The notes under the pieces: model-generated
What the model was told of the DNA's origin: nothing
What the model saw: only the letters and a program-made list of their open reading frames with translations
Database searches by the model: none
Translations under genes and position numbers: made by a program
Source: Paenibacillus sp. FSL K6-1330
GTDB taxonomy: Bacteria > Bacillota > Bacilli > Paenibacillales > Paenibacillaceae
Direction of reading: 5' to 3'
NCBI RefSeq assembly: GCF_037976825.1
Contig: NZ_CP150269.1
Location: 2,307,501 to 2,371,500 of the forward strand
DNA length: 64,000 nucleotides
Shown here: positions 1-64,000 of the stretch, in pieces
How the letters are laid out: each line of letters starts with the position of its first letter
Position numbering within the stretch: position 1 is the first letter of the stretch

Positions 1-404
1 GTCAGGCTGAAGAACAGGGCATCGAACCGGATTTCACCGAAGATGATTTCCGTTATCCAGGACCGAAGGCTCAATCCAAGGAGTCTGCGATTGTCGGCAT
101 AGCCGACAGCGTGGAAGCGGCTGTCCGTTCATTGCGTAAACCGACGGTGGAACAGGTTGAATCGATGATCGAGAAGATTATCAAAGGTCGTCTGGATGAC
201 CATCAGTTTAATGATTGTGATTTAACGATGAAGGAACTGGATATTATCGCCAAGACATTAAAGGAAACGGTGATGGGGATTTTCCATTCCCGGATCGAAT
301 ATCCGGAAGATGTGAAGCGTCCCAAGCCGTCCGCACCAAATGGCGATATCTCGACTGCTTCCGAGACATCCGCAACGAGTGAGGAACAGAGAAGGAGCGT
401 ATAA
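1..404 (+). CDS. pgpH: 7TM-HD domain cyclic-di-AMP phosphodiesterase PgpH, C-terminal end (partial)
   Basis: Only the last 133 codons are in the window; the reading frame is open from base 3 and the start lies to the left. The visible part is acidic and soluble and corresponds to the end of the cytoplasmic HD phosphohydrolase domain (YqfF/PgpH family), with the typical helical stretch VEAAVRSL..PT and a variable hydrophilic tail of about 30 residues. In the family, the HD domain hydrolyses c-di-AMP at the membrane. The metal-binding HD motif itself is outside the window, so the call rests on this C-terminal stretch and on the classic position directly before ybeY, two bases away. The two genes are almost certainly co-transcribed. 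Confidence 0.85.
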   Translation, partial: QAEEQGIEPDFTEDDFRYPGPKAQSKESAIVGIADSVEAAVRSLRKPTVEQVESMIEKIIKGRLDDHQFNDCDLTMKELDIIAKTLKETVMGIFHSRIEYPEDVKRPKPSAPNGDISTASETSATSEEQRRSV

Positions 405-406
405 GA

Positions 407-904
407 ATGAGCCTGCAGCTGGCATGGAATAATGAACAAGAGGATTTTCAGATTAGCGAGGAATTGATCGCCCTGCTTGAAGTGATTCTTCAGAAGGCCG
501 GAGAGGCTGAAGGCGTAACCGATGGAGAGGTGGATCTGACCTTTGTCGATGATGAGCAGATCCATGAATTGAATCGGGAGTATCGTGGAATCGATCGTCC
601 GACCGACGTTCTCTCCTTTGCAATGAATGAGATTACGAACGATGAGCTCGAGATCATTTATGAGATCGAAGAGGGAGAAGATCTGGAGAGCGTGCCGGAT
701 GTTCTGGGTGATATCATTATCTCGGTCCCTCGGGCGAAGCTGCAAAGCGAAGAATATGGTCATTCCTTGGAACGGGAGCTTGGTTTTCTGTTCGTTCATG
801 GATTTCTGCATTTGCTCGGATATGATCATCAGGATGAGGCGAGCGAAGCGGAAATGATGGGCAAGCAGGAGGCTGTACTTGCAGAAGTAGGATTGACAAG
901 ATAG
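407..904 (+). CDS. ybeY: Endoribonuclease YbeY (16S rRNA maturation)
   Basis: A 165-residue zinc-dependent RNase of the UPF0054 family, which takes part in 16S rRNA 3' end processing and 70S ribosome quality control. The diagnostic metal-binding motif HGFLHLLGYDH is at about residues 131-141, and the earlier conserved stretch RPTDVLSFAM is near residue 65. Length is normal for Bacillales. The ATG follows the pgpH stop by two bases, with an AGAAGGAGCG ribosome binding site inside the end of pgpH. The TAG stop overlaps the GTG start of dgkA by one base, so pgpH-ybeY-dgkA form one translation-coupled unit. Confidence 0.96.
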   Translation: MSLQLAWNNEQEDFQISEELIALLEVILQKAGEAEGVTDGEVDLTFVDDEQIHELNREYRGIDRPTDVLSFAMNEITNDELEIIYEIEEGEDLESVPDVLGDIIISVPRAKLQSEEYGHSLERELGFLFVHGFLHLLGYDHQDEASEAEMMGKQEAVLAEVGLTR

Positions 905-1287
905 TGAAGCCGCACAGACAATCGTTATACAGGGCATTTGGCTGCGCGATACGCGGCATCTTGACGGCTGTACAAACGGAACGCAATATGAAAATCCACA
1001 TTGCTGCTGCCTTGATTGTATTCATCGCAGCAGCTTTGCTGCAATTGGATCGAATGAGCTGGTTGTTTTTGTTATTGGCGATTGCCCTCGTATTTATCGC
1101 GGAGCTGGTGAATACTGCAGTAGAGGCCATTATCGATCTGATCTCGCCAGAAGAACATGTTTTAGCTCGGGTGGCTAAGGATACAGCAGCCGGTGCAGCG
1201 TTAGTTGCAGCGGTGTTTGCCGTCGTAATCGGCATTCTGGTCTTCTATGAACCGCTATGGGAATGGATACAATCAATGACAAGTTGA
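904..1287 (+). CDS. dgkA: Diacylglycerol/undecaprenol kinase family protein
   Basis: A 127-residue integral membrane kinase of the DgkA family. In Firmicutes this protein mainly phosphorylates undecaprenol, recycling the lipid carrier for peptidoglycan and teichoic acid synthesis. Three hydrophobic helices are visible at about residues 33-50, 55-72 and 95-118. The family signature ELVNTAVEAIIDL, which carries the catalytic glutamates, is at about residues 62-74. Translation starts at GTG, overlapping the ybeY stop by one base. Lipid specificity cannot be read from sequence; undecaprenol kinase is inferred from Bacillus homologs. Confidence 0.93.
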   Translation: MKPHRQSLYRAFGCAIRGILTAVQTERNMKIHIAAALIVFIAAALLQLDRMSWLFLLLAIALVFIAELVNTAVEAIIDLISPEEHVLARVAKDTAAGAALVAAVFAVVIGILVFYEPLWEWIQSMTS

Positions 1288-1306
1288 ACAATAGGAGGAA
1301 CTGGAT

Positions 1307-1714
1307 ATGGATGCAGGATTATTAATGCAAGAAGCGATTAAAGCACGTACGCGGGCGTACATACCCTATTCGGCATTTGGGGTGGGGGCAGCCCTGCTCG
1401 ATTCGCATGGAGAGGTACATCTTGGCTGTAATGTAGAGAATGCCGCATATGGCCCTACCAATTGCGCTGAGCGTACAGCATTGTTCCGTGCGATTGCCGA
1501 TGGTCATGAAGCAGGAAGCTTCCAGGCCATTGCCATCGTTGCCGATACGGAAGGCCCGTGCACGCCTTGCGGGGTATGCCGGCAAGTGCTGGTGGAGCTG
1601 TGCAAGCCGGATATGAAGGTGATCATGGGAAATATGAAGGGTGACATCAAGGAGACGACCGTCAGTGAACTGCTGCCGGGAGCGTTTGGTCCTTGGGATT
1701 TAAACAAGCAGTAA
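1307..1714 (+). CDS. cdd: Cytidine deaminase
   Basis: A 135-residue zinc-dependent cytidine/deoxycytidine deaminase (tetrameric class) of the pyrimidine salvage pathway, converting cytidine to uridine. The substrate-binding motif CNVENA (residues about 45-50) is followed by CAERTA, which holds one zinc cysteine and the catalytic glutamate, and by PCTPCGVCRQ, which supplies two zinc cysteines. Length is typical (about 130-136). The ATG is preceded by AGGAGG at 7-base spacing. The gene lies 19 bases after dgkA and 72 bases before era, as in Bacillus. Confidence 0.96.
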   Translation: MDAGLLMQEAIKARTRAYIPYSAFGVGAALLDSHGEVHLGCNVENAAYGPTNCAERTALFRAIADGHEAGSFQAIAIVADTEGPCTPCGVCRQVLVELCKPDMKVIMGNMKGDIKETTVSELLPGAFGPWDLNKQ

Positions 1715-1786
1715 GTTTGCAAATGAACAGGAACATATCAAGGTTTACCCAACATGTAGATACAGGAACAGTAGCGGAGGAATGGT

Positions 1787-2689
1787 ATGCAAAAAAAACA
1801 ATTTAAGTCCGGGTTTGTGGCTATAATCGGAAGACCAAACGTAGGGAAATCAACGCTGATGAACCAGGTGATCGGTCAGAAGATTGCCATCATGTCGGAC
1901 AAACCGCAAACAACACGGAATAAAATTCATGGCGTTTATACGACCAACGATTCTCAAGTGGTGTTTCTGGATACGCCGGGAATTCATAAACGTCAATCCA
2001 AGCTCGGGGATTACATGAATCAGACCGCTTTGAGCACGCTGGGCGAAGTTGAAGCCGCCTTGTTTCTGGTAGACGCTTCCGAGGGAATCGGCGGGGGAGA
2101 CCGTTATATCGCCGAGCAGCTGCAGAAGATCAAGACTCCGATCATCCTGGTCATGAACAAAATCGACAAGATTGAGCCGCCCGCTCTGCTGCCTCTGATT
2201 GAGCAATATCGGAAGCTGCATGATTTTGCTGAGATCGTCCCGATTTCCGCGAAGCTCGGCAATAATGTCGACACGCTGCTTGAACAGATACAGAAGTATT
2301 TGCCTTCTGGCCCGCAGTATTATCCTGAAGACCAGGTGACGGATCATCCGGAGCAGTTCGTGTGCGCAGAGCTGATTCGCGAGAAAATTTTGCATATGAC
2401 AAGAGAGGAAATTCCTCATTCCATTGCGGTTACCATCGAGGATATGCGGGTGGAGGAGAACGGAACCGTATATATTTCAGCCGTGATTTTTGTAGAACGT
2501 GACTCCCAAAAGGGCATCATTATCGGCAAGCAGGGTGCTCTGTTAAAAGAAGTTGGCAGACAAGCTCGTCAGGATATTCAAAGGCTGCTCGGGTCCAAGA
2601 TTTTCTTGGAACTCTGGGTGAAGGTTAAAAAAGATTGGCGCAACCAAGAACGCGTTCTTCGCGATCTCGGATTTCACCGCGGGGAATAA
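1787..2689 (+). CDS. era: GTPase Era
   Basis: A 300-residue GTPase that binds the 3' end of 16S rRNA and assists 30S subunit assembly. The N-terminal GTPase domain shows the P loop GRPNVGKS (about residues 16-23), DTPG (about 62-65) and NKID (about 125-128). The C-terminal KH RNA-binding domain has the motif [13 protein letters not shown] near residue 247. Length matches the family. An AGCGGAGG ribosome binding site lies 5-8 bases before ATG. The 134 bases after the stop up to yqzL hold no clear terminator. Confidence 0.97.
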
Positions 2690-2823
2690 AGCCGTAGTGC
2701 AAATCGGAGCCAAATCATACACGGCGCCGCCTGCCAACAATTGCATTTCATAAATCTGCTCTAGGCGCACATCCTAATTTTCGTAGATGCGAAACGTCAT
2801 TTCCGAAGAGAGGATGAATACGA

Positions 2824-2964
2824 ATGCGAGATTTTTCGTGGAAGTATTTTGCGATGACTGGAGATGTCGATGCGTATTTGCTGTATAAGCAAACCGAGGG
2901 TGAGTCGGTTCTTACAGCTGCATCCGTTGAAGATGAGGCGGCCCCGCATGAAGAAGACGAGTAA
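2824..2964 (+). CDS. yqzL: YqzL family small protein
   Basis: A 46-residue reading frame beginning MRDFSWKYFAMTGDVDAY and ending in a run of acidic residues. The N-terminal pattern (F-W-x-F-x-x-T-G-x-V-D-x-Y-L-L-x-K) matches YqzL, a short conserved Bacillales protein of unknown function that sits between era and recO in Bacillus. Here it has the same position, with a GAAGAGAGG ribosome binding site upstream of the ATG, and recO follows 36 bases later. Translation is supported by position and sequence conservation; function is unknown. Confidence 0.88.
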   Translation: MRDFSWKYFAMTGDVDAYLLYKQTEGESVLTAASVEDEAAPHEEDE

Positions 2965-3000
2965 TTATTGGTTGTTCCAGGAATGGTTGGGGGAAAGCGC

Positions 3001-3756
3001 ATGCTATATCGGGCGGAAGGGATTGTCATCCGCAGCATGGACTACGGTGAAGGGAACAAAATCATTACACTTTGCACCAAAGAATCGGGCAAGGTAGGCG
3101 TGCTGGTCAGAGGAGCAAAAAAGGTGAAAAGCCGACATGCTGCTCTGACACAGCTATTTACCTATGGAGAGTATGTTTTCTTCCGAAATGGTACGGGGCT
3201 CGGCAACTTGAATGCCGGTGAGATCATGGAGTCTCATCACGGGCTCAGGGAGGATCTTGTGAAAGCCGCCTATGCTTCTTATGCTTGCGAACTCTTGGAT
3301 CGGGTGCTGCAGGATGAGGAGACGGGCGCTTTTTGGTTTCATCAGCTCAAAGCTTGTCTGGAGGCTCTTCAGGAGGATAAGGATCCTCAAATTATCATCA
3401 ATCTGTACGAGATGAAAATTCTGCAGGCCGCAGGGTACGGGCCGGAGCTGGATGTGTGCATCTCGTGCAATCAGCCGAGAAAAGACGAGGATTTGCTGGT
3501 GAGCCCCCGTCTTGGCGGCGTCCTGTGCCGTTACTGCAAACATCTGGATCCGCCGGCGATGGCGATCTCGCCCAGAACGTTGAAGCTGCTCCGCCTGTTT
3601 GGACGGCTGGATTTAAGACGGCTCGGCAATGTGGATGTAAAGGACGAAACGAAGGCCGAGCTCAAAAAAATCATGCGGGCCTTGATGGATATGCAGCTTG
3701 GGCTGCGTCTGAAATCGCAAAACTTTTTGGATCAAATGGACAAGTACAATATTTGA
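3001..3756 (+). CDS. recO: DNA repair protein RecO
   Basis: A 251-residue recombination mediator that loads RecA onto SSB-coated single-stranded DNA with RecR. The N-terminal OB fold begins with MLYRAEGIVIRSMDYGE, the usual RecO opening. A four-cysteine zinc motif (C-x2-C ... C-x2-C) lies at about residues 157-182. I chose ATG 3001, preceded by GGGGGAAA at good spacing; an in-frame TTG at 2968 would add 11 residues not found in the family. The stop codon overlaps the -35 box of the next transcription unit, glyQS. Confidence 0.95.
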   Translation: MLYRAEGIVIRSMDYGEGNKIITLCTKESGKVGVLVRGAKKVKSRHAALTQLFTYGEYVFFRNGTGLGNLNAGEIMESHHGLREDLVKAAYASYACELLDRVLQDEETGAFWFHQLKACLEALQEDKDPQIIINLYEMKILQAAGYGPELDVCISCNQPRKDEDLLVSPRLGGVLCRYCKHLDPPAMAISPRTLKLLRLFGRLDLRRLGNVDVKDETKAELKKIMRALMDMQLGLRLKSQNFLDQMDKYNI

Positions 3757-3781
3757 CGTAAGATATAGAATGAGGTATTAT
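3753..3781 (+). promoter_or_regulatory. Sigma-A promoter of the glyQS T-box transcript
   Basis: TTGACG at 3753-3758 and TATTAT at 3776-3781 are separated by exactly 17 bases, close to the housekeeping consensus. The -35 box overlaps the recO stop codon. Transcription would start near 3788, giving a leader of about 340 bases before glyQ. Confidence 0.8.
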
Positions 3782-3829
3782 ATTTATCAGTTTATTAGTT
3801 TTTTGAATACTGACATGCATTGAACGGGA

Positions 3830-4061
3830 AAGTAGTGAATGATCGATCCGCGAAATAGCGAGCCGGGGGCGGTGGAAGCCTGGTGGGAGATATTCATGAA
3901 CAGGGCACCCGGGAGCATGATGAAACGATAAAGTGGGTTTTGTTGATCGCTGAAGACCAAGATTCTGTAGGCGACGCAGCAGGGCCAAGTAGGGTGGAAC
4001 CGCGGGAAGCTACAGCTCTCGTCCCTATGTCTGTACAACAGGCGTAGGGCGAGAGCTTTTT
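3830..4061 (+). promoter_or_regulatory. Glycine T-box riboswitch (glyQS leader)
   Basis: The leader carries the T-box core AGGGTGGAACCGCG at 3991-4004, whose TGG pairs with the free CCA end of uncharged tRNA, followed by a terminator at 4014-4061. The upstream part (about 3835-3960) has the paired Stem I layout of T-boxes, including GCGAAATAGCGAGCC. A GGC glycine triplet followed by A at 3904-3906 is a candidate specifier codon, but I could not fold the RNA. Uncharged tRNA-Gly would favour the antiterminator and turn on glyQS. The T-box assignment is firm; its exact 5' edge and the specifier are inference. Confidence 0.93.
4014..4061 (+). terminator. T-box-controlled intrinsic terminator
   Basis: AGCTCTCGTCCCTA (4014-4027) pairs with TAGGGCGAGAGCT (4045-4057) and is followed by a T run. 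The 5' arm lies just after the T-box sequence, so antiterminator and terminator exclude each other. Confidence 0.9.
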
Positions 4062-4126
4062 GTTGTACAGAGAATGGATACGTATGACGGAATGAATTAG
4101 AAAAAGAATGTAAAGGAGCTAAAATC

Positions 4127-5014
4127 ATGAATTTTCAGCAGATGATTTTGACGCTGCAGCAATTTTGGGCAGAACAGAATTGCATCATCGTGCAGCCGTA
4201 CGACACGGAAAAGGGTGCCGGTACGATGAACCCGATGACATATTTGCGTTCGATCGGACCCGAGCCTTGGAATGTGGCTTATGTAGAGCCTTCCCGTCGC
4301 CCTGCTGACGGCCGCTATGGAGAGAACCCGAACCGTCTGTATCAGCATCACCAATTTCAGGTCATTTTGAAACCTTCGCCGGACAATATTCAAGAGCTGT
4401 ATTTGGAGAGCTTGAAGCGTCTTGGCATCAACCCGCTTGATCATGACATCCGTTTTGTTGAGGACAATTGGGAAGCGCCGACGCTTGGTGCATGGGGCCT
4501 TGGCTGGGAAGTATGGCTGGATGGTATGGAAATTACGCAGTTTACGTACTTCCAGCAGGTTGGCGGCATTGACGCTAGCCCAGTCGCTGTAGAGATTACC
4601 TATGGTATGGAGCGTCTTGCCTCCTACATCCAGGATAAAGAGAATGTGTTTGATCTGGAATGGGTAGACGGCATCACCTATGGAGACGTATTCCATCAGC
4701 CGGAATTCGAGCATTCGAAGTACACTTTTGAAGTATCCGACGTGAAGATGCTGTTTACGCTGTTTAACATGTATGAAGAAGAAGCGAACAAAGCAATGAA
4801 CCAAAATTTAGTATTCCCGGCGTACGATTATGTTCTAAAATGCTCCCACACGTTTAACCTGCTGGATGCCAGAGGGGCGATCAGTGTAACGGAGAGAACG
4901 GGATACATTATGCGCGTGCGAAACCTGGCTCGTCAGGTTGCAGCCACATATTTGGAGGAGCGCGAGAAGCTGGGCTTCCCGCTGATTAAGAAAGGGGGCG
5001 CAGACCATGTCTAA
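4127..5014 (+). CDS. glyQ: Glycyl-tRNA synthetase alpha subunit
   Basis: A 295-residue catalytic subunit of the bacterial alpha2-beta2 glycyl-tRNA synthetase, a class II enzyme that makes glycyl-adenylate. The start [14 protein letters not shown], the motif near residue 24 ([15 protein letters not shown]) and [17 protein letters not shown] (about 127-143) are characteristic. Length is normal. It begins 66 bases after the T-box terminator with a TAAAGGAGC ribosome binding site, and overlaps glyS by eight bases, so the subunits are translationally coupled. Expression should respond to charging of tRNA-Gly through the T-box. Confidence 0.97.
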
Positions 5015-7082
5015 GGATTTATTGTTTGAAATCGGTCTGGAAGAAGTCCCGGCGAGATTTCTGCGCGCCGCGATGGAACAGCTTCAAGACAAATTAGTCA
5101 AATGGCTGGATGCTTCCAGAATCGGACATGGCGAAGTAACGGCATATGCTACGCCGCGGCGTTTGGCGGTATGGGTACAGAACGTTGCGGACAAACAAGA
5201 GGACGTCAGCGAAGAAGTGAAAGGGCCTTCCCGTAAGATCGCATTGGATGATAGCGGACAGTGGAGCAAGGCAGCGCTTGGCTTTGCAAAAAGCCAGGGC
5301 GTAGATCCCGCGAGTTTTACGTTTAAGGAGCTCGGCGGGGTAGAGTATATCTATGTGACGAAGAACAGCGTCGGCGTGGATACGAAGTCGATCCTGTCCG
5401 AAGGACTTCTTGGAATTTTGACTTCGATGACATTTCCGAAAAATATGCGCTGGGGGGCGCACGAATTTAAATTCGTTCGTCCGATTAAGTGGATGGTCGC
5501 TTTGCTCGGCAGTGAGACGATTGATCTGGAAATTACGGGCGTGAAGGCCGGCAACGTGACCCGTGGTCACCGTTTCCTTGGCGGAGAAGCCGTTATTCCT
5601 GAGGCATCCGCTTACCGCGATGTATTGCGCGAGCAGCATGTCATCGTAGACGTGAATGAACGCCAAGAGATGATTGTGTCGCAGATTCAGGCATTGGCCA
5701 AAGAGAAGGATTGGAATATCGCCATCAAGGATGATTTGCTCGAAGAGGTATTGTTCCTGGTTGAGACTCCAACTGTGCTGTATGGATCATTCGATTCCTC
5801 ATTTCTCCATATTCCGCAGGAAGTATTAATTACTTCAATGCGTGAGCATCAGCGGTATTTCCCTGTACTGGATAAGCAGGGACAATTGCTTCCGTTCTTC
5901 GTAACGGTGCGCAGCGGAGACAGCCGTTCCCTTGACGTTATCGCAAGAGGGAATGAGAAGGTGCTGCGGGCTCGTTTGTCGGACGCCAAATTCTTCTATG
6001 AGGAAGATCAGAAGCTTCAGATCAAAGATGCCTTATCGAAGCTGGAGAGCATCGTTTTCCATGAGGAGCTGGGGACCATCGGTGATAAGGTCCGCAGAAT
6101 CCGCCGGATTTCCGATCAGTTGTCCGCGAAGCTTAGCATTTCGGCTGACGAAGCCGATTCTGTGAGCCGTGCAGCTGATATTTGCAAATTCGATCTGGTG
6201 AGCCAGATGGTTTATGAATTCCCTGAACTGCAGGGGGTTATGGGAGAGGATTATGCAAGAAAAGCCGGTGAGAAGGAGCAGGTCGCCAAAGCGGTGTTTG
6301 AGCATTACCAGCCTCGCTTCGCCGGTGACGCAGTGCCTTCCACCTCGGTGGGATCCATCGTAAGTATCGCGGATAAAATCGATACGATTGTGGGATGCTT
6401 CTCCATCGGCATCATTCCGACAGGGTCCCAGGATCCTTACGCACTGCGCCGTCAGGCTGCGGGCATCGTTCAGATCATCTTGGAGCACAAATTCCCGGTG
6501 ACGTTATCGGACGTCTTCGGCGTGGCCCTGGAGGTTCATGAGAACATTCGCGTATTGAAGCGCTCGGTGGATGAAATCCGTAAGGACCTTAAAGAGTTCT
6601 TCGGGCTTCGCGTGAAGAAGCTGCTGTCCGAAGATCAGCGTTATGATGTGGTGGATGCCGTGATTACCGCTGGATTTGATCATGTGGTGTCGGTTGTATC
6701 CCGCGGTCACGCGCTGATGAATGCTGTGGATCATGTCCAGGACTTCAAGGCGACGGTGGAATCCTTCAACAGGGTCAGCAATTTGGCTGCCAAGGCCGGC
6801 AAGGCTGCGGTCAATCCTGAACTGTTTACGGAAACGGAAGAAGGCAAGCTTTATGAAGCTTGGAGCGCGATCCGCGAAGATTACCAAGCCGCGCTGCAAG
6901 CTGCTGACGGTGAACGTTCATTGTCCTTGCTGGGTGGACTCAAAGAACCGATTACCGGGTTCTTCGACTCCGTTATGGTCATGGCTGAGGACGAAGCCGT
7001 TCGGGCCAATCGTCTCGCACTGCTCTCCGGTATTGATGGAGATTTGAAGCGTTATGCCGATTTCACAAAATTAGTGTGGTAG
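5007..7082 (+). CDS. glyS: Glycyl-tRNA synthetase beta subunit
   Basis: A 691-residue beta subunit that binds and positions tRNA-Gly. It opens with the conserved stretch [15 protein letters not shown] (about residues 5-19). The central region contains the HD-like domain seen in the family, and the last 100 residues match the anticodon-binding C-terminal domain (DALIC-like). Length is as expected (about 680-700). ATG follows a GAAAGGGGG ribosome binding site inside the end of glyQ. The stop at 7080-7082 is followed three bases later by a new promoter. In Bacillus ccpN and yqfL follow glyS; both are missing here. Confidence 0.97.
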
Positions 7083-7084
7083 TA

Positions 7085-7114
7085 GTGACAGCATGATTTT
7101 ACTAATGTTATAAT
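7085..7114 (+). promoter_or_regulatory. Candidate sigma-A promoter reading into the 7.1-7.3 kb non-coding region
   Basis: GTGACA (7085-7090) and a perfect TATAAT (7109-7114) are separated by 18 bases, directly after the glyS stop. There is no convincing coding start with a ribosome binding site for the next 280 bases, so the transcript would begin with the hairpin at 7127-7166 and run through the repeat copy at 7215-7324. Confidence 0.6.
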
Positions 7115-7126
7115 GCATTGTTCAGT

Positions 7127-7166
7127 GAAAGCGACAGCCCGTGATTATGCACGGGATGGCGCTTTC
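7127..7166 (+). other. Two-part hairpin in the glyS-yqxD intergenic region
   Basis: GAAAGCG (7127-7133) pairs with CGCTTTC (7160-7166); inside it, CCCGTG (7138-7143) pairs with CACGGG (7150-7155) around a six-base loop. A small internal loop separates the two stems. No T run follows, so it does not look like a simple terminator. It starts about six bases downstream of the expected transcription start. Confidence 0.6.
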
Positions 7167-7214
7167 GCTATGAACGGACGGAATCAAGCAAGTGAGGGTC
7201 ATTGTTTATTTGAA

Positions 7215-7324
7215 GAGATAAGAAAGTATAAGCTTCAGAGGCTTACCAACCTTATCTCGCAAGAAAAACTTCCGCTATACGCGGTCTGTCTTCTGTGAAA
7301 GTACGTCGATAGACGTTTTTCTTA
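7215..7324 (+). repeat. Diverged single copy of the 113-bp structured repeat (copy D)
   Basis: This 110-base stretch aligns along its full length with the three tandem copies at 13695-14033. The second half is nearly identical (GCAAGAAAAACTTCC, CGCGGTCTGTCTTCTG, AAAGTACGTCGATAGACG and the final TTTTTCTT). The first half has diverged but keeps its inverted repeat: GAGATAAG (7215-7222) pairs with CTTATCTC (7251-7258), where the other copies have GATATCAG and CTGATATC. An inner TAAGC/GCTTA stem is also perfect here. It lies in the same direction as the flanking genes. Confidence 0.85.
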
Positions 7325-7414
7325 GAAGCAGGATTTTAATCGGTCAAAGACGTATATAATAATATACAGCATAAAGATGAATCCCAAGATTAACGATAAA
7401 AGCCGGTGATGCGA

Positions 7415-7888
7415 ATGAACGAAAGCAACTCCATTTCGATCGTGGTTGACGGTGATGCATGTCCAGTCAAGAAGGAAATCGCAGAGACTGCTCGTACATT
7501 TCGTGTGCCGGTACTGCTTGTTTCTTCCTATGATCATCTGCAGCAGGCAGAAGAAGGGGTTACGACGGTCCAGGTGGATCGGAGTGATCAAAGTGCGGAT
7601 CTATACATCGCTAACCACATATCCAGAGGGGATATCGTGGTGACGCAGGATTATGGACTGGCTGCACTTGCGCTTGCCAAATCATGCCATGTGATATCTT
7701 TTCGTGGTCGTATTTTCCATAATGCGGATATCGATTTCATGCTGGATTCCCGTCACCATCAGGCGAAGGCGAGGAAGCAAGGAAAGTATGGCAAAGGGCC
7801 CAAAAAACTGCTTGACGAAGACCGGAGTTTTTTTCAACATAAACTGACAAAACTTTTGCATGAATTGCAGGAGAATGTCCACCCGTAG
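7415..7888 (+). CDS. yqxD: YaiI/YqxD family protein (DUF188)
   Basis: A 157-residue member of UPF0178/DUF188, a small family related to PIN/NYN nuclease folds. The acidic N-terminal motif IVVDGDACPVKKEI (about residues 6-19) and the later VVTQDYGLAALAL are the family hallmarks; the aspartates would bind metal if it is a nuclease. Function is not established. Three in-frame starts exist (GTG 7406, ATG 7409, ATG 7415); I prefer 7415 because GGTGAT lies just upstream. It precedes dnaG, as in Bacillus. Confidence 0.9.
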   Translation: MNESNSISIVVDGDACPVKKEIAETARTFRVPVLLVSSYDHLQQAEEGVTTVQVDRSDQSADLYIANHISRGDIVVTQDYGLAALALAKSCHVISFRGRIFHNADIDFMLDSRHHQAKARKQGKYGKGPKKLLDEDRSFFQHKLTKLLHELQENVHP

Positions 7889-7929
7889 CGAATACTATTT
7901 ACGTGCCAAAAGAGATGAAGGTGGTTTGG

Positions 7930-9747
7930 ATGAGTACCGGACAAGGTAATATTCCGGATGATGTCATTGAGGAAGTACTGGCCAAAAGCGATATTGTGGA
8001 CACGGTCAGCAAATACGTGCATCTTACCAAACAAGGGAAATACCTGAAGGGCTTGTGCCCGTTTCACTCAGAGAAGACTCCTTCCTTTACGGTTACACCG
8101 GAACGCCAAATCTTTTACTGCTATGGCTGCGGTAAGGGCGGAAACGCCATTAAATTTAGAATGGAAATCGAAGGATTTTCTTTCCCCGAAGCCGTAAAGA
8201 CAATGGCAGAAGAGAATGATATCTCGTTGCCGGAAGGTCAAGGAGTTCCCGTAATTCCTCGTAATCCGGAAAAAGAACGTTTGATTGAAGCCTATGAGCT
8301 TAGCGCCAAGCTGTACCATTTCCTGTTGAAGAATACGGAGCATGGTACAGAAGCCATGAAGTATTTACGATCCCGTGGAATGAGCGACAAAATGATTGAC
8401 CAGTTCCAAATCGGTTATGCGCCAGATCGTTGGGACACGCTGGTTCAGTTCCTGACGAAGCGAGCCTTTGACTTGAAAGAGATGGAAAAGGGCGGTTTAT
8501 TATCCGCAAGAAATGAACAAGAAGGCTATCTCGACCGTTTTCGCGGACGAATCATGTTTCCGATACATGACCGCAGCGGCAAGGTCATTGCTTTTGCTGG
8601 CAGAATACTGGGGGACGGTCAACCGAAGTATCTGAATTCCCCGGAGACACTTCTATTTAATAAGAGCCGCACATTGTACAACCTGCACCAGGCAAAGACA
8701 TCCATACGCAAATTGCGTCAAATTCTGTTATTCGAAGGTTACGGTGATGTCATTTCGTCATGGGAAGCAGGACTTCACAATGGTGTGGCAACGATGGGGA
8801 CCTCTCTAACGGAAAACCAAGTAGCAATCATGAAATCGGTGGCTGAAGAAGTTGTTGTTGTCTATGACGGTGATAAAGCCGGTATGGCTGCTGCGTTAAA
8901 AGTCATTCCAATGCTGGAAGGCGTTGGTCTCAGAGTACGAATCGCTTTGGTGAACGAAGGAATGGATCCCGATGATTACATCCGCAAATTCGGTGCCGAG
9001 CGTTTCAGGCATGTAGTAGAAACAGCTGTTTCAACAACAAAATTTAGACTTATATATCTGAAGAAAAACCATATACTGCTAGAAGAAGATGGTAAGATTG
9101 CGTACGCCAAAGAGGCATTGCCCATTATCGCAGTACTGAATTCCTCAACTGAACGAGAAGTTTACTTGAGGGAATTGTCCTCCGAGCTTCATCTTTCCTA
9201 CGAAAGTCTTAAGCAGGATTGCAATCTGCTACGGCAATCGATGCAAAAAAAGATGGGCGATGGGGATAATAAGGAAAAAAGGTGGAATAATGGTAGGCAT
9301 AAAAAAGGGCGCCAGCCCGCCCCGGTACTTCTGCCTGCTTACCATGCTGCAGAACGGCGGCTGCTGTCGCTGATGCTGCAGGATGCGGAAGCCGCGCGAT
9401 ACGTTGGCGATCGCCTGGGAGAAGCGTTTAATATTGAAGATCATGCGGCAATTGCTGCTTATCTATATGCTTTTTACGCACAGGGTAAATCTCCGGATAT
9501 CAGCCGTTTCATGTCATCGCTCCACGACGATCGTTTGGAAATGACGGTCAGCTCGATCATGATGATGGAAGCACCAGCCGAGTGGAATGTTCAAGTGCTC
9601 GATGATTGCATACGTGAGGTGCTGAAATTTCCGCAGCAGAGAGAGATCGACCAGAAAAAAGAAGAGATGATAAAAGCGGAGCGCTCAGGTGATTTTTTGC
9701 GAGCCGCACAAATTGCAAGTGAGATTATCGCCCTAGAAAGACAATGA
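7930..9747 (+). CDS. dnaG: DNA primase DnaG
   Basis: A 605-residue primase that makes RNA primers at the replication fork. The N-terminal CHC2 zinc finger (CPFHSEKTPSFTV, then FYCYGCGKGG) is at about residues 40-70. The TOPRIM core follows with FEGYGDVIS near residue 270 and VVYDGDKAGM near 313. The C-terminal 150 residues correspond to the DnaB-helicase-binding domain. ATG 7930 has AAGGTGG at proper spacing; the in-frame GTG at 7903 lacks such a site. It is followed 39 bases later by sigA: the classic primase-sigma operon. Confidence 0.96.
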   Translation: MSTGQGNIPDDVIEEVLAKSDIVDTVSKYVHLTKQGKYLKGLCPFHSEKTPSFTVTPERQIFYCYGCGKGGNAIKFRMEIEGFSFPEAVKTMAEENDISLPEGQGVPVIPRNPEKERLIEAYELSAKLYHFLLKNTEHGTEAMKYLRSRGMSDKMIDQFQIGYAPDRWDTLVQFLTKRAFDLKEMEKGGLLSARNEQEGYLDRFRGRIMFPIHDRSGKVIAFAGRILGDGQPKYLNSPETLLFNKSRTLYNLHQAKTSIRKLRQILLFEGYGDVISSWEAGLHNGVATMGTSLTENQVAIMKSVAEEVVVVYDGDKAGMAAALKVIPMLEGVGLRVRIALVNEGMDPDDYIRKFGAERFRHVVETAVSTTKFRLIYLKKNHILLEEDGKIAYAKEALPIIAVLNSSTEREVYLRELSSELHLSYESLKQDCNLLRQSMQKKMGDGDNKEKRWNNGRHKKGRQPAPVLLPAYHAAERRLLSLMLQDAEAARYVGDRLGEAFNIEDHAAIAAYLYAFYAQGKSPDISRFMSSLHDDRLEMTVSSIMMMEAPAEWNVQVLDDCIREVLKFPQQREIDQKKEEMIKAERSGDFLRAAQIASEIIALERQ

Positions 9748-9786
9748 AGCCCCGCACATTGCTGTTTCTAGGGAGGAGGGAGTCGA

Positions 9787-10920
9787 ATGATGGCGAATGA
9801 TCAGCATACTGAACTAGAAACGGAATTTACGCTGGATCAAGTCAAGGATCAGTTGATTGAACAGGGTAAAAAGAGATCCGTATTGAGCTATAAAGATATT
9901 ATGGAGAAATTATCGCCATTTGATCAGGACACGGAGCAGATGGAAGAGTTCTATGAGCAGCTGGCCGACCTGGGTATCGATGTAGTAAATGAGAATGATG
10001 AAGAGGGTACTCACCGGCAATCGGGAGATTCTGAATCCCATGATAATGAGGATTTTGGGTTTGACGACGATCTTTCACTGCCTCCGGGGATTAAGATTAA
10101 CGATCCGGTGCGGATGTACCTGAAGGAAATTGGACGGGTTCCGCTGTTGTCCGCGGATGATGAGATTGAACTTGCCAACCGGATTGAACAGGGGGATGAG
10201 GAAGCCAAGCGCCGTCTGGCCGAAGCCAACCTGCGTCTTGTTGTAAGTATCGCGAAGCGTTATGTCGGACGAGGAATGCTGTTCCTGGATTTGATTCAGG
10301 AGGGCAACATGGGTTTGATCAAAGCCGTGGAGAAGTTCGATTACAAAAAGGGTTTCAAATTCAGTACGTATGCAACCTGGTGGATTCGCCAAGCGATCAC
10401 CCGTGCTATTGCTGACCAGGCCCGTACCATCCGAATTCCTGTGCATATGGTGGAGACCATCAACAAACTGATTCGTGTATCCAGACAGCTTCTGCAGGAG
10501 CTCGGACGCGAGCCTTCGCCGGAGGAAATTGCTGCAGAGATGGAACTCAGTGTTGAGAAAGTTCGGGAGATTATGAAGATTGCCCAGGAGCCGGTTTCGC
10601 TGGAAACGCCAATCGGTGAAGAAGACGATTCCCATCTTGGCGATTTCATCGAGGATCAGGAAGCGCTCGCTCCTGCGGATGCGGCTGCTTACGAACTTCT
10701 AAAGGAACAGCTCGAAGATGTGCTGGATACGCTGACAGAGCGCGAGGAGAATGTCCTTCGTCTTCGTTTCGGACTCGATGATGGGCGCACGAGAACACTG
10801 GAAGAGGTCGGCAAAGTGTTCGGAGTTACACGCGAACGGATTCGGCAGATCGAAGCGAAAGCGCTCCGTAAGCTTCGTCACCCAAGCCGCAGCAAGCGGT
10901 TAAAGGATTTTCTCGAATAG
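9787..10920 (+). CDS. sigA: RNA polymerase primary sigma factor SigA (RpoD)
   Basis: A 377-residue housekeeping sigma-70 factor. After an acidic region 1.1, region 1.2 ([12 protein letters not shown]) begins near residue 107. Region 2 carries the core-binding and -10 recognition helices ([17 protein letters not shown], then [12 protein letters not shown]). Region 4.2 ([20 protein letters not shown]), the -35-reading helix-turn-helix, is near the end. Length equals Bacillus SigA. The start is ATG 9787 or ATG 9790; a GGGAGGAGGGAG site serves either. A strong terminator follows directly. Confidence 0.98.
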
Positions 10921-10930
10921 TTTAATCCAC

Positions 10931-10966
10931 GGACCTTCTGCAGTAACGGCAGCAGGTCCTTTTTTT
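10931..10966 (+). terminator. Intrinsic terminator after sigA
   Basis: GGACCTTCTGC (10931-10941) pairs with GCAGCAGGTCC (10949-10959) with one mismatch, followed by seven T residues. It closes the dnaG-sigA unit. Confidence 0.9.
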
Positions 10967-11177
10967 CGAATTCATGCATTGCATGTATAAGTTTCTTGGT
11001 TATGGAATTTCTTCCTGCATTTGTTTTATTGGTCTTTATTTTAGCTCTTTTTCAGACCCATTGCAAATGACCTGGCACAACTTATTTTCACCGGCTTTGC
11101 CGGTTTGCAGTTTGGTATCGTCTCTGTTAGGGTAAGGAATAGATCGTGATTTGGACGAAAATATGGAATGGTAAGGT

Positions 11178-11945
11178 GTGTCAACCGTGAAATTATCAAG
11201 AAGATTAACGCAAATACTGGAGAAGATTCCACGCGGCAGCCGACTTGCAGATATCGGTTCCGATCATGCCCTGCTGCCTGTGGCTGCCGTAGAGAGCGGA
11301 GCTGCAATTCAAGCGATCGCCGGTGAAGTTAATCCCGGCCCGTATGATGCTGCTGTCAAGCAGGTCATCGAATCAGGGATGACGGATGTCATCAGTGTGC
11401 GAAGAGGAGACGGTTTGAACGTACTCTCAGCCGGTGAGGCCGACGTCATTACGATTGCCGGTATGGGCGGCAGCCTAATTGCAGCGATTTTGGACCGCGG
11501 CATCAATAAGCTGGAAGGCGTCCGCAGGCTGGTTCTGCAGCCAAATGTAGGAGAAGATATCTTGCGTAAATGGCTGTACTCCCATGGCTGGGTGCTGATC
11601 GAGGAGTTGATCCTGGAGGAAGACGGCAAAATTTACGAAGTGCTGATCGCCGAGCCTTCGCATACAACAGACCTGACGAATGAGCAGGTTTACACGGAAA
11701 GGACGATTGGAGACGGTGTCCGGTTATCCACGGACTGGCTTTTCCGGATGGGACCTTGGCTGACGAAGTCCCCGAATCCGGTGTTCTACGATAAATGGAA
11801 GTCGGAGATGGAGAAGCTGGGGTATATTCTTCAATCGCTTTCGCGTTCAGATCTCACCACGGCAGCCGATAAGGCGAGTGAGATTCGATCGGATATCGAG
11901 TTTATTCAGGAGGTGCTGGCATGCTTGCCAAAGGACAAACGGTAA
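11178..11945 (+). CDS. trmK: tRNA (adenine(22)-N(1))-methyltransferase TrmK
   Basis: A 255-residue class I SAM methyltransferase of the TrmK/YqfN family, which makes m1A at position 22 of bacterial tRNAs. The SAM-binding motif I, LADIGSDHALLPV, lies at about residues 23-35, and ITIAGMGGSLI near residue 94 is the family's motif IV region. The start is uncertain: GTG 11178 gives MSTVKLSRRL, matching the length of the Bacillus N-terminus, while GTG 11187 is better placed after AAGGTG. It overlaps the next gene by 25 bases. Confidence 0.92.
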   Translation: MSTVKLSRRLTQILEKIPRGSRLADIGSDHALLPVAAVESGAAIQAIAGEVNPGPYDAAVKQVIESGMTDVISVRRGDGLNVLSAGEADVITIAGMGGSLIAAILDRGINKLEGVRRLVLQPNVGEDILRKWLYSHGWVLIEELILEEDGKIYEVLIAEPSHTTDLTNEQVYTERTIGDGVRLSTDWLFRMGPWLTKSPNPVFYDKWKSEMEKLGYILQSLSRSDLTTAADKASEIRSDIEFIQEVLACLPKDKR

Positions 11946-13036
11946 TTCAATACATGGAGCAATTGGCCCCGAAGCACGTGGCCGAACCCGATGACCGAAT
12001 CGGACTCCAGCTTGGAACATTGCAAAAGGACATACGCACGGTGCTGATAGCACTGGATGTCAATGATGAAGTGGTGGATGAAGCCATTGAACTTGGAGCT
12101 GACCTGATTATCGCGCATCATGCGATCATATACCGTCCGCTGAAACAACTGCAGACGGATACGCCAATGGGCAAGGTATACGAGAAGCTGATCAAACACG
12201 ACATTGCGGTATATATAAGTCATACCAATCTGGACGTAACCGAAGGCGGGATGAACGATTGGATGGCGGAAGCCTTGGGAATCGAGAACACGTCGCCTAT
12301 CCATGACATGCATAATGAGCAGTTGTCCAAGCTGGTGGTATTTGTGCCGAAGAGCCATCATCAAGAGGTGCTGGATGCTGTGCTAGGCGCTGGTGCAGGC
12401 TGGATCGGAAATTACAGCCACTGCAGCTTCAACATCGAGGGCTTTGGCACCTATGTTCCGCGAGAAGGCAGTAATCCTTTTCTAGGTAAGGAAGGCAAGA
12501 TGGAACGTGCAAATGAGGTTCGGATCGAGACGATTGTTCCTCATGCCATCCGAAATAAAGTGATCCAGGCCATGCTGAAGGCGCATCCTTATGAAGAGGT
12601 TGCCTATGATCTGTATGCGATGGATCTTAAGGGTAGATCCCTTGGTCTTGGCCGGGTCGGTAAGCTAAAGGAGCCTAAGACGTTGGCTGAGCTGGTAGAC
12701 GTGGTAAAAGAGAAACTGGAGGTTCCTCATGTTCGTGTCGTAGGTGACCTCGACCGAACCATCCGCAAGGCGGCCGTCATAGGGGGCTCCGGAGGACGCT
12801 ACATGATGAAAGCACTGTTCCGAGGAGCTGATGTGCTGGTCACGGGAGATGTGGATTATCATACGGCACAGGATGCCCTTGCAGCGGGACTTACGATCAT
12901 TGATCCGGGTCATAATGCCGAGAAGATCATGAAGGTCAAAGTGGCCGAGTGGATGGAGCAGAAACTGCAGGAGCATAAGTACGAAACCCGGGTTGTCGCT
13001 TCCCGCATCAATACAGAGCCGTTCCAGTTCGTTTAA
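11921..13036 (+). CDS. yqfO: Nif3-like dinuclear metal center protein (YqfO)
   Basis: A 371-residue NIF3 family protein, often annotated as GTP cyclohydrolase 1 type 2 although this activity is doubtful. Metal ligands appear as AHHAIIYRP (about residues 65-73), SHTNLD near residue 100, and GDVDYHTA and DPGHNAEK near the C-terminus. The middle third is the inserted PII/CutA-like domain found in the Bacillus type. The AGGAGG site lies within the end of trmK, seven bases before ATG, so translation is coupled. The cellular role is unknown, though proximity to trmK is conserved. Confidence 0.92.
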   Translation: MLAKGQTVIQYMEQLAPKHVAEPDDRIGLQLGTLQKDIRTVLIALDVNDEVVDEAIELGADLIIAHHAIIYRPLKQLQTDTPMGKVYEKLIKHDIAVYISHTNLDVTEGGMNDWMAEALGIENTSPIHDMHNEQLSKLVVFVPKSHHQEVLDAVLGAGAGWIGNYSHCSFNIEGFGTYVPREGSNPFLGKEGKMERANEVRIETIVPHAIRNKVIQAMLKAHPYEEVAYDLYAMDLKGRSLGLGRVGKLKEPKTLAELVDVVKEKLEVPHVRVVGDLDRTIRKAAVIGGSGGRYMMKALFRGADVLVTGDVDYHTAQDALAAGLTIIDPGHNAEKIMKVKVAEWMEQKLQEHKYETRVVASRINTEPFQFV

Positions 13037-13144
13037 AGAACAGCATTGTAAGTCATGGAAAAGGGTTCTCTTTTTAACACGTGACCATGAACATTACGTC
13101 GTCCAAGCTGGGAAATTAATCAGTTGTTGTTAATGTTTAATGGG

Positions 13145-13173
13145 TTGTGTACCGCTTCAAATCACTGTATAAT
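13145..13173 (+). promoter_or_regulatory. Sigma-A promoter of rnpB
   Basis: TTGTGT (13145-13150) and TATAAT (13168-13173) are separated by 17 bases. Transcription would start near 13180, a few bases before the P1 stem of RNase P RNA. Confidence 0.8.
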
Positions 13174-13187
13174 ATATAATGTTGTCC

Positions 13188-13596
13188 GGAAAGTTTGACA
13201 GACAATCGCTGGCGGCGTCAAAGCCGCGAGAGGAAAGTCCGGGCTCCATAGGGCAGGGTGCTGGATAACGTCCAGTCAGCGCGAGTTGAAGGATAGTGCC
13301 ACAGAAATGGACCGCCGATGGCCGCCTTAGGGTGGCACAGGCAAGGATGGAACCGAGGTGTAAGAGACCCCGAGGAACGCTGGTGACTTCGTTCCTGGTA
13401 AACCCCACCTGGAGCAAGACCTAATGGGACGCAGTCTCCTTCGAGGAGACAGCCTTAGCCCGAGGCGCGTCCGGGTTGGTCGCTTGAGCCGATTAGTAAT
13501 GATCGGCCTAGATAGATGATTGTCGCTCATGGTGGCAGGGTAGTTCCCGCTATGACCACGAAGAGCACAGAACCCGGCTTACGGAAAGCTTTCCCA
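13188..13596 (+). ncRNA. rnpB: RNase P RNA, type B
   Basis: Catalytic RNA of ribonuclease P, which cleaves the 5' leader from tRNA precursors. Universally conserved pieces are present in order: GAGAGGAAAGTCCGGGCTCC, then GGTAAACCCCACCTGGAGCAA, AGATAGATGATTGTC and CACAGAACCCGGCTTA. The ends form P1: GGAAAGTTT (13188-13196) pairs with AAGCTTTCC (13587-13595). The size of about 410 bases and the Bacillus-like arrangement indicate type B. It has its own promoter and a strong terminator at 13640-13691. Ends are set by the P1 pairing and may be off by a few bases. Confidence 0.96.
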
Positions 13597-13639
13597 ACTG
13601 AACAACATATTGTTTTACGGATATCGCAATGGTACAAGC

Positions 13640-13691
13640 GCGCATTTTCTTTACATTCCTTATCAGGTGTGTAAAGGAAATGCGCGTTTTT
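13640..13691 (+). terminator. Intrinsic terminator after rnpB
   Basis: GCGCATTTTCTTTAC (13640-13654) pairs with GTAAAGGAAATGCGC (13671-13685), a 15-bp stem with one G-T pair, followed by a T run. The repeat array starts only a few bases after this T run. Confidence 0.92.
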
Positions 13692-13694
13692 TCA

Positions 13695-13807
13695 AGATAT
13701 CAGAAAGTATAAACTTCGAAGCTTGGGTCTTCCTGATATCGCAAGAAAAACTTCCTCTAACCGCGGTCTGTCTTCTGAGAAAGTACGTCGATAGACGTTT
13801 TTCTTTT
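13695..13807 (+). repeat. 113-bp structured repeat, tandem copy A
   Basis: First of three head-to-tail copies with an exact 113-base period. It begins AGATATCAGAAAG and ends in GACGTTTTTCTTTT. Stem 1: GATATCAG pairs with CTGATATC across about 30 bases. Stem 2: AAGAAAAAC pairs with GTTTTTCTT and encloses the second half. A short CGTC-GATA-GACG hairpin stands just before the final T run, which makes the end terminator-like. Confidence 0.92.
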
Positions 13808-13920
13808 AGATATCAGAAAGTATAAACTTCGAAGCTTGGGTCTTCCTGATATCGCAAGAAAAACTTCCTCCAACCGCGGTCTGTCTTCTGAGGAAGTACG
13901 TCGATAGACGTTTTTCTTTT
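13808..13920 (+). repeat. 113-bp structured repeat, tandem copy B
   Basis: Nearly identical to copy A over all 113 bases. It differs at TCCTCCAACC (copy A TCCTCTAACC) and CTGAGGAAGT (copy A CTGAGAAAGT). The second change makes the inner arm pair perfectly here: ACTTCCTC with GAGGAAGT. Confidence 0.92.
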
Positions 13921-14033
13921 AGATATCAGAAAGTATAAACTTCGAAGCTTGGGTCTTCCTGATATTGCAAGAAAAACTTCCTCCAACCGCGGTCTGTCTT
14001 CTGAGAAAGTACGTCGATAGACGTTTTTCTTAT
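13921..14033 (+). repeat. 113-bp structured repeat, tandem copy C
   Basis: Third copy, again 113 bases after the previous start. It has GATATTGC where A and B have GATATCGC, and shares the TCCTCCAACC form with B. The copy ends at TTTTTCTTA, after which the sequence becomes unique and leads into the cotD-like gene 110 bases later. Confidence 0.92.
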
Positions 14034-14144
14034 GGTTTTGTGAAAATATTGGGAGTTCATCCGCCCTTTAAGGATAATCGTCCATACCAAATAGCCCTTT
14101 GGGTAATAAGCTATAATCATCAACGGAAAGGAGATGCAAAAAAC

Positions 14145-14423
14145 ATGTCTTGTTTTAACGAAAATCCATGTCCTCCTGTGTCACCGATAGTGTGCGAACC
14201 GATCGTTGTCGTTAGAGACCACTATGTACCGCAAATTGTACCCGTTATTCATCCGATTAAAGTGGTGGATAAGATTCACTGTGTACCTGTAGAAAAACAT
14301 GTATATACGTACAGCGAAGAAGAAGTCGTATCCGAGAAGGCAGGCTATGGCGGAGTTACCGTATCCGGCAAGCGTTCGAAGAAAGCTGCAGCACGTACTA
14401 GCCGTTCCCGCCGCAAGAAATAA
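14145..14423 (+). CDS. CotD-like spore coat protein
   Basis: A 92-residue protein starting MSCFNENPCPPVSP, with a central stretch rich in Val, Pro and His (HYVPQIVPVIHPIKVV) and a basic C-terminus rich in Lys, Arg and Ser. The V-P-x-I-H-P pattern recalls CotD-family inner coat proteins of Bacillus, which are deposited on the forespore. I chose ATG 14145 with AAAGGAG upstream; the frame stays open to 13965, but that extension runs through repeat copy C and is not credible as protein. Family call is moderate; no coat localisation signal is recognisable by eye. Confidence 0.7.
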   Translation: MSCFNENPCPPVSPIVCEPIVVVRDHYVPQIVPVIHPIKVVDKIHCVPVEKHVYTYSEEEVVSEKAGYGGVTVSGKRSKKAAARTSRSRRKK

Positions 14424-14451
14424 ATGTAACGGCGCCTTGCTTCTGAGTATG

Positions 14452-14492
14452 AATAAAGCAGCTAACGCTAGCGAGGCGGAAGCTGCTTTATT
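14452..14492. terminator. Bidirectional terminator between cotD-like gene and protease
   Basis: AATAAAGCAGCT (14452-14463) and AGCTGCTTTATT (14481-14492) form a 12-bp stem located between two convergent genes. T-rich sequence follows on the plus strand; the minus-strand side is weaker. Confidence 0.8.
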
Positions 14493-14501
14493 TCGATTGT
14501 T

Positions 14502-16427
14502 TTATTCCTTTGAGCTGTTTAATTTGCGAAGCTCCCGCTCCAGATTCCGAAGCGTTTGACCTGGCCACATTTGGAGTGGGACTTCGGGCACGCCAACCGA
14601 TTTCAAGGATTGGAAAATATCAATCTGACCATGACCGTAATATTTATCTTTTCCTTTATCGCCAAGATCGACCGCTTGGTTTATCATGGCGTCCATGACT
14701 TCCTGATTGGTCAGGTCAGGGTTAAGGGAACGAATGAGACCGGCCATGGCAGCTGCGTGGGGGCTAGCCATGGAGGTTCCGGATAGAGCCGCGTATTGAT
14801 TCCCTGGAAAGGTGCTTGCAATATTGGTCCCTGGAGCAGCCACGTCGATATAATCGCCGTAGTTGGAATATTCCGCCCGCTTCTGATTGGAATCCGTTGC
14901 GGCGACGGCCAGCACTTCCGGATAGGCGGCAGGATAACCAGGGCGCTCCGTGTTGTCATTGCCTGAGGCGGCAACAAGGACAACGTCACGGTCATAAGCA
15001 TATTTCACGGCATCATGCAGGAACTGGGAGTCCGCATAGTTGCCTAGACTCATATTGATCACCTTGGCTCCGTGATCTGTCGCCCAAATAATCCCTTCTG
15101 CGACGGCATAGGTTGTTCCTGATCCGGATCCGTCAAGCGCTTTGACCGGCATGATTTTGTTGTACCAGCTTACCCCGGCAACACCTTCACCGTTATTGAC
15201 CAGGGCGCCGATGATCCCGGCCACATGCGTTCCATGACCAACATCATCCAAGGGCTGCTTGTCCTTATCTACGATGTTGTACCCTTCCACCAACTGCCCA
15301 TTCAAATCGGAATGCTGAAGATCCACTCCCGTATCAACGACTGCAATGATCACATCTTCACTGCCCCTGGACAAATCCCAGCCCCGGTTCGTCTCAATGA
15401 CGGGCAAATTCCACTGATACTCAGAAAACAGCAAATCATTCGGGATATTGACCTGCGCGTTCGCTCCATCCGGTAAGGAATCCGAGCTTACCCTGGATTG
15501 ATGGATGCGATCATTGGTTAAATAGATGTAGTGAGGCTCGGTATATTTGGGTTTCCACTTCTGCTCGAAATAGGAGCGGAGTTTAAGGTAGTCCATATCC
15601 TTGGAACGGAAAACATAAGCATAGCCAAGTTTCCTCGGAGTTTCACACGATATTTCCTTAGAGATATCGTGGAGCTGCTGTTGTGACGGCTCATTTTGAA
15701 AGGACACCACAATTTCATTTTCGTAAAAGTGACTGGCCTTTTCATTATCATGTCCGGTTTTGACGGTGATGTCGGAGAGGGTATCTGCATGAATGGATTC
15801 GACCTTGAATTTTCCTTCCTTTGGGTACGGAATTAATCGCAGATTCCGCTTCTGGTGATTGCTTACTTCATGCAGTATGCCTTGATTAACCAAAGCAGCG
15901 GCGCCATATTTGCCATCCTTGGACGGCTCGGCAACAACAAAATAAGGCTGTCCCGCGACATTGAACTTGGGTGAATCATAAGTTTCTCCCCGTTTAAGCT
16001 TCTGCTGCGCGATTTGGAAATGATCGGTAATCAGTTTTTTATCTTCTTTGCTCATTTTGGGAAGCAGACCCTGTATATCTGTCATTGTGTTTTGCTTAAG
16101 GTTATACCACCGTACTTGCTGAAAATGCTTGTGAAACTTTTGTTCTTTTTGCGTATAGGCTTTTATTTGACCTGGGCTGCGCAAAGCGTTATTGTTCAGC
16201 ATCCTGCGCAGATGACCTTTTGCATCAATACGGTTTAGTTGATCCGTTGCCTGGATATCGCTTTGCATAGTAAAGTGCTTGGCCTTGTTCTCCTCTTGGG
16301 GCCTTAAAGGCTGTGCCGGTTCAGCTGTTGGAGCAGGCTGTTTCGAACCGGGGATGAACAGTAAGATCAGAAGCGCGCCAAGAACTGACGCTGCACCTAG
16401 GATGCTCCACAGGGTACGAGATTTCAC
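14502..16427 (-). CDS. S8 family subtilisin-like serine protease, membrane-anchored or secreted
   Basis: A 641-residue subtilase. A single hydrophobic segment (about residues 8-25) follows a short basic start, acting as signal or anchor. Then comes an unusually long N-terminal part of about 330 residues before the catalytic domain, far more than a normal inhibitor propeptide. The catalytic triad is visible as VVDTGVD (Asp about 365), GHGTHVAG (His about 401) and GTSMASPH (Ser about 552). I chose GTG 16427 because GAGGAGG lies seven bases upstream; the in-frame ATG 16448 lacks a site. Substrate is unknown; the gene is monocistronic and convergent with the cotD-like gene. Confidence 0.93.
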   Translation of the reverse strand: MKSRTLWSILGAASVLGALLILLFIPGSKQPAPTAEPAQPLRPQEENKAKHFTMQSDIQATDQLNRIDAKGHLRRMLNNNALRSPGQIKAYTQKEQKFHKHFQQVRWYNLKQNTMTDIQGLLPKMSKEDKKLITDHFQIAQQKLKRGETYDSPKFNVAGQPYFVVAEPSKDGKYGAAALVNQGILHEVSNHQKRNLRLIPYPKEGKFKVESIHADTLSDITVKTGHDNEKASHFYENEIVVSFQNEPSQQQLHDISKEISCETPRKLGYAYVFRSKDMDYLKLRSYFEQKWKPKYTEPHYIYLTNDRIHQSRVSSDSLPDGANAQVNIPNDLLFSEYQWNLPVIETNRGWDLSRGSEDVIIAVVDTGVDLQHSDLNGQLVEGYNIVDKDKQPLDDVGHGTHVAGIIGALVNNGEGVAGVSWYNKIMPVKALDGSGSGTTYAVAEGIIWATDHGAKVINMSLGNYADSQFLHDAVKYAYDRDVVLVAASGNDNTERPGYPAAYPEVLAVAATDSNQKRAEYSNYGDYIDVAAPGTNIASTFPGNQYAALSGTSMASPHAAAMAGLIRSLNPDLTNQEVMDAMINQAVDLGDKGKDKYYGHGQIDIFQSLKSVGVPEVPLQMWPGQTLRNLERELRKLNSSKE

Positions 16428-16680
16428 AAGTTTTCCTCCTCGCCGCATTTCATGATTTAAGTAGTCTTAGCGTGGGAAGAGTGAATCCTTTTTATGCGTT
16501 CCATTTCGTGATAAAACGGATGTAAGTTCGCAAAATGAAATGTACTAAAAATAACCGTGTAAGTGTATTCATGATAGGGATTTCGTTATCCCAAAATTTG
16601 TGTTAGGATAGTACATATTATAACGGCCGCCAGGTTATATGACCTGTAGGGTCACGACCATTTAAGGGGGATCTATCGTA

Positions 16681-17187
16681 ATGCCAGCAGACAATCTTCA
16701 GAAATTATGCTCAGAGTCCAGAGAAAAGTTGAAATCTGCTATTTCGATTATGGAAACGTTTTTGAACGAACATGCTTTATCCCAATTGGTAACGGAACAG
16801 GACGAGGAAACCGTTCATTTTTACAAAGGATTTCTGTCGGATGTTCGCCATTTGCTTGTGTTTTCTGAAGTTTCCTATGAGAAGCTAGGTGTTGTACAGC
16901 GTCGCCCTAATTTTGATATCGATTTTGCCGAGAAGGCTTTGTATAATTTGTATCACCGCTGTGTTAACAGTTTCTTCTATCCCAAAAATGAAAGCTATTC
17001 TGAAGATGGTCGTTACGCCTATACCGGACAGGATGCGATTCGTTTCCGGAAGAAGCCGGTTCGTCCTGCCCGTGATGTGATTATGAACATTACCAAGATT
17101 TATGAAGAGCTACGTGATGATCTTGCTTATTACGAAAGCGATTATTTGACGGAGCGCCGTATGCAATCAGAGAAAAGTCACGCTTAA
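16681..17187 (+). CDS. YpuI family protein (DUF3907)
   Basis: A 168-residue soluble, charged and mostly helical protein. The central stretch (VRHLLVFSEVSYEKLGVVQRR) and later FFYPKNESYSEDGRYAYTG resemble Bacillus YpuI/DUF3907, a Bacillales family of unknown function. AAGGGGGATC precedes the ATG. An inverted CAGGT/ACCTG element lies about 45 bases before the start and could be an operator, though nothing else supports this. A clear terminator follows at 17207-17235, so it is transcribed alone. Family recognition is from memory of the pattern, hence moderate confidence. Confidence 0.75.
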   Translation: MPADNLQKLCSESREKLKSAISIMETFLNEHALSQLVTEQDEETVHFYKGFLSDVRHLLVFSEVSYEKLGVVQRRPNFDIDFAEKALYNLYHRCVNSFFYPKNESYSEDGRYAYTGQDAIRFRKKPVRPARDVIMNITKIYEELRDDLAYYESDYLTERRMQSEKSHA

Positions 17188-17206
17188 CATATTAAGGAAT
17201 ACTCAT

Positions 17207-17235
17207 GAGATGCCAACCATTGGCATCTCTTTTTG
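17207..17235 (+). terminator. Intrinsic terminator
   Basis: GAGATGCCA (17207-17215) pairs perfectly with TGGCATCTC (17221-17229) around a five-base loop, followed by a T run. Confidence 0.92.
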
Positions 17236-17323
17236 CGTTTTGCTGCTTAGGCACCAACTGACAATCGTTCTTGTGCATACCGGCAGTAAACTAAGGAAAA
17301 AATGTTGACGAGGTGATGCTAAA

Positions 17324-17548
17324 ATGGCCAACGAAGCCAAACCATTAGTGAAGTGCAGTGTCAGCAATTGCCATTACTGGGGAGAACAAAACTTATGTCA
17401 TGCCGAGATGATTATGATTGAAATTGACCGTCATGCGAATGTGAAACTCAATGAAGAGTATGGAGCAGAGCCTTACGTAGACGACCATCAGGATGTTGCT
17501 GACAAGTCTTCCGAGACCTGCTGTTTGACCTTTAAGCCGAAGGGCTGA
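17324..17548 (+). CDS. DUF1540 domain-containing small cysteine-rich protein
   Basis: A 74-residue protein with the cysteine pattern of DUF1540: VKCSVSNCHYWGEQNLC near the N-terminus and TCCLTF near the end, probably a metal site. Such proteins are widespread in spore-forming Firmicutes; function is unknown. The ATG follows GACGAGGTGATG. The N-terminal half of the motif (C-x4-C-x-Y/F-W) is intact and spacing is normal, so it is unlikely to be a chance frame. Confidence 0.85.
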   Translation: MANEAKPLVKCSVSNCHYWGEQNLCHAEMIMIEIDRHANVKLNEEYGAEPYVDDHQDVADKSSETCCLTFKPKG

Positions 17549-17617
17549 CAGGAAAAAAGCCGGATAAAGTCCGGGTGCTGGGCACTTTAGGATGATGGAA
17601 ATGGAGGAAGCACGTTT

Positions 17618-17980
17618 ATGGATAAAAAACATCGCAATCACAAAATGAAGGTTGTTGAAGGCAAGCGAAACAGGGTAGACTTCCCGCGCAAAGATCATCG
17701 TGAAGAATATGCAACTGAGGTTGCTCCCCCTATGGATGCCTCAACACGAAGAGCAGACGAGGATAAAGCAGACGTTTCTACCGGACGTACTGTCGGATAT
17801 GTGGGCTTGGTATTGGGCATCGCCTCCTTGTTCATGTGGTCGGTTATCCTGGGGCCCATCGCAGCGGTTGTTGGATATTACGCGTACAGCAAAGGCAGCA
17901 GAACGACAGGCGCGTGGTCGATCGGACTCGGCATATTGGCAACGCTCAGTTATTTTATCTTGATTCCTTTCAGTAGGTAA
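17618..17980 (+). CDS. Small membrane protein, DUF4190-like
   Basis: A 120-residue protein with a strongly charged N-terminal half (about residues 1-55, rich in Lys, Arg, Asp, Glu) and two adjacent transmembrane helices at about 59-85 and 93-117. The glycine-rich second half (LGIASLFMW..GPIAAVVGYYAYSKGS) resembles the DUF4190 double-helix module found in many Gram-positive proteins. ATGGAGGAAGC precedes the ATG. No function is known. A hairpin with a T run follows at 18007-18044, so it ends a transcript, possibly shared with the DUF1540 gene. Confidence 0.75.
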   Translation: MDKKHRNHKMKVVEGKRNRVDFPRKDHREEYATEVAPPMDASTRRADEDKADVSTGRTVGYVGLVLGIASLFMWSVILGPIAAVVGYYAYSKGSRTTGAWSIGLGILATLSYFILIPFSR

Positions 17981-18006
17981 TTCATTTTGTAATGATGTGA
18001 ATATGG

Positions 18007-18044
18007 GCGGGTCAACCAGTGAGTGGTTGATTCGCTTATTTTTT
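18007..18044 (+). terminator. Intrinsic terminator
   Basis: GCGGGTCAACCA (18007-18018) pairs with TGGTTGATTCGC (18024-18035), using G-T pairs, followed by TTATTTTTTT. Confidence 0.87.
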
Positions 18045-18130
18045 TGCCGAATAGGTCTAGCAGATTGTTCCAGTTCCATGATAAAATAAAGGACAAGTTT
18101 GAAATTTTGCTGCAGAAAGTGAGTTAAACG

Positions 18131-18817
18131 ATGCAAATAGACCCGATATCATGGAAGCAAATGACGGATATACCACAGATGAATACGAATTCCACCGAGT
18201 CGGCAACCGGATTTGTCAATGTGCTGAGCAGCTTGCTTGCCGAAGATTCCACCTCCAAGCCGGTTGAACGTTCCATGACACAGCTTGCGCCGGGAGTAAC
18301 CTTTAAAGATGGACTGTTGTGGCAGCAGCTAGGAGCTGTAGATGAATCCGCCTCGTCTATACCAATGGAGGGGGTCGTGCATGACACGGGGGCAACAAAG
18401 CCAACAACCTTTGAGGATTTAATTACAGCGGCAGGGGAACGGTATGGAGTGCCGGTATCGCTGATTAAAGCGGTCATCGATGCGGAATCCTCCTTTAATC
18501 CGAATGCGGTGTCCTCTGCGGGAGCCAAGGGCCTGATGCAGCTGATGGACGGCACAGCAAGGGGACTTGGGGTAAGAAACCCTTTTGATCCGGCTCAGAA
18601 CATCGAAGGTGGTACTAAATATCTGTCCAATCTGATTCAGCGGTTTGGCGGAGAAAAAGCTATGGTACTTGCAGCGTATAATGCAGGTCCAACCCGTATC
18701 GCCAATATGGGTGTATCCAGTGATGAAGAGTTGATGTCTGTTGCTCATGAATTACCTGAGGAAACACAGGCATACATTAGTAAAGTCATGAACGCTCAAT
18801 CAAAATACACTTTATAA
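18131..18817 (+). CDS. Lytic transglycosylase, SLT domain
   Basis: A 228-residue protein with a C-terminal soluble lytic transglycosylase domain (about residues 95-225) that cleaves the glycan strands of peptidoglycan. The catalytic glutamate is in AVIDAESSFNPNAVS (about residue 119), followed by SSAGAKGLMQLM and later VLAAYNAGP, all standard family-1 motifs. The first 90 residues are low-complexity and polar; there is no signal peptide, so export is unclear. Similar leaderless SLT proteins occur in Bacillus (YjbJ type). Transcribed alone, it seems: terminator before, about 170 bases to the next gene. Confidence 0.92.
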   Translation: MQIDPISWKQMTDIPQMNTNSTESATGFVNVLSSLLAEDSTSKPVERSMTQLAPGVTFKDGLLWQQLGAVDESASSIPMEGVVHDTGATKPTTFEDLITAAGERYGVPVSLIKAVIDAESSFNPNAVSSAGAKGLMQLMDGTARGLGVRNPFDPAQNIEGGTKYLSNLIQRFGGEKAMVLAAYNAGPTRIANMGVSSDEELMSVAHELPEETQAYISKVMNAQSKYTL

Positions 18818-18987
18818 ACCCGCTTGGGGATAAATAGTAACCTGATAGAGGATCAAACGATAAGCGCCACTTTGTCCTATCAAAGATGGAGTGCGGCTTT
18901 ACCGTTTGGTCTTTTTGTGTAAATATAAAGGTCTGGAATAATAAGTTCTACAACGTGCAATGCGTATGATGGAAAGGGGAATTTACC

Positions 18988-20148
18988 TTGATATATTGGG
19001 ATCACGCTGCAACGACCCCTCCCTATGATGAAGTAGTGGACACAATGGCTGAAATCATGAAAATGCATTATGCTAATCCGTCAGCGCTTCATCGTTCAGG
19101 CGAGGCTGCCGCTAAACTGCTGAAGAAGGCAAGAGAGGTGTGTGCAGCCGCGCTGGACGTTCAGCCGACGGAGATCGTATTCACATCCGGGGCAACCGAA
19201 GGCAATAACATGGCGATTAAAGGGGCTGCGATGCAGTACAGCAGCCGTGGCCGGCATATCATCACGACCGGAACCGAGCATCCTTCCGTATTTGAATGCT
19301 GCAAACAGCTGGAAACGCTGGGATGGGAAGTGACCTATCTCCCGGTGGATGCCGCCGGTGTGGTGGATCTGGCTGCTTTGACGGAAGCTGTGCGCAAAGA
19401 TACGGTGCTCGTCAGCATCATGCATGTCAATAATGAGACGGGGGCCGTCCAGCCGCTGGCTGAAGTGGGGCGTATCGTCAAGGAACGAAATTCACGAACG
19501 CTGCTGCATATCGATGGCGTACAAGGATTTGGCAAGCTGCCGGTTACTCTTTCCCAGTGGCAGGCCGACTTATACAGCCTGTCTGCACATAAATTCAATG
19601 GCCCGAGAGGAATGGGCGTGCTGTACATTAAGCAAGGCGTGCAGTTGTTCCCGTTGGTATCGGGCGGTTCACAAGAGAATGGGCACCGGGCAGGAACGGA
19701 GAATGTTGCTGGAGCCGTAGCGATGTCGAAGGCCATGCGGTTATCCAGAGAACGCCAGCCCGAGTTTTATGCAAGGATGACGGAATTAAGGGAGCTTCTG
19801 CTCCAGGGCATCGACAAAATTCCGGGATTGGTGTTAAACAGCAGTGAGCAGAGTGCGCCACATATCCTTCATTTTTCGTATCCGGGATTAAAACCCGAGG
19901 TGATGGTCCATGCTCTGGAAGAGATGGGGATGCTCGTATCAACCAAATCCGCTTGCTCCTCTAAATTAAGCGAACCGAGCCGGGTCCTGTTAGCGATGGG
20001 GAAGGACATGAACGTTGCTTCCTCTGGAATTCGTATCAGTCTTGGCAAAGAGCATCAGCTGGGCGATGCAGCGCGACTAGTCGAAGTCTTGGCAAAAGTT
20101 TGCGGGAACCTGCGTCCCATTATAGAAAGAGAGGGTAACCGAAGATGA
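18988..20148 (+). CDS. nifZ: Cysteine desulfurase, ThiI partner (NifZ/IscS type)
   Basis: A 386-residue PLP-dependent class V aminotransferase-fold enzyme that takes sulfur from cysteine. YWDHAATTP opens the protein; SLSAHKFNGPRG (about residues 196-207) contains the PLP-binding lysine, and STKSACSSKL (about 318-327) the persulfide cysteine. Translation starts at TTG with GGAAAGGGG upstream. It overlaps thiI by four bases, as in the Bacillus nifZ-thiI pair, so it most likely feeds sulfur to 4-thiouridine formation in tRNA rather than to general Fe-S assembly. The role is inferred from this coupling. Confidence 0.94.
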   Translation: MIYWDHAATTPPYDEVVDTMAEIMKMHYANPSALHRSGEAAAKLLKKAREVCAAALDVQPTEIVFTSGATEGNNMAIKGAAMQYSSRGRHIITTGTEHPSVFECCKQLETLGWEVTYLPVDAAGVVDLAALTEAVRKDTVLVSIMHVNNETGAVQPLAEVGRIVKERNSRTLLHIDGVQGFGKLPVTLSQWQADLYSLSAHKFNGPRGMGVLYIKQGVQLFPLVSGGSQENGHRAGTENVAGAVAMSKAMRLSRERQPEFYARMTELRELLLQGIDKIPGLVLNSSEQSAPHILHFSYPGLKPEVMVHALEEMGMLVSTKSACSSKLSEPSRVLLAMGKDMNVASSGIRISLGKEHQLGDAARLVEVLAKVCGNLRPIIEREGNRR

Positions 20149-21383
20149 CTTACGATAAACTGCTGCTTCGCTTTGGCGAATTTACCCTAAAAGGCAAAAA
20201 CCGCAACCGATTCGAGAGATCGGTATTAAATCATATTCGAAGCGTGCTCAAACCGTTTCCGGGAGCAAAAATCGTAAAGGAATACGGCCGCTTGTACGTC
20301 GAGCTTAACGGGGAGTCACCCGAGGCTCTGATCCAAGTTCTAAAAAAAGTATTTGGTCTTGTTTCCATCAGTCCGGTTCGCGTATGTCCTTCCGAGCTTG
20401 ACCGCATTATCGAAACAGCGATTGATTTTGTGGGACAGAAGGAACTGGCTGACCCGTCGACCTTCAAAGTCAATGCGAGAAGGGTGTGGAAACAATTCCC
20501 CCACTCCTCGCAAGAGATGAACCATTTCGTCGGATCGCCTTTGCTGCGAACATATCCCCAGCTTAAAGTAAAGGTAAAGCAGCCCGATATGGAGCTTCGC
20601 GTGGAAATTCGGGAGAACGAGACGTATTTGTATTATGAAGTAATCCCAGGCGCCGGCGGGTACCCGATTGGTACGAATGGGAAGGCCATGCTGCTCCTCT
20701 CGGGGGGGATTGATAGCCCTGTAGCGGGCTGGTCGGCCATGCGCAGAGGCCTTGAAATTGAATGTGTACACTTCTACAGCTTCCCTTACACGAGCCAACT
20801 GGCGAAGGAAAAGGTAATGGAGCTAACCAGGCTGTTATCGGGCTTCACCGGCAAAATCAAGCTGCACCTGGTTCCGTTTACCGACGTACAGACTTCATTT
20901 GTCGGTATCGGCCAGGATAATCTGATCATTACGTTTATGCGCAGAGCGATGTTACGAATTGCTTCCTCGCTTGCGGAGCGGGAAGGGGCATTGGCTATCG
21001 TGACGGGAGACAGTCTCGGACAAGTTGCCAGTCAGACGCTGCCGAGTATGAATGTGATCGGCAGAGCCACCGAGCTGCCGCTGCTGCGGCCGCTCGTTAT
21101 GATGGATAAGAACGAGATCATCAATATCGCGATGGACATCGGCACATTCGAGACATCGATTTTGCCGTATGAGGATTGCTGTACGTTGTTTGTGCCTAAA
21201 TCACCCACCACCAATCCGAATTTGAAAATCATCGAGAAGGTGGAGGCTTCCATTACCGAGCTACCTGCACGGATCCAAGCAGCGATTGAAGGTACGGAGA
21301 CTGTGATCATAACCCCGGAAAGCAAAATCGGCGAGCTAGGCGAGAAGCATGCGGAGCCCGTGGTAAACGAAGACTGGTTCTAA
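20145..21383 (+). CDS. thiI: tRNA 4-thiouridine synthase ThiI
   Basis: A 412-residue sulfurtransferase that installs 4-thiouridine at position 8 of tRNA. An N-terminal ferredoxin-like and THUMP domain (about residues 60-165) binds tRNA, and the adenylating PP-loop domain follows with LLLSGGIDSPVAGW near residue 183. The C-terminal rhodanese domain of the enterobacterial form is absent, as usual in Bacillales, where the partner desulfurase hands sulfur over directly. It overlaps nifZ by four bases (ATGA) and ends at a strong terminator. Confidence 0.96.
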   Translation: MTYDKLLLRFGEFTLKGKNRNRFERSVLNHIRSVLKPFPGAKIVKEYGRLYVELNGESPEALIQVLKKVFGLVSISPVRVCPSELDRIIETAIDFVGQKELADPSTFKVNARRVWKQFPHSSQEMNHFVGSPLLRTYPQLKVKVKQPDMELRVEIRENETYLYYEVIPGAGGYPIGTNGKAMLLLSGGIDSPVAGWSAMRRGLEIECVHFYSFPYTSQLAKEKVMELTRLLSGFTGKIKLHLVPFTDVQTSFVGIGQDNLIITFMRRAMLRIASSLAEREGALAIVTGDSLGQVASQTLPSMNVIGRATELPLLRPLVMMDKNEIINIAMDIGTFETSILPYEDCCTLFVPKSPTTNPNLKIIEKVEASITELPARIQAAIEGTETVIITPESKIGELGEKHAEPVVNEDWF

Positions 21384-21412
21384 TCGAGGTTCAAGCGAAG
21401 GTCAACATAAAC

Positions 21413-21454
21413 AACACCCCAAAGCTTCTTGGAAGCCTTGGGGTGTTGTTTTTA
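21413..21454. terminator. Bidirectional terminator between thiI and the reverse terC gene
   Basis: AACACCCCAAAGCTT (21413-21427) pairs with AAGCCTTGGGGTGTT (21433-21447) over 15 positions with one mismatch, then GTTTTTA. The convergent gene ends at 21475, so it probably serves both strands. Confidence 0.88.
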
Positions 21455-21474
21455 TCGCGCGTATGGAGTTTCAA

Positions 21475-22167
21475 TTATGACTGGGTAGATGACTTGTGGC
21501 CCCCGGCAGATCTCTTTCTCAGATGTCCTGCAGTCAGCACACCGATAATGATGGCAGCTATGAAGAGATATTTTATAAGCTGATGCGCTTCGAAATATCC
21601 CAGAAAATGCTTCTCTTCGGTAATCATGGAGGACGCCGTGTATGCAAGCACCGCAGAGCCTACATAGATAATCCATGGGAAACGGTTGATCAGTTTGATA
21701 AACAATGTGCTGCCCCATACCACGATGGGTACACTGATGAGCAGGCCTAGCGTTACAAGGATCACATTGTGTTTGGCTGCGCCTGCAACGGCAATGACAT
21801 TGTCAAGACCCATAGCTGCGTCGGCTACAATGATGGTACGAATGGCAGCGCCAAGGCTTTTGCCGGCTTTTATATTGTCGTGGTCATTATTGTCGTCGGT
21901 CATCAGCTTGTAGGCAATGCCAATCAGGAGTACACCTCCCACAAGCAGCAACCAAGGGATGTTAAGCAGCCAGACAACGAGGATGGTTGCAATGATACGA
22001 AGAATAACAGCTCCGGCAGTGCCGTAGATAATTGCTTTTTTCTGGGTTTCCTTCGGAAGATTACGTGCTGCAAGACCGATCACAATGGCATTGTCCCCGG
22101 CCAAGATCAGATCCAAAAAGACAATGTTGATTAATGCAAGAAAAAATTCAGCGGCTGTGGTTTCCAT
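21475..22167 (-). CDS. TerC family integral membrane protein
   Basis: A 230-residue membrane protein of the TerC family, which includes manganese exporters and proteins that metallate secreted enzymes in Bacillus. Seven hydrophobic segments can be counted. Acidic membrane motifs are present: LDLILAGDNAIVIG (about residues 17-30) and ADAAMGLDNVIAVAG near residue 112, with aspartates that likely bind the ion. I chose ATG 22167, eight bases after GAGGAG; the in-frame GTG at 22176 overlaps that site. The substrate cannot be read from sequence. A TerC paralog lies divergently upstream. Confidence 0.9.
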   Translation of the reverse strand: METTAAEFFLALINIVFLDLILAGDNAIVIGLAARNLPKETQKKAIIYGTAGAVILRIIATILVVWLLNIPWLLLVGGVLLIGIAYKLMTDDNNDHDNIKAGKSLGAAIRTIIVADAAMGLDNVIAVAGAAKHNVILVTLGLLISVPIVVWGSTLFIKLINRFPWIIYVGSAVLAYTASSMITEEKHFLGYFEAHQLIKYLFIAAIIIGVLTAGHLRKRSAGGHKSSTQS

Positions 22168-22296
22168 GAATGTCACTCCTCTTAGAATACGGTTCCACCA
22201 TTAAACAAAGTGGATTAATTATAGGCCTATTTTTCCCGTTGTGCAAGCATAGCCTGGACCATTACCACATATGTGTAGAGTGGGGGTGTTGTTCTA

Positions 22297-22959
22297 GTGG
22301 AGACGATTTTTTTATTGGGACAGATATTGATGATCAACCTTGTACTCAGTGGCGACAATGCCCTGGTTATCGCGATGGCCAGCAAAGACCTTCCCGAAAT
22401 ACATCGCAGACGGGCGGTCTGGATCGGGACTGCAGGGGCTGTTCTCTTACGGTGTATTCTGACTTTTTTGGCGGTGTTGCTGCTGAAAATCCCATTTTTG
22501 CAGGCAGGCGGCGCATTACTGTTGATCTGGATCGCAGTCAAACTCATGATGCAAAAGGAACATGACCATGCAAGCTTGGCCAAAGCTTCAACGATATGGG
22601 CCGCTGTCAATACAATTTTGGTTGCCGATTTCGTGATGAGCCTGGATAATGTCTTGGCCATTGCGGGGCTTGCAAAAGGCGATCTTTCCTTGATTGTCAT
22701 CGGAATATTATTAAGCATTCCCATCGTTGTATGGGGAAGCGGGATGATCTCAAACCTGCTTCACAAGTTTCCCGTGCTGCTTTACATAGGTGCCGGCATT
22801 CTAGCTTTTACAGCAGGCGAAATGCTCATACAGGATTCTCGCGTAGGGCTGATTCTGGCTTACTGGATGCCTTATGCCCACAATCTGCTGCCAATTGTTG
22901 TTGCAGGTGCTGTCGTACTCATTGGCGGATTACAGACAGTAAGGCGGCCAGGTATGTAA
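22297..22959 (+). CDS. TerC family integral membrane protein (second copy)
   Basis: A 220-residue TerC-family membrane protein, paralogous to the reverse-strand gene 120 bases away. It shares the motifs LMINLVLSGDNALVIA (about residues 10-25) and ADFVMSLDNVLAIAG near residue 109, and the same helix layout. Start is GTG with GGGGGTG upstream. I found no sign of a yybP-ykoY manganese riboswitch in the short shared upstream region, so regulation is unknown. A terminator follows at 23012-23047. Confidence 0.9.
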   Translation: METIFLLGQILMINLVLSGDNALVIAMASKDLPEIHRRRAVWIGTAGAVLLRCILTFLAVLLLKIPFLQAGGALLLIWIAVKLMMQKEHDHASLAKASTIWAAVNTILVADFVMSLDNVLAIAGLAKGDLSLIVIGILLSIPIVVWGSGMISNLLHKFPVLLYIGAGILAFTAGEMLIQDSRVGLILAYWMPYAHNLLPIVVAGAVVLIGGLQTVRRPGM

Positions 22960-23011
22960 CGGGATTTTACTTCAACAGCCTATTCGCGTAAACGGGAGTG
23001 TTCAATCCAAG

Positions 23012-23047
23012 AATGGACGATTGTCTTGTGCAGTCGTCCATTTTTTG
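23012..23047 (+). terminator. Intrinsic terminator
   Basis: AATGGACGATTG (23012-23023) pairs with CAGTCGTCCATT (23031-23042), followed by a T run. Confidence 0.9.
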
Positions 23048-23205
23048 TTAGCTTCATGCAGGTATATGAGGCGGGCCTAGGTTATTTCAAGTGGAACAAG
23101 CTCGGGATATGGTTTTTTTTGTCGGTTTGGGCTAAAATTAACGTAACTGCTTCTTTTAGAAACCGCTATTTTTGGTGATACATATATTGAAGAGAGGGTG
23201 ATCAA

Positions 23206-23718
23206 ATGTCCTCCAGAAAAGATTTGGCGTTGGGTATATTCATCGTTGTTGCTGGAGTCGTTATTTTGCTCGGTAAGCTTGGTGTGTTTGGATTTCTGGG
23301 AAGAACGTTATGGCCGCTCGTCCTGCTGCTGCCGGGTATTTTTTTGCATATCATGTTTTTTGGTCGCCGTGCCTCTGCCGCAATTCTGATTCCAGGCGGT
23401 ATTCTGACAGTATATGGCCTTCTGTTCTTCATATGTAATATCGGGGGATGGGGACTGATGGCTTCATTATGGCCTGTGTTAATTCTCGGTGTGGCTGTCG
23501 GCTTGTATGAATATTATCTGTACGAGAGCCCGCGACCTGGCGCAGCGCTGCCGGTTGCGCTTGGACTGACGGTGCTTTCCGTTTTGATTTTCATCTTCAC
23601 CTGGCTTGAGACAGGGGCGTTCTACATTATTGCCCTGATCTTAATCGCAGCGGGCATTTGGATGATCTTTGGCCGCAATCGTTCTGGGCGCAATAATAAA
23701 TGGAGCAGAGGTTGGTAA
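23206..23718 (+). CDS. Polytopic membrane protein of LiaI/LiaF transmembrane type
   Basis: A 170-residue protein consisting almost entirely of hydrophobic helices: about residues 7-26, 34-50, 56-75, 85-100, 112-128 and 135-152, with a basic Arg/Asn-rich tail (RNRSGRNNK). The L-W-P-x-x-L-L-L-P-G-I pattern, which recurs as SLWPVLILGVA, is the hallmark of the LiaI/LiaF-like transmembrane repeat (DUF5668) linked to envelope stress. No DNA-binding or DUF2154 domain is attached. AGAGAGGGTGATCAA precedes ATG. Function unknown; assignment is by repeat pattern only. Confidence 0.75.
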   Translation: MSSRKDLALGIFIVVAGVVILLGKLGVFGFLGRTLWPLVLLLPGIFLHIMFFGRRASAAILIPGGILTVYGLLFFICNIGGWGLMASLWPVLILGVAVGLYEYYLYESPRPGAALPVALGLTVLSVLIFIFTWLETGAFYIIALILIAAGIWMIFGRNRSGRNNKWSRGW

Positions 23719-23802
23719 TTAGTAAGAGGTAAAAGTTGCTGGAAGTTTTCTGAAAAGACTTGATTTTCCCGCTCGTTTACCTATATTATAGGATGTATGT
23801 TG

Positions 23803-23836
23803 AAGCGTCGGCATGTCGTCCGGCGCTTTCTTTGTG
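23803..23836 (+). terminator. Likely intrinsic terminator upstream of typA
   Basis: AAGCGTCGG (23803-23811) pairs with CCGGCGCTT (23820-23828), one G-T pair, followed by TCTTTGT. The T run is imperfect, so it may be a weak terminator. Confidence 0.6.
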
Positions 23837-23870
23837 GCTCATTCGAACAGAAGGGATTTGAGATATATTT

Positions 23871-25712
23871 ATGCAATCAAGAGATCAGATTCGCAACATT
23901 GCCATTATTGCTCACGTTGACCATGGCAAAACAACACTTGTAGACCAACTGCTGCAGCAGTCCGGTATTTTCCGGGAGCATGAGACGCTGCAGGAACGCG
24001 CGATGGACTCCAATGATTTGGAGCGCGAACGCGGAATTACCATCCTAGCCAAGAATACGGCTATTACGTATAAAGATTTCTTGATTAACATTGTGGATAC
24101 ACCTGGACACGCCGATTTCGGTGGTGAAGTTGAGCGTATTATGAAAATGGTCGACGGCGTTTTGCTCGTTGTTGACGCTTATGAAGGATGTATGCCTCAG
24201 ACTAAGTTTGTGCTAGGTAAAGCTCTTGCACATAACTTGACTCCAATCGTCGTTGTGAACAAGATTGACCGACCGGCCGCCCGCCCAGCAGAAGTGATCG
24301 ATGAAGTGCTTGATCTGTTCATTGAGCTTGGTGCGAATGACGACCAACTGGACTTCCCCGTTGTATATGCATCAGCCCTAAACGGTACTTCAAGTCTGGA
24401 TCCGGAGAAGCAAGATGATAACATGCTTGCTCTTTACGAGACCATTATTGACCATATCCCATCCCCTACTGAGAAAGTGGACGAGCCTCTTCAGTTCCTC
24501 GTTACCTTGATGGATTACAATGAATATCTGGGCCGTATTGCCGTCGGCCGTGTGAACCGCGGTATCATTAAGCAAGGCCAACCGGTTACCGTTATGCTTC
24601 GTGATGGTTCCACCAAGAGTGCCCGTATCGAGAAGCTGTTCGGCTTCCAAGGATTGAAGCGGATCGAGGTTGCTGAAGCAGGTGGTGGCGACATCGTGGC
24701 GATCGCAGGTATCAAAGACATTAACATTGGAGAGACCATTGCGGATCCACAGAATCCTGAGGCATTGCCTGTCCTTAAAATTGATGAACCAACCCTGCAA
24801 ATGACGTTCCTTGTTAACAACAGTCCTTTTGCCGGACGCGAAGGCAAATGGGTAACATCCCGTAAGCTGCGTGACCGCCTCTTCAAAGAACTGGAAACGG
24901 ACGTAAGTTTGAGAGTGGATGAGACGGAGAGCCCTGATGCCTATATCGTATCGGGACGCGGTGAGCTTCACCTCAGTATTTTGATTGAGAATATGCGTCG
25001 TGAAGGTTATGAGCTTCAAGTATCCAAACCAGAAGTTATCGTTAGAGAAATTGATGGCGTCAAAATGGAGCCGATCGAACGTCTTATGATCGATGTACCA
25101 GAAGAAAGCATGGGTTCTGTTATGGAAAGTCTCGGAACACGCAAGGCTGAAATGGTGAACATGGTGAATAACGGAAATGGTCAAGTGCGTTTGGAATTCC
25201 TGATTCCCGCTCGTGGACTTATCGGTTACCGTACCCATTTCCTGACCTTGACACGCGGTTATGGTATTATGAACCACGCATTCGACAGCTACGGTCCGCT
25301 TATTGGCGGTCAAGTGGGCGGACGTCACCAAGGCGTGCTGGTTTCCACGGAGAACGGATCTTCAACGTTCTATGGCATGATGTCAGTGGAAGACCGCGGT
25401 ACCCTGTTCCTGGAACCGGGAACTGAGATTTATGAAGGTATGATTGTCGGGGAGCATACCCGCGATAACGATATCGTCGTAAATATTTGTAAAGAGAAGC
25501 AATTGACCAACGTTCGTTCGGCAACGAAGGACGACACGGTTAAATTGAAAACACCGATTATTTTCTCACTGGAACAAGCGCTTGAATACTTGAACGATGA
25601 CGAGTATTGCGAGATTACGCCGAAGTCCGTTCGTCTTCGTAAGAAGATCTTGAACAAGAGTGAGCGCGAACGTGCAGAAAAGCATCGTAAAATGGCGCAA
25701 GCAAATCTATAA
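23871..25712 (+). CDS. typA: Translational GTPase TypA/BipA
   Basis: A 613-residue ribosome-associated GTPase related to EF-G that helps 50S assembly and adaptation to cold or stress. The G motifs are [10 protein letters not shown] (about residues 13-22), [10 protein letters not shown] (about 76-85) and [10 protein letters not shown] (about 130-139). Domains II, III, V and the BipA-specific C-terminal domain follow; length is normal. The ATG has a modest AGAAGGGATTTG site. ylaH follows 39 bases later, the same pairing as Bacillus ylaG-ylaH. The antisense frame of 313 codons inside is a shadow. Confidence 0.96.
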
Positions 25713-25751
25713 TAGATAGAGATCTACTTGTCCAAAAGGAGTGAACCTATC

Positions 25752-26045
25752 ATGCAAGAATGGTTTGCCTCGCACCCACTCATCTCTTATATCGTGATTT
25801 TTGTGCTGATCACCTACGTTTACAACAAGGTATTCCGGGTGAAGCAGAAGCTCCCTCTGTTGAAGGAGATTCTCCTGTATATCTTGATGGCCTTGGGTTC
25901 GGCGATACTGCTTGTGTTTCAGATTGATAAGCTGCCGATTATCCAGTGCTTGTTAGTAGCTGTGGCATTGATGCTGATGGTGCGTATTCGATATTTTGTT
26001 GAAGATCGTCAGAAGAAGAAGGCTCAAACCGAGCCGAAGTCATAA
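25752..26045 (+). CDS. ylaH: YlaH-like family membrane protein
   Basis: A 97-residue membrane protein with helices at about residues 8-25, 37-56 and 60-78 and a charged tail ending QKKKAQTEPKS. Size, helix layout and position right after typA match YlaH of Bacillus (function unknown). AAAAGGAG stands ten bases before ATG 25752; the frame is open from a TTG at 25728, which I reject for lack of a site. Conserved linkage to typA suggests a shared stress condition, but no biochemical role is known. Confidence 0.85.
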   Translation: MQEWFASHPLISYIVIFVLITYVYNKVFRVKQKLPLLKEILLYILMALGSAILLVFQIDKLPIIQCLLVAVALMLMVRIRYFVEDRQKKKAQTEPKS

Positions 26046-26134
26046 GCTTTGTAGAAATTTAGCAACTCAGGTAACAACCATACGGCAACTTTTTGTCAGT
26101 CCCCATCGTTTATAAGAGAGAGAAGTCAACCAAG

Positions 26135-26173
26135 GTCCGGTAAATGCTTCGAAATTTGAAGCGTTTACCGGAC
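26135..26173. other. Long perfect-type hairpin before the LCP gene
   Basis: GTCCGGTAAATGCTTC (26135-26150) pairs with GAAGCGTTTACCGGAC (26158-26173): 16 pairs with a single G-T. The loop is seven bases. No T run follows, so this is not a standard terminator of the typA-ylaH unit. It ends 36 bases before the LCP start codon and could be an operator, an RNA stabiliser or a leader control element. Confidence 0.75.
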
Positions 26174-26208
26174 ATTCATCTAATTTGAATGAAATAAGGT
26201 GTTATGAT

Positions 26209-27312
26209 ATGAAACCTACTCATACCAATCTCCCTCCGAGAGCCAAAAGTGGGGGGAAGGGCAAGAAACAGCCAGTTCCAAAAAAGAAAAAAAGCGCATG
26301 GAAATCATTTTTTAAATTCATTCTTATCGTCTTGTTAATCGCAGTAATCTCTGCAGCAGGTTATGCCGGGTACTTGCTCTTCAAGGGTAATGAGATCATT
26401 GAGAAAAGCGGGATTGATAAACCTGTAGCTCCAGGACAATCTGCAAAAGAAAAACCGATTACGGTGCTTCTCTTGGGAACGGATCATCGCCCGGAGACGG
26501 GAACTTACTTGACGGATGTGGTCATGGTTGCCACCATGCATCCAGAAACTAATACGTCGACGCTGGTTTCCCTGCCGCGGGACACACTGATTGAACTCGA
26601 AGGATACAAAGCGAGTAAACTGAACGCTTATTACCCAAGGTTTAAAGCGGCCTACAATGCTGCGGAGAAAAAGGAACCGGGCAGCGGCATTCCGGCTGAA
26701 GAAGAAATGAAAGTCATGATGAGCAAATATCTTGGCGTTAATATCGACTATGTAACGGTTATCGATTTCCAGGGATTCCGTGAAGTGGTGGATACTTTTG
26801 GCGGAGTGGATGTTAACGTTCAGTACAACATGTGTTACCGCGACAGTGCGGATGGGACGGATATTAACCTAACTGCAGGCCCTCAGAAGTTGGATGGCAA
26901 GAAAGCGCTGGATTATGTCCGTTACCGTAAATCTCGGAACTGTACGCCGAAGACGAAGGAATCCAATGACTTTGATCGCAATGCCCGTCAGAGTGAGGTA
27001 CTACACTCGCTGCTCGATAAAATGAAGTCTTTTGGCGGCGTAACTAAAGTGGGTAATGCGTTGGATGCGGTCAGCGACAACATGACCACCGATTTCGAGC
27101 AGGAGCAGATCCGGAACTTGCTCACGACTTATTATGATATTGGTAAAGATGACGTTAAATTTATGCCGATTACCGGTGAGTGGAGAAGCCCTAACGTTTA
27201 CATTAACGACAATGAACTCAATGCAGCGAAACAAGCGCTGCAAGATGAGCTTGCCGGTAAGCATAACGCTGGCGAGCAGGGGACAGAAGCGGATTCTGCA
27301 ACAACTCCGTGA
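26209..27312 (+). CDS. LytR-CpsA-Psr (LCP) family glycopolymer transferase
   Basis: A 367-residue membrane enzyme of the family that attaches teichoic acids or other polymers to peptidoglycan. A basic cytoplasmic start (about residues 1-27) is followed by one transmembrane helix (about 30-52) and the extracellular LCP domain. The domain begins at ITVLLLGTDHRP (about residue 84) and carries the conserved VSLPRDTLIEL (about 121-131) and VDYVRYRKSR-like ALDYVRYRKS near residue 238, which hold the arginines that bind the lipid pyrophosphate. ATG 26209 has AAGGTG upstream; the in-frame TTG 26185 is not supported. Which polymer it transfers is unknown. Confidence 0.93.
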   Translation: MKPTHTNLPPRAKSGGKGKKQPVPKKKKSAWKSFFKFILIVLLIAVISAAGYAGYLLFKGNEIIEKSGIDKPVAPGQSAKEKPITVLLLGTDHRPETGTYLTDVVMVATMHPETNTSTLVSLPRDTLIELEGYKASKLNAYYPRFKAAYNAAEKKEPGSGIPAEEEMKVMMSKYLGVNIDYVTVIDFQGFREVVDTFGGVDVNVQYNMCYRDSADGTDINLTAGPQKLDGKKALDYVRYRKSRNCTPKTKESNDFDRNARQSEVLHSLLDKMKSFGGVTKVGNALDAVSDNMTTDFEQEQIRNLLTTYYDIGKDDVKFMPITGEWRSPNVYINDNELNAAKQALQDELAGKHNAGEQGTEADSATTP

Positions 27313-27315
27313 CAA

Positions 27316-27345
27316 TTGAAGGCAAGTTTTATTGTATGCTATAAT
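27316..27345 (+). promoter_or_regulatory. Sigma-A promoter of the 27.4 kb small gene
   Basis: TTGAAG (27316-27321) and a perfect TATAAT (27340-27345) are separated by 18 bases. The -35 box starts only four bases after the stop codon of the LCP gene. Confidence 0.75.
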
Positions 27346-27387
27346 ACAATGTATCAGATGGAGATCATTGTACAGGAGGCCGAAGGC

Positions 27388-27666
27388 ATGTCCTACCTTA
27401 TGATGCATACGACACACCCATTGATCTGTAATCGGCAGACGGATAAACCTGCCCATGCATTTGTTCGAGCAGATTCCATTTGGGGATGGGAGCCTTTCAG
27501 ATGTCATCCTTCTGATTCCATGTCTTCTCAGGCGTGTTCATTCGACATGGGTGTCAATTTCACACCGAACAGGCTACAGAACTCCGAATATGATACGGGT
27601 CATGTCACTGGCGAAGCAGAAATGCTCGTTAGTCGCGTTGTTATGACCTTAAAAAAAGCCCAGTGA
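27388..27666 (+). CDS. Unrecognised small protein, 92 residues
   Basis: I do not recognise this gene. A 92-codon frame starts at ATG 27388, seven bases after the end of a good ACAGGAGGC site, and lies between its own promoter (27316-27345) and an intrinsic terminator (27652-27684). The TGA stop falls in the 5' arm of the terminator stem. The protein is polar, with three Cys, several His and Trp, no signal peptide and no membrane helix; it ends in VVMTLKKAQ. It occupies the place where Bacillus has ylaI, but lacks the paired CxxC of that protein. It could also be a regulatory RNA with a chance frame. Confidence 0.55.
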   Translation: MSYLMMHTTHPLICNRQTDKPAHAFVRADSIWGWEPFRCHPSDSMSSQACSFDMGVNFTPNRLQNSEYDTGHVTGEAEMLVSRVVMTLKKAQ

Positions 27667-27684
27667 GCTTCACTGGGCTTTTTT
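27652..27684 (+). terminator. Intrinsic terminator of the small gene
   Basis: AAAAAAGCCCAGTGA (27652-27666) pairs with TCACTGGGCTTTTTT (27670-27684) around a three-base loop. The stem includes the stop codon of the small gene. Confidence 0.93.
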
Positions 27685-27772
27685 GTATGAAATTTGGGGT
27701 TAGGTGACGGGCAAACTCGGGTTATGACAGGATTTGTCTTATGCTGATTGGTGAGTTTACCTTCAAGAAGGT

Positions 27773-28435
27773 CTATTTATTATGGTGCGGGTTGGCTGGT
27801 GCATTCCCTCGGTTATTCGGTTTAACCGATGGAGTACCGTTTTGCTGTACATTCCCGTCTCGCGGCGTTACATCTTTAGGCAGCTGAGGAATGATGCGAC
27901 CTACGATGTCAGCAAGTTCACTGGCAAGTCCTGAAACAGGATGCCCCTCCTGAATATGCCGACCAAGATCGGCAATCCGGTTTGCAACGTCCAAATCGGC
28001 CGTAACAAGTGCATTGGCACCTGCCGGATCGGCTTGAAGGGCTTCCGCGACTGTGTATTTTATGGTTCCGACTTCCGCACGATCTAAATTTCCATCTACA
28101 TTAAGTCCAACAACAGCCGTTTTTCCCATGACAACACAGTTCGCGTTTTTAACGCCGGGCACCCTCTCGGCAAGTGATTTCAGGTGATTCGCGGTTGTAG
28201 CGTCGACTCGTCCGTTGTTATCATTTACGTTGCCAACTCGTCCCGTATTCGTGTTATTCGGAGTCCGGCCGTCTACATTGTTAGTGGTATAACCTCTGTT
28301 CCCGCTCATGTTGTGAACACTGTTAGCAGTAGTACCATTGGTTTTACCACGAGGAGAGGGTGATGCATTGTGATTGGTGGTCCCGCAGCCTGCGAGCAAC
28401 AACACCGTTAGCATTATGGATAGAGCAGCTCTCAT
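27773..28435 (-). CDS. ylaJ: YhcN/YlaJ family sporulation lipoprotein
   Basis: A 220-residue lipoprotein. The signal peptide ends in the lipobox LLLAGC, with cysteine at about residue 17. A low-complexity stretch rich in Asn, Thr and Gly spans about residues 18-80. The conserved YhcN/YlaJ domain follows, with LAERVPGVKNANCVV (about 88-102) and VTADLDVANRIADLG (about 145-159). The family is made in the forespore and affects germination or the inner membrane. It is on the reverse strand between forward genes, whereas in Bacillus ylaJ and ylaK lie in the same direction, which suggests a local inversion. Confidence 0.9.
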   Translation of the reverse strand: MRAALSIMLTVLLLAGCGTTNHNASPSPRGKTNGTTANSVHNMSGNRGYTTNNVDGRTPNNTNTGRVGNVNDNNGRVDATTANHLKSLAERVPGVKNANCVVMGKTAVVGLNVDGNLDRAEVGTIKYTVAEALQADPAGANALVTADLDVANRIADLGRHIQEGHPVSGLASELADIVGRIIPQLPKDVTPRDGNVQQNGTPSVKPNNRGNAPANPHHNK

Positions 28436-28552
28436 GGATTGATCTGTCCTTTCGTAGTAGAGTTCACTAAATGACTTCAGTCGCTACGCTTATTATGTCC
28501 GGGACAGAAAGGTTTATGTGTGTACCTGATGAAGAAGCAGTGGAGGGATAAG

Positions 28553-29884
28553 ATGAAAAAAATATTTGTGCTGGATACGAACGTATTACTTCATGATCCT
28601 CAGTCGATTTATGCATTCGATGAGCATGAAGTCATCATTCCTGCGGTGGTTCTTGAAGAGATTGACTCGAAGAAACGAAATGCTGATGAAATCGGCCGCA
28701 ACGCCCGAACGGTCTCCCGATTACTTGATGGTATAAGAGAACAAGGCCATCTTCATGACGGAGTTCTTCTGGAGAACGGCGGGACGTTGAAGGTCGAGCT
28801 GAATCATCGCAGCTTCGTCAAGGTACAGGAGTTATTTAGCGAAGCATCCAACGACAACCGGATTTTGGCTGTCGCGTTAAATTATAAATTGGAGGAGGAG
28901 CCGAAGGAGGGCGGAAGACCTGTCGTTCTGGTCAGCAAGGATGTGCTTGTTCGAATTAAGGCCGATGTGCTCGGATTAACGGCACAGGATTATCTATCGG
29001 ACCGTACAGCCGATCCCAGTGAATTATATCCTGGATTCTCTACCTTAAAGGTTCACCCTTCGGTGATTGACGAATTCTACAGCTATCGTTATTTGCCGAT
29101 TAAACCTCTTCAATTGTCTTATCCACTTTATCCCCATGAATTTGTTATCCTGAAGGATGAGATGGGGTCAGGAAAGTCTGCCCTCCTTCATGTAAATGAG
29201 GATGCAACTAGATTGGAGCCCCTTCATTTAAGCAATGAACCTGTTTGGGGCATCAGCGCCCGTAACGCCCAACAGCGTATGGCGATTGAGCTTCTTCTGA
29301 ATGACGAGATTCCGCTAGTCACCATTACCGGGAAGGCCGGAACGGGAAAAACCTTGTTGGCTTTGGCAGCAGGCCTTTCCAAGGTGGAGGATGAGCATAA
29401 ATACAAAAAACTGCTGATTGCGCGTCCGGTCGTTCCAATGGGGAAGGATATCGGTTATTTGCCTGGCGAAAAGGAAGAGAAATTAAGACCATGGATGCAG
29501 CCGATATATGACAATCTGGAATATTTGTTCGACACCAAAAAATCGGGTGATATCGATAAAATATTGATGGGGCTTGGCAGCATCCAGGTGGAGGCTCTGA
29601 CTTATATCCGGGGCCGCTCGATACCAGGTCAGTTCATCATTGTGGATGAGGCCCAGAACTTATCCCGTCATGAGGTCAAGACGATTGTTTCCCGGGCGGG
29701 AGAAGGGAGTAAGGTGATCCTGATGGGAGATCCGGAGCAGATTGATCATCCTTACCTGGATGCTGTGAGTAATGGGCTGACCTATGTGGTTGAACGCTTC
29801 AAGCAAGAAAATCTGAGCGGGCATATTACGTTGACAAAAGGGGAACGATCCAAGCTGGCTCAGTTGGCTGCCGACTTGTTGTAA
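28553..29884 (+). CDS. ylaK: PIN domain / PhoH-like ATPase YlaK
   Basis: A 443-residue fusion of an N-terminal PIN nuclease domain (about residues 1-150; FVLDTNVLLHD at 5-15 with acidic metal ligands) and a C-terminal PhoH-like ATPase (from about residue 240). The Walker A motif is ITGKAGTGKT (about 258-267) and Walker B lies in FIIVDEAQNL (about 361-370). This PhoH2 architecture suggests an RNA-unwinding and cleaving enzyme. ATG 28553 has TGGAGGG six bases upstream; longer in-frame starts are unsupported. A terminator follows at 29927-29961. Confidence 0.93.
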   Translation: MKKIFVLDTNVLLHDPQSIYAFDEHEVIIPAVVLEEIDSKKRNADEIGRNARTVSRLLDGIREQGHLHDGVLLENGGTLKVELNHRSFVKVQELFSEASNDNRILAVALNYKLEEEPKEGGRPVVLVSKDVLVRIKADVLGLTAQDYLSDRTADPSELYPGFSTLKVHPSVIDEFYSYRYLPIKPLQLSYPLYPHEFVILKDEMGSGKSALLHVNEDATRLEPLHLSNEPVWGISARNAQQRMAIELLLNDEIPLVTITGKAGTGKTLLALAAGLSKVEDEHKYKKLLIARPVVPMGKDIGYLPGEKEEKLRPWMQPIYDNLEYLFDTKKSGDIDKILMGLGSIQVEALTYIRGRSIPGQFIIVDEAQNLSRHEVKTIVSRAGEGSKVILMGDPEQIDHPYLDAVSNGLTYVVERFKQENLSGHITLTKGERSKLAQLAADLL

Positions 29885-29926
29885 TATATATTTCCCGAGA
29901 AATGATTCTCAGAGTAACTTTGGGAT

Positions 29927-29961
29927 AAAGACTGTTCAGATTCATAGGACAGTCTTTTTTC
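29927..29961 (+). terminator. Intrinsic terminator after ylaK
   Basis: AAAGACTGTTC (29927-29937) pairs with GGACAGTCTTT (29947-29957) and is followed by further T residues. Confidence 0.88.
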
Positions 29962-30078
29962 CTTCCCATCGTTAATTAGTAAAATCTGGACTAGATAATT
30001 AACAAAAAAGATAGGACAAGAGCACTAGAAGTTTGGTAAAATAAGGGCGTGCGACTATTGAAGGAGTGAAGATGGGAT

Positions 30079-31332
30079 ATGAAGCGGAAGAAATATTGGT
30101 TCTTATTTGCCATTTTACTGTTGTCTTTATCCAGTTTATCTCCCAGCTTTGACTTCACTCACCATACTAGACGAGAGCCCCCGGGGGATGAACCGAAACC
30201 TCCGCAGCAAAGACCGGAGGTACCGGAGACTGATCTGGGCCCGATCAAGGTCGGTGTTCAGTTAAACCCAGATGAACTGAGACAACTTAAAGCTCTTAAT
30301 GAGCGTTTTATGGAAGAGACCGGTGCTGAGATTGAAATCACGCCTCTGGAAACGAGTGAAACACAGAAAGAGTCGTTTCTGCTCGAGATGTCCCTTGGTG
30401 AAGGGCCTGATATTGTATTAACGGATTCACACCTTATTAAAGCGCTTGCAATGAGTGGCTGCTTACTGCCTGTTGATGCTTCTCAAGGCACAATGCCAGG
30501 CGAAGATATCTTGAATGGTCTTCTGCCGCCGCTGCAGTGGAACGGGTATCAATGGGGAATGCCGTTTGATATAGACCCCTATATTATGACTTGGCAGACC
30601 AAGGGAAAGGGCGGCGAACCATTTAAAGTGCCAGAGAGCCGTCAAGCGTGGCAGGAATATTTGGAGCGGCATAAGGTAAGCCCTGTCCTCTCATTTGACT
30701 GGAATGATCCTTATGCGTTCGGTGCGGCGGTTCATTTGCTCGAAGGTGATCCCTCCAAGCCGGATCAAGAGGTGCTCGATATGCTGATTCGCAATCATGG
30801 AAGAGTGACAGAATCAGCGCAAGGATCGACAGAGGCAGACGTTAATGGCCAAGAGTCGACCATCTCCGGTAAGGTGGAAGCAGCCGTGGTCATTGGGCCG
30901 TATTCGAGCTTTTCAGATCAAGAGGACGTTGGAGTGTCACTTGCATTGGCAATGGGGAAGGCGCATCTGGATACGCCGGTTGTCCGAACTCGAAGTTTTG
31001 CGGTTGCCGCACACACGGAATCATCGGCGCTTGCCATGAAATGGATTACGTATATGACTGGCAAAGCGATGCAGCGTGAATGGAGCAGAGCGGCAGGAAC
31101 GCTGCCCGTTATTCCCGAGTTGTATGTCATGGGTACAAACCTAAGTGATCGGGGCATTTGGCAAAAAGCGGCCGTTCCAGCCCAGGTGCTGCTCTCTCGA
31201 AATGAGCCGGCCGCTTTGAATTTTGGTGATTCGGAAGGTTTTCAAACATATAGCCAAGCAGCAAATCGATTGCTGCTTGGCGAAATCACGATCCAACAAT
31301 ATATGGAATTGTACTCGTCTCCTCAACCTTAA
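30079..31332 (+). CDS. Extracellular solute-binding protein, lipobox missing
   Basis: A 417-residue protein of the family 1 (sugar-type) solute-binding fold: IKVGVQLNPDELRQLKALNERFMEETG at the start of the mature part, GPDIVLTDSHLIKALA near residue 114, and a tryptophan-rich hinge segment. The N-terminal hydrophobic segment (about residues 6-22) is followed by a Pro-rich linker but there is no cysteine for lipid attachment, so it would be free or anchored by the uncleaved helix. No permease or ATPase genes are adjacent. It may act as a sensor, or share a transporter encoded elsewhere. Confidence 0.82.
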   Translation: MKRKKYWFLFAILLLSLSSLSPSFDFTHHTRREPPGDEPKPPQQRPEVPETDLGPIKVGVQLNPDELRQLKALNERFMEETGAEIEITPLETSETQKESFLLEMSLGEGPDIVLTDSHLIKALAMSGCLLPVDASQGTMPGEDILNGLLPPLQWNGYQWGMPFDIDPYIMTWQTKGKGGEPFKVPESRQAWQEYLERHKVSPVLSFDWNDPYAFGAAVHLLEGDPSKPDQEVLDMLIRNHGRVTESAQGSTEADVNGQESTISGKVEAAVVIGPYSSFSDQEDVGVSLALAMGKAHLDTPVVRTRSFAVAAHTESSALAMKWITYMTGKAMQREWSRAAGTLPVIPELYVMGTNLSDRGIWQKAAVPAQVLLSRNEPAALNFGDSEGFQTYSQAANRLLLGEITIQQYMELYSSPQP

Positions 31333-31363
31333 AAAAGCTGCCCAAGTGAAGGGCAGCTTTTTT
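31331..31363. terminator. Bidirectional terminator between convergent genes
   Basis: AAAAAAGCTGCCC (31331-31343) pairs perfectly with GGGCAGCTTTTTT (31351-31363), giving T runs on both strands. It fills the gap between the two stop codons. Confidence 0.95.
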
Positions 31364-32476
31364 CTATAAATCCAGCTCCATTTTGACCACTAATCTTTGA
31401 TCTTGGCTGGATACCTGTGTTGCTTTTAAGAAAGACACCAACTGTTTAGGATAAAAATTCATGTCGAATTCGTCCTGCAGGGCTTTGCGCGTGGTGTCAG
31501 GCAATTCCAGTCGATTGAATACAAGTTTGTCGACTTGAAACATGATGGCATTCTCCGGTTCGTTGATCACGGTGTATTTTCCTTCAATCAGCAGCGACAG
31601 ATTTCCGCTCTCACCCGAAGCTATAACTTTTCCATCGTCAAAGTGGAAAGCAAAACTGTTAAAGATTTCATCTTCGGATCTTAAAAATGCGTTGAGATCG
31701 TCTTCATGGATATCGATGGTGTACTCCTTGCCGTTCGTTTTCAGCATATTCTTACTTCCTTGGACGAATTGCGGCAAGTTTTCCATGGCGCTGGCTAAAG
31801 CCTGGAAGTGACGCTTTACTTCGTACAGCCCCACGTTCTCCCAATAAAGGGTGAATTCCTCAATCAACTTTTTCATGGCATCCGGGTTGCCGCTGGCTGT
31901 CAGTGCTCCGTCAACCTGCTGTTCAAGTGCCAGCACCCGTTCACGCTGCTTAACAAGGCTGTCCTTTACTTCGGCGAGCTGAGCAGCATTGCGTGCTGCT
32001 TCAGCCTGGGCGGAGGCAAGGGAGCGGTACTGATTGTTATATACCGCAAGTGTATCCCGATCGTTTTGAATAATGATATCGTAAAAGTCCATGATCCGGA
32101 ATAAACCGGCTAAGTCTTTTGCAGACAACAGCATAAAGAATAAATGATCACGTTCACCCATGTAATAAGACCGAAGAACAGCTCCAGCCCGATCGCGCCG
32201 GTCTTCGATACGCAAGCCCATATCCTGAATTTTGATTTGCAATTCGCTCTGAAGCAGCTGCAATTCGGCGATGCGTTTGGTTATCCGTTCGATTTCATGG
32301 TCAATCTCCACGATGGAGAGACTGTCCTCCAGAAGTTTGCGTGCCTCTTCCGAATCAGGCATAACCGGGCTTACATCCTGCTCGGAATATACCAGAGCGG
32401 GAGTCCCTATGAAGCAGAATAACAGGGTTATACACAGCATGACCGGGAGGAGAGTTTTTTTTACTCGTACATTCAA
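31364..32476 (-). CDS. Secreted coiled-coil protein of unknown function
   Basis: I do not recognise a named family. The 370-residue product has a signal peptide (about residues 8-30, followed by ALVYSEQ), then a long heptad-rich coiled coil (about 45-215) resembling the N-terminal coils of CwlO, PcsB and EnvC, including LRSYYMGERDHLFFMLLSA. No hydrolase domain (NlpC/P60, LytM) follows. Instead the last 140 residues form a beta-rich domain. It might bind the cell wall or FtsEX, but this is speculation. Start is TTG 32476 with AAGGAGG eight bases upstream. A forespore or envelope role cannot be told from sequence. Confidence 0.75.
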   Translation of the reverse strand: MNVRVKKTLLPVMLCITLLFCFIGTPALVYSEQDVSPVMPDSEEARKLLEDSLSIVEIDHEIERITKRIAELQLLQSELQIKIQDMGLRIEDRRDRAGAVLRSYYMGERDHLFFMLLSAKDLAGLFRIMDFYDIIIQNDRDTLAVYNNQYRSLASAQAEAARNAAQLAEVKDSLVKQRERVLALEQQVDGALTASGNPDAMKKLIEEFTLYWENVGLYEVKRHFQALASAMENLPQFVQGSKNMLKTNGKEYTIDIHEDDLNAFLRSEDEIFNSFAFHFDDGKVIASGESGNLSLLIEGKYTVINEPENAIMFQVDKLVFNRLELPDTTRKALQDEFDMNFYPKQLVSFLKATQVSSQDQRLVVKMELDL

Positions 32477-32586
32477 ACGGGAGTCCTCCTTGAATGGTTG
32501 TTAGTCGAAAGGAATCCAACCACTGTCTGTCCCTTCATTTAAACCAATATATGACGTATACGACTTAATTATCAACCTTCAGGCAC

Positions 32587-32625
32587 TAAAAAAGCGATCC
32601 GGCTGCTAAAGCACCTGATCGCTCT
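32587..32625 (-). terminator. Intrinsic terminator, reverse strand (after DUF2626 gene)
   Basis: Read on the minus strand, GAGCGATC and GGATCGCT flank an inner TGCT/AGCA stem and are followed by six T residues. It lies between the reverse DUF2626 gene and the reverse coiled-coil gene and separates their transcripts. Confidence 0.8.
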
Positions 32626-32654
32626 TTTAAGTACTCTCGTTCTCTAATTGCAAG

Positions 32655-32706
32655 GAAAATCCACCAGCGGGCCTCTGTTTGTCCAGGTTGAGCGCCGGTG
32701 GATTTC
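32655..32706. other. Inverted repeat downstream of the DUF2626 gene
   Basis: GAAAATCCACC (32655-32665) and GGTGGATTTC (32697-32706) can pair over at least nine bases around a loop of about 31 bases. On the minus strand the second arm is followed by TTTTCC, so it may be a first, weak terminator before the stronger one at 32587-32625. Confidence 0.6.
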
Positions 32707-32731
32707 AAGCATCGCTTGCACCATTTACCTA

Positions 32732-32968
32732 TTAGAGTGGTTTGCCCATAATGAAGACCGTCCAATAGCTAAAGCCTGTGAAGGTCACGATCATATAAGC
32801 CCAGAAGAGAAGAATATAGGTTCTCTCCGTGAATTTCAAATATCCCAGGATCACGAAAAATGCAGTCTGCAGGAAGAAAAGCAGTGCCATTTCAATATGA
32901 TCTCCGGCAAAGGCCATCAACCCGATAGTCAGGGTGAAAAAGCCAAGGACTCGAAACATCCGTGCCAC
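32732..32968 (-). CDS. DUF2626 family small membrane protein (YqgY-like)
   Basis: A 78-residue membrane protein with three helices at about residues 6-22, 27-43 and 51-72. The pattern RMFRVLGFFTLTIGLMAF followed by F-x-Q-T-x-F-x-x-L-G-Y-x-K-x-x-E-R-x-Y matches Bacillus YqgY/DUF2626; function unknown. I chose GTG 32968, eight bases after GAGGAGG, since the upstream 16 codons of the open frame cover that binding site. It is transcribed on the reverse strand, and ends before two hairpins. Confidence 0.83.
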   Translation of the reverse strand: MARMFRVLGFFTLTIGLMAFAGDHIEMALLFFLQTAFFVILGYLKFTERTYILLFWAYMIVTFTGFSYWTVFIMGKPL

Positions 32969-33310
32969 GATTATATCCTCCTCTCGTATGTACGCACATA
33001 ATGCTGCTATCAACATTATAGCGTTATGGCAAAAACGTGTAAACGCCTAACTCAAGAAAACCCTTTATTTTTTATTATTAACCAGAAGTAAGACATTGGA
33101 TTCGTGAATAATTTGGACGAATCTCCCCCTTTTCCCTTCGTAAGAGTATGATCTGTATTCAAAATGGAAATACATTTTAGTATCAAATAGATTCTATGAA
33201 CTCTATGAGAGGCATAGAAATGAATTAAGCAGTTTTTATACCCTATTCAGCAGCCGATTTACGGTATTGAAGACGGTTATTTTAGGATGTCGTTAGGAGG
33301 GTTTTGTGGT

Positions 33311-33961
33311 ATGTCAGCAGTGAGACAGGATGCATGGAGTGCAGAGGACGACCTAATATTGGCGGAGGTGACTCTTCGTCATATTCGTGAGGGCAGCACC
33401 CAATTGGCTGCCTTTGAGGAAGTGGGAGAAAGAATCGGCCGGACATCGGCAGCTTGTGGATTTCGTTGGAATAGCTGCGTTCGCAAGAAATATGAGGATG
33501 CTATTAGCTTGGCGAAATCTCAGCGTCAAAAGAGAAGTTATTATAAAAAACAGCCTTCGGTAAGTGGACCGCAGGTTGCCGGCTTGGCTGCTCCGGAACT
33601 GGAGCACGATGTCTATAAGAATGATGGTGCAAGTGAAGAAACACTGTCCATCGATGCCGTTATCCGTTTCCTTCGTCAGTGGAAGGGCGGGCTTCAGGAA
33701 AGTTCACGTCAGTATAAATTGCTTGAGAAGAACTTGCGTGAAAAAGAGGATGAGCTTTCAAGACTCCGCAGTGAGAATCAAAGGTTATTGAAGGAAGTCA
33801 GCGAAGTGAAAACGGACTATCATGTGGTCAATGACGATTATAAGGCACTGATTCAGATCATGGATCGGGCACGCAGACTTGCTTTCTTAAATGAAGAAGA
33901 CGAGGAGCTTAAAACACGCTTCAAAATGGACGCAAACGGTAATCTGGAACGAATCGAATAG
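33311..33961 (+). CDS. RsfA family transcriptional regulator
   Basis: A 216-residue protein. The first 65 residues form a Myb/SANT-like DNA-binding domain (QDAWSAEDDLILAEVTLRHIREG, then RTSAACGFRWNSCVRKKY), and the last 90 residues a coiled coil (KNLREKEDELSRLRSENQRLLKEV). This is the RsfA/YlbO arrangement; RsfA is a forespore regulator that tunes sigma-F genes in Bacillus. In Bacillus ylbO lies near ylbQ and yllA, consistent with the panE-like gene that follows here. ATG 33311 has TTAGGAGGG upstream; the ATG at 33287 has none. A 270-base gap before it shows no other gene. Confidence 0.88.
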   Translation: MSAVRQDAWSAEDDLILAEVTLRHIREGSTQLAAFEEVGERIGRTSAACGFRWNSCVRKKYEDAISLAKSQRQKRSYYKKQPSVSGPQVAGLAAPELEHDVYKNDGASEETLSIDAVIRFLRQWKGGLQESSRQYKLLEKNLREKEDELSRLRSENQRLLKEVSEVKTDYHVVNDDYKALIQIMDRARRLAFLNEEDEELKTRFKMDANGNLERIE

Positions 33962-33985
33962 GTAAAGGTTATCTTGCTCTAGCCG

Positions 33986-34028
33986 TAACCCGCATTAGTG
34001 CATTCCATGCGCTTTGGCGGGTTATTTG
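33986..34028 (+). terminator. Intrinsic terminator after rsfA-like gene
   Basis: TAACCCGC (33986-33993) pairs with GCGGGTTA (34017-34024), with a second small stem inside. The following T run is short. Confidence 0.7.
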
Positions 34029-34101
34029 TGCGTATCGAGGATTATTCTGATATATACTAGGACTAGTACTTCGTGGTTGATTACAATAATGGGGGATTAT
34101 G

Positions 34102-35058
34102 ATGAATATCCATATTATCGGAGCTGGCTCATTGGGGCTATTATATGCGGGTAAACTTGCGAATTCAGGGTGCCGTGTCACGTTATGGAGCCGAAGCGAG
34201 GAGCAGGCGGACAAGCTTCGGGCTTCCGGCATAACCATCGAGGAGAAGGGGCAGCACCAGGTCGTTGACGCCCATGCGTTCTCGGTCTGTTCATGGTCAA
34301 CCTTTGCGCAGTCGGGTGGCGCTGGCGATGCGGATTATCTTTTCCTCATGTTGAAGCAGCAAGGGATCGAAGAGATGGCAACGGAGATGTTGGCTCAATA
34401 TGGTCAAGAACATCGGAGACTAATATGTTTTCAGAACGGTACAGGCCATTTGGAGCGGCTTCAAGACCTGCTGCCGGTATGGACGATCTACGCTGCCATT
34501 ACTACGGAAGGGGCCAAGCGTTCAAGCAGCGTCTCTGTTTTGCATGCCGGTCATGGAACGACGACAATCGGCAAAATGATGCCCGCTGGGAGCCCATTAG
34601 ATCCTTTCTCTCAAGAAAATCATGAAATTGAACTGGTTAAACAGCTGAATAGAGCAGGATTTGAAGCTTTTTTGTCGAATCAAATGGATGAGATGATTTA
34701 TCGCAAGCTGCTGATGAACGCAGTCATTAATCCATTGACGGCATTGTGGAGGATTCCTAACGGAGCGCTGTTATCTTCCCCTGAACGAGTCAGGCTCATG
34801 AAGCAGTTATATCATGAAGGGATCGCCGTATATGAAGCGGGTGGAATTCCTTACGGAAGCGGGCTGTGGGAATGGATTATATCCGTCTGCCAATCGACTT
34901 CAGGTAACACGTCCTCCATGCTTAAGGATGTAATGGACGGCAGAACGACGGAAGTTGCCTGGATTAACGGAAGTATTGTCCGTTTGGGCCAAAAATATGG
35001 CATTTCTGTTCCAACACACGAGCTGGTCACGCAGCTCATCGAGGGGATGAATACATAG
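34102..35058 (+). CDS. panE: 2-dehydropantoate 2-reductase (PanE/ApbA family)
   Basis: A 318-residue NADPH-dependent ketopantoate reductase of the pantothenate and coenzyme A pathway. The N-terminal Rossmann motif IIGAGSLGLLYAGKL is at about residues 4-18. The C-terminal helical domain contains the conserved region with the catalytic lysine, MIYRKLLMNAVINPLTAL (about residues 194-211). ATG 34102 lies six bases after GGGGGA; ATG 34099 is also possible. It matches ylbQ in the Bacillus gene order before bshC and mraZ. Family members act on other 2-oxo acids too, so the substrate is probable, not certain. Confidence 0.88.
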   Translation: MNIHIIGAGSLGLLYAGKLANSGCRVTLWSRSEEQADKLRASGITIEEKGQHQVVDAHAFSVCSWSTFAQSGGAGDADYLFLMLKQQGIEEMATEMLAQYGQEHRRLICFQNGTGHLERLQDLLPVWTIYAAITTEGAKRSSSVSVLHAGHGTTTIGKMMPAGSPLDPFSQENHEIELVKQLNRAGFEAFLSNQMDEMIYRKLLMNAVINPLTALWRIPNGALLSSPERVRLMKQLYHEGIAVYEAGGIPYGSGLWEWIISVCQSTSGNTSSMLKDVMDGRTTEVAWINGSIVRLGQKYGISVPTHELVTQLIEGMNT

Positions 35059-35069
35059 GGGGTCTTAGC

Positions 35070-35456
35070 ATGGGTTTCTTGCAGGGGCTGTTTCAAACAT
35101 TAAGTTCTTTTCCGTTCATTCCGTTTTTACTGGTTTATTTCATTGTCTTGCAAAGAAATAAAAATCGAAAGCAAGCGCTGGAGCTGGCCATGGATGTCAC
35201 CACATTTTTTATGCTGTTTTCGGTCTCCGCCTTGTTTAATAATACATTCCAGTCCAAATTCGGTTTCTATCTCATACTCCTCATGCTGCTCATTGCAGCG
35301 GGGCTGATCGGCAGTGCGCAGAACCGCTGGAAAGGCAAGGTTAACGGTAAAAGGCTGCTGCGCGCCGTGTGGCGTCTCGGGTTTGTCAGCATGAGTTTCG
35401 GGTATATCATGTTCACATTTTTTGGTGTCCTCTCCTACATAATTAAGATGATGTAA
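35070..35456 (+). CDS. DUF3397 family membrane protein
   Basis: A 128-residue membrane protein with four helices at about residues 12-28, 40-58, 64-82 and 102-124. The pattern F-P-F-I-P-F-L-L-V-Y-F and the AVWRLGFVSMSFGYIMF stretch match DUF3397, a Bacillales family of unknown function found next to panE-like and bshC genes. It starts 11 bases after panE, so the two are co-transcribed. A hairpin with a T run at 35486-35519 ends the unit before oppA. Confidence 0.82.
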   Translation: MGFLQGLFQTLSSFPFIPFLLVYFIVLQRNKNRKQALELAMDVTTFFMLFSVSALFNNTFQSKFGFYLILLMLLIAAGLIGSAQNRWKGKVNGKRLLRAVWRLGFVSMSFGYIMFTFFGVLSYIIKMM

Positions 35457-35485
35457 GAACAATCTAATAACTAGAATTTTATGAT

Positions 35486-35519
35486 AAATCTGTTTGATCC
35501 TTGGGTCAGGCAGATTTTT
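35486..35519 (+). terminator. Intrinsic terminator after DUF3397 gene
   Basis: AAATCTG (35486-35492) pairs with CAGATTT (35511-35517), with an inner TGA/TCA pairing, then more T residues. Confidence 0.75.
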
Positions 35520-35605
35520 CAATTTATTGATTTCTGGATTTTTTTGACCACTGGTTGTATAATCGATAAGCATATACCTAAAATCTATGAGGGGGATACC
35601 GCAAG

Positions 35606-37267
35606 ATGAAGAAACAAAAGAAATTAATGCTTCTCATGACGTTAATTCTTGCTTTCAGCTCAGTTTTAGCAGCATGTGGAGCTGACAAGAACGATGGCGC
35701 CAATAAAGGCGGAACGGCGGACAAGCCTAAAGAGCAAGTCTTCCGTATGAACCTTGCTTCCGACCCTCCTACATTGGATCCGGGCTTGGCTCAGGATAAC
35801 ACGTCGAATACAGTAATCAGTGCTGTGTTTGAAGGTTTGGTTCGGAAGGGTGCAGACGGCTCAGAAGAGCCTGGCGTAGCCGAAAAATGGGATGTTTCTG
35901 AAGATGGATTGAAATATGTCTTCACCCTTCGCAAAGATGCCAAATGGAGTAACGGCGATGCAGTAACGGCAAAAGATTTTGAGTATGCATGGAAACGCGT
36001 ACTTGATCCGAACTTTACTCCAGCATCACCATATGCGTATCAGCTCTATTACATTAAGAACGCTGAAGCTTACAATCTTGGAGAGATCAAAGACGCCAAT
36101 GAAGTCGGCGTAAAAGCAACCGATGATTATACGCTCGAAGTAACGCTGGCAAACCCAACGCCATACTTCCTCAGCTTGATGTCATTCCAAACCTACTTCC
36201 CGATTCACAACTCCGTTGAAGGTAATGCTTCTTGGGCAACTAAACCGGAAACATTGATTGGTAATGGTCCGTTCAAAGTTTCACAAATGACCAAAGGTCA
36301 AAAGATCGAGCTTGTGAAGAACGACCAATATTGGGACAAGGATGCAATCAAACTTGAAAAAGTTCAAATGAGTATCGTGAACAGCTCTGCAACTGAACTT
36401 TCAAGCTATCGTAATGATGAATTGGATTATGCAGGACATCCAACAGGGAATATTCCGACGGATCAGCTGAATGCGATCAAGAAGGAATTGGGCGATGAAC
36501 TGATGATTAAAGGTATTTCATCGACGTATTTCTATATCTTTAACACAACAGAAGAACCATTTGACAATGTGAACATCCGTAAAGCTTTCGCAATGGCGAT
36601 TGATCGTCAGGCGATCGTAGAGAAAATCACGCAAGGTGGACAACTTCCTGCACATGGTTTTGTTCCTCCTGGTATCAAGGGTGAGTCCGACGAGTACCGT
36701 AAAGAGGTACCGGATACTTACTTCGATGAAAATCTTGAAGAAGCTAAGAAACTGCTCGAGCAAGGTATGAAGGAAAAAGGCTATACCACATTACCGGAAG
36801 TTACTTTAATTCATAACTCCGATGACAACCATAAGAAAATTGCGCTTGCTATTGCAGATATGTGGAAGAACAATCTCGGCGTTAGTGTGAAGGTACAAAA
36901 CCAAGAGTGGGGCGTATTCCTGAAGAACCGTGATGCTTTGAACTATCAAGTGGCACGATCCGGTTGGGGAGCAGACTATAACGACCCGATGACTTATATC
37001 GATATGTGGACATCCAACGGCGGCAACAATGACACTGGCTTCAAGAGCGAAGAGTATGACCAGCTTGTGAAGGATGCTTATGCAACTAGCGATAACGCTA
37101 AACGCATGGAGCTGATGTCCAAAGCTGAGAAAATTCTCGTTGAAGACAACCAAGTTGTTATGCCGATCTACTACTACTCCAGTGTGTCCCTGGTTAAACC
37201 ATGGGTGAAGAATCTTCATCTGGATTATAAGGGTGATATCGATTTCACACGTGCATATATCGAGTAG
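35606..37267 (+). CDS. oppA: Oligopeptide ABC transporter substrate-binding lipoprotein OppA
   Basis: A 553-residue family 5 peptide-binding lipoprotein. The signal peptide ends in the lipobox VLAAC (cysteine about residue 24). The mature start has FRMNLASDPPTLDPGLAQDN, and GVAEKWDVSEDGLKYVFTLRKDAKWSNGD (about 97-125, a family 5 hallmark) follows. It binds peptides outside the membrane and delivers them to OppBC. The first gene of oppABCDF, it is separated from oppB by 209 bases with a strong hairpin, which would give more OppA than permease. In Bacillus such systems also import signalling peptides. Confidence 0.95.
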   Translation: MKKQKKLMLLMTLILAFSSVLAACGADKNDGANKGGTADKPKEQVFRMNLASDPPTLDPGLAQDNTSNTVISAVFEGLVRKGADGSEEPGVAEKWDVSEDGLKYVFTLRKDAKWSNGDAVTAKDFEYAWKRVLDPNFTPASPYAYQLYYIKNAEAYNLGEIKDANEVGVKATDDYTLEVTLANPTPYFLSLMSFQTYFPIHNSVEGNASWATKPETLIGNGPFKVSQMTKGQKIELVKNDQYWDKDAIKLEKVQMSIVNSSATELSSYRNDELDYAGHPTGNIPTDQLNAIKKELGDELMIKGISSTYFYIFNTTEEPFDNVNIRKAFAMAIDRQAIVEKITQGGQLPAHGFVPPGIKGESDEYRKEVPDTYFDENLEEAKKLLEQGMKEKGYTTLPEVTLIHNSDDNHKKIALAIADMWKNNLGVSVKVQNQEWGVFLKNRDALNYQVARSGWGADYNDPMTYIDMWTSNGGNNDTGFKSEEYDQLVKDAYATSDNAKRMELMSKAEKILVEDNQVVMPIYYYSSVSLVKPWVKNLHLDYKGDIDFTRAYIE

Positions 37268-37299
37268 TCTTTTGTAAACCATTTATAAAAGACTACGGT

Positions 37300-37352
37300 T
37301 CGGGATATATATGTGGGGCACTTCAAACCTCATATATATCCCGATTTTTTTG
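37300..37352 (+). terminator. Intergenic terminator/attenuator between oppA and oppB
   Basis: CGGGATATATATG (37301-37313) pairs perfectly with CATATATATCCCG (37331-37343), followed by a T run. Placed inside the operon it probably limits transcription into the permease genes. Confidence 0.9.
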
Positions 37353-37476
37353 TATGAGCACAAGGTTTCCAAATCTTGTGTCCGTTGGTGAAAGTTAAGG
37401 GATGCCAGGTCCGTTCTAGAATAATACAATTATATAGACGGCTTGGTTTAGAACAACTGATCAGGAGGCTAGCGAA

Positions 37477-38409
37477 ATGCTGAGGTATGTGGCGAGTAAG
37501 TTTTTTTATATGCTTGTATCGTTGTTCATACTGATCTCAGCCACTTTTTTTCTTATGAAAGCCATACCGGGCGATCCGTTTATGGGAGAGAAAAAGCCAT
37601 CGCCTGAAATTTTGGCGAGGCTGATGGAGCAGTATGATTTAGATAAACCGGTATTTCAACAATATACGAAATACTTGGGCAATATCGTTCAGGGTGACTT
37701 TGGTTTGTCTATGAAAAAACAGGGGCAATCCGTCACTGATATTATTATTGATACATTTGGCCCTTCACTTCGATTGGGTCTTGTCGCGATCGTAGTATCT
37801 GTTATTGTGGGTGTCCTGCTGGGGATGCTTGCAGCTCTGTATCACCGCAAGCTGATTGACAACATCGCCATGATTATCTCGGTTCTCGGGATCGCGGTAC
37901 CGAGTTTTGTACTCGCGTCATTGTTGCAATTCGTTCTCGCAGAGAAAGCGGGCATTTTCAATGTTATGGGCTTTGAAGGACCGCTCGACTACGTGCTTCC
38001 TGTTATGGCTCTATCTGCTCAGCCGATTGCATTTATCGCGCGATTAACGCGATCCAGCATGCTGGAAGTACTGCATTCGGATTATATCAAGACGGCGAAG
38101 GCCAAGGGTCTTAACTGGTTCGCTATTATGTTCCGCCACGTGATCCGAAACGGGATATTGCCGGTCGTAACTTATGTAGGGCCAATGACAGCGAACATCA
38201 TTACCGGTTCGGTCGTTATTGAACAGATCTTCGGTATTGGCGGCATTGGCAAGCAGTTTGTGGAAAGTATCACAAACCGCGATTATACAGTCATTATGGG
38301 GATTACCATATTCTACGGCATCTTGCTGATGCTGGCGCGTTTCATTACAGATATCGTATATGTATTTGTGGATCCACGCATTAAATTGACCGGCGGGAAG
38401 GAGGGGTAG
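37477..38409 (+). CDS. oppB: Oligopeptide ABC transporter permease OppB
   Basis: A 310-residue inner membrane permease with six predicted helices, the first at about residues 9-29. The cytoplasmic EAA loop that docks the ATPase is seen as DYIKTAKAKGLNWFAIMFRHVIRNG (about 193-217, listed in pieces elsewhere shorter) before GSVVIEQIFGIGGIG near residue 247. An AGGAGG site precedes ATG. It is followed two bases later by oppC, so the two permease subunits are made together. Confidence 0.95.
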   Translation: MLRYVASKFFYMLVSLFILISATFFLMKAIPGDPFMGEKKPSPEILARLMEQYDLDKPVFQQYTKYLGNIVQGDFGLSMKKQGQSVTDIIIDTFGPSLRLGLVAIVVSVIVGVLLGMLAALYHRKLIDNIAMIISVLGIAVPSFVLASLLQFVLAEKAGIFNVMGFEGPLDYVLPVMALSAQPIAFIARLTRSSMLEVLHSDYIKTAKAKGLNWFAIMFRHVIRNGILPVVTYVGPMTANIITGSVVIEQIFGIGGIGKQFVESITNRDYTVIMGITIFYGILLMLARFITDIVYVFVDPRIKLTGGKEG

Positions 38410-38411
38410 AC

Positions 38412-39362
38412 ATGGAGAAAGAACAAAGTATGCCTCATCCTGCGGCACTAAACTTGAAGCCTGAAGATTTTCAGAAGATTGGTCCTGATGAGAAACAATC
38501 CGAGGTAATACAGCGTGAAAGTTTGTCCTCCTGGAGAGATTCATGGGAAAGATTGCGCAAGAACAAGCTTGCTATGTCCGGCTTGATTATTATGATCCTG
38601 ATTGTCATCATGGCCATTATCGGCCCGATGATCTCTAACTATGATTATGAAACGAATGATTTGATGAATACGAATATGCCGCCTTCATCAGAACATTGGT
38701 TTGGAACCGACGATCTGGGCCGCGACGTTTTTGTTCGTACTTGGATGGGTGCTCGGATTTCCTTGACCGTTGGTCTTGCAGCAGCTGCGATTGACTTGAT
38801 GATTGGTGTAATATATGGCGGCATCATGGGTTATTTCGGTGGCCGTATCGATGAGTTTATGAATAAGTTTGCCGAAATTTTGTATTCCATTCCGTACCTG
38901 CTCGTTACGATTTTGCTGTTGGTTGTATTTGAACCAAGTTTAGGAACGATCATACTCGCCTTAACCATCACCGGTTGGATTAACATGTCCTGGATTGTGC
39001 GGGGCGAGATTATGCAGCTTAAGAACAGAGAATATGTCCTCGCTTCACGTTCGATGGGTGCGGGAACCGGGCGCCTGTTGTTCCGGCATTTGATTCCGAA
39101 TGCGATGGGTCCGATTATCGTTACCTTGACCCTGTCGGTTCCAAGTGCGATCTTTTCCGAGGCTTTCCTGAGCTTCCTTGGTCTTGGAGTTCAAGCACCA
39201 ATTGCTTCATGGGGCTCCATGATTAATGATGCCCTGTCCGGATGGATGTACTATCCATGGCGGATGTTGTTCCCTGCTCTATTTATCAGCTTGACGATGT
39301 TAGCATTTAACATTTTCGGTGATGGATTGCGTGATGCGCTGGATCCGAAATTGAAAAAATAG
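38412..39362 (+). CDS. oppC: Oligopeptide ABC transporter permease OppC
   Basis: A 316-residue permease subunit. A long cytoplasmic N-terminus (about residues 1-50, ending WERLRKNKLAMSGL) typical of OppC leads into six helices. The EAA loop lies around YVLASRSMGAGTGRLLF (about residue 207), and WFGTDDLGRDVF near residue 97 is the conserved OppC/DppC extracellular motif. The gap to oppB is two bases and to oppD 13 bases, with a GGAGGTGGG site for oppD. Confidence 0.95.
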   Translation: MEKEQSMPHPAALNLKPEDFQKIGPDEKQSEVIQRESLSSWRDSWERLRKNKLAMSGLIIMILIVIMAIIGPMISNYDYETNDLMNTNMPPSSEHWFGTDDLGRDVFVRTWMGARISLTVGLAAAAIDLMIGVIYGGIMGYFGGRIDEFMNKFAEILYSIPYLLVTILLLVVFEPSLGTIILALTITGWINMSWIVRGEIMQLKNREYVLASRSMGAGTGRLLFRHLIPNAMGPIIVTLTLSVPSAIFSEAFLSFLGLGVQAPIASWGSMINDALSGWMYYPWRMLFPALFISLTMLAFNIFGDGLRDALDPKLKK

Positions 39363-39375
39363 GAGGTGGGAAGGT

Positions 39376-40371
39376 ATGGAACCGATCTTGCAGGTAAAGG
39401 ACCTCAACGTATCGTTTCGTGTTCGCGGCGGTGAAGTAAAAGCAGTCCGCGGCATGAATTTTGAAGTCGGCAAGGGGGAGACGGTTGCCATCGTCGGTGA
39501 GTCCGGAAGCGGTAAAAGTGTTACCGCCCAGACCATTATGCGATTGATTCCGTCCCCGCCCTCAGAAATAAAAAAGGGTGAGGTCATTTTCCAAGGACAA
39601 GACCTTCTCAAAAAAACAAATAAACAGATGGAAGCGATTCGCGGCAAGGATATCGGGATGATCTTCCAGGATCCAATGACGTCGCTAAACCCGACCATTC
39701 GAATAGGTAAGCAAATTACGGAGGTGCTGATCAAGCACCAGGGGATGTCTTTCTCCGAAGCCAAAAAACACGCCATAGAAATGCTGAAGCTGGTGGGTAT
39801 CAAAAATGCGGAGGAGCGCTTCAATCAGTATCCGCATGAGTTCTCCGGCGGTATGCGGCAGCGTGCGATGATCGCCATTGCGCTTGCATGTAAGCCGACG
39901 CTGCTGATTGCGGACGAACCGACAACGGCACTCGACGTGACCATTCAGGCACAGATTATGGACGTTATGAAGGAAATGCAGGAACGCTTGGGCACATCGA
40001 TCATTCTGATCACGCATGACCTCGGCGTTGTTGCCGGCATGTGTGACCGTGTCATCGTAATGTATGCAGGTGAAGTGGTGGAAACAGGAACGAAATGGGA
40101 GATTTTCAAAAATCCGCAGCATCCTTACACCAAAGGTTTGCTTCGCTCCATGCCTCGTCTGGATCAGAAGAAAGACGAACCGCTGATTCCGATTATCGGA
40201 ACACCACCGGATCTGATCAAACCGCCTGTAGGCTGTCCGTTCGCCGCTCGCTGTGATGAAGCTATGCGAATTTGTGAACGGGTGGATCCGGGCGCAACGG
40301 AATTTAGCGACACGCATATGGCGCGCTGCTGGAATCTGCATCCGATGGCGAAGGAGGCGCAGGGTTCATGA
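39376..40371 (+). CDS. oppD: Oligopeptide ABC transporter ATPase OppD
   Basis: A 331-residue ATPase of the transporter. Walker A is GESGSGKS (about residues 40-47), the signature motif is [12 protein letters not shown] (about 156-167) and Walker B is [13 protein letters not shown] (about 175-187). The C-terminal extension holds the four-cysteine cluster region CPFAARC ... C ... C typical of OppD/F proteins, which can bind an iron-sulfur cluster. Stop overlaps the start of oppF by four bases. Confidence 0.96.
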
Positions 40372-41306
40372 AGGATAACCACTTGATTGAGGTAAAAGGC
40401 TTGAAGAAGTATTTTAACGTGGGCAAAGGCCAGATTCTTAAAGCGGTTGACGACCTGAACTTCTATATCCGTGAAGGCGAAACGCTTGGCATGGTAGGAG
40501 AGTCGGGTTGTGGTAAATCAACAGCAGGACGGACGATTCTCCGTCTCTATGAACCTACGGCCGGCAGCGTTAATTTTAACGGAACGGATATTTACAAGCT
40601 GTCTCCGGGCAAGATGAAGGCGATGCGCCGCGATATGCAGATGATCTTCCAGGATCCGTATGCCTCGCTGAATCCAAGATTCACGGTGTCGGATATTATC
40701 GGAGAAGCTTTGGATATTCACGGCATGGCCGGCAGCCGCGCCGAACGCAAGAAGCGGATTGAGGAGCTGCTGGATATGGTCGGCTTGAATAGTGACCACT
40801 CGACGCGTTACCCTCATGAATTCTCCGGCGGTCAGCGTCAACGGATCGGGATTGCTCGAGCTCTTGCGGTAAACCCTAAATTCATCATATGCGACGAGCC
40901 GATCTCGGCGCTTGACGTTTCGATTCAGGCGCAGGTTGTCAACCTGCTCAAGGATTTGCAGGACCGTTTGGGCTTGACCTATCTCTTCATTGCGCATGAC
41001 CTGTCCATGGTTAAGCATATCAGTGACCGGGTAGCGGTTATGTATTTGGGTAAAATGGTGGAGCTAGCAGACAGTGAAGAGCTGTATGCAAATCCGATCC
41101 ATCCTTATACCAAGACCTTGTTGTCCGCAATTCCGATTCCGGATCCAGAAATTGAGGCAAACAAAAAGCGTCTCAAGCTGGAAGACGATATGCAGGTGCC
41201 GATTTCAGCTGCCAAAGGCGAAGACGGAACGGTTCAACTGGATGTGAAGGATTCGGAATTGGTCGAAGTGTCCAAAGGACACTGGGTTGCAAAAGCCTAC
41301 GCTTGA
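40368..41306 (+). CDS. oppF: Oligopeptide ABC transporter ATPase OppF
   Basis: A 312-residue ATPase pairing with OppD. Walker A is GESGCGKSTAGR (about residues 46-57), the signature is FSGGQRQRIGIARAL (about 153-167), and Walker B is FIICDEPISALD. The C-terminal region lacks the cysteine cluster of OppD and ends in an acidic stretch plus SKGHWVAKAYA. It is the last gene of the operon, closed by the terminator at 41339-41379. Confidence 0.96.
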   Translation: MKDNHLIEVKGLKKYFNVGKGQILKAVDDLNFYIREGETLGMVGESGCGKSTAGRTILRLYEPTAGSVNFNGTDIYKLSPGKMKAMRRDMQMIFQDPYASLNPRFTVSDIIGEALDIHGMAGSRAERKKRIEELLDMVGLNSDHSTRYPHEFSGGQRQRIGIARALAVNPKFIICDEPISALDVSIQAQVVNLLKDLQDRLGLTYLFIAHDLSMVKHISDRVAVMYLGKMVELADSEELYANPIHPYTKTLLSAIPIPDPEIEANKKRLKLEDDMQVPISAAKGEDGTVQLDVKDSELVEVSKGHWVAKAYA

Positions 41307-41338
41307 ACAAGCGGACCTGAATATGAGAAAGCTGCTTC

Positions 41339-41379
41339 AAGAATAGCCGCTGGCATCGTGCCGGCGGCTATTCTTTTCC
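41339..41379 (+). terminator. Intrinsic terminator of the opp operon
   Basis: AAGAATAGCCGC (41339-41350) pairs perfectly with GCGGCTATTCTT (41364-41375), followed by TTCC. The T run is short but the stem is long. Confidence 0.85.
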
Positions 41380-41380
41380 T

Positions 41381-41410
41381 TTGACGCAGAATGCCAACAT
41401 TCGGTACAAT
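41381..41410 (+). promoter_or_regulatory. Sigma-A promoter of the bshC-ahcY operon
   Basis: TTGACG (41381-41386) and TACAAT (41405-41410) are separated by 18 bases, directly after the opp terminator. The start of transcription would be near 41417, giving a leader of about 78 bases before bshC. Confidence 0.75.
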
Positions 41411-41494
41411 CAAGAAAGGCAAAATGTTATAGAATAAATTAAATTTCATGCACAATCTAGATTTGGTTGCGACGTAGAATAGGAGGAATACCTC

Positions 41495-43126
41495 ATGAAT
41501 ATCGTTCCGGAACCATTATCCCTCGCTTCGCGTCTCGCTCAGGATTATATTCATCATTTTGACCGGGTAAGCGGGTTCTACGGTGAAGATTACCGCGGCG
41601 AGCACAGCTATGCAGAGCGGGTACAATGGCTGGATCTTTCGGAAGACAAACGAATTCAGCGTAAAGCGCTGGCAGATTGCCTTCGGACGTATAATCAGAA
41701 ACACAATGATCATCCCGCTGTACATAAATCACTCCAACTTCTGGAGCAGCCAGGAACGGTTACCATGGTTGGTGGACAACAAAGCGGTTTGTTCACCGGA
41801 CCTCTGCTTGTCATATATAAAGCAATTACCGTCATTCAAGCGGCCCGTGAAGCGGAAGAGCGCTTGAATCGTCCTGTCGTGCCTGTATTTTGGATCGCCG
41901 GGGAGGATCATGATTGGGATGAAGTGAATCATACGTACTTCCTGAGTCAGGATCAGCAGCTTTCCAAGATCAAGCTTGATGCCAAGGACGGACTCAGGAC
42001 GTCGGTTAGTTATACTGACGTTGCTGAGGAAGATTGGAATGCAATGCTGGCAGAGCTCCAGATTCAACTGGCAGACAGCGAATATAAGGCGGATCTGCTG
42101 AAGATGGCCAGGGAATCGTTTGACGGTTCGGCTGGACTCAGCGAGGCATTTGCTAAACTCATCAGCTGTATGTTCGGCAAATATGGGCTAATACTCCTGG
42201 ATTCTGCAGATCCGGGACTGCGGGCGTTGGAAGTGCCCGTATTCGAATCTTTGATTACCCGCAACGAAACAATGGGACTTTCGTACCAGCAGGCAGCAAG
42301 GGATATCGCAGGTTTGGGTTATGAAGTGCAGGCTGATGTATCCGAGAATGGGGCCAACTTGTTCTATTTGCATGAAGGCAGACGCTTGCTGCTTTACCGA
42401 GAAGGACGTGTATTCTCAGACCGGAAAGGCATCATTACGCTCACGGAGGAAGAACTGCTTCGGGATTTGCATCAGCATCCTGAACGCTTCAGCAACAATG
42501 TGTTGACCCGTCCAATTATGCAGGATTCGCTGCTGCCCGTGCTCGGAACGATACTCGGTCCAGGCGAGATTTCTTATTGGGCGATTACGCGCTATGCATT
42601 TTCCGACTTAGGTTTGCAGATGCCGCTGATCATCCCGAGAATGTCATTCTCCATCGTTGATGGAACCGTCCATAAGCTTATGGAGAAATATGGATTGTCC
42701 TTCGAGGATGTTCACCTCCGTTTGTCTGAGAAGCGTGAGGCTTGGCTTGCCAGCAAGGATGAGTTGAATCTTGAGGAACGATTCAGTCAAACCCGGGAAC
42801 AATTTGAAGCATTATATCAGCCTTTAATAGAAGATCTTGGCAAAATGCAAAGTGGACTGTTAAAATTAGGTCTAACCAATAAAGAAAAAATATTGGAGCA
42901 GATGGATTACCTGTTAAGTAAATCCCGGAATGCCTTGGAACAGCAGCATGAGGCCGCACTGGCACAGTGGAAACGCATTGAACAGACACTGATGCCGGAA
43001 GGGAAACCCCAGGAGAGGGTGTATAATATCCTGGAATACATGAATCGTTATGGATTGAATCTGGTGGATCGCCTGATGGAAATCCCATACGTTGCTTCGG
43101 GCATTCACAGGGTCGTTTACGTATAA
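41495..43126 (+). CDS. bshC: Bacillithiol biosynthesis cysteine-adding enzyme BshC
   Basis: A 543-residue enzyme (YllA family) believed to add cysteine to glucosaminyl-malate, the last step of bacillithiol synthesis. A Rossmann-like core with TMVGGQQSGLFTGPLLVIYK (about residues 90-109) and PVFWIAGEDHDWDEVNH (about 129-145) is characteristic, and a C-terminal coiled coil (about 430-500) mediates dimers in the known structure. Length is typical. ATAGGAGG precedes ATG. It lies two genes before mraZ rather than directly before it as in Bacillus, because ahcY is inserted between. Confidence 0.94.
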   Translation: MNIVPEPLSLASRLAQDYIHHFDRVSGFYGEDYRGEHSYAERVQWLDLSEDKRIQRKALADCLRTYNQKHNDHPAVHKSLQLLEQPGTVTMVGGQQSGLFTGPLLVIYKAITVIQAAREAEERLNRPVVPVFWIAGEDHDWDEVNHTYFLSQDQQLSKIKLDAKDGLRTSVSYTDVAEEDWNAMLAELQIQLADSEYKADLLKMARESFDGSAGLSEAFAKLISCMFGKYGLILLDSADPGLRALEVPVFESLITRNETMGLSYQQAARDIAGLGYEVQADVSENGANLFYLHEGRRLLLYREGRVFSDRKGIITLTEEELLRDLHQHPERFSNNVLTRPIMQDSLLPVLGTILGPGEISYWAITRYAFSDLGLQMPLIIPRMSFSIVDGTVHKLMEKYGLSFEDVHLRLSEKREAWLASKDELNLEERFSQTREQFEALYQPLIEDLGKMQSGLLKLGLTNKEKILEQMDYLLSKSRNALEQQHEAALAQWKRIEQTLMPEGKPQERVYNILEYMNRYGLNLVDRLMEIPYVASGIHRVVYV

Positions 43127-43166
43127 TGATCAGGAATTCAATTATCAGATCATAGGAGGCCGTTAA

Positions 43167-44435
43167 ATGAGCTCATCATCAATACAAACCAGCAATATTA
43201 CCGACTTGAAACTGGCACCGGAAGGTCATTTGAAAATTGATTGGGTGAAGGCGCATATGCCGGTATTGAACCGGGTGCGTGAACAATTCGAGAAAGAACA
43301 GCCATTCAAAGGGTTGAAAGTCGCCATCTCCTTGCATCTGGAAGCCAAGACCGCTTATCTGGCGAAAGTCGTTCAGGCTGGCGGAGCTGAAGTGACAATT
43401 ACGGGCAGTAATCCGTTGTCTACTCAAGATGATGTGTGTGCCGCATTGGTAGAAGACGGGATCACGGTGTTTGCCAAGTATAACCCGGATCCTGCAGAAT
43501 ACAAGCAGCACCTCATTTCAACACTCGAGACCAGACCCGATCTGATCATTGACGATGGCGGGGATCTCGTAACGATCCTTCACTCGGAACGTACGGATCT
43601 GCTTGAAGGAATTCGAGGCGGTGCGGAAGAGACAACGACAGGCATCCTGCGCCTGAAATCTTTGGAGAAGGAAGGCTCTCTGAACTTCCCGATGGTTGCC
43701 GTGAATGATGCATACTGCAAATACTTATTCGATAACCGTTATGGTACTGGACAATCGGTCTGGGACGGAATTAACCGGACGACCAACCTGGTGGTTGCAG
43801 GCAAGACCGTCGTTGTCGTAGGGTATGGCTGGTGCGGGAAGGGCGTCGCCATGCGTGCCAAAGGTCTTGGTGCCAACGTCATTGTGACCGAGATTGATGC
43901 AATTAAGGCCGTTGAAGCTTATATGGACGGCTTCCGCGTCATGCCAATGCATGAAGCAGCCAAATTGGGAGACTTCTTTGTCACTGTCACGGGTAACCGC
44001 GATGTCATTAGTGGGGAAGACTTTGATGTCATGAAGGACGGTGCCATTTTATCCAATGCCGGTCACTTCGATGTGGAAGTCAATAAACCGGATTTGTCAG
44101 AACGGTCTCAATCGGTTCGGACGGTTCGGCGGAATATTGAAGAATATCATCTGAAAGATGGTCGTAAGATTTATTTGCTTGCCGAAGGCCGTTTGGTGAA
44201 TCTTGCGGCAGGTGACGGACATCCGGCAGAAATTATGGATATGACGTTTGCGCTTCAAGCTTTGTCTCTCAAACACGTGAATGATCAGTACAAGAACATC
44301 GGTAACCACGTAGTAAATGTTCCTTACGAATTGGATGAACAGGTTGCCTTATATAAACTGGAAAGTCTAGGTATTACAATCGACAGTCTGAGCGCTGAGC
44401 AAAAGTCTTACTTGGACAGCTGGGCTCAGCACTAA
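43167..44435 (+). CDS. ahcY: S-adenosylhomocysteine hydrolase, Thermotoga/archaeal type
   Basis: A 422-residue NAD-dependent hydrolase that splits S-adenosylhomocysteine into adenosine and homocysteine. The NAD-binding motif VVVVGYGWCGKGVAMRAKGLG starts near residue 216 (GYGxCGKG visible). NPLSTQDD and DDGGDLVTILH carry conserved substrate residues. The histidine motif reads SLHLEAKTA, where the eukaryote-like enzymes have HMTVETA, and the C-terminus ends LDSWAQH without the Lys/Tyr-containing tail of the common type. This resembles the Thermotoga and archaeal clade. It follows bshC by 40 bases with ATAGGAGG and ends at a strong terminator. Bacillus subtilis lacks this gene. Confidence 0.92.
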   Translation: MSSSSIQTSNITDLKLAPEGHLKIDWVKAHMPVLNRVREQFEKEQPFKGLKVAISLHLEAKTAYLAKVVQAGGAEVTITGSNPLSTQDDVCAALVEDGITVFAKYNPDPAEYKQHLISTLETRPDLIIDDGGDLVTILHSERTDLLEGIRGGAEETTTGILRLKSLEKEGSLNFPMVAVNDAYCKYLFDNRYGTGQSVWDGINRTTNLVVAGKTVVVVGYGWCGKGVAMRAKGLGANVIVTEIDAIKAVEAYMDGFRVMPMHEAAKLGDFFVTVTGNRDVISGEDFDVMKDGAILSNAGHFDVEVNKPDLSERSQSVRTVRRNIEEYHLKDGRKIYLLAEGRLVNLAAGDGHPAEIMDMTFALQALSLKHVNDQYKNIGNHVVNVPYELDEQVALYKLESLGITIDSLSAEQKSYLDSWAQH

Positions 44436-44460
44436 ACAGCAGCAGCTTTAGATCATTTGC

Positions 44461-44504
44461 AAACCTCCTTTCCATCCCCGAGTGGGATGAAAGGAGGTTT
44501 TTTG
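44461..44504 (+). terminator. Intrinsic terminator of the bshC-ahcY operon
   Basis: AAACCTCCTTTC (44461-44472) pairs with GAAAGGAGGTTT (44489-44500) with an inner CATCC/GGATG pairing, followed by a T run. Confidence 0.93.
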
Positions 44505-44586
44505 TACGAATGTCCTGAGAGAAAGTTCCAAAAAAACAAATGCTCGTTAGAAGGTATTTGATTCTTGACGCCGAATCTATTATCCT

Positions 44587-44616
44587 AAAGTGGTGGAAAG
44601 TGGTGCAAAGTGGGGA
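44587..44616 (+). promoter_or_regulatory. MraZ operator: three AAAGTGG boxes
   Basis: AAAGTGG occurs at 44587, 44597 and 44607, with an exact ten-base period and three-base spacers, 27 bases upstream of mraZ. MraZ proteins are known to bind short direct repeats of this kind (TGGGN in E. coli, AAAGTG in mycoplasmas) before their own gene. The spacing of one helical turn fits binding of an MraZ ring. Autoregulation here is inferred. Confidence 0.85.
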
Positions 44617-44642
44617 ATCGGGGTTAAGGGGTGGAGTGCCTG

Positions 44643-45080
44643 ATGTTCATGGGGGAGTTTCAACATAGCATCGACGATAAGGGGAGAATCATCATCCCTG
44701 CTAAATTTCGTGACCTCCTGGGCACCTCGTTTATCGTAACCCGCGGATTGGACAATTGCCTCTTTGTATACCCCAAAGATGAATGGGCCATCATGGAGCA
44801 GAAGCTCAAATCCCTGCCACTCATGAAGTCGGATGCACGCGCATTCACTCGGTTTTTTTTCTCCGGGGCGACGGAATGTGAATGGGATAAACAGGGAAGG
44901 GTAAATTTGCCGGGCAATTTGCGCGAGTTCGCCAAGCTCGAGAAGGAATGCGTTGTCATCGGCGTATCGAGCCGAGTGGAGATCTGGAGCAAGGAGCAGT
45001 GGCAGAATTACTATCAGCAGTCGGAGGAAGCATTCAACGACATTGCTGAGAAGCTGGTAGACTTTGATTTTGATTTATAA
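44643..45080 (+). CDS. mraZ: Transcriptional regulator MraZ
   Basis: A 145-residue DNA-binding protein with two SpoVT/AbrB-like halves: [17 protein letters not shown] (about residues 12-28) and [16 protein letters not shown] (about 84-99). It binds direct repeats in its own promoter and controls the division and cell-wall cluster. I chose ATG 44643 (MFMGEFQHS), the usual family start, with GTGGAG upstream; ATG 44631 would add four residues. The operator boxes end 27 bases upstream. First gene of the dcw cluster. Confidence 0.95.
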
Positions 45081-45157
45081 CCAGCTAGGAACATCGTATT
45101 GAAATGGACAAGTTACACTTAAAAATCATGAATGAGACACAATGGAGGGCTGCAGCT

Positions 45158-46111
45158 TTGTTCCATCACATCACAGTGCTTAAGCAAGAAGCAACAGAAG
45201 GGCTGCGCATCAAACCAGACGGTATATATGTTGACTGTACGCTCGGGGGAGCAGGGCACAGCTCGCTTATTGCTTCCCAACTAAGTTCTAAGGGCCGGTT
45301 AATCGCACTGGATCAGGACGACTGGGCATTGAATAATGCCCGGGAAGTCATGAAGCCTTATGTGGACCGGATCACTCTTGTCAAAACCAATTTTCGTGAT
45401 TTGGAGGAGGTGCTCCGAAACGAAGTGGAGGTTGACGAGAACGGGCAGCCGCAAGTTGACGGTATACTGTTCGATTTGGGCGTATCCTCTCCGCAGTTCG
45501 ATGAAGGGGAGAGAGGCTTTAGTTACAACCATGATGCCCCGCTTGATATGCGGATGGATCAGTCCGCTGAGCTTACCGCAGCCAAGATTGTAAACGAATG
45601 GCCAGAACAGGAAATCGCACGAATATTGTATGAATACGGCGAAGAGAAATTTTCAAGACGAATTGCCAAGGTCATTGTTGAAAGAAGGGCACAGAGTCCT
45701 ATTCAAACAACGGGTGAGCTTGTCGAAATGATTAAGGAAGGAATTCCGGCCGCAGCTCGGAGAACGGGCGGCCATCCGGCGAAACGAAGCTTTCAAGCGT
45801 TTCGGATTGCGGTAAATGATGAGCTTGGCGCATTCAAAGATGCGCTTCACCAAGCCGTGAGATGTCTTGCACCAGGAGGAAGAGTTTCAGTAATCACTTT
45901 TCACTCGCTCGAAGACCGGATATGCAAACAGATTTTTAACAGCTACATTCCCAAGTGTACGTGCCCTCCAGACTTTCCGATGTGTGTGTGCGGAGGCGGC
46001 CAAGGTGATCTGAAACTGGTGAACCGCAAACCGCTTATGCCCTCTGCGGAAGAGATTGAGAGTAATCCAAGGGCACGATCAGCGAAGCTGCGGATTGCGG
46101 AGAAACTGTAG
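45158..46111 (+). CDS. rsmH: 16S rRNA (cytosine(1402)-N(4))-methyltransferase RsmH
   Basis: A 317-residue SAM-dependent methyltransferase (formerly MraW) acting on C1402 of 16S rRNA. The SAM motif [15 protein letters not shown] is at about residues 23-37, and [15 protein letters not shown] follows near residue 107. I chose TTG 45158: it gives the standard opening MFHHITVL, and GGAGGGC stands eight bases before it. The frame is also open to ATG 45104 and ATG 45128, which would add 18 or 10 unconserved residues. Confidence 0.93.
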
Positions 46112-46144
46112 AAACATAAAATCCCTGAAGAAGGAGAATCAGCC

Positions 46145-46558
46145 ATGGCCTACACACGCGGCAATTTAGCCGTACAGGAGAGACAGAATGAAACGCAGCA
46201 GTCCGCTTATCTCGAGAAGACAAAAGTCGTCAAACGTCGTTCCCAGCTTCCGCAAAAAGAAAAGCTGCTGTATATGTTGTCCGTGGTGTTTGTGGTTGCC
46301 GTCATGGGCGTCATTGGCATGAGTCATGTTCATTCCTATGACTTAAATCGGCAAATTCATGATACCGACAATAATATACTCAAAGCGAAACGAAATATTG
46401 ATCAGCTTCAGGTTGAAAAGCAAACACTGGAGACGCAAATATTGGACAAGGCAAAAGAGTTGGGTTATGTGCCTATTGAGGATAAAAATACGATCCATCT
46501 ATCACCCGTCTCGGGTTCATCCGGGACACAGAATTCGGACTCGGGACAAAATGATTGA
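46145..46558 (+). CDS. ftsL: Cell division protein FtsL
   Basis: A 137-residue bitopic division protein. A charged cytoplasmic part (about residues 1-40) precedes one transmembrane helix (about 42-62), then an extracellular leucine-zipper-like coil (NILKAKRNIDQLQVEKQTLETQIL, about 76-99 in heptads). FtsL, DivIC and DivIB form the complex that activates septal peptidoglycan synthesis by PBP2B. Family sequence identity is low, but topology and position between rsmH and pbpB are diagnostic. AGAAGGAG precedes the ATG. Confidence 0.9.
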   Translation: MAYTRGNLAVQERQNETQQSAYLEKTKVVKRRSQLPQKEKLLYMLSVVFVVAVMGVIGMSHVHSYDLNRQIHDTDNNILKAKRNIDQLQVEKQTLETQILDKAKELGYVPIEDKNTIHLSPVSGSSGTQNSDSGQND

Positions 46559-46576
46559 AGTGTGAGGTTTTGACCG

Positions 46577-48847
46577 ATGATAAAAAAAATCAAACTGCGT
46601 ACCGTGCTAATAGGGGGATGTATAACCCTCTTTTTTGCTTTATTGATTGGTCGGGTCTTTTGGCTGCAGGTAATCGATAACGACTTCTGGAAGGAACAAG
46701 CTTTATCGAAATGGTCGCGTAAACAGGATCTTCCGGCCACGCGAGGGACGATTATGGATCGGGACGGCGATATTCTTGCCATGGATGCGCCTGCCTTTAC
46801 GGTCATTGTGAACCCTGCGGTCATTCAGGCTAACGGCATGGAGAATGAGGTCGTTAAAGGGCTGCATGAGATTCTCGACAAGGATGAGGGCGAACTTCGT
46901 GAGCTGGTTAAAGCTAAAGACGATAAAGGGGAATACCTCAAAGGCCGTGAAGTCCGCAGTGAAGGATGGAAGATTGACCAGGAGAAGATGGAAGAGGTTA
47001 AAGAGTTTAGTGAAAGCTTGAATCAAAAATTAAAGGCTGCCGGTAAGGTTCCCGATTCGGGCATCGGCTTTCAGCGAGAGTCAAAACGATTCTATCCCAA
47101 AGAGACATTGGCTGCACATATCTTGGGCTATACCGATCGTCAGGGTAACGGTATCGGAGGCATTGAGCAGTATTATGACGACAAGCTGAAGGGAACCGAC
47201 GGATTCGCTTCTTACAAGAGTGACAAGAAGGGGGTCAAGCTGCCGAGTGAGAACGATTTATATCAGCCTGCAATAAATGGGAAAAATTTAGTGCTGACGA
47301 CCGACGATACAATCCAGTATTATATCGAGGAAGCGATGCGCGACACGTATAACCAATATAAACCAATCAGTATGACGGTAATCGCAGCGGATCCGAACAC
47401 GATGGAAATACTGGGGATGGCCAATATGCCGACTTTTGATCCCAATACATATTCGAAATGGAATCAAAAGAATTTTAACAATCATGCCGTCCGGTCCATC
47501 TATGAACCGGGATCGACTTTCAAAATTGTAACGCTGGCCAGTGCAGTTCAGGAGAAGCTGTTTAACCCGGGTGCTATTTATCAATCCGGATCCATAAGAG
47601 CGGGTGGAAGAACTCACCGGGATATTAACAGCGTAGGCTGGGGCCCTATCACCTACTTGGAAGGCGTCAAGAAGTCGAGTAACGTTGCTTTTGTCAAATT
47701 GGGATTCGAAATGCTTGGTAAGGAACGATTTACCAACTACATTCGTGAATTTGGGTTTACGAAGAAAACGGAAATTGACCTTCCGGGCGAAATTCTAGGT
47801 AGCATAAATATGACTTATGATTCCGATATTTCAACCATGACTTACGGTTACGCCGTATCCGTAACGCCTATTCAACAGATTGCTGCTATTTCGGCAGTGG
47901 CCAACGGAGGCAAGCTCATGAAGCCTCATATGGTGAAGCAGATCGAGGACCCTAACACGGGCAAGGTTGAGAAAATCGAGCCGGAAGTTGTGCGTCAGGT
48001 TATATCTCCTAAGGCCGCAAGAGAAACAGGGACTTACCTTGAGCAGGTCGTAGCCGACCAATCCATTGGTACAGGTAGGCTTGCGTATATTGATGGCTAC
48101 CGGGTTGCGGGTAAAACCGGTACCGCTATAAAATCCGGCGGCGGATATAAAGACCGTTCGAAACAAGTGGTTTCGTTCATCGGGTACGCTCCCGTCGAGA
48201 ATCCGAAGATTGCCGTGCTGGTCATTATCGACGAACCAAACGTGGAACAGGGCGGCGGTAAGCTGGCAGCACCGATATTCAAAGAAATCGTCTCCAAGAC
48301 CTTGAATTATTGGGGCGTTCCCAAATCGAATGAGGCTCAGGATAAAGAAAAATCGAATGCAGGCACGACGCAGAAGGATTCCCTGAAAGCACCAGACTTT
48401 ACGGGGCTGAAGCTGAGTGACGTAAAAGCCAAGCTGCTGAAAGATGGAGTGGCATTTGAGACCTTGGGCAACGGAAACACGGTGAAAGAGCAATATCCGC
48501 CTGCAAATGCGATCATTAGTGCAGGGCAACGGATCTATCTTCTTACTGAGGATAGCCCAACGATGAAAATCCCGAATTTAGAGGGTGAATCGCTCAGGGA
48601 CGCCATGGAAGTACTCACCTTGATGAAAGTAAAGGTTAATGTTCAAGGTGAGGGCTACGTTGTTTCGCAATTGGAAGCCAAGGAGAATGGCCAGCGAATC
48701 GTGCAGTTAACCCTGAAATCGGCGCAAGAGTTAATAACGGGAAGCAGCAGCTCCGATGAAACATCATCCGCTGGCAACGAAGATCCTAACGGGGAAGAAT
48801 CCAACGATGAAGAAACTGAAACAACAGGCAGCGCAGGAGGGGAATAG
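46577..48847 (+). CDS. pbpB: Penicillin-binding protein 2B (division transpeptidase)
   Basis: A 756-residue septal transpeptidase. After one transmembrane helix (about residues 9-30), the dimerisation domain is followed by the catalytic domain with the serine in EPGSTFKIV (Ser about 313), SSN near residue 373 and the KTG motif near 511. Two PASTA domains occupy about residues 605-655 and 662-710. The last 40 residues are an acidic Ser/Glu-rich low-complexity tail. It works with FtsL and DivIB at the septum. ftsL lies 18 bases upstream. Confidence 0.95.
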   Translation: MIKKIKLRTVLIGGCITLFFALLIGRVFWLQVIDNDFWKEQALSKWSRKQDLPATRGTIMDRDGDILAMDAPAFTVIVNPAVIQANGMENEVVKGLHEILDKDEGELRELVKAKDDKGEYLKGREVRSEGWKIDQEKMEEVKEFSESLNQKLKAAGKVPDSGIGFQRESKRFYPKETLAAHILGYTDRQGNGIGGIEQYYDDKLKGTDGFASYKSDKKGVKLPSENDLYQPAINGKNLVLTTDDTIQYYIEEAMRDTYNQYKPISMTVIAADPNTMEILGMANMPTFDPNTYSKWNQKNFNNHAVRSIYEPGSTFKIVTLASAVQEKLFNPGAIYQSGSIRAGGRTHRDINSVGWGPITYLEGVKKSSNVAFVKLGFEMLGKERFTNYIREFGFTKKTEIDLPGEILGSINMTYDSDISTMTYGYAVSVTPIQQIAAISAVANGGKLMKPHMVKQIEDPNTGKVEKIEPEVVRQVISPKAARETGTYLEQVVADQSIGTGRLAYIDGYRVAGKTGTAIKSGGGYKDRSKQVVSFIGYAPVENPKIAVLVIIDEPNVEQGGGKLAAPIFKEIVSKTLNYWGVPKSNEAQDKEKSNAGTTQKDSLKAPDFTGLKLSDVKAKLLKDGVAFETLGNGNTVKEQYPPANAIISAGQRIYLLTEDSPTMKIPNLEGESLRDAMEVLTLMKVKVNVQGEGYVVSQLEAKENGQRIVQLTLKSAQELITGSSSSDETSSAGNEDPNGEESNDEETETTGSAGGE

Positions 48848-48934
48848 CTTGTTCTAACCCGGGTTTGTCCCGAATACTCATGTGAAGAACGCATAATCAT
48901 GAGCTTTCGGGTTCAAACAGGGAGGGAAGCTTAG

Positions 48935-50878
48935 GTGAAAGTATCCAAGGTATCGCAGCGGAGAAGACTGCTCTGGAGCCTGCTGCTGCTGCTCTTGCTG
49001 TTCTCTGCACTGATCATCAGACTGGCTTATGTGCAGATTGGGAAAGGTGCGGAGCTGTCGGCGAAGGCGGAGAACCTCTGGCGCCGTGACATTCCGTTTG
49101 CGGCACAGCGTGGTGAAATTTTGGATCGTAACGGAACCGCATTGGTTACGAATATAACGACACCGACCATTTGGGCGATTCCTGTACAAATCAAAGATCC
49201 GGACCATACGGCTGAGACCTTGGCTGGGCTCATCAGCATGGACAAAGCCGATATCAAGAAAATCATTACGAAACGTTCGAGGTTGGAACGGATAAATCCC
49301 GGTGGACGAAAAATTACGATGGAGCTGGCTCAGGAAATTCGTGATTTGAAGCTGCCGGGTATCGTTGTTGCTGAGGATAACAAACGGTATTATCCCTATG
49401 GCGATCTCGCAGCCCATATTTTGGGGTTCACAGGGGCCTACAGTCAGGGACTTACCGGCTTGGAAGCCATGCATGATGACAAGCTGAAGGGCTTTGAAGG
49501 CGGAATATCCTATCTGTCCGATGCAGGCGGAAGAATCATGCCGGGCTCCTCGGAGAAGTATGTCGAGCCTCGTGATGGTCTGAATCTGGAGCTAACGATC
49601 GATAAATCGATCCAGTCCATTATGGAGCGGGAGCTTGACCAAGCCATGGTGAAGTATCAGGCGAATGGGGCTTGGTCGATTGCCATGAATCCCAAGACGG
49701 GCGAGATTTTGGCGATGGCCAGCAGGCCGGGTTATTCTCCTGCCAATTACCAGCAGTTTTCAGCCGAGACGTATAATCGCAACCTGCCGATCTGGATGAC
49801 CTATGAACCGGGCTCGACGTTTAAGATTATTACGCTTGCCGCTGCCCTTGAAGAGGACAAGGTCAATCTGAAGAACGATCACTTCTTTGACAGTGGGGCG
49901 GTAGAGGTCGGTGGAGCAAGACTGCGCTGCTGGAAAAAAGGCGGTCATGGCAGCCAGACTTTCATGGAGGTTGTCCAGAACTCCTGCAACCCTGGCTTTG
50001 TGGCGTTAGGTCAGAAGCTGGGCAAGGAAAGCCTGTTCCAGTATATCCGCGATTTTGGCTTTGGGGCCAAGACGGGCATCGATTTGAATGGGGAAGAGAA
50101 TGGCATCCTGTTCAAACTCGCTAACGTCGGTCCGGTTGAGTTAGCCACAACGGCATTTGGGCAGGGAGTATCAGTTACGCCGATCCAGCAGGTTGCGGCA
50201 GTGTCCGCGGCCATTAACGGCGGCAAATTGTTTAAGCCGCATGTGGCCAAGGCGTGGGTCAATCCGGAGACGGGCGAGACGGTTGAGGAAATCAAGCCGG
50301 AGCTCGTCAGACAAGTGATCTCGGAAGAAACATCCAAGCAAGTGCGCGAGGCGCTCGAGAGCGTTGTCGCCAAAGGGACCGGACGTCCGGCCTTCATTGA
50401 CGGTTATCGCGTCGGAGGGAAGACGGGAACTGCCCAGAAGGTTATTAACGGCCGCTACTCGTCGACCGAGCATATTGTATCGTTTATCGGATTCGCACCT
50501 GCCGATGATCCTGAGATTGTGGTGTACACTGCGGTAGATAATCCGAAGGGCATTCAGTTCGGTGGTGTCGTAGCTGCTCCAATCGTACAGAACATCCTGG
50601 AGGATGCGCTGCATTATATGAAGGTTCCACCGCGTAAAGATCAGCTTGCCCGCGAGTATAAATATGGCGAGACGCCAACCGTGACTGTGCCGAATTTGGT
50701 CGGAGCGACCATTCAGGATCTGTATGAGGATCTGAATATGAATTTCATGCTGGCCAAGTCCGGGACCGGCAACACGGTGATTTCCCAGGCCCCGAAGCCG
50801 GGAAGCCGGGTGGAGCGGGGGGCTACCATTCGGATTTATATGGGTGAAGACCCGGAGGAATCCAAGCACGAACATTAA
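48935..50878 (+). CDS. spoVD: Stage V sporulation protein D (SpoVD)
   Basis: A 647-residue high-molecular-weight penicillin-binding protein for spore cortex peptidoglycan, a paralog of pbpB. It has one N-terminal membrane helix (about residues 9-28), catalytic EPGSTFKII (Ser about 293), SCN near residue 352, KTG near 495 and a single PASTA domain (about 584-635). One PASTA instead of two separates it from PBP2B. Start is GTG with GGGAGGGAAGC upstream. SpoVD works with SpoVE, whose gene lies six kilobases downstream. Sigma-E expression is expected, but I did not find a clear promoter in the 87-base gap. Confidence 0.93.
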   Translation: MKVSKVSQRRRLLWSLLLLLLLFSALIIRLAYVQIGKGAELSAKAENLWRRDIPFAAQRGEILDRNGTALVTNITTPTIWAIPVQIKDPDHTAETLAGLISMDKADIKKIITKRSRLERINPGGRKITMELAQEIRDLKLPGIVVAEDNKRYYPYGDLAAHILGFTGAYSQGLTGLEAMHDDKLKGFEGGISYLSDAGGRIMPGSSEKYVEPRDGLNLELTIDKSIQSIMERELDQAMVKYQANGAWSIAMNPKTGEILAMASRPGYSPANYQQFSAETYNRNLPIWMTYEPGSTFKIITLAAALEEDKVNLKNDHFFDSGAVEVGGARLRCWKKGGHGSQTFMEVVQNSCNPGFVALGQKLGKESLFQYIRDFGFGAKTGIDLNGEENGILFKLANVGPVELATTAFGQGVSVTPIQQVAAVSAAINGGKLFKPHVAKAWVNPETGETVEEIKPELVRQVISEETSKQVREALESVVAKGTGRPAFIDGYRVGGKTGTAQKVINGRYSSTEHIVSFIGFAPADDPEIVVYTAVDNPKGIQFGGVVAAPIVQNILEDALHYMKVPPRKDQLAREYKYGETPTVTVPNLVGATIQDLYEDLNMNFMLAKSGTGNTVISQAPKPGSRVERGATIRIYMGEDPEESKHEH

Positions 50879-50937
50879 GGCATCATCTGGTTCACGAGCG
50901 GGACGGATGATGCAGATATATAGAGAGAGGGATAACA

Positions 50938-52422
50938 ATGAAATTGAAGCAATTATCATCCGTATTGGCTGCTGCTGTTATCAAAGGATCCGGAGATGTT
51001 GAAATAACGGGGATTGAAACAGACTCGAGACAAGTGAAAGCGGGGGATTTGTTCATTTGTCTGCCGGGTCATACGGTAGATGGGCACCAGTTTGCAGCCC
51101 AGGCCGCCGACCAAGGCGCTGCGGCATTGGTCGTTGAGCGTAAGCTTGAGGTAGACCTTCCGCAAGTCATCGTGAAGGACAGCCGCTTTGCGATGGCGGG
51201 TTTGGCGAATGCCTTTTTTAATCAGCCAAGCTCCCGCATGAAGATGATCGGTGTAACCGGAACGAACGGCAAGACCACGACAACGTATTTGATTGAGTCG
51301 ATCATGAACGATTACGGTCTGAAGACCGGACTCATCGGCACAATTCAGATGAAATACGACGGCCGTTCGTTCCCGATGCCGAGAACAACGCCCGAGGCGT
51401 TGGAGCTTCAGCGTTACTTGAACGATATGGCGAACGCAGGCACCGAGTGCTGCGTGATGGAGGTATCCTCGCATGCGCTCGAACAGGGGCGGGTGAAGGG
51501 AACGGATTTCCGGACGGCCATATTCACAAACCTGACGCAGGATCATCTGGACTATCATCATACGATGGAAGAGTACCGCGGGGCAAAAGGGTTATTTTTC
51601 TCCCGGCTGGGCAACGCTTTTGCCAAGGATGAATCATCGCGCAAATATGCTGTCCTGAATGCGGATGATGAGGCTTCAGCTTATTTTGCCAAGCAGACGT
51701 CAGCGGAAGTGATTACCTATGGTTTGGGAGACGATGCGGATATACGAGCAAGCAACATCTCAATCACCGCTCAAGGGACCTCGTTCCATGTGGATACATT
51801 CCGCGGCAGTGCCGATATTTCAATTCGAATGGTAGGGAAATTCAACGTGTATAACGCCATGGCCGCGATTGCTGCCGCGCTTCTTGAGGGAATCCCGCTC
51901 GAGGATATCAAGAACAGCCTGGAATCCGTACCCGGAGTCGACGGCCGCGTTGAGGTCGTGGATGAGGGTCAGCCGTACGCTGTGATTGTGGATTATGCAC
52001 ATACGCCGGATGGACTCGAAAATGTGCTGCGTACCGTTAATGAATTTGCTGAAGGACGGGTGCTCACGGTATTCGGCTGCGGCGGCGACCGGGATCGGAC
52101 CAAACGGCCGATCATGGGTAAAATTGCCGCGAAATATAGCGATGTTGTATTGGTGACTTCCGATAATCCCCGTACCGAAGACCCGGATTTGATCTTGAAG
52201 GATATCGAAGCCGGCTTGATTGAGGACGGAGTGGCAACAGAAAGCTACAAGCTCATCGTCGATCGTCGGAAAGCGATCGAAAAGGCTATTGAAATGGCAA
52301 GCCCGGGCGATGTAGTATTGATTGCGGGGAAAGGTCATGAGACCTACCAGCTGATTGCGGGCGAAGTGCTAGATTTTGACGACCGCATCGTAGCCAAAGA
52401 CGCGATAAGGGGCAGACAATAG
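50938..52422 (+). CDS. murE: UDP-MurNAc-L-Ala-D-Glu:meso-diaminopimelate ligase MurE
   Basis: A 494-residue ATP-dependent ligase adding the third residue of the peptidoglycan stem. The ATP-binding motif is GVTGTNGKTTTTYLIES (about residues 105-121). The substrate-selecting DNPRTEDP at about residue 409 is the signature of meso-diaminopimelate-adding enzymes (lysine-adding ones differ), so the cell wall is predicted to be of A1-gamma type. GAGAGGG precedes ATG. The stop overlaps the GTG start of murF by one base. Confidence 0.96.
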   Translation: MKLKQLSSVLAAAVIKGSGDVEITGIETDSRQVKAGDLFICLPGHTVDGHQFAAQAADQGAAALVVERKLEVDLPQVIVKDSRFAMAGLANAFFNQPSSRMKMIGVTGTNGKTTTTYLIESIMNDYGLKTGLIGTIQMKYDGRSFPMPRTTPEALELQRYLNDMANAGTECCVMEVSSHALEQGRVKGTDFRTAIFTNLTQDHLDYHHTMEEYRGAKGLFFSRLGNAFAKDESSRKYAVLNADDEASAYFAKQTSAEVITYGLGDDADIRASNISITAQGTSFHVDTFRGSADISIRMVGKFNVYNAMAAIAAALLEGIPLEDIKNSLESVPGVDGRVEVVDEGQPYAVIVDYAHTPDGLENVLRTVNEFAEGRVLTVFGCGGDRDRTKRPIMGKIAAKYSDVVLVTSDNPRTEDPDLILKDIEAGLIEDGVATESYKLIVDRRKAIEKAIEMASPGDVVLIAGKGHETYQLIAGEVLDFDDRIVAKDAIRGRQ

Positions 52423-53843
52423 TGATCCATAAATCATTAAAGAGCATCGCCGACATGTGCGGCGGGACGCTCTCACGTAACCAAGATGACAGCATTATCA
52501 TTCAAGGGGTCGGTACCGACTCCCGAACCATACAGCCGGGGAATCTGTTTGTTCCGATTGTCGGCGAGAAATTTGACGGGCATACGTTTGCCGAGAGCGT
52601 GCTTGCCAGCGGAGCGGGCGCAGTGCTCTGGCAGAGAGATCATCAACCGATTCCCGACGACCTGCCGCTCATTCTCGTTAAGGATACGTTAACGGCACTC
52701 CAGTCGCTTGCTGCGGCCTATTTGTCCGAGAGCCGTGCAAAGGTGATCGGCATTACCGGCAGCAACGGGAAAACGACAGTGAAGGACATGGTGTCCGCAC
52801 TGCTTGAAACGACGTTTAAGGTTCACAAGACGCAAGGTAATTACAACAATCATATCGGTCTTCCGTTAACCGTACTCGCGATGAAGGAAGATACCGATGT
52901 GATTGTACTTGAGATGGGCATGAGCGGACGTCGCGAGATTGAACTGCTTTCGAACATCGCGCGTCCGGATATGACGGTGATTACTAACGTAGGGGAAGCG
53001 CATATGCTTCAGCTAGGTTCGCGCGAAGAAATCGCCCGCGCCAAGCTTGAAATCATCAGCGGCATGAAGCCAGGCGGCTTGCTGATCTATCACGGGGACG
53101 AACCGTTGATCCGTCAAGTGCTTGCTGAAGAAGCTACGGTGAAGCCTGAGGGACTGCGAACGTTTACGTTCGGCAATCAAGAAACCAATGATGATTATCC
53201 GACGGGACTCATGTTCCATGCAAGAGGCATCATATTCACTTCGAACCGGCATGCGGGCGAAGGCTTCAGCTTGCCGCTTCTCGGTCGTCATAATGTAGTC
53301 AACGCGCTGGCGGCGATGGCTGTAGCGGCCCATTTGGGAATCGGCGATGAAGCCATTCGCAGCGGCTTTGCCAATCTGAAGCTGTCGAGTATGCGGATCG
53401 AAGCCGTGGAGACTGCGTTCGGGGTCACCGTGCTGAATGATGCTTACAATTCCAGTCCTACCGCGGTTAAGGCGGCAGTGGACGTGCTTGGAGATATGAA
53501 AGGCTACCACCGACGGATTGCCGTTCTCGGGGACATGCTGGAACTTGGTCAGCGGGAAGAGGAATTTCATGCCGAGATTGGAGATTATTTATCTCCGGAC
53601 AATGCGGATCTTGTGTTCACCTTCGGCCCATTGTCGCTTCACACGGCGAAGAAAGCGAAAGATCGCTTCCCTGAAGGGACTGTGCTTCCGTTTACGGATA
53701 AAGAGCAGCTGATCGAGGCTTTGCTGGAGCGGGTAACGGAGAAGGATATCGTATTGGTGAAAGCTTCGCGCGGCATGAGACTGGAACACGTGGTTGACGC
53801 CTTGAAGGCCCTGCCTGGCGGCAACAATGGAGTGAGGGGGTGA
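52422..53843 (+). CDS. murF: UDP-MurNAc-tripeptide:D-Ala-D-Ala ligase MurF
   Basis: A 473-residue ligase that adds D-Ala-D-Ala to complete the pentapeptide precursor. The ATP-binding motif is GITGSNGKTTVKD (about residues 109-121), and ALNDAYNSSP-like VLNDAYNSSPTA near residue 341 is characteristic of MurF. The GTG start overlaps the murE stop by one base, and mraY follows four bases after the stop. A GGGGCAGAC stretch upstream serves as binding site, so translation is probably coupled to murE. Confidence 0.95.
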   Translation: MIHKSLKSIADMCGGTLSRNQDDSIIIQGVGTDSRTIQPGNLFVPIVGEKFDGHTFAESVLASGAGAVLWQRDHQPIPDDLPLILVKDTLTALQSLAAAYLSESRAKVIGITGSNGKTTVKDMVSALLETTFKVHKTQGNYNNHIGLPLTVLAMKEDTDVIVLEMGMSGRREIELLSNIARPDMTVITNVGEAHMLQLGSREEIARAKLEIISGMKPGGLLIYHGDEPLIRQVLAEEATVKPEGLRTFTFGNQETNDDYPTGLMFHARGIIFTSNRHAGEGFSLPLLGRHNVVNALAAMAVAAHLGIGDEAIRSGFANLKLSSMRIEAVETAFGVTVLNDAYNSSPTAVKAAVDVLGDMKGYHRRIAVLGDMLELGQREEEFHAEIGDYLSPDNADLVFTFGPLSLHTAKKAKDRFPEGTVLPFTDKEQLIEALLERVTEKDIVLVKASRGMRLEHVVDALKALPGGNNGVRG

Positions 53844-53847
53844 GCGG

Positions 53848-54813
53848 ATGGACTTTCAATTGCTGTTATTGACAATCGGTGTAGCGTTTGTGCTTGCGGT
53901 GATATCGGCTCCGCTGCTCATTCCGCTGCTGCGGAGGATGAAGTTCGGCCAGCAGGTAAGGAGCGACGGTCCGCAGAGTCACTTGAAAAAAGCCGGGACG
54001 CCCACGATGGGCGGCGTTGTAATTTTGCTTGCTTTTACACTGACTTATATTAAATTTTCACCTGTCGATACTGATTTCTATGTAATGATCGTAGCCACGC
54101 TCGGTTTTGGTTTGATCGGCTTTCTTGACGACTATATTAAGATCGTATTTCGCAGATCATTAGGACTCACGGCTAGACAGAAGCTGTTTGGACAGCTTCT
54201 GTTTTCCGGTATTATGTGCTGGTTGTTGATCTCCAACGGCCATAGCACGGCAATAAGCGTTCCAGGAATGGATTGGTCCTTTGATTGGGGGCCGTGGTTC
54301 TATTATCCGTTCATCGTGGTCATGATGCTTGCGATCAGCAACGCGGTCAATTTCACCGATGGATTGGATGGTCTTCTGTCCGGTGTGAGTGCAATTGCCT
54401 TTGGTGCTTATGCCATTGTGGCGATCCAGTCTACCTCGTTTGCGGCGGCATTCTGTGCAGCAGCGATGATCGGCGCGGTTCTCGGTTTTCTGGTATTTAA
54501 CGCTCACCCTGCCAAGGTGTTCATGGGAGACACAGGCTCTTTAGGAATCGGCGGTGCCATTGGCGCTATTGCTATCGTAACCAAGAGCGAGCTGCTGTTC
54601 CTGATCATTGGCGGAGTCTTCGTCATCGAGATGCTATCTGTTGTGCTTCAGGTGATCTCTTTCAAAACCCGGGGCAAACGAATATTCAAAATGAGCCCGA
54701 TCCATCACCATTACGAATTATCCGGTTGGTCGGAGTGGCGCGTCGTCTTTACATTTTGGGCCGTGGGACTGATACTTGCGGGACTCGGACTTTATATCAA
54801 CAAGGGGTTGTAA
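53848..54813 (+). CDS. mraY: Phospho-MurNAc-pentapeptide transferase MraY
   Basis: A 321-residue polytopic membrane enzyme that joins phospho-MurNAc-pentapeptide to undecaprenyl phosphate, making lipid I. About ten hydrophobic segments can be counted. Conserved catalytic motifs are LGFLDDYIKI-like GFLDDYIKIV (about residues 91-100), NFTDGLDGL (about 167-175) and GDTGSLGIGG (about 228-237), then MSPIHHHYELSGW near residue 286. AGTGAGGGGGTGAGCGG precedes ATG. It is in the murF-murD stretch with minimal gaps. Confidence 0.97.
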   Translation: MDFQLLLLTIGVAFVLAVISAPLLIPLLRRMKFGQQVRSDGPQSHLKKAGTPTMGGVVILLAFTLTYIKFSPVDTDFYVMIVATLGFGLIGFLDDYIKIVFRRSLGLTARQKLFGQLLFSGIMCWLLISNGHSTAISVPGMDWSFDWGPWFYYPFIVVMMLAISNAVNFTDGLDGLLSGVSAIAFGAYAIVAIQSTSFAAAFCAAAMIGAVLGFLVFNAHPAKVFMGDTGSLGIGGAIGAIAIVTKSELLFLIIGGVFVIEMLSVVLQVISFKTRGKRIFKMSPIHHHYELSGWSEWRVVFTFWAVGLILAGLGLYINKGL

Positions 54814-54816
54814 CAT

Positions 54817-56250
54817 ATGAAGCAGCTAGATGACTATCGGGATAAGCATATCGTAGTATTGGGCCTTGCCAAAAGTGGAGTACAGGTAGCTAAAGTGCTG
54901 CATCAAGCTGGGGCTTTCGTCATTGTAAATGATAGAAAGGAAAGAGAACAGTGTCCTGAAGCTTCGGAGCTCGAGGCTTTGGGTATTTCTGTTATTTGCG
55001 GTGGACATCCCGATGATCTTATTCATCCCGGTGTGACGCTTCTTGTCAAAAATCCCGGAATTCCGTATTCCGTCCCGCCTGTTCAAAAAGCGCTTGAGCT
55101 TGAGATTCCTGTCGTAACCGAAGTTGAAATCGCCTATCACCTTTGTGAAGCTCCGATCATTGGCATTACGGGCTCGAATGGCAAAACAACGACGACAACC
55201 TGGGTGGGCAAGCTGCTGGAAAGCGCAGGTTTTTCCCCGATTGTAGCCGGTAATATCGGCACGCCTCTATCTGAGGCTGCAGCAGAAGCAACTGAAAACG
55301 ACTGGATGGTCGTTGAGCTGAGCAGCTTTCAGTTAAAAGGAACACAGGCATTCAGACCGCGTATTGCCTGCCTTCTCAACGTTGCGGAAACACATCTTGA
55401 TTACCATGGCGGAATGGATGATTATATTGCATCCAAAGCCAAGCTGTTCGCCAACCAGACTGCGGATGATACCGCTGTGCTCAATTGGGATGATCCCGTG
55501 TGCAGAAACCTTGTTCCGTATATCAAGGCGCGCATCGTGCCTTTTTCGATGAGTGAGAGCCTTCGTGAAGGGGTTCACGTCATGCCGCCGTATGCTGCCG
55601 GTGCCCAGGACTCGGACGAAGACGATCAAGGGCGTACCGTGATTTATACAGATGGCGAAGGGTTTACGCATGAGATCATCCGTGTGGAGAACATCGGACT
55701 GCCCGGAAGATTTAATGTAGCGAATGCATTGGCAGCTTGTGCAATTGCCATAGCGGCCGGCGTTGCCCCCGATAAGCTGGAAGAAGCTTTGTCCAACTTC
55801 CGCAGCGTTGAGCACCGCCTGGAATACGTTGCCGAACTTAAGGGCGTATCCTATTACAATAACTCGAAGGCAACGAACTCCAAGGCGACGCATATGGCGT
55901 TGACTTCGTTTAAGGAGCCTATCGTATTAATCGCTGGCGGGCTTGATCGTGGCTCGGATTACGAGGATTTGATTCCTTCTATGCAAGGAAGGGTGAAAGC
56001 CATCGTGCTTCTTGGCGAAACCAAGGAGAAAATCGCGAATGCTGCTGCCAAAGCCGGATTAAAGGACATCTTCCTCGTCGATAATGGAAAGGACGCCGCC
56101 GCGACTTTAACCTCGGCTGTCCAGAAGGCTGCCGGGCTGGCAGAGAGCGGGGATATTGTTCTACTATCTCCCGCATGTGCAAGCTGGGACATGTTTCCTT
56201 CCTTTGAGGTACGAGGACGCATTTTTAAAGAGGCGGTGCATAACCTTTAA
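54817..56250 (+). CDS. murD: UDP-MurNAc-L-Ala:D-Glu ligase MurD
   Basis: A 477-residue ligase that adds D-glutamate to UDP-MurNAc-L-Ala. The N-terminal Rossmann part (VVLGLAKSGVQVAKVL, about residues 13-28) is followed by the ATP-binding GITGSNGKTTTTT (about 115-127) and LSPACASWDMF near residue 451. It contains an extra acidic stretch of about 15 residues near 265-280 (QDSDEDDQG) compared with the usual length of about 450. It starts three bases after mraY. Its stop codon lies in a ten-base-pair hairpin (56248-56277). Confidence 0.95.
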   Translation: MKQLDDYRDKHIVVLGLAKSGVQVAKVLHQAGAFVIVNDRKEREQCPEASELEALGISVICGGHPDDLIHPGVTLLVKNPGIPYSVPPVQKALELEIPVVTEVEIAYHLCEAPIIGITGSNGKTTTTTWVGKLLESAGFSPIVAGNIGTPLSEAAAEATENDWMVVELSSFQLKGTQAFRPRIACLLNVAETHLDYHGGMDDYIASKAKLFANQTADDTAVLNWDDPVCRNLVPYIKARIVPFSMSESLREGVHVMPPYAAGAQDSDEDDQGRTVIYTDGEGFTHEIIRVENIGLPGRFNVANALAACAIAIAAGVAPDKLEEALSNFRSVEHRLEYVAELKGVSYYNNSKATNSKATHMALTSFKEPIVLIAGGLDRGSDYEDLIPSMQGRVKAIVLLGETKEKIANAAAKAGLKDIFLVDNGKDAAATLTSAVQKAAGLAESGDIVLLSPACASWDMFPSFEVRGRIFKEAVHNL

Positions 56251-56277
56251 GTAGGGGGGTGGATAAGCCCCTACTTA
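56248..56277. other. Hairpin overlapping the murD stop codon
   Basis: TAAGTAGGGG (56248-56257) pairs with CCCCTACTTA (56268-56277) around a ten-base loop. There is no T run. It ends 22 bases before the start of spoVE and could stabilise mRNA or mark an internal processing site. Confidence 0.7.
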
Positions 56278-56299
56278 GGATGTACGAGGTGGCCTTTCC

Positions 56300-57397
56300 A
56301 TGAACAAGAACCGCCAGGCGCCCGATCTGTGGCTGCTTATCTGTATTTTGGCCCTGCTGGCCATCGGAATCGTCATGGTATATAGCGCAGGATCCGTCCT
56401 CGCATTTCATGACTATGGCGATAAGTTTTATTTTGTGAAGCGTCAGCTGTTTTTTGCCTGTCTGGGGCTTGCCGCAATGTATTTCACATCGAAGACCGAC
56501 TATCGGGTTTGGAAGAAATACAGCAAGCTTGCACTGCTGGTCTGCTTTTTTATGCTGATTATCGTACTTATTCCAGGGGTTGGCGTTGTTCGCGGCGGGG
56601 CCAGAAGCTGGCTCGGCATCAGCTCGTTCGGTATTCAGCCCTCCGAGTTTATGAAGCTGGGGATGATTCTGTTTCTATCACGCTGGCTTAGTAAGCAAGA
56701 TTATGATATTACGTCTTTTACTAGGGGGCTTTTGCCGCCGCTTGGTTTGATCGGACTGGCATTCGGATTGATTATGCTGCAGCCTGATTTGGGTACGGGT
56801 GCCGTTATGCTGGGTGCTGCGATGATGATCGTTTTTACCGCAGGGGCACAGATGAAGCATCTGGGCTTTCTCGCATTAGGCGGGGTAGCCGGTTTCATTG
56901 GTTTGATTCTAACAGCCCCCTACCGGCTGAAGCGGATAACTGGATTTCTCGATCCGTGGTCCGACCCGCTTGGCGCAGGCTATCAGATCATCCAATCCCT
57001 CTATGCCATAGGGCCGGGGGGACTTGGCGGACTCGGACTTGGCATGAGCCGTCAGAAGTACGCTTATGTACCTGAACCGCAGACAGATTTTATTTTTTCG
57101 ATCTTGGCCGAAGAACTTGGGTTTATTGGCGGTTTGATTGTCCTGCTCTTGTTCGCTGCCTTGGTGTGGCGGGGCATGAGGGTGGCCATGACCGTATCCG
57201 ATGGCTTTGGAAGTCTGCTGGCTGTTGGTATCGTAGGCATGGTCGCCATACAGGTCGTTATCAATATCGGTGTCGTTATCGGTTTAATGCCGGTGACAGG
57301 GATTACGCTGCCGCTCATCAGTTACGGAGGCAGCTCACTGACGCTGATGCTGACGGCGCTGGGCATTCTATTAAATATTTCCCGTTATGCGAGGTGA
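56300..57397 (+). CDS. spoVE: SEDS-family glycosyltransferase SpoVE (FtsW-like)
   Basis: A 365-residue SEDS peptidoglycan polymerase with about ten membrane helices. Typical motifs are WLLICILALLAIGIVMVYSAG near the N-terminus (residues about 10-30), QPSEFMKLG (about 113-121), YQIIQSLYAIGPGG (about 229-242) and LPLISYGGSS near residue 337. In Bacillus the copy between murD and murG is SpoVE, needed for cortex synthesis with SpoVD. As no other SEDS gene lies in this cluster, an FtsW function in vegetative division cannot be excluded. GAGGTGG precedes ATG. Confidence 0.9.
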   Translation: MNKNRQAPDLWLLICILALLAIGIVMVYSAGSVLAFHDYGDKFYFVKRQLFFACLGLAAMYFTSKTDYRVWKKYSKLALLVCFFMLIIVLIPGVGVVRGGARSWLGISSFGIQPSEFMKLGMILFLSRWLSKQDYDITSFTRGLLPPLGLIGLAFGLIMLQPDLGTGAVMLGAAMMIVFTAGAQMKHLGFLALGGVAGFIGLILTAPYRLKRITGFLDPWSDPLGAGYQIIQSLYAIGPGGLGGLGLGMSRQKYAYVPEPQTDFIFSILAEELGFIGGLIVLLLFAALVWRGMRVAMTVSDGFGSLLAVGIVGMVAIQVVINIGVVIGLMPVTGITLPLISYGGSSLTLMLTALGILLNISRYAR

Positions 57398-57402
57398 AGG
57401 GT

Positions 57403-58512
57403 ATGCGTGTCGTATTAACCGGCGGCGGAACGGGGGGGCATATTTACCCCGCCGTTGCCATTGCAAGACAATGTGAAAAAGAAGATCCGAAAACGGAGTT
57501 TTTATATATCGGAGGTAAGCGGGGTCTCGAAAGCAAGCTAGTCCCCCAAGAGAAGCTGCCGTTTGAGAGCATCGATATCACGGGGTTCAGGCGCAAGCTG
57601 TCGCTGGATAACGTGAAGACGATCATGCGTTTTTTCAAGGGCGTGAAGCGATCGAAGGCCCTCCTGAAGGAGTTTAAACCCGATGTCGTGATCGGTACCG
57701 GAGGTTATGTGTGTGGTCCGGTGGTTTATGCAGCGGCCAAGCTCGGAATACCGACCATGATTCATGAGCAGAATGCGATCCCGGGCCTCACCAACCAGTT
57801 CCTTAGCCGATATGCGGATACGGTTGCCGTCAGCTTTGAGGGATCGGAGTCCTCTTTTCCTAAAGCCAAAAGAACGGTATATACAGGAAATCCACGTGCG
57901 ACAACGGTATTATCCGCCAATCGTGAACGTGGATTTGCTACGCTCGGCATTCCGGTGGACAGCCAGGTCGTGCTGATCGTCGGCGGAAGCCGGGGAGCCA
58001 AGGCGATCAATAACGCGATGATCGGGATGGCACCGTTCATACAGAAGCTGTCAGGCGTACATTTTGTGTTTGTTACGGGCGATACGTATTTTGAGAACAC
58101 ACGGGAATCCATCCTGTCGCAGCTCGGTACTATGCCGAATCATCTTCATATCATGCCTTACGTTCATAATATGCCGGAAGTGCTTGCGGCTACTTCGTTG
58201 ATTGTAAATCGTGCTGGAGCTTCATTCCTGGCGGAGATTACATCGCTGGGCATTCCATCTGTACTTATACCTTCACCTAACGTCACCAATAACCATCAGG
58301 AGGCGAATGCGAGGCAATTGGAGGAAGCGGGCGCATCCAGCATGATTCTTGAAAAGGATTTGACGGCTGAAACGCTGTTTCGAAAGCTTGAGGAGATCAT
58401 GACCAGTCGCTCTACCAGAGAGGCGATGTCCGCGGCTTCGAAAAAGCTCGGCAAACCGGATTCGGCTACCGTCATTGTTCAAGAAATCCGCCGGTTAACC
58501 GGTAAACGCTAA
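57403..58512 (+). CDS. murG: UDP-GlcNAc:lipid I N-acetylglucosamine transferase MurG
   Basis: A 369-residue GT-B fold glycosyltransferase that converts lipid I to lipid II at the inner face of the membrane. MRVVLTGGGTGGHIYPAVA at the N-terminus is the classic glycine-rich start, IGTGGYVCGP is near residue 92, IHEQNAIPGL near 122 and the donor-binding RAGASFLAEI near 268. ATG 57403 follows GAGGTGAAGG. The frame is open for 79 more codons inside spoVE, which is only a shadow extension. It ends the first block of the cluster; a hairpin with a T run follows at 58603. Confidence 0.96.
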   Translation: MRVVLTGGGTGGHIYPAVAIARQCEKEDPKTEFLYIGGKRGLESKLVPQEKLPFESIDITGFRRKLSLDNVKTIMRFFKGVKRSKALLKEFKPDVVIGTGGYVCGPVVYAAAKLGIPTMIHEQNAIPGLTNQFLSRYADTVAVSFEGSESSFPKAKRTVYTGNPRATTVLSANRERGFATLGIPVDSQVVLIVGGSRGAKAINNAMIGMAPFIQKLSGVHFVFVTGDTYFENTRESILSQLGTMPNHLHIMPYVHNMPEVLAATSLIVNRAGASFLAEITSLGIPSVLIPSPNVTNNHQEANARQLEEAGASSMILEKDLTAETLFRKLEEIMTSRSTREAMSAASKKLGKPDSATVIVQEIRRLTGKR

Positions 58513-58526
58513 AACGGCTGGGCGAT

Positions 58527-58597
58527 TGTCACACACCTATGGAGCCTGACATAAGATACTCTATAATCGTGACACACCCATGAGGCCGGCATTACTG
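58527..58597 (+). repeat. Imperfect direct repeat in the murG-murB gap
   Basis: GTCACACACCTATGGAGCC (from 58529) and GTGACACACCCATGAGGCC (from 58569) agree at most positions and lie 40 bases apart. They flank a TATAAT at 58562-58567, for which I find no good -35 box. They could be operator half-sites or a small duplication. Confidence 0.45.
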
Positions 58598-58602
58598 ACA
58601 GC

Positions 58603-58638
58603 GGCCATCTCTTCATCTAGTTGAAGGAATGGCCTTTT
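58603..58638 (+). terminator. Terminator or attenuator between murG and murB
   Basis: GGCCAT (58603-58608) pairs with ATGGCC (58629-58634); the inner arms TCTTCA and TTGAAGG extend the stem, and four T residues follow. It lies 31 bases before the murB start, so it may attenuate transcription of murB-murA-divIB. Confidence 0.75.
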
Positions 58639-58669
58639 GGTTTTGAAAGTCAAGGGGAGGTTTATTTAA

Positions 58670-59575
58670 ATGCAGCAGTGGAAATCGCTACTATCAGAGG
58701 CCAATGTCGGAACCGTATTATGGAATGAACCGCTGGCAAAATACACGACGTGGAAAATAGGCGGACCAGCCGATTGCCTGATTATTCCTGAGAACAAGGA
58801 ACAGCTCAGGGAACTGGTCACTCTTCTCCATGCCCATCACATACCTTGGACACAACTGGGCCGCGGTTCAAACATGTTGGTTGCCGATAAAGGCATTCGG
58901 GGAGCGGTCATCAAGCTGGGCCAGGGATTTGAGGAGCTTCATTTTGAGGGAGAGACGGTAACTGCAGGCGGCAGTCTGTCTTTTGTCAAGCTCAGTGTTC
59001 TGGCCGGAAAAGAAGGATTATCCGGTCTTGAATTTGCCGGAGGCATTCCTGGATCGGTCGGAGGGGCCGTCTACATGAATGCAGGTGCCCATGGGTCAGA
59101 TGTGTCACGCATATTCAAGTCCGCTGACATTGTACTGGAAACAGGGGAATTGGTTACGTATGCTGCGAAAGATATGGCGTTTGATTACCGACACTCCATT
59201 CTGCATGAACGAAAAGGGATTGTGACTGAAGCGGTATTTGGGCTCCGACAAGGAGACCGCAAAGAAATTTCAGCTGTTATGGCCTCCTACAAGGACCGTC
59301 GCCGGCGTACACAGCCGCTCCAATCCGCAACGGCAGGCAGTGTGTTTCGCAACCCGCCCGGCGACCATGCCGCGAGGTTGATCGAGGCTGCCGGTCTTAA
59401 GGGCCTACGGATCGGGGGAGCAGAAGTTTCTTTACAGCATGCCAATTTCATTGAGAACACCGGTCAAGCGACAGCAGAGGACGTGCTCGCTTTGATGGAA
59501 CGCATCAAGGAAACCATCTCGGAAAAGAACGGAATTCATATGGTGCCTGAGGTGTACGTTCTGGGCGAGCGGTAA
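58670..59575 (+). CDS. murB: UDP-N-acetylenolpyruvoylglucosamine reductase MurB
   Basis: A 301-residue FAD-dependent reductase that makes UDP-MurNAc from the MurA product. The FAD-binding stretch (TTWKIGGPADCL, about residues 25-36; LGRGSNMLVADKG, about 62-74; EFAGGIPGSVGGAVYMNAGAHG, about 121 onward, listed by its key glycine motif) is intact. SATAGSVFRNPPGDHAARLIEAAG near residue 222 contains the catalytic serine, as in type IIa enzymes. CAAGGGGAGG precedes ATG. It is followed 16 bases later by murA. Confidence 0.96.
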   Translation: MQQWKSLLSEANVGTVLWNEPLAKYTTWKIGGPADCLIIPENKEQLRELVTLLHAHHIPWTQLGRGSNMLVADKGIRGAVIKLGQGFEELHFEGETVTAGGSLSFVKLSVLAGKEGLSGLEFAGGIPGSVGGAVYMNAGAHGSDVSRIFKSADIVLETGELVTYAAKDMAFDYRHSILHERKGIVTEAVFGLRQGDRKEISAVMASYKDRRRRTQPLQSATAGSVFRNPPGDHAARLIEAAGLKGLRIGGAEVSLQHANFIENTGQATAEDVLALMERIKETISEKNGIHMVPEVYVLGER

Positions 59576-59591
59576 ACTCGGAGGTGATACA

Positions 59592-60875
59592 TTGGACAAA
59601 TTGGTGATTGAGGGTGGAAGGCCCCTATCAGGAACCATTCGTATCCATGGCGCAAAAAATGCAGCTTTACCTATTCTAGCAGCAAGTCTTCTGGCAGAAG
59701 GGACGGTAAGATTAAGCAATGTCCCGCATCTGCTGGATATTGAAGTGATGCTCAGCATTCTCAGCCGTCTTGGCTCCAAATGCAAGCATGAGCTGGAGAC
59801 GGTTACCGTGGATACCTCGTCTGCCAATTCGTTTCATGTCCCGGAAGATTTAATGAAGCAGATGCGATCCTCCATCTTTTTGATGGGACCTCTGCTGGCC
59901 CGTTTTGGTGAAGTGACGATCTATCAGCCCGGAGGCTGCGCGATCGGAGAACGTAAGATCGACCTCCATCTTCAGGGATTGCAGGCGCTTGGTGCGGAAA
60001 TCGAGGAGAGTAACGATAAGATCCATTGCAGGGCAAGCCGGCTGGTCGGGACTGATATTCATCTGGATTTTGCCAGCGTAGGGGCAACGGAGAATATCAT
60101 GATGGCAGCAGCAACGGCGCTTGGCACAACGGTGCTCACCAATGCCGCCAGAGAGCCTGAAATTCAGGATCTTCAGCATTTCCTGAACAAGATGGGAGCG
60201 AACATTATCGGCGCAGGAACGGATACCATCACGATCCATGGCGTGGAGCGTCTGGAGCCTTGCGAGTACGAGATCATACCGGACCGGATCGTAGCCGGCA
60301 CCGTCATGATCGCAGCGGCCGTCACCCGCGGTAGTGTAACGCTTACAAAGACCAATCCATCTCATTTAACTTCCCTTATACATGTGCTAAAGCGCGCCGG
60401 TGTTCAAACCAGTATATGCAATGATATAATAAACATAAGCTGTATGAGCCGACCTAAAGCGGTGGAACGTATTGTGACTTCACCGTATCCTTCGTTCCCG
60501 ACGGATTTGCAATCCCAAGTCATGGTCTTGCTGTCCTTGGCGGACGGATTTAGCGTAATGAAAGAGACGGTATTCGAAGGACGGTTCAAGCATGTGGAGG
60601 AACTCTCCCGTATGGGGGCGGACATTTCCACGGATCTGAACTATGCATTTATACGCGGTGTTCAGAGAATTTATGGAGCTACGGTGGAGGCAACCGATCT
60701 TCGGGCTGGAGCGGCGCTCGTCATCGCCGGTTTGGCCGCGCAGGGAACAACCGTGGTGGAGCAAGTTCACCATATTGATCGCGGTTATGATCGTATTGAA
60801 AACATGTTCCAAGGTTTAGGCGCTCGGATCTATCGTCAATCTCCGGTGCCAAAACCGCTTGATTTAGCCAATTGA
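59592..60875 (+). CDS. murA: UDP-N-acetylglucosamine 1-carboxyvinyltransferase MurA
   Basis: A 427-residue enolpyruvyl transferase for the first committed step of peptidoglycan synthesis and the fosfomycin target. HGAKNAALPILAA (about residues 19-31) holds the conserved Lys-Asn. The catalytic cysteine is in QPGGCAIGERKID (about residue 119), and GATENIMMAA and DRIVAGTVMIAA follow in order. Start is TTG with GGAGGTGATACA upstream. The Cys is present, so fosfomycin sensitivity of this copy is expected. In Bacillus murA lies outside this cluster; here it sits between murB and divIB. Confidence 0.95.
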   Translation: MDKLVIEGGRPLSGTIRIHGAKNAALPILAASLLAEGTVRLSNVPHLLDIEVMLSILSRLGSKCKHELETVTVDTSSANSFHVPEDLMKQMRSSIFLMGPLLARFGEVTIYQPGGCAIGERKIDLHLQGLQALGAEIEESNDKIHCRASRLVGTDIHLDFASVGATENIMMAAATALGTTVLTNAAREPEIQDLQHFLNKMGANIIGAGTDTITIHGVERLEPCEYEIIPDRIVAGTVMIAAAVTRGSVTLTKTNPSHLTSLIHVLKRAGVQTSICNDIINISCMSRPKAVERIVTSPYPSFPTDLQSQVMVLLSLADGFSVMKETVFEGRFKHVEELSRMGADISTDLNYAFIRGVQRIYGATVEATDLRAGAALVIAGLAAQGTTVVEQVHHIDRGYDRIENMFQGLGARIYRQSPVPKPLDLAN

Positions 60876-60886
60876 GGTCCTGTGCT

Positions 60887-60908
60887 TCCCCTCCGGAAAA
60901 GGAGGGGA
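60887..60908. other. Short GC-rich hairpin between murA and divIB
   Basis: CCCCTCC (60888-60894) pairs with GGAGGGG (60901-60907), loop GGAAAA, extended by a T-A pair. The 3' arm contains GGAGG, a potential ribosome binding site, but it is 13 or more bases from the nearest start, so the hairpin more likely affects mRNA than initiation. Confidence 0.6.
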
Positions 60909-60935
60909 TAACAGGTCTTTATGGAGAGAGTGGAT

Positions 60936-61691
60936 ATGTCCAAGACACATATGCCTGTCCTTAAGCAGGACAAGCCCAAACCGAAAACAGCCAAAAAAAT
61001 CATAGGGATACTTTTGCTGCTATTCGTAGCCCTGTTGACGATTCTATTTTTCCGGTCGTCAGTCAGCCAAGTTACCGAGATTCATTTTACAGGCAATACG
61101 TTTAATACAAATGAGCAGCTTATCAAGCAAAGCGGACTCCACATCGGAGACCAGTACTTTGGCGTTGAGCCGAAAGATGTGCAGGAACGCCTGATGAAGC
61201 TGGGAACGATTAAGTCGGCTGAAGTGGTCAAGAGCTTTCCGGGCGAAGTCAGCATCGTGGTGACGGAGCATCCTACGGTGGCCTACGAGTTGTCTGAAAG
61301 CGGGGAACTTCAAGCCATATTGGCCAGCGGCACCTCAGTTCCTGTTACAGCGAGCGGTATTGCCGTTGAGAAGCCGATTTTGACCAACTGGGCTCCAGAC
61401 GATCCCAACAAGGCCGAGCTTAGCGAGGTGCTTGCGGAGATTTCGGGCAGCCTGACCTCCGATATCTCGGAAATCATGCCGTCTCCGACGCTGTCTTTTC
61501 CGGATCGGATCAAGATGTATACACGTTCCAAGTTCGAAGTCATCACTTCGGTTTCCTTGCTCCGTGACAAAGTAGAGTACCTGAACCAGGTGACCGAGAT
61601 GGAGCGGCCGGGTATGATTACGATGCTGGAAGCGGACTCTTATGTGCCGTTTGTAGAAGAAGTTGGAGAAGACGCGGAAGAAGGGCAATAA
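60936..61691 (+). CDS. divIB: Cell division protein DivIB (FtsQ)
   Basis: A 251-residue bitopic protein. A basic cytoplasmic start is followed by one transmembrane helix (about residues 23-43) and an extracellular POTRA domain beginning VTEIHFTGNTFNTNEQLI (about 47-64), then the beta domain and a short acidic tail (EEVGEDAEEGQ). It joins FtsL and DivIC in the divisome. I chose ATG 60936 after GGAGAG; ATG 60921 in frame would add five residues but has a poorer site. Its position before ftsA is the usual one. Confidence 0.93.
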   Translation: MSKTHMPVLKQDKPKPKTAKKIIGILLLLFVALLTILFFRSSVSQVTEIHFTGNTFNTNEQLIKQSGLHIGDQYFGVEPKDVQERLMKLGTIKSAEVVKSFPGEVSIVVTEHPTVAYELSESGELQAILASGTSVPVTASGIAVEKPILTNWAPDDPNKAELSEVLAEISGSLTSDISEIMPSPTLSFPDRIKMYTRSKFEVITSVSLLRDKVEYLNQVTEMERPGMITMLEADSYVPFVEEVGEDAEEGQ

Positions 61692-61705
61692 CCCCCTACT
61701 CAGGG

Positions 61706-61730
61706 ATTGGAATAAATGGTACAATTGAAT
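61706..61730 (+). promoter_or_regulatory. Candidate sigma-H promoter of ftsA-ftsZ
   Basis: ATTGGAATA (61706-61714), then 11 bases, then TGAAT (61726-61730) resembles the sigma-H pattern RWAGGAWWT-N11/12-HGAAT, with two mismatches in the -35 box. In Bacillus the ftsAZ operon has a sigma-H promoter used early in sporulation; the position here before ftsA agrees with that. Confidence 0.5.
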
Positions 61731-61840
61731 GTATTGACAACTTGTTTCGGCTCTTCTTTTTTGAATGACTTTTACGGCCTGTTATAGCAAATGTTGGCAG
61801 TAAAAAAAATGTTGAAAAAAGAGGGAAAGACCTGCGAGTG

Positions 61841-61870
61841 TTGAATAAGTAGAAATGTATTCTTTATTAT
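61841..61870 (+). promoter_or_regulatory. Candidate sigma-A promoter of ftsA-ftsZ
   Basis: TTGAAT (61841-61846) and TATTAT (61865-61870) are separated by 18 bases. It lies close to the ftsA start (37 bases from -10 to TTG), so the leader would be short. Confidence 0.5.
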
Positions 61871-61906
61871 CAAAATTAATTTGCTAAAAACAGGAGGTGC
61901 CAGGGC

Positions 61907-63190
61907 TTGAGCAACAATGACATCATTGTTAGTTTGGACATCGGTACATCCAAAGTTCGTGCTATTATTGGGGAAGTTAATAATGGAACCTTTAATATTA
62001 TTGGAGTTGGATCTGCCGACTCGGAGGGAATTCGCAAAGGTGCAATTGTAGATATCGACCAGACCGTACAATCCATTCGCAGCGCTGTTGATCATGCGGA
62101 GCGTATGGTCGGTATTCAAATATCCGAAGTATATGTCGGCATTTCTGGAAATCATATCGGACTTCAATCCAGCCATGGAGTTGTGGCAGTATCGAACGAG
62201 GATCGCGAAATTGGTGAAGAGGACATCGACCGCGTGCTGAAAGCAGCGGAAGTCGTGGCGCTTCCTCCGGATCGTGAAATTATCGATGTGGTTGCTAAAC
62301 AGTTTGTAGTTGACGGTTTGGAAGGAATCTCTGATCCGCGAGGAATGATCGGCGTAAGACTGGAAGTTGAAGCGACGATTATTACTGGCGCCAAAACGGC
62401 AATACATAACCTGTTACGTTGTGTGGAGAAATCAGGCCTGAAAGTAAAGGATCTGGTGCTGATTCCGCTTGGTGCCGGACAGCTATCCTTGTCCAAGGAC
62501 GAGAAAACGATGGGTTCGGTGCTGGTTGACGTCGGGGCGGGCTCAACCACGTTGGCTGTGTTCGAGGGAGGCAGTATTGCCGCAACTTCGACGCTCCCGG
62601 TTGGTGGAGATTTCGTTACGAATGATATCGCTTATGGCCTGCGAACGCTAACGGATCAAGCAGAGAAGGTTAAGCTGAAGTACGGATGCGCGCTGATCGA
62701 GAGTGCCGCACACGAAGTAACGTTTAAAGTAACGAGAATTGGAAGCAATGTGGACAAGGAGTTCACCCAAGAAGATCTGGCAGCTATCATAGAACCTCGC
62801 GTTCAGGAAATTTTCCAATTGGTGCGCCAAGAAATTAAGCGCTTGGGTTACAGTGAGCTTCCTGGTGGTTATATACTTACTGGGGGCACTATGTCCATGC
62901 CTGGTGTGCTGCAGGTGGCACAAAATGAGCTGGCGACTTCCGTACGGATTGCGGTTCCCGATTTCATCGGTGTTCGTGATCCGGGATACTGCAGCGGAGT
63001 CGGCATCCTCCATAATGCAATCCGGAATGTACGTGTACGCAATACAGGAGGAAGCAACAACAGCAGCGGAAATAGCAAGAAACCGGTGAACCGCGCTAAG
63101 CAGCAAAATCCTGTCGCAGCAACTCAGGAGACCAGCCAGAAGCCGGGATTTATTGAACGCTTGAAAAAGATGTTCAGCGAGTTTATATAG
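61907..63190 (+). CDS. ftsA: Cell division protein FtsA
   Basis: A 427-residue actin-like ATPase that anchors the FtsZ ring to the membrane. The phosphate-1 motif VSLDIGTSKVRAII is at about residues 9-22, the phosphate-2 region DVGAGSTTLAVF near 206, and the adenosine motif YILTGGTMSMPG near 321. The C-terminal amphipathic membrane-targeting helix GFIERLKKMFSEF closes the protein after a low-complexity linker (Asn, Ser, Gln rich). Start is TTG 61907 with CAGGAGGTG upstream. ftsZ follows 57 bases later. Confidence 0.97.
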   Translation: MSNNDIIVSLDIGTSKVRAIIGEVNNGTFNIIGVGSADSEGIRKGAIVDIDQTVQSIRSAVDHAERMVGIQISEVYVGISGNHIGLQSSHGVVAVSNEDREIGEEDIDRVLKAAEVVALPPDREIIDVVAKQFVVDGLEGISDPRGMIGVRLEVEATIITGAKTAIHNLLRCVEKSGLKVKDLVLIPLGAGQLSLSKDEKTMGSVLVDVGAGSTTLAVFEGGSIAATSTLPVGGDFVTNDIAYGLRTLTDQAEKVKLKYGCALIESAAHEVTFKVTRIGSNVDKEFTQEDLAAIIEPRVQEIFQLVRQEIKRLGYSELPGGYILTGGTMSMPGVLQVAQNELATSVRIAVPDFIGVRDPGYCSGVGILHNAIRNVRVRNTGGSNNSSGNSKKPVNRAKQQNPVAATQETSQKPGFIERLKKMFSEFI

Positions 63191-63247
63191 CGGATTCATT
63201 CGACTGTGGACGTGCCATCCACGCACATTGAGGGGGAGATGGATTAG

Positions 63248-64000
63248 ATGTTGGAATTTGATTTTGAAATGGAGAGCTTAGCTCAAATAAAAGTAATCGG
63301 AGTAGGTGGCGGCGGAAGCAACGCCGTTAACCGAATGATTGAGAATGGTGTGCAGGGTGTTGAATTTATTACAGTCAATACGGATGCTCAGGCACTCCAC
63401 CTTGCCAAATCAGAACATAAACTGCAAATCGGGGATAAGCTGACTCGCGGTCTTGGTGCCGGCGCCAATCCTGACGTAGGCAAGAAGGCTGCGGAAGAAT
63501 CCCGCGATTTGATCATGAACACCCTGAAGGGTGCCGATATGGTATTCGTTACGGCCGGTATGGGTGGCGGAACCGGAACGGGTGCTGCACCTGTCATTGC
63601 TGAAATCGCAAAGGAATGCGGTGCACTGACCGTAGGCGTGGTGACTCGACCGTTTACCTTCGAAGGCCGCAAGCGTGCTTCCCAAGCGGAGCTTGGCATT
63701 GAAGCATTGAAAGAGAAAGTGGATACACTCATCGTCATTCCGAATGATCGCTTGCTGGAGATCGTGGATAAGAAGACACCGATGCTGGAAGCGTTCCGAG
63801 AAGCTGATAACGTATTGCGCCAGGCCGTTCAGGGCATTTCTGATCTGATCCAAGTGCCGGGTCTGATCAACCTTGACTTTGCCGACGTGAAAACGATCAT
63901 GACAGAACGTGGCTCGGCCCTGATGGGTATTGGACTGGCTACTGGTGAGAACCGTGCCTCCGAGGCTGCCCGCAAGGCAATCATGAGCCCACTGCTGGAA
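63248..64000 (+). CDS. ftsZ: Cell division protein FtsZ (partial, N-terminal 251 codons)
   Basis: The tubulin-like GTPase that forms the division ring; the gene runs off the right edge without a stop. The nucleotide-binding [12 protein letters not shown] is at about residues 20-31, the tubulin signature [13 protein letters not shown] at about 104-116 and the T7 synergy loop region ([14 protein letters not shown]) near 206. ATG 63248 is preceded by GGGGGAGATGG. The C-terminal linker and conserved FtsA/SepF-binding peptide lie outside the window. Confidence 0.98.

Follow-up and report, generated by a model that had tools for sequence, protein, structure and literature searches.

A three-copy tandem repeat behind rnpB of Paenibacillus sp. 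FSL K6-1330 is probably a local cluster of a small non-coding mobile-element family found behind T-runs

Group II introns start with GTGYG and end with AY, MITEs of the RUP, ERIC and NEMIS type are accompanied by TA duplications, and IS605 elements carry their hairpins at subterminal positions. The bcr repeats of the Bacillus cereus group are covered by PMC6542083 and PMC3446304; the size of bcr1 is given as 147 or 167 bp in Table 3 of PMC2267715, and a T-rich motif, TTTAT, is tied to the mobility of bcr1 and the group A repeats in PMC6542083. The bcr1–bcr3 repeats (group A) resemble the element reported here, since they are small, dispersed, structured and mobile-like, with many copies per genome and in related hosts. 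However, bcr1 is described as confined to the B. cereus group, whereas the present family was found in Paenibacillus, Ammoniphilus (names taken from the 80 stretches listed out of 116) and seven families of the class, and its copies lie behind T-runs with no TTTAT duplication; by description, then, the family is distinct from bcr1. REP/REPIN sequences, mobilised by RAYT, are also short hairpin elements that are clustered, mostly downstream of genes and devoid of a gene in each copy (PMC3733652), but the domains of the present element differ from each other and do not make up one palindrome, and no transposase-linked copy was seen in the loci examined. The GTAG tag was absent from the ends of the consensus, and its REP-type alternative CGTC lies in helix P5, where it becomes CTTC or CCTC in other families. 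Group IIC introns insert at intrinsic terminators according to PMC4424553, and they share with the element this site, a fixed orientation and a structured RNA. Unlike them, the element is only ~113 bp long, has no ORF, starts with AAGATATC rather than GTGYG, gave no group II match in Rfam and is inserted a few bases upstream of the intron's point of insertion. RUP, ERIC and NEMIS are likewise short, non-coding, dispersed and partly palindromic, but they bear terminal inverted repeats of 15–30 bp (PMC3733652), whereas the sole terminal symmetry of the element is AAGA...TCTT; no inverted repeat joining both ends of a copy was listed (arms of ≥12 nt), and no duplication was detected. In the open-access literature searched, a scope outside which most subscription papers lie, no description of such an element was found. 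We regard it as a new family within an already familiar class of elements, the small non-autonomous dispersed repeats, that stands apart by its target and by its deep, covarying fold.

The DNA analysed here, hereafter the window, is a stretch of 64,000 nucleotides, whose element copies and their surroundings are summarized in Table 1. Tandem Repeats Finder located an array at 13695–14031 (period 113, 3.0 copies, 98% matches, score 653), which confirmed the original prediction of three head-to-tail copies behind the rnpB terminator; by unit boundaries the array spans 13694–14031 on the + strand, between this terminator and a gene named cotD-like in the first reading. Each unit extends from AAGATATC to GTTTTTCTT, and the following unit begins one T later, with TAGATATC replacing AAGATATC. 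The proposed outer stem GATATCAG/CTGATATC and the stem AAGAAAAAC/GTTTTTCTT closing the second domain were both present in the sequence and recurred when the fold was predicted. A copy finishes with ACGTCGATAGACGT-TTTTCTT, and in a simple scan each of the three array copies ended in a terminator-like 5-bp hairpin plus T-run, as had been expected for the T run (3 found versus 0.6 ± 0.8 in shuffles). As for the four copies counted initially, three in the array and a separate one at 7213–7323 were real, but an 18-nt similarity to the unit at 13612–13629 is not an element copy. ARAGORN detected no tRNA genes in 13000–14700.

Table 1. Element copies and related features (window positions; the linked repeat is given in genome positions).
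Feature	Position	Strand	Remarks
RNase P RNA gene rnpB	13190..13596	+	RF00010, 268 bits, E 2.3e-86; neighbour with the terminator used as insertion target
rnpB intrinsic terminator hairpin and T-run	13636..13692	+	arms 13636–13660 / 13665–13689; insertion target
Element copy 1 (AAGATATC ... GTTTTTCTT)	13694..13805	+	model R2, 118.7 bits
Copy 1, helix P1	13696–13703 with 13733–13740	+	
Copy 1, helix P2	13743–13751 with 13797–13805	+	
Element copy 2	13807..13918	+	98% to copy 1; R2 lists overlapping ends of copies 1 and 3, not copy 2 separately
Element copy 3	13920..14031	+	R2, 116 bits
Terminator-like hairpin ACGTCGATAGACGT and T-run, 3' end of copy 1	13785..13798	+	repeated at 13898–13911 and 14011–14024
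Separate single copy, GAGATAAG/CTTATCTC subtype	7213..7323	+	G000:2314713-2314823; blastn 85%; R2, 122.5 bits
Linked repeat with ends GTGTTCAAAAAGTC / GACTTTTTGAACAAC	~2936582 (L089), ~4543923 (L092), ~4816756 (L093), ~6631188 (L096), ~5904534 (L097)		own genome

When one unit was searched by blastn against its own 7.4-Mb genome, 58 matches were obtained at E ≤ 10, of which 53 had E ≤ 1e-17, including a six-copy array, a three-copy array and the separate single copy in the window, so that the array is not a simple tandem duplication, as had been argued from its layout. A local duplication without wider meaning would explain why the array copies are 98% alike, but dispersed copies, both within this genome and across other genera, refute it, and we give it practically no weight. 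The original prediction had proposed searching with a covariance model, and such searches did find dispersed matches with covarying stems. A model built from 42 copies (R1) gave at least 113 matches in the own genome at E ≤ 0.1 and 68 at E ≤ 1e-5 among the 150 of 2103 candidates that were scored; the weaker matches include antisense overlaps of arrays.

Outside this genome, blastn matches were found in 19 of 60 genomes (own included), belonging to 3 of 17 genera and to families f1, f7 and f10. In samples of the class, R1 matched 25 of 299 genomes at E ≤ 1e-5, and R2, a model built from 49 diverse copies, matched 54 of 398 at E ≤ 1e-4 (own genome included in both counts), the latter distributed over 14 of 145 genera and seven families (f1, f17, f23, f29, f32, f37 and f42); in both surveys the filters were strict and the candidates scored in each genome were few. 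The number of matches at E ≤ 1e-6 ranged from 7 to at least 150 across twelve chosen positive genomes (at least 150 in G014, where 150 was the number of candidates scored, 77 in G049 and 70 in G005); G006 had 12 matches, on one contig. Sources named for the exact core pattern were Paenibacillus species and Ammoniphilus sp. YIM 78166, for the 80 listed of 116 stretches. Phages gave no element match and viral contigs no exact pattern match, and among plasmids one record carried the own-genome unit and none the L116 unit. This record, NZ_CP045296.1, is a large secondary replicon of Paenibacillus cellulositrophicus (896,837 bp, recorded as a plasmid) and matches the element at 16 places.

The statement that the repeat matches no known element was borne out in Rfam, where no family reached its gathering score on the element; release 15 gave only matches below gathering, in the window and in the loci, and also at permissive thresholds. 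One of them is a manganese riboswitch match at L088:1928-2130 (own genome near 2621549; 32.6 bits versus a gathering score of 45, E 1.9e-5), which overlaps a copy of the second subtype and represents either a real riboswitch cut by the insertion or chance. The repeat is best read as one local group within an old, non-coding family of small and selfish mobile elements, which is present in several families of Bacilli with up to 150 or more matches per genome.

The folding energy of one copy was unremarkable on the + strand (z = −1.69, 11 of 200 shuffles folding as well) and lower on the − strand (z = −3.13), so the evidence for structure is covariation, not energy. In an alignment of 49 copies, helices P1, P2, P3 and P5 were paired in 86.4% of cells, and covariation was 0.409 as against 0.182 ± 0.009 in shuffled alignments (a value reached by 0 of 500), and no more than 0.114 when the partners were slid. 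In P1, each of the 8 pairs shows changes on both sides, for instance from GATATCAG/CTGATATC to GAGATAAG/CTTATCTC. P3 was weak in the same alignment (67.3% of cells paired), and two of the five structure measures, double-change pairs and further pair types, were not above shuffles (87 and 89 of 500 as high). The second domain resembles a four-way junction, in which P4 (CTTC/GAAAG) was read by eye and lies outside the pairing counts. The conserved fold of the element is real. Counts of G-T versus A-C in alignment A3 (61 to 33, where independent columns would give 114 to 86) lean weakly to the + strand as the one that folds.

We also examined how pairing depends on the frequency of a variant, using the 152 aligned copies of the 281 best matched by model A1. 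Common variants (≥5%) kept P1/P2 pairing in 278 of 297 cells, a figure less independent than it appears because such variants are shared by descent, whereas rare variants (≤3 copies) kept it in 23 of 68 cells, where a fraction of 0.34 is expected with the partner unchanged. The fold thus seems to matter for spreading and not for each host site, and it is apparently kept by selection for spreading; since resident copies drift while spreading lineages keep the fold, a selfish element is favoured over a host RNA maintained at its site. A host regulatory or attenuator RNA family, spread by duplication and kept for its function behind terminators, would agree with the strong covariation, with the placement behind terminators and with the terminator-like end of the unit. 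We nevertheless consider it improbable, because rare variants break the stems at chance rate, orthologous sites are empty in relatives as described below, and species belonging to a single genus differ widely in their number of matches, with 0 in some and 150 or more in others. The idea of a stand-alone regulatory RNA was not supported for the array itself either, in which a sigma-70-type consensus scan found no promoter-like site; the copies follow the pattern of a mobile element, as judged from insertions opposite empty sites and from the chance-level stem decay of rare variants. The first reading of the array was supported in part. A repeat lying beside an RNA gene, rnpB or another, can be misread as a new regulatory RNA.

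At the rnpB locus of G004, G002 and G006, the terminator was present and the element absent, and in 29 relatives whose rnpB loci were searched R2 detected no copy at E ≤ 0.01 (a single weak match, with E 0.05, was at L142). Seven further sites of the own genome (s4–s10) were queried in eight genomes, five of which sites gave a junction-spanning match and two (s7 and s10) none; s4, s5, s6 and s8 were aligned, the fifth match, s9, being outside the alignment. These four sites align as empty in 6, 1, 5 and 1 relatives; at s4, for example, the sequence of G021 equals the joined flanks of the own genome over 16 nt to the left and 49 nt to the right of the junction, and the right flanks of s5 and s8 have diverged. 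In the empty-site alignments the element lies at the 3' end of the T-run, i.e. its insertion was precise. No target-site duplication was detected at five empty loci, where one of 1–2 T is possible as the length of the T-run varies among relatives. Absence of the repeat elsewhere together with random substitutions in the stems, named beforehand as contrary evidence, was looked for, and copies proved widespread and their stems covarying instead.

The preference for T-runs was quantified over 369 unique copies in the fetched loci, of which 286 had a left flank of at least 60 nt. In 162 of them (59 array-like copies were excluded and the rest had an unsure start), T occupied position −4 in 95%, with TTT[T/G]A as the left junction; on the right side A followed the element in 89% and T came after it in 74% of 146 copies. 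Of the 286 copies, 18 carried TTTAT in the 8 nt to the left of P1 and 28 carried it at the right end; CTTAT stood at the right end of at least 126, the right end being uncovered in some. After exclusion of 39 array-internal copies and 4 with a short right flank, upstream and downstream folds were compared for 243 non-array copies: a fold of ≤ −12 kcal/mol was found in the upstream 45 nt of 122 and in the downstream 45 nt of 23, and mean energies were −13.0 upstream, −6.6 downstream and −7.8 for upstream sequence after a rough shuffle. What is really targeted may be the T-run, for which the terminator is the usual place, because about half of the copies have no strong upstream fold; nor is a terminator required, since by eye s4 is a T-run that precedes a tRNA-like gene, and s6 follows an antisense ribosome-binding site with no clear terminator. 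With frames assigned mechanically, 27 of 192 copies with context overlapped a frame of ≥100 codons, and the upstream frame was on the same strand as the element in 123 of 187. By settling behind terminators, an element without genes can spare its host in an elegant way.

G432 contains 10 near-identical copies at 8 sites, behind terminators by eye, indicating recent spread. One occupied site is common to G002, G006 and G021 (L035, L034 and L036), indicating that some insertions are older than these species. Both strands of P1 were counted in 355 of the 369 copies by a loose test (≤2 mismatches, G-T allowed) that includes the 5'-truncated L024 and L014.

Array junctions in several genera read CTT+TAGATATC, CTT+AAGATATC or CTT+ACAGGATAAG. 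Since a copy ends with its own hairpin and T-run, exact head-to-tail arrays may arise by re-insertion. L018 and L013 show, by eye, a decayed remnant 5' of an intact copy, an order that fits the prediction of re-insertion behind an older copy. Identical arrays through unequal recombination are also possible.

Taken together, we put at roughly 0.75 the probability that the array consists of three copies of a non-autonomous mobile element of ~111–113 bp that is moved in trans to T-runs. The element would spread via a folded single-stranded form, either RNA or ssDNA, and machinery supplied in trans would attach it in a single orientation at the 3' end of a T-run, which usually follows a hairpin and thus lies just behind an intrinsic terminator, with no detectable target duplication. 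A resident copy, with its own hairpin and T-run, might then become a target itself and receive further insertions, giving exact head-to-tail arrays. A single-stranded folded intermediate is suggested by the fold being kept for spreading, by the orientation set by the T-run and by the absence of a detected duplication, and mobilisation in trans is proposed by elimination, because neither a mobilising gene nor a longer autonomous copy was found in the loci examined. Partial blastn hits at 11 loci were, by eye, diverged copies or fragments with no inner gene. Likewise, when 6,219 ORFs of 273 loci were clustered, no linked mobility gene was noticed among the 25 clusters that recurred most often, which were common families (ABC ATPase, permease, regulators etc.) or repeat-derived frames as read by eye from the first 60 residues.

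Two sources of such machinery were considered within this explanation. The element may be a MITE of an HUH transposase (IS200/IS605 or RAYT-like) acting on single-stranded DNA, a tentative proposal that fits the T-run-set orientation with no duplication detected, the left junction TTT[T/G]A as a short target left of the element, the helices near both ends and the head-to-tail arrays. However, the helices extend to the very ends, unlike the hairpins of IS605, which are subterminal; a REP-like GTAG tag is missing, no gene was seen enclosed within a copy, and in the own genome, where a single Y1 transposase gene was found, the locus of that gene gave no match to the element model. This gene (L192, G000:C1:1569057-1569410) is followed by a frame that by eye is TnpB-like, as in the IS605 type.

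Alternatively, the element could be a SINE-like retroelement whose RNA is copied by the reverse transcriptase of a group IIC intron, which we think rather unlikely: the insertion point of the intron (..CATT, ..TATT) lies a few bases beyond that of the element, and 5'-truncation is rare. Four 5'-truncated copies abutting the T-run directly (L024, L014, L087 and L401) were seen by eye among the 369 unique copies; they accord with incomplete reverse transcription or with deletion, and are too few to decide. The shared choice of intrinsic terminators (PMC4424553), the lack of a detected target duplication and the presence in the own genome of two group II introns, each with a terminator-like hairpin as its 5' exon, speak for this proposal. 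Against it, in the class sample group II reverse transcriptases (E ≤ 1e-30) occurred in 14 of 25 element-positive genomes compared with 111 of 274 others, and among relatives in 9 of 19 positive genomes compared with 23 of 41 others, and they were absent from G005, G049 and G006 despite the matches in these genomes. As no association appeared in either sample, a group II reverse transcriptase as obligatory partner is not supported. The fullest version of the idea, a bacterial SINE in the form of a cloverleaf-like non-coding RNA that would have spread through the Bacilli, inserts behind intrinsic terminators by an RNA-mediated route, finds the T-run by its own conserved A-rich strand (AAGAAAA) and borrows a host or intron reverse transcriptase, is similarly doubtful; here the A-rich strand of P2, the partner of the T-rich 3' end, might also pair with the target T-run. 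The enzyme that mobilises the element would bear on whether bacteria have SINE-like elements.

The two introns (L189 and L190, G000:C1:2694093-2695139 and 3037679-3038725) encode a 475-aa reverse transcriptase; over the stretch compared, they differ solely in how far a long A-run extends. A third reverse transcriptase, in a 531-aa frame, lies at G000:C1:1304537-1304956 (L191); the NCBIfam model nearest to its 140-aa piece was Drt4, at 78.5 bits versus a cut-off of 450.

Other repeats occur together with the element. At five loci of the own genome (Table 1), a copy of the second subtype (AGATATAGAATTTATAAG...) is held by a repeat of about 200–380 bp with the ends GTGTTCAAAAAGTC and GACTTTTTGAACAAC. 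This repeat was considered as a longer autonomous copy and rejected, since its length of up to about 380 bp leaves no room for a transposase gene; it resembles a separate MITE, either entered by the element or now carrying it. In G014 the rnpB terminator (L139) is followed, by eye, by another unit with a start like that of the second subtype (ATAGAATTTATAAGTTTTTTTGGGG...) and a different 3' part, which perhaps represents a related family whose 3' domain has been exchanged. Stretches similar to this unit adjoin, again by eye, the copies L295, L297, L298, L300 and L303, and its exact core was found at L297 only among the loci scanned.
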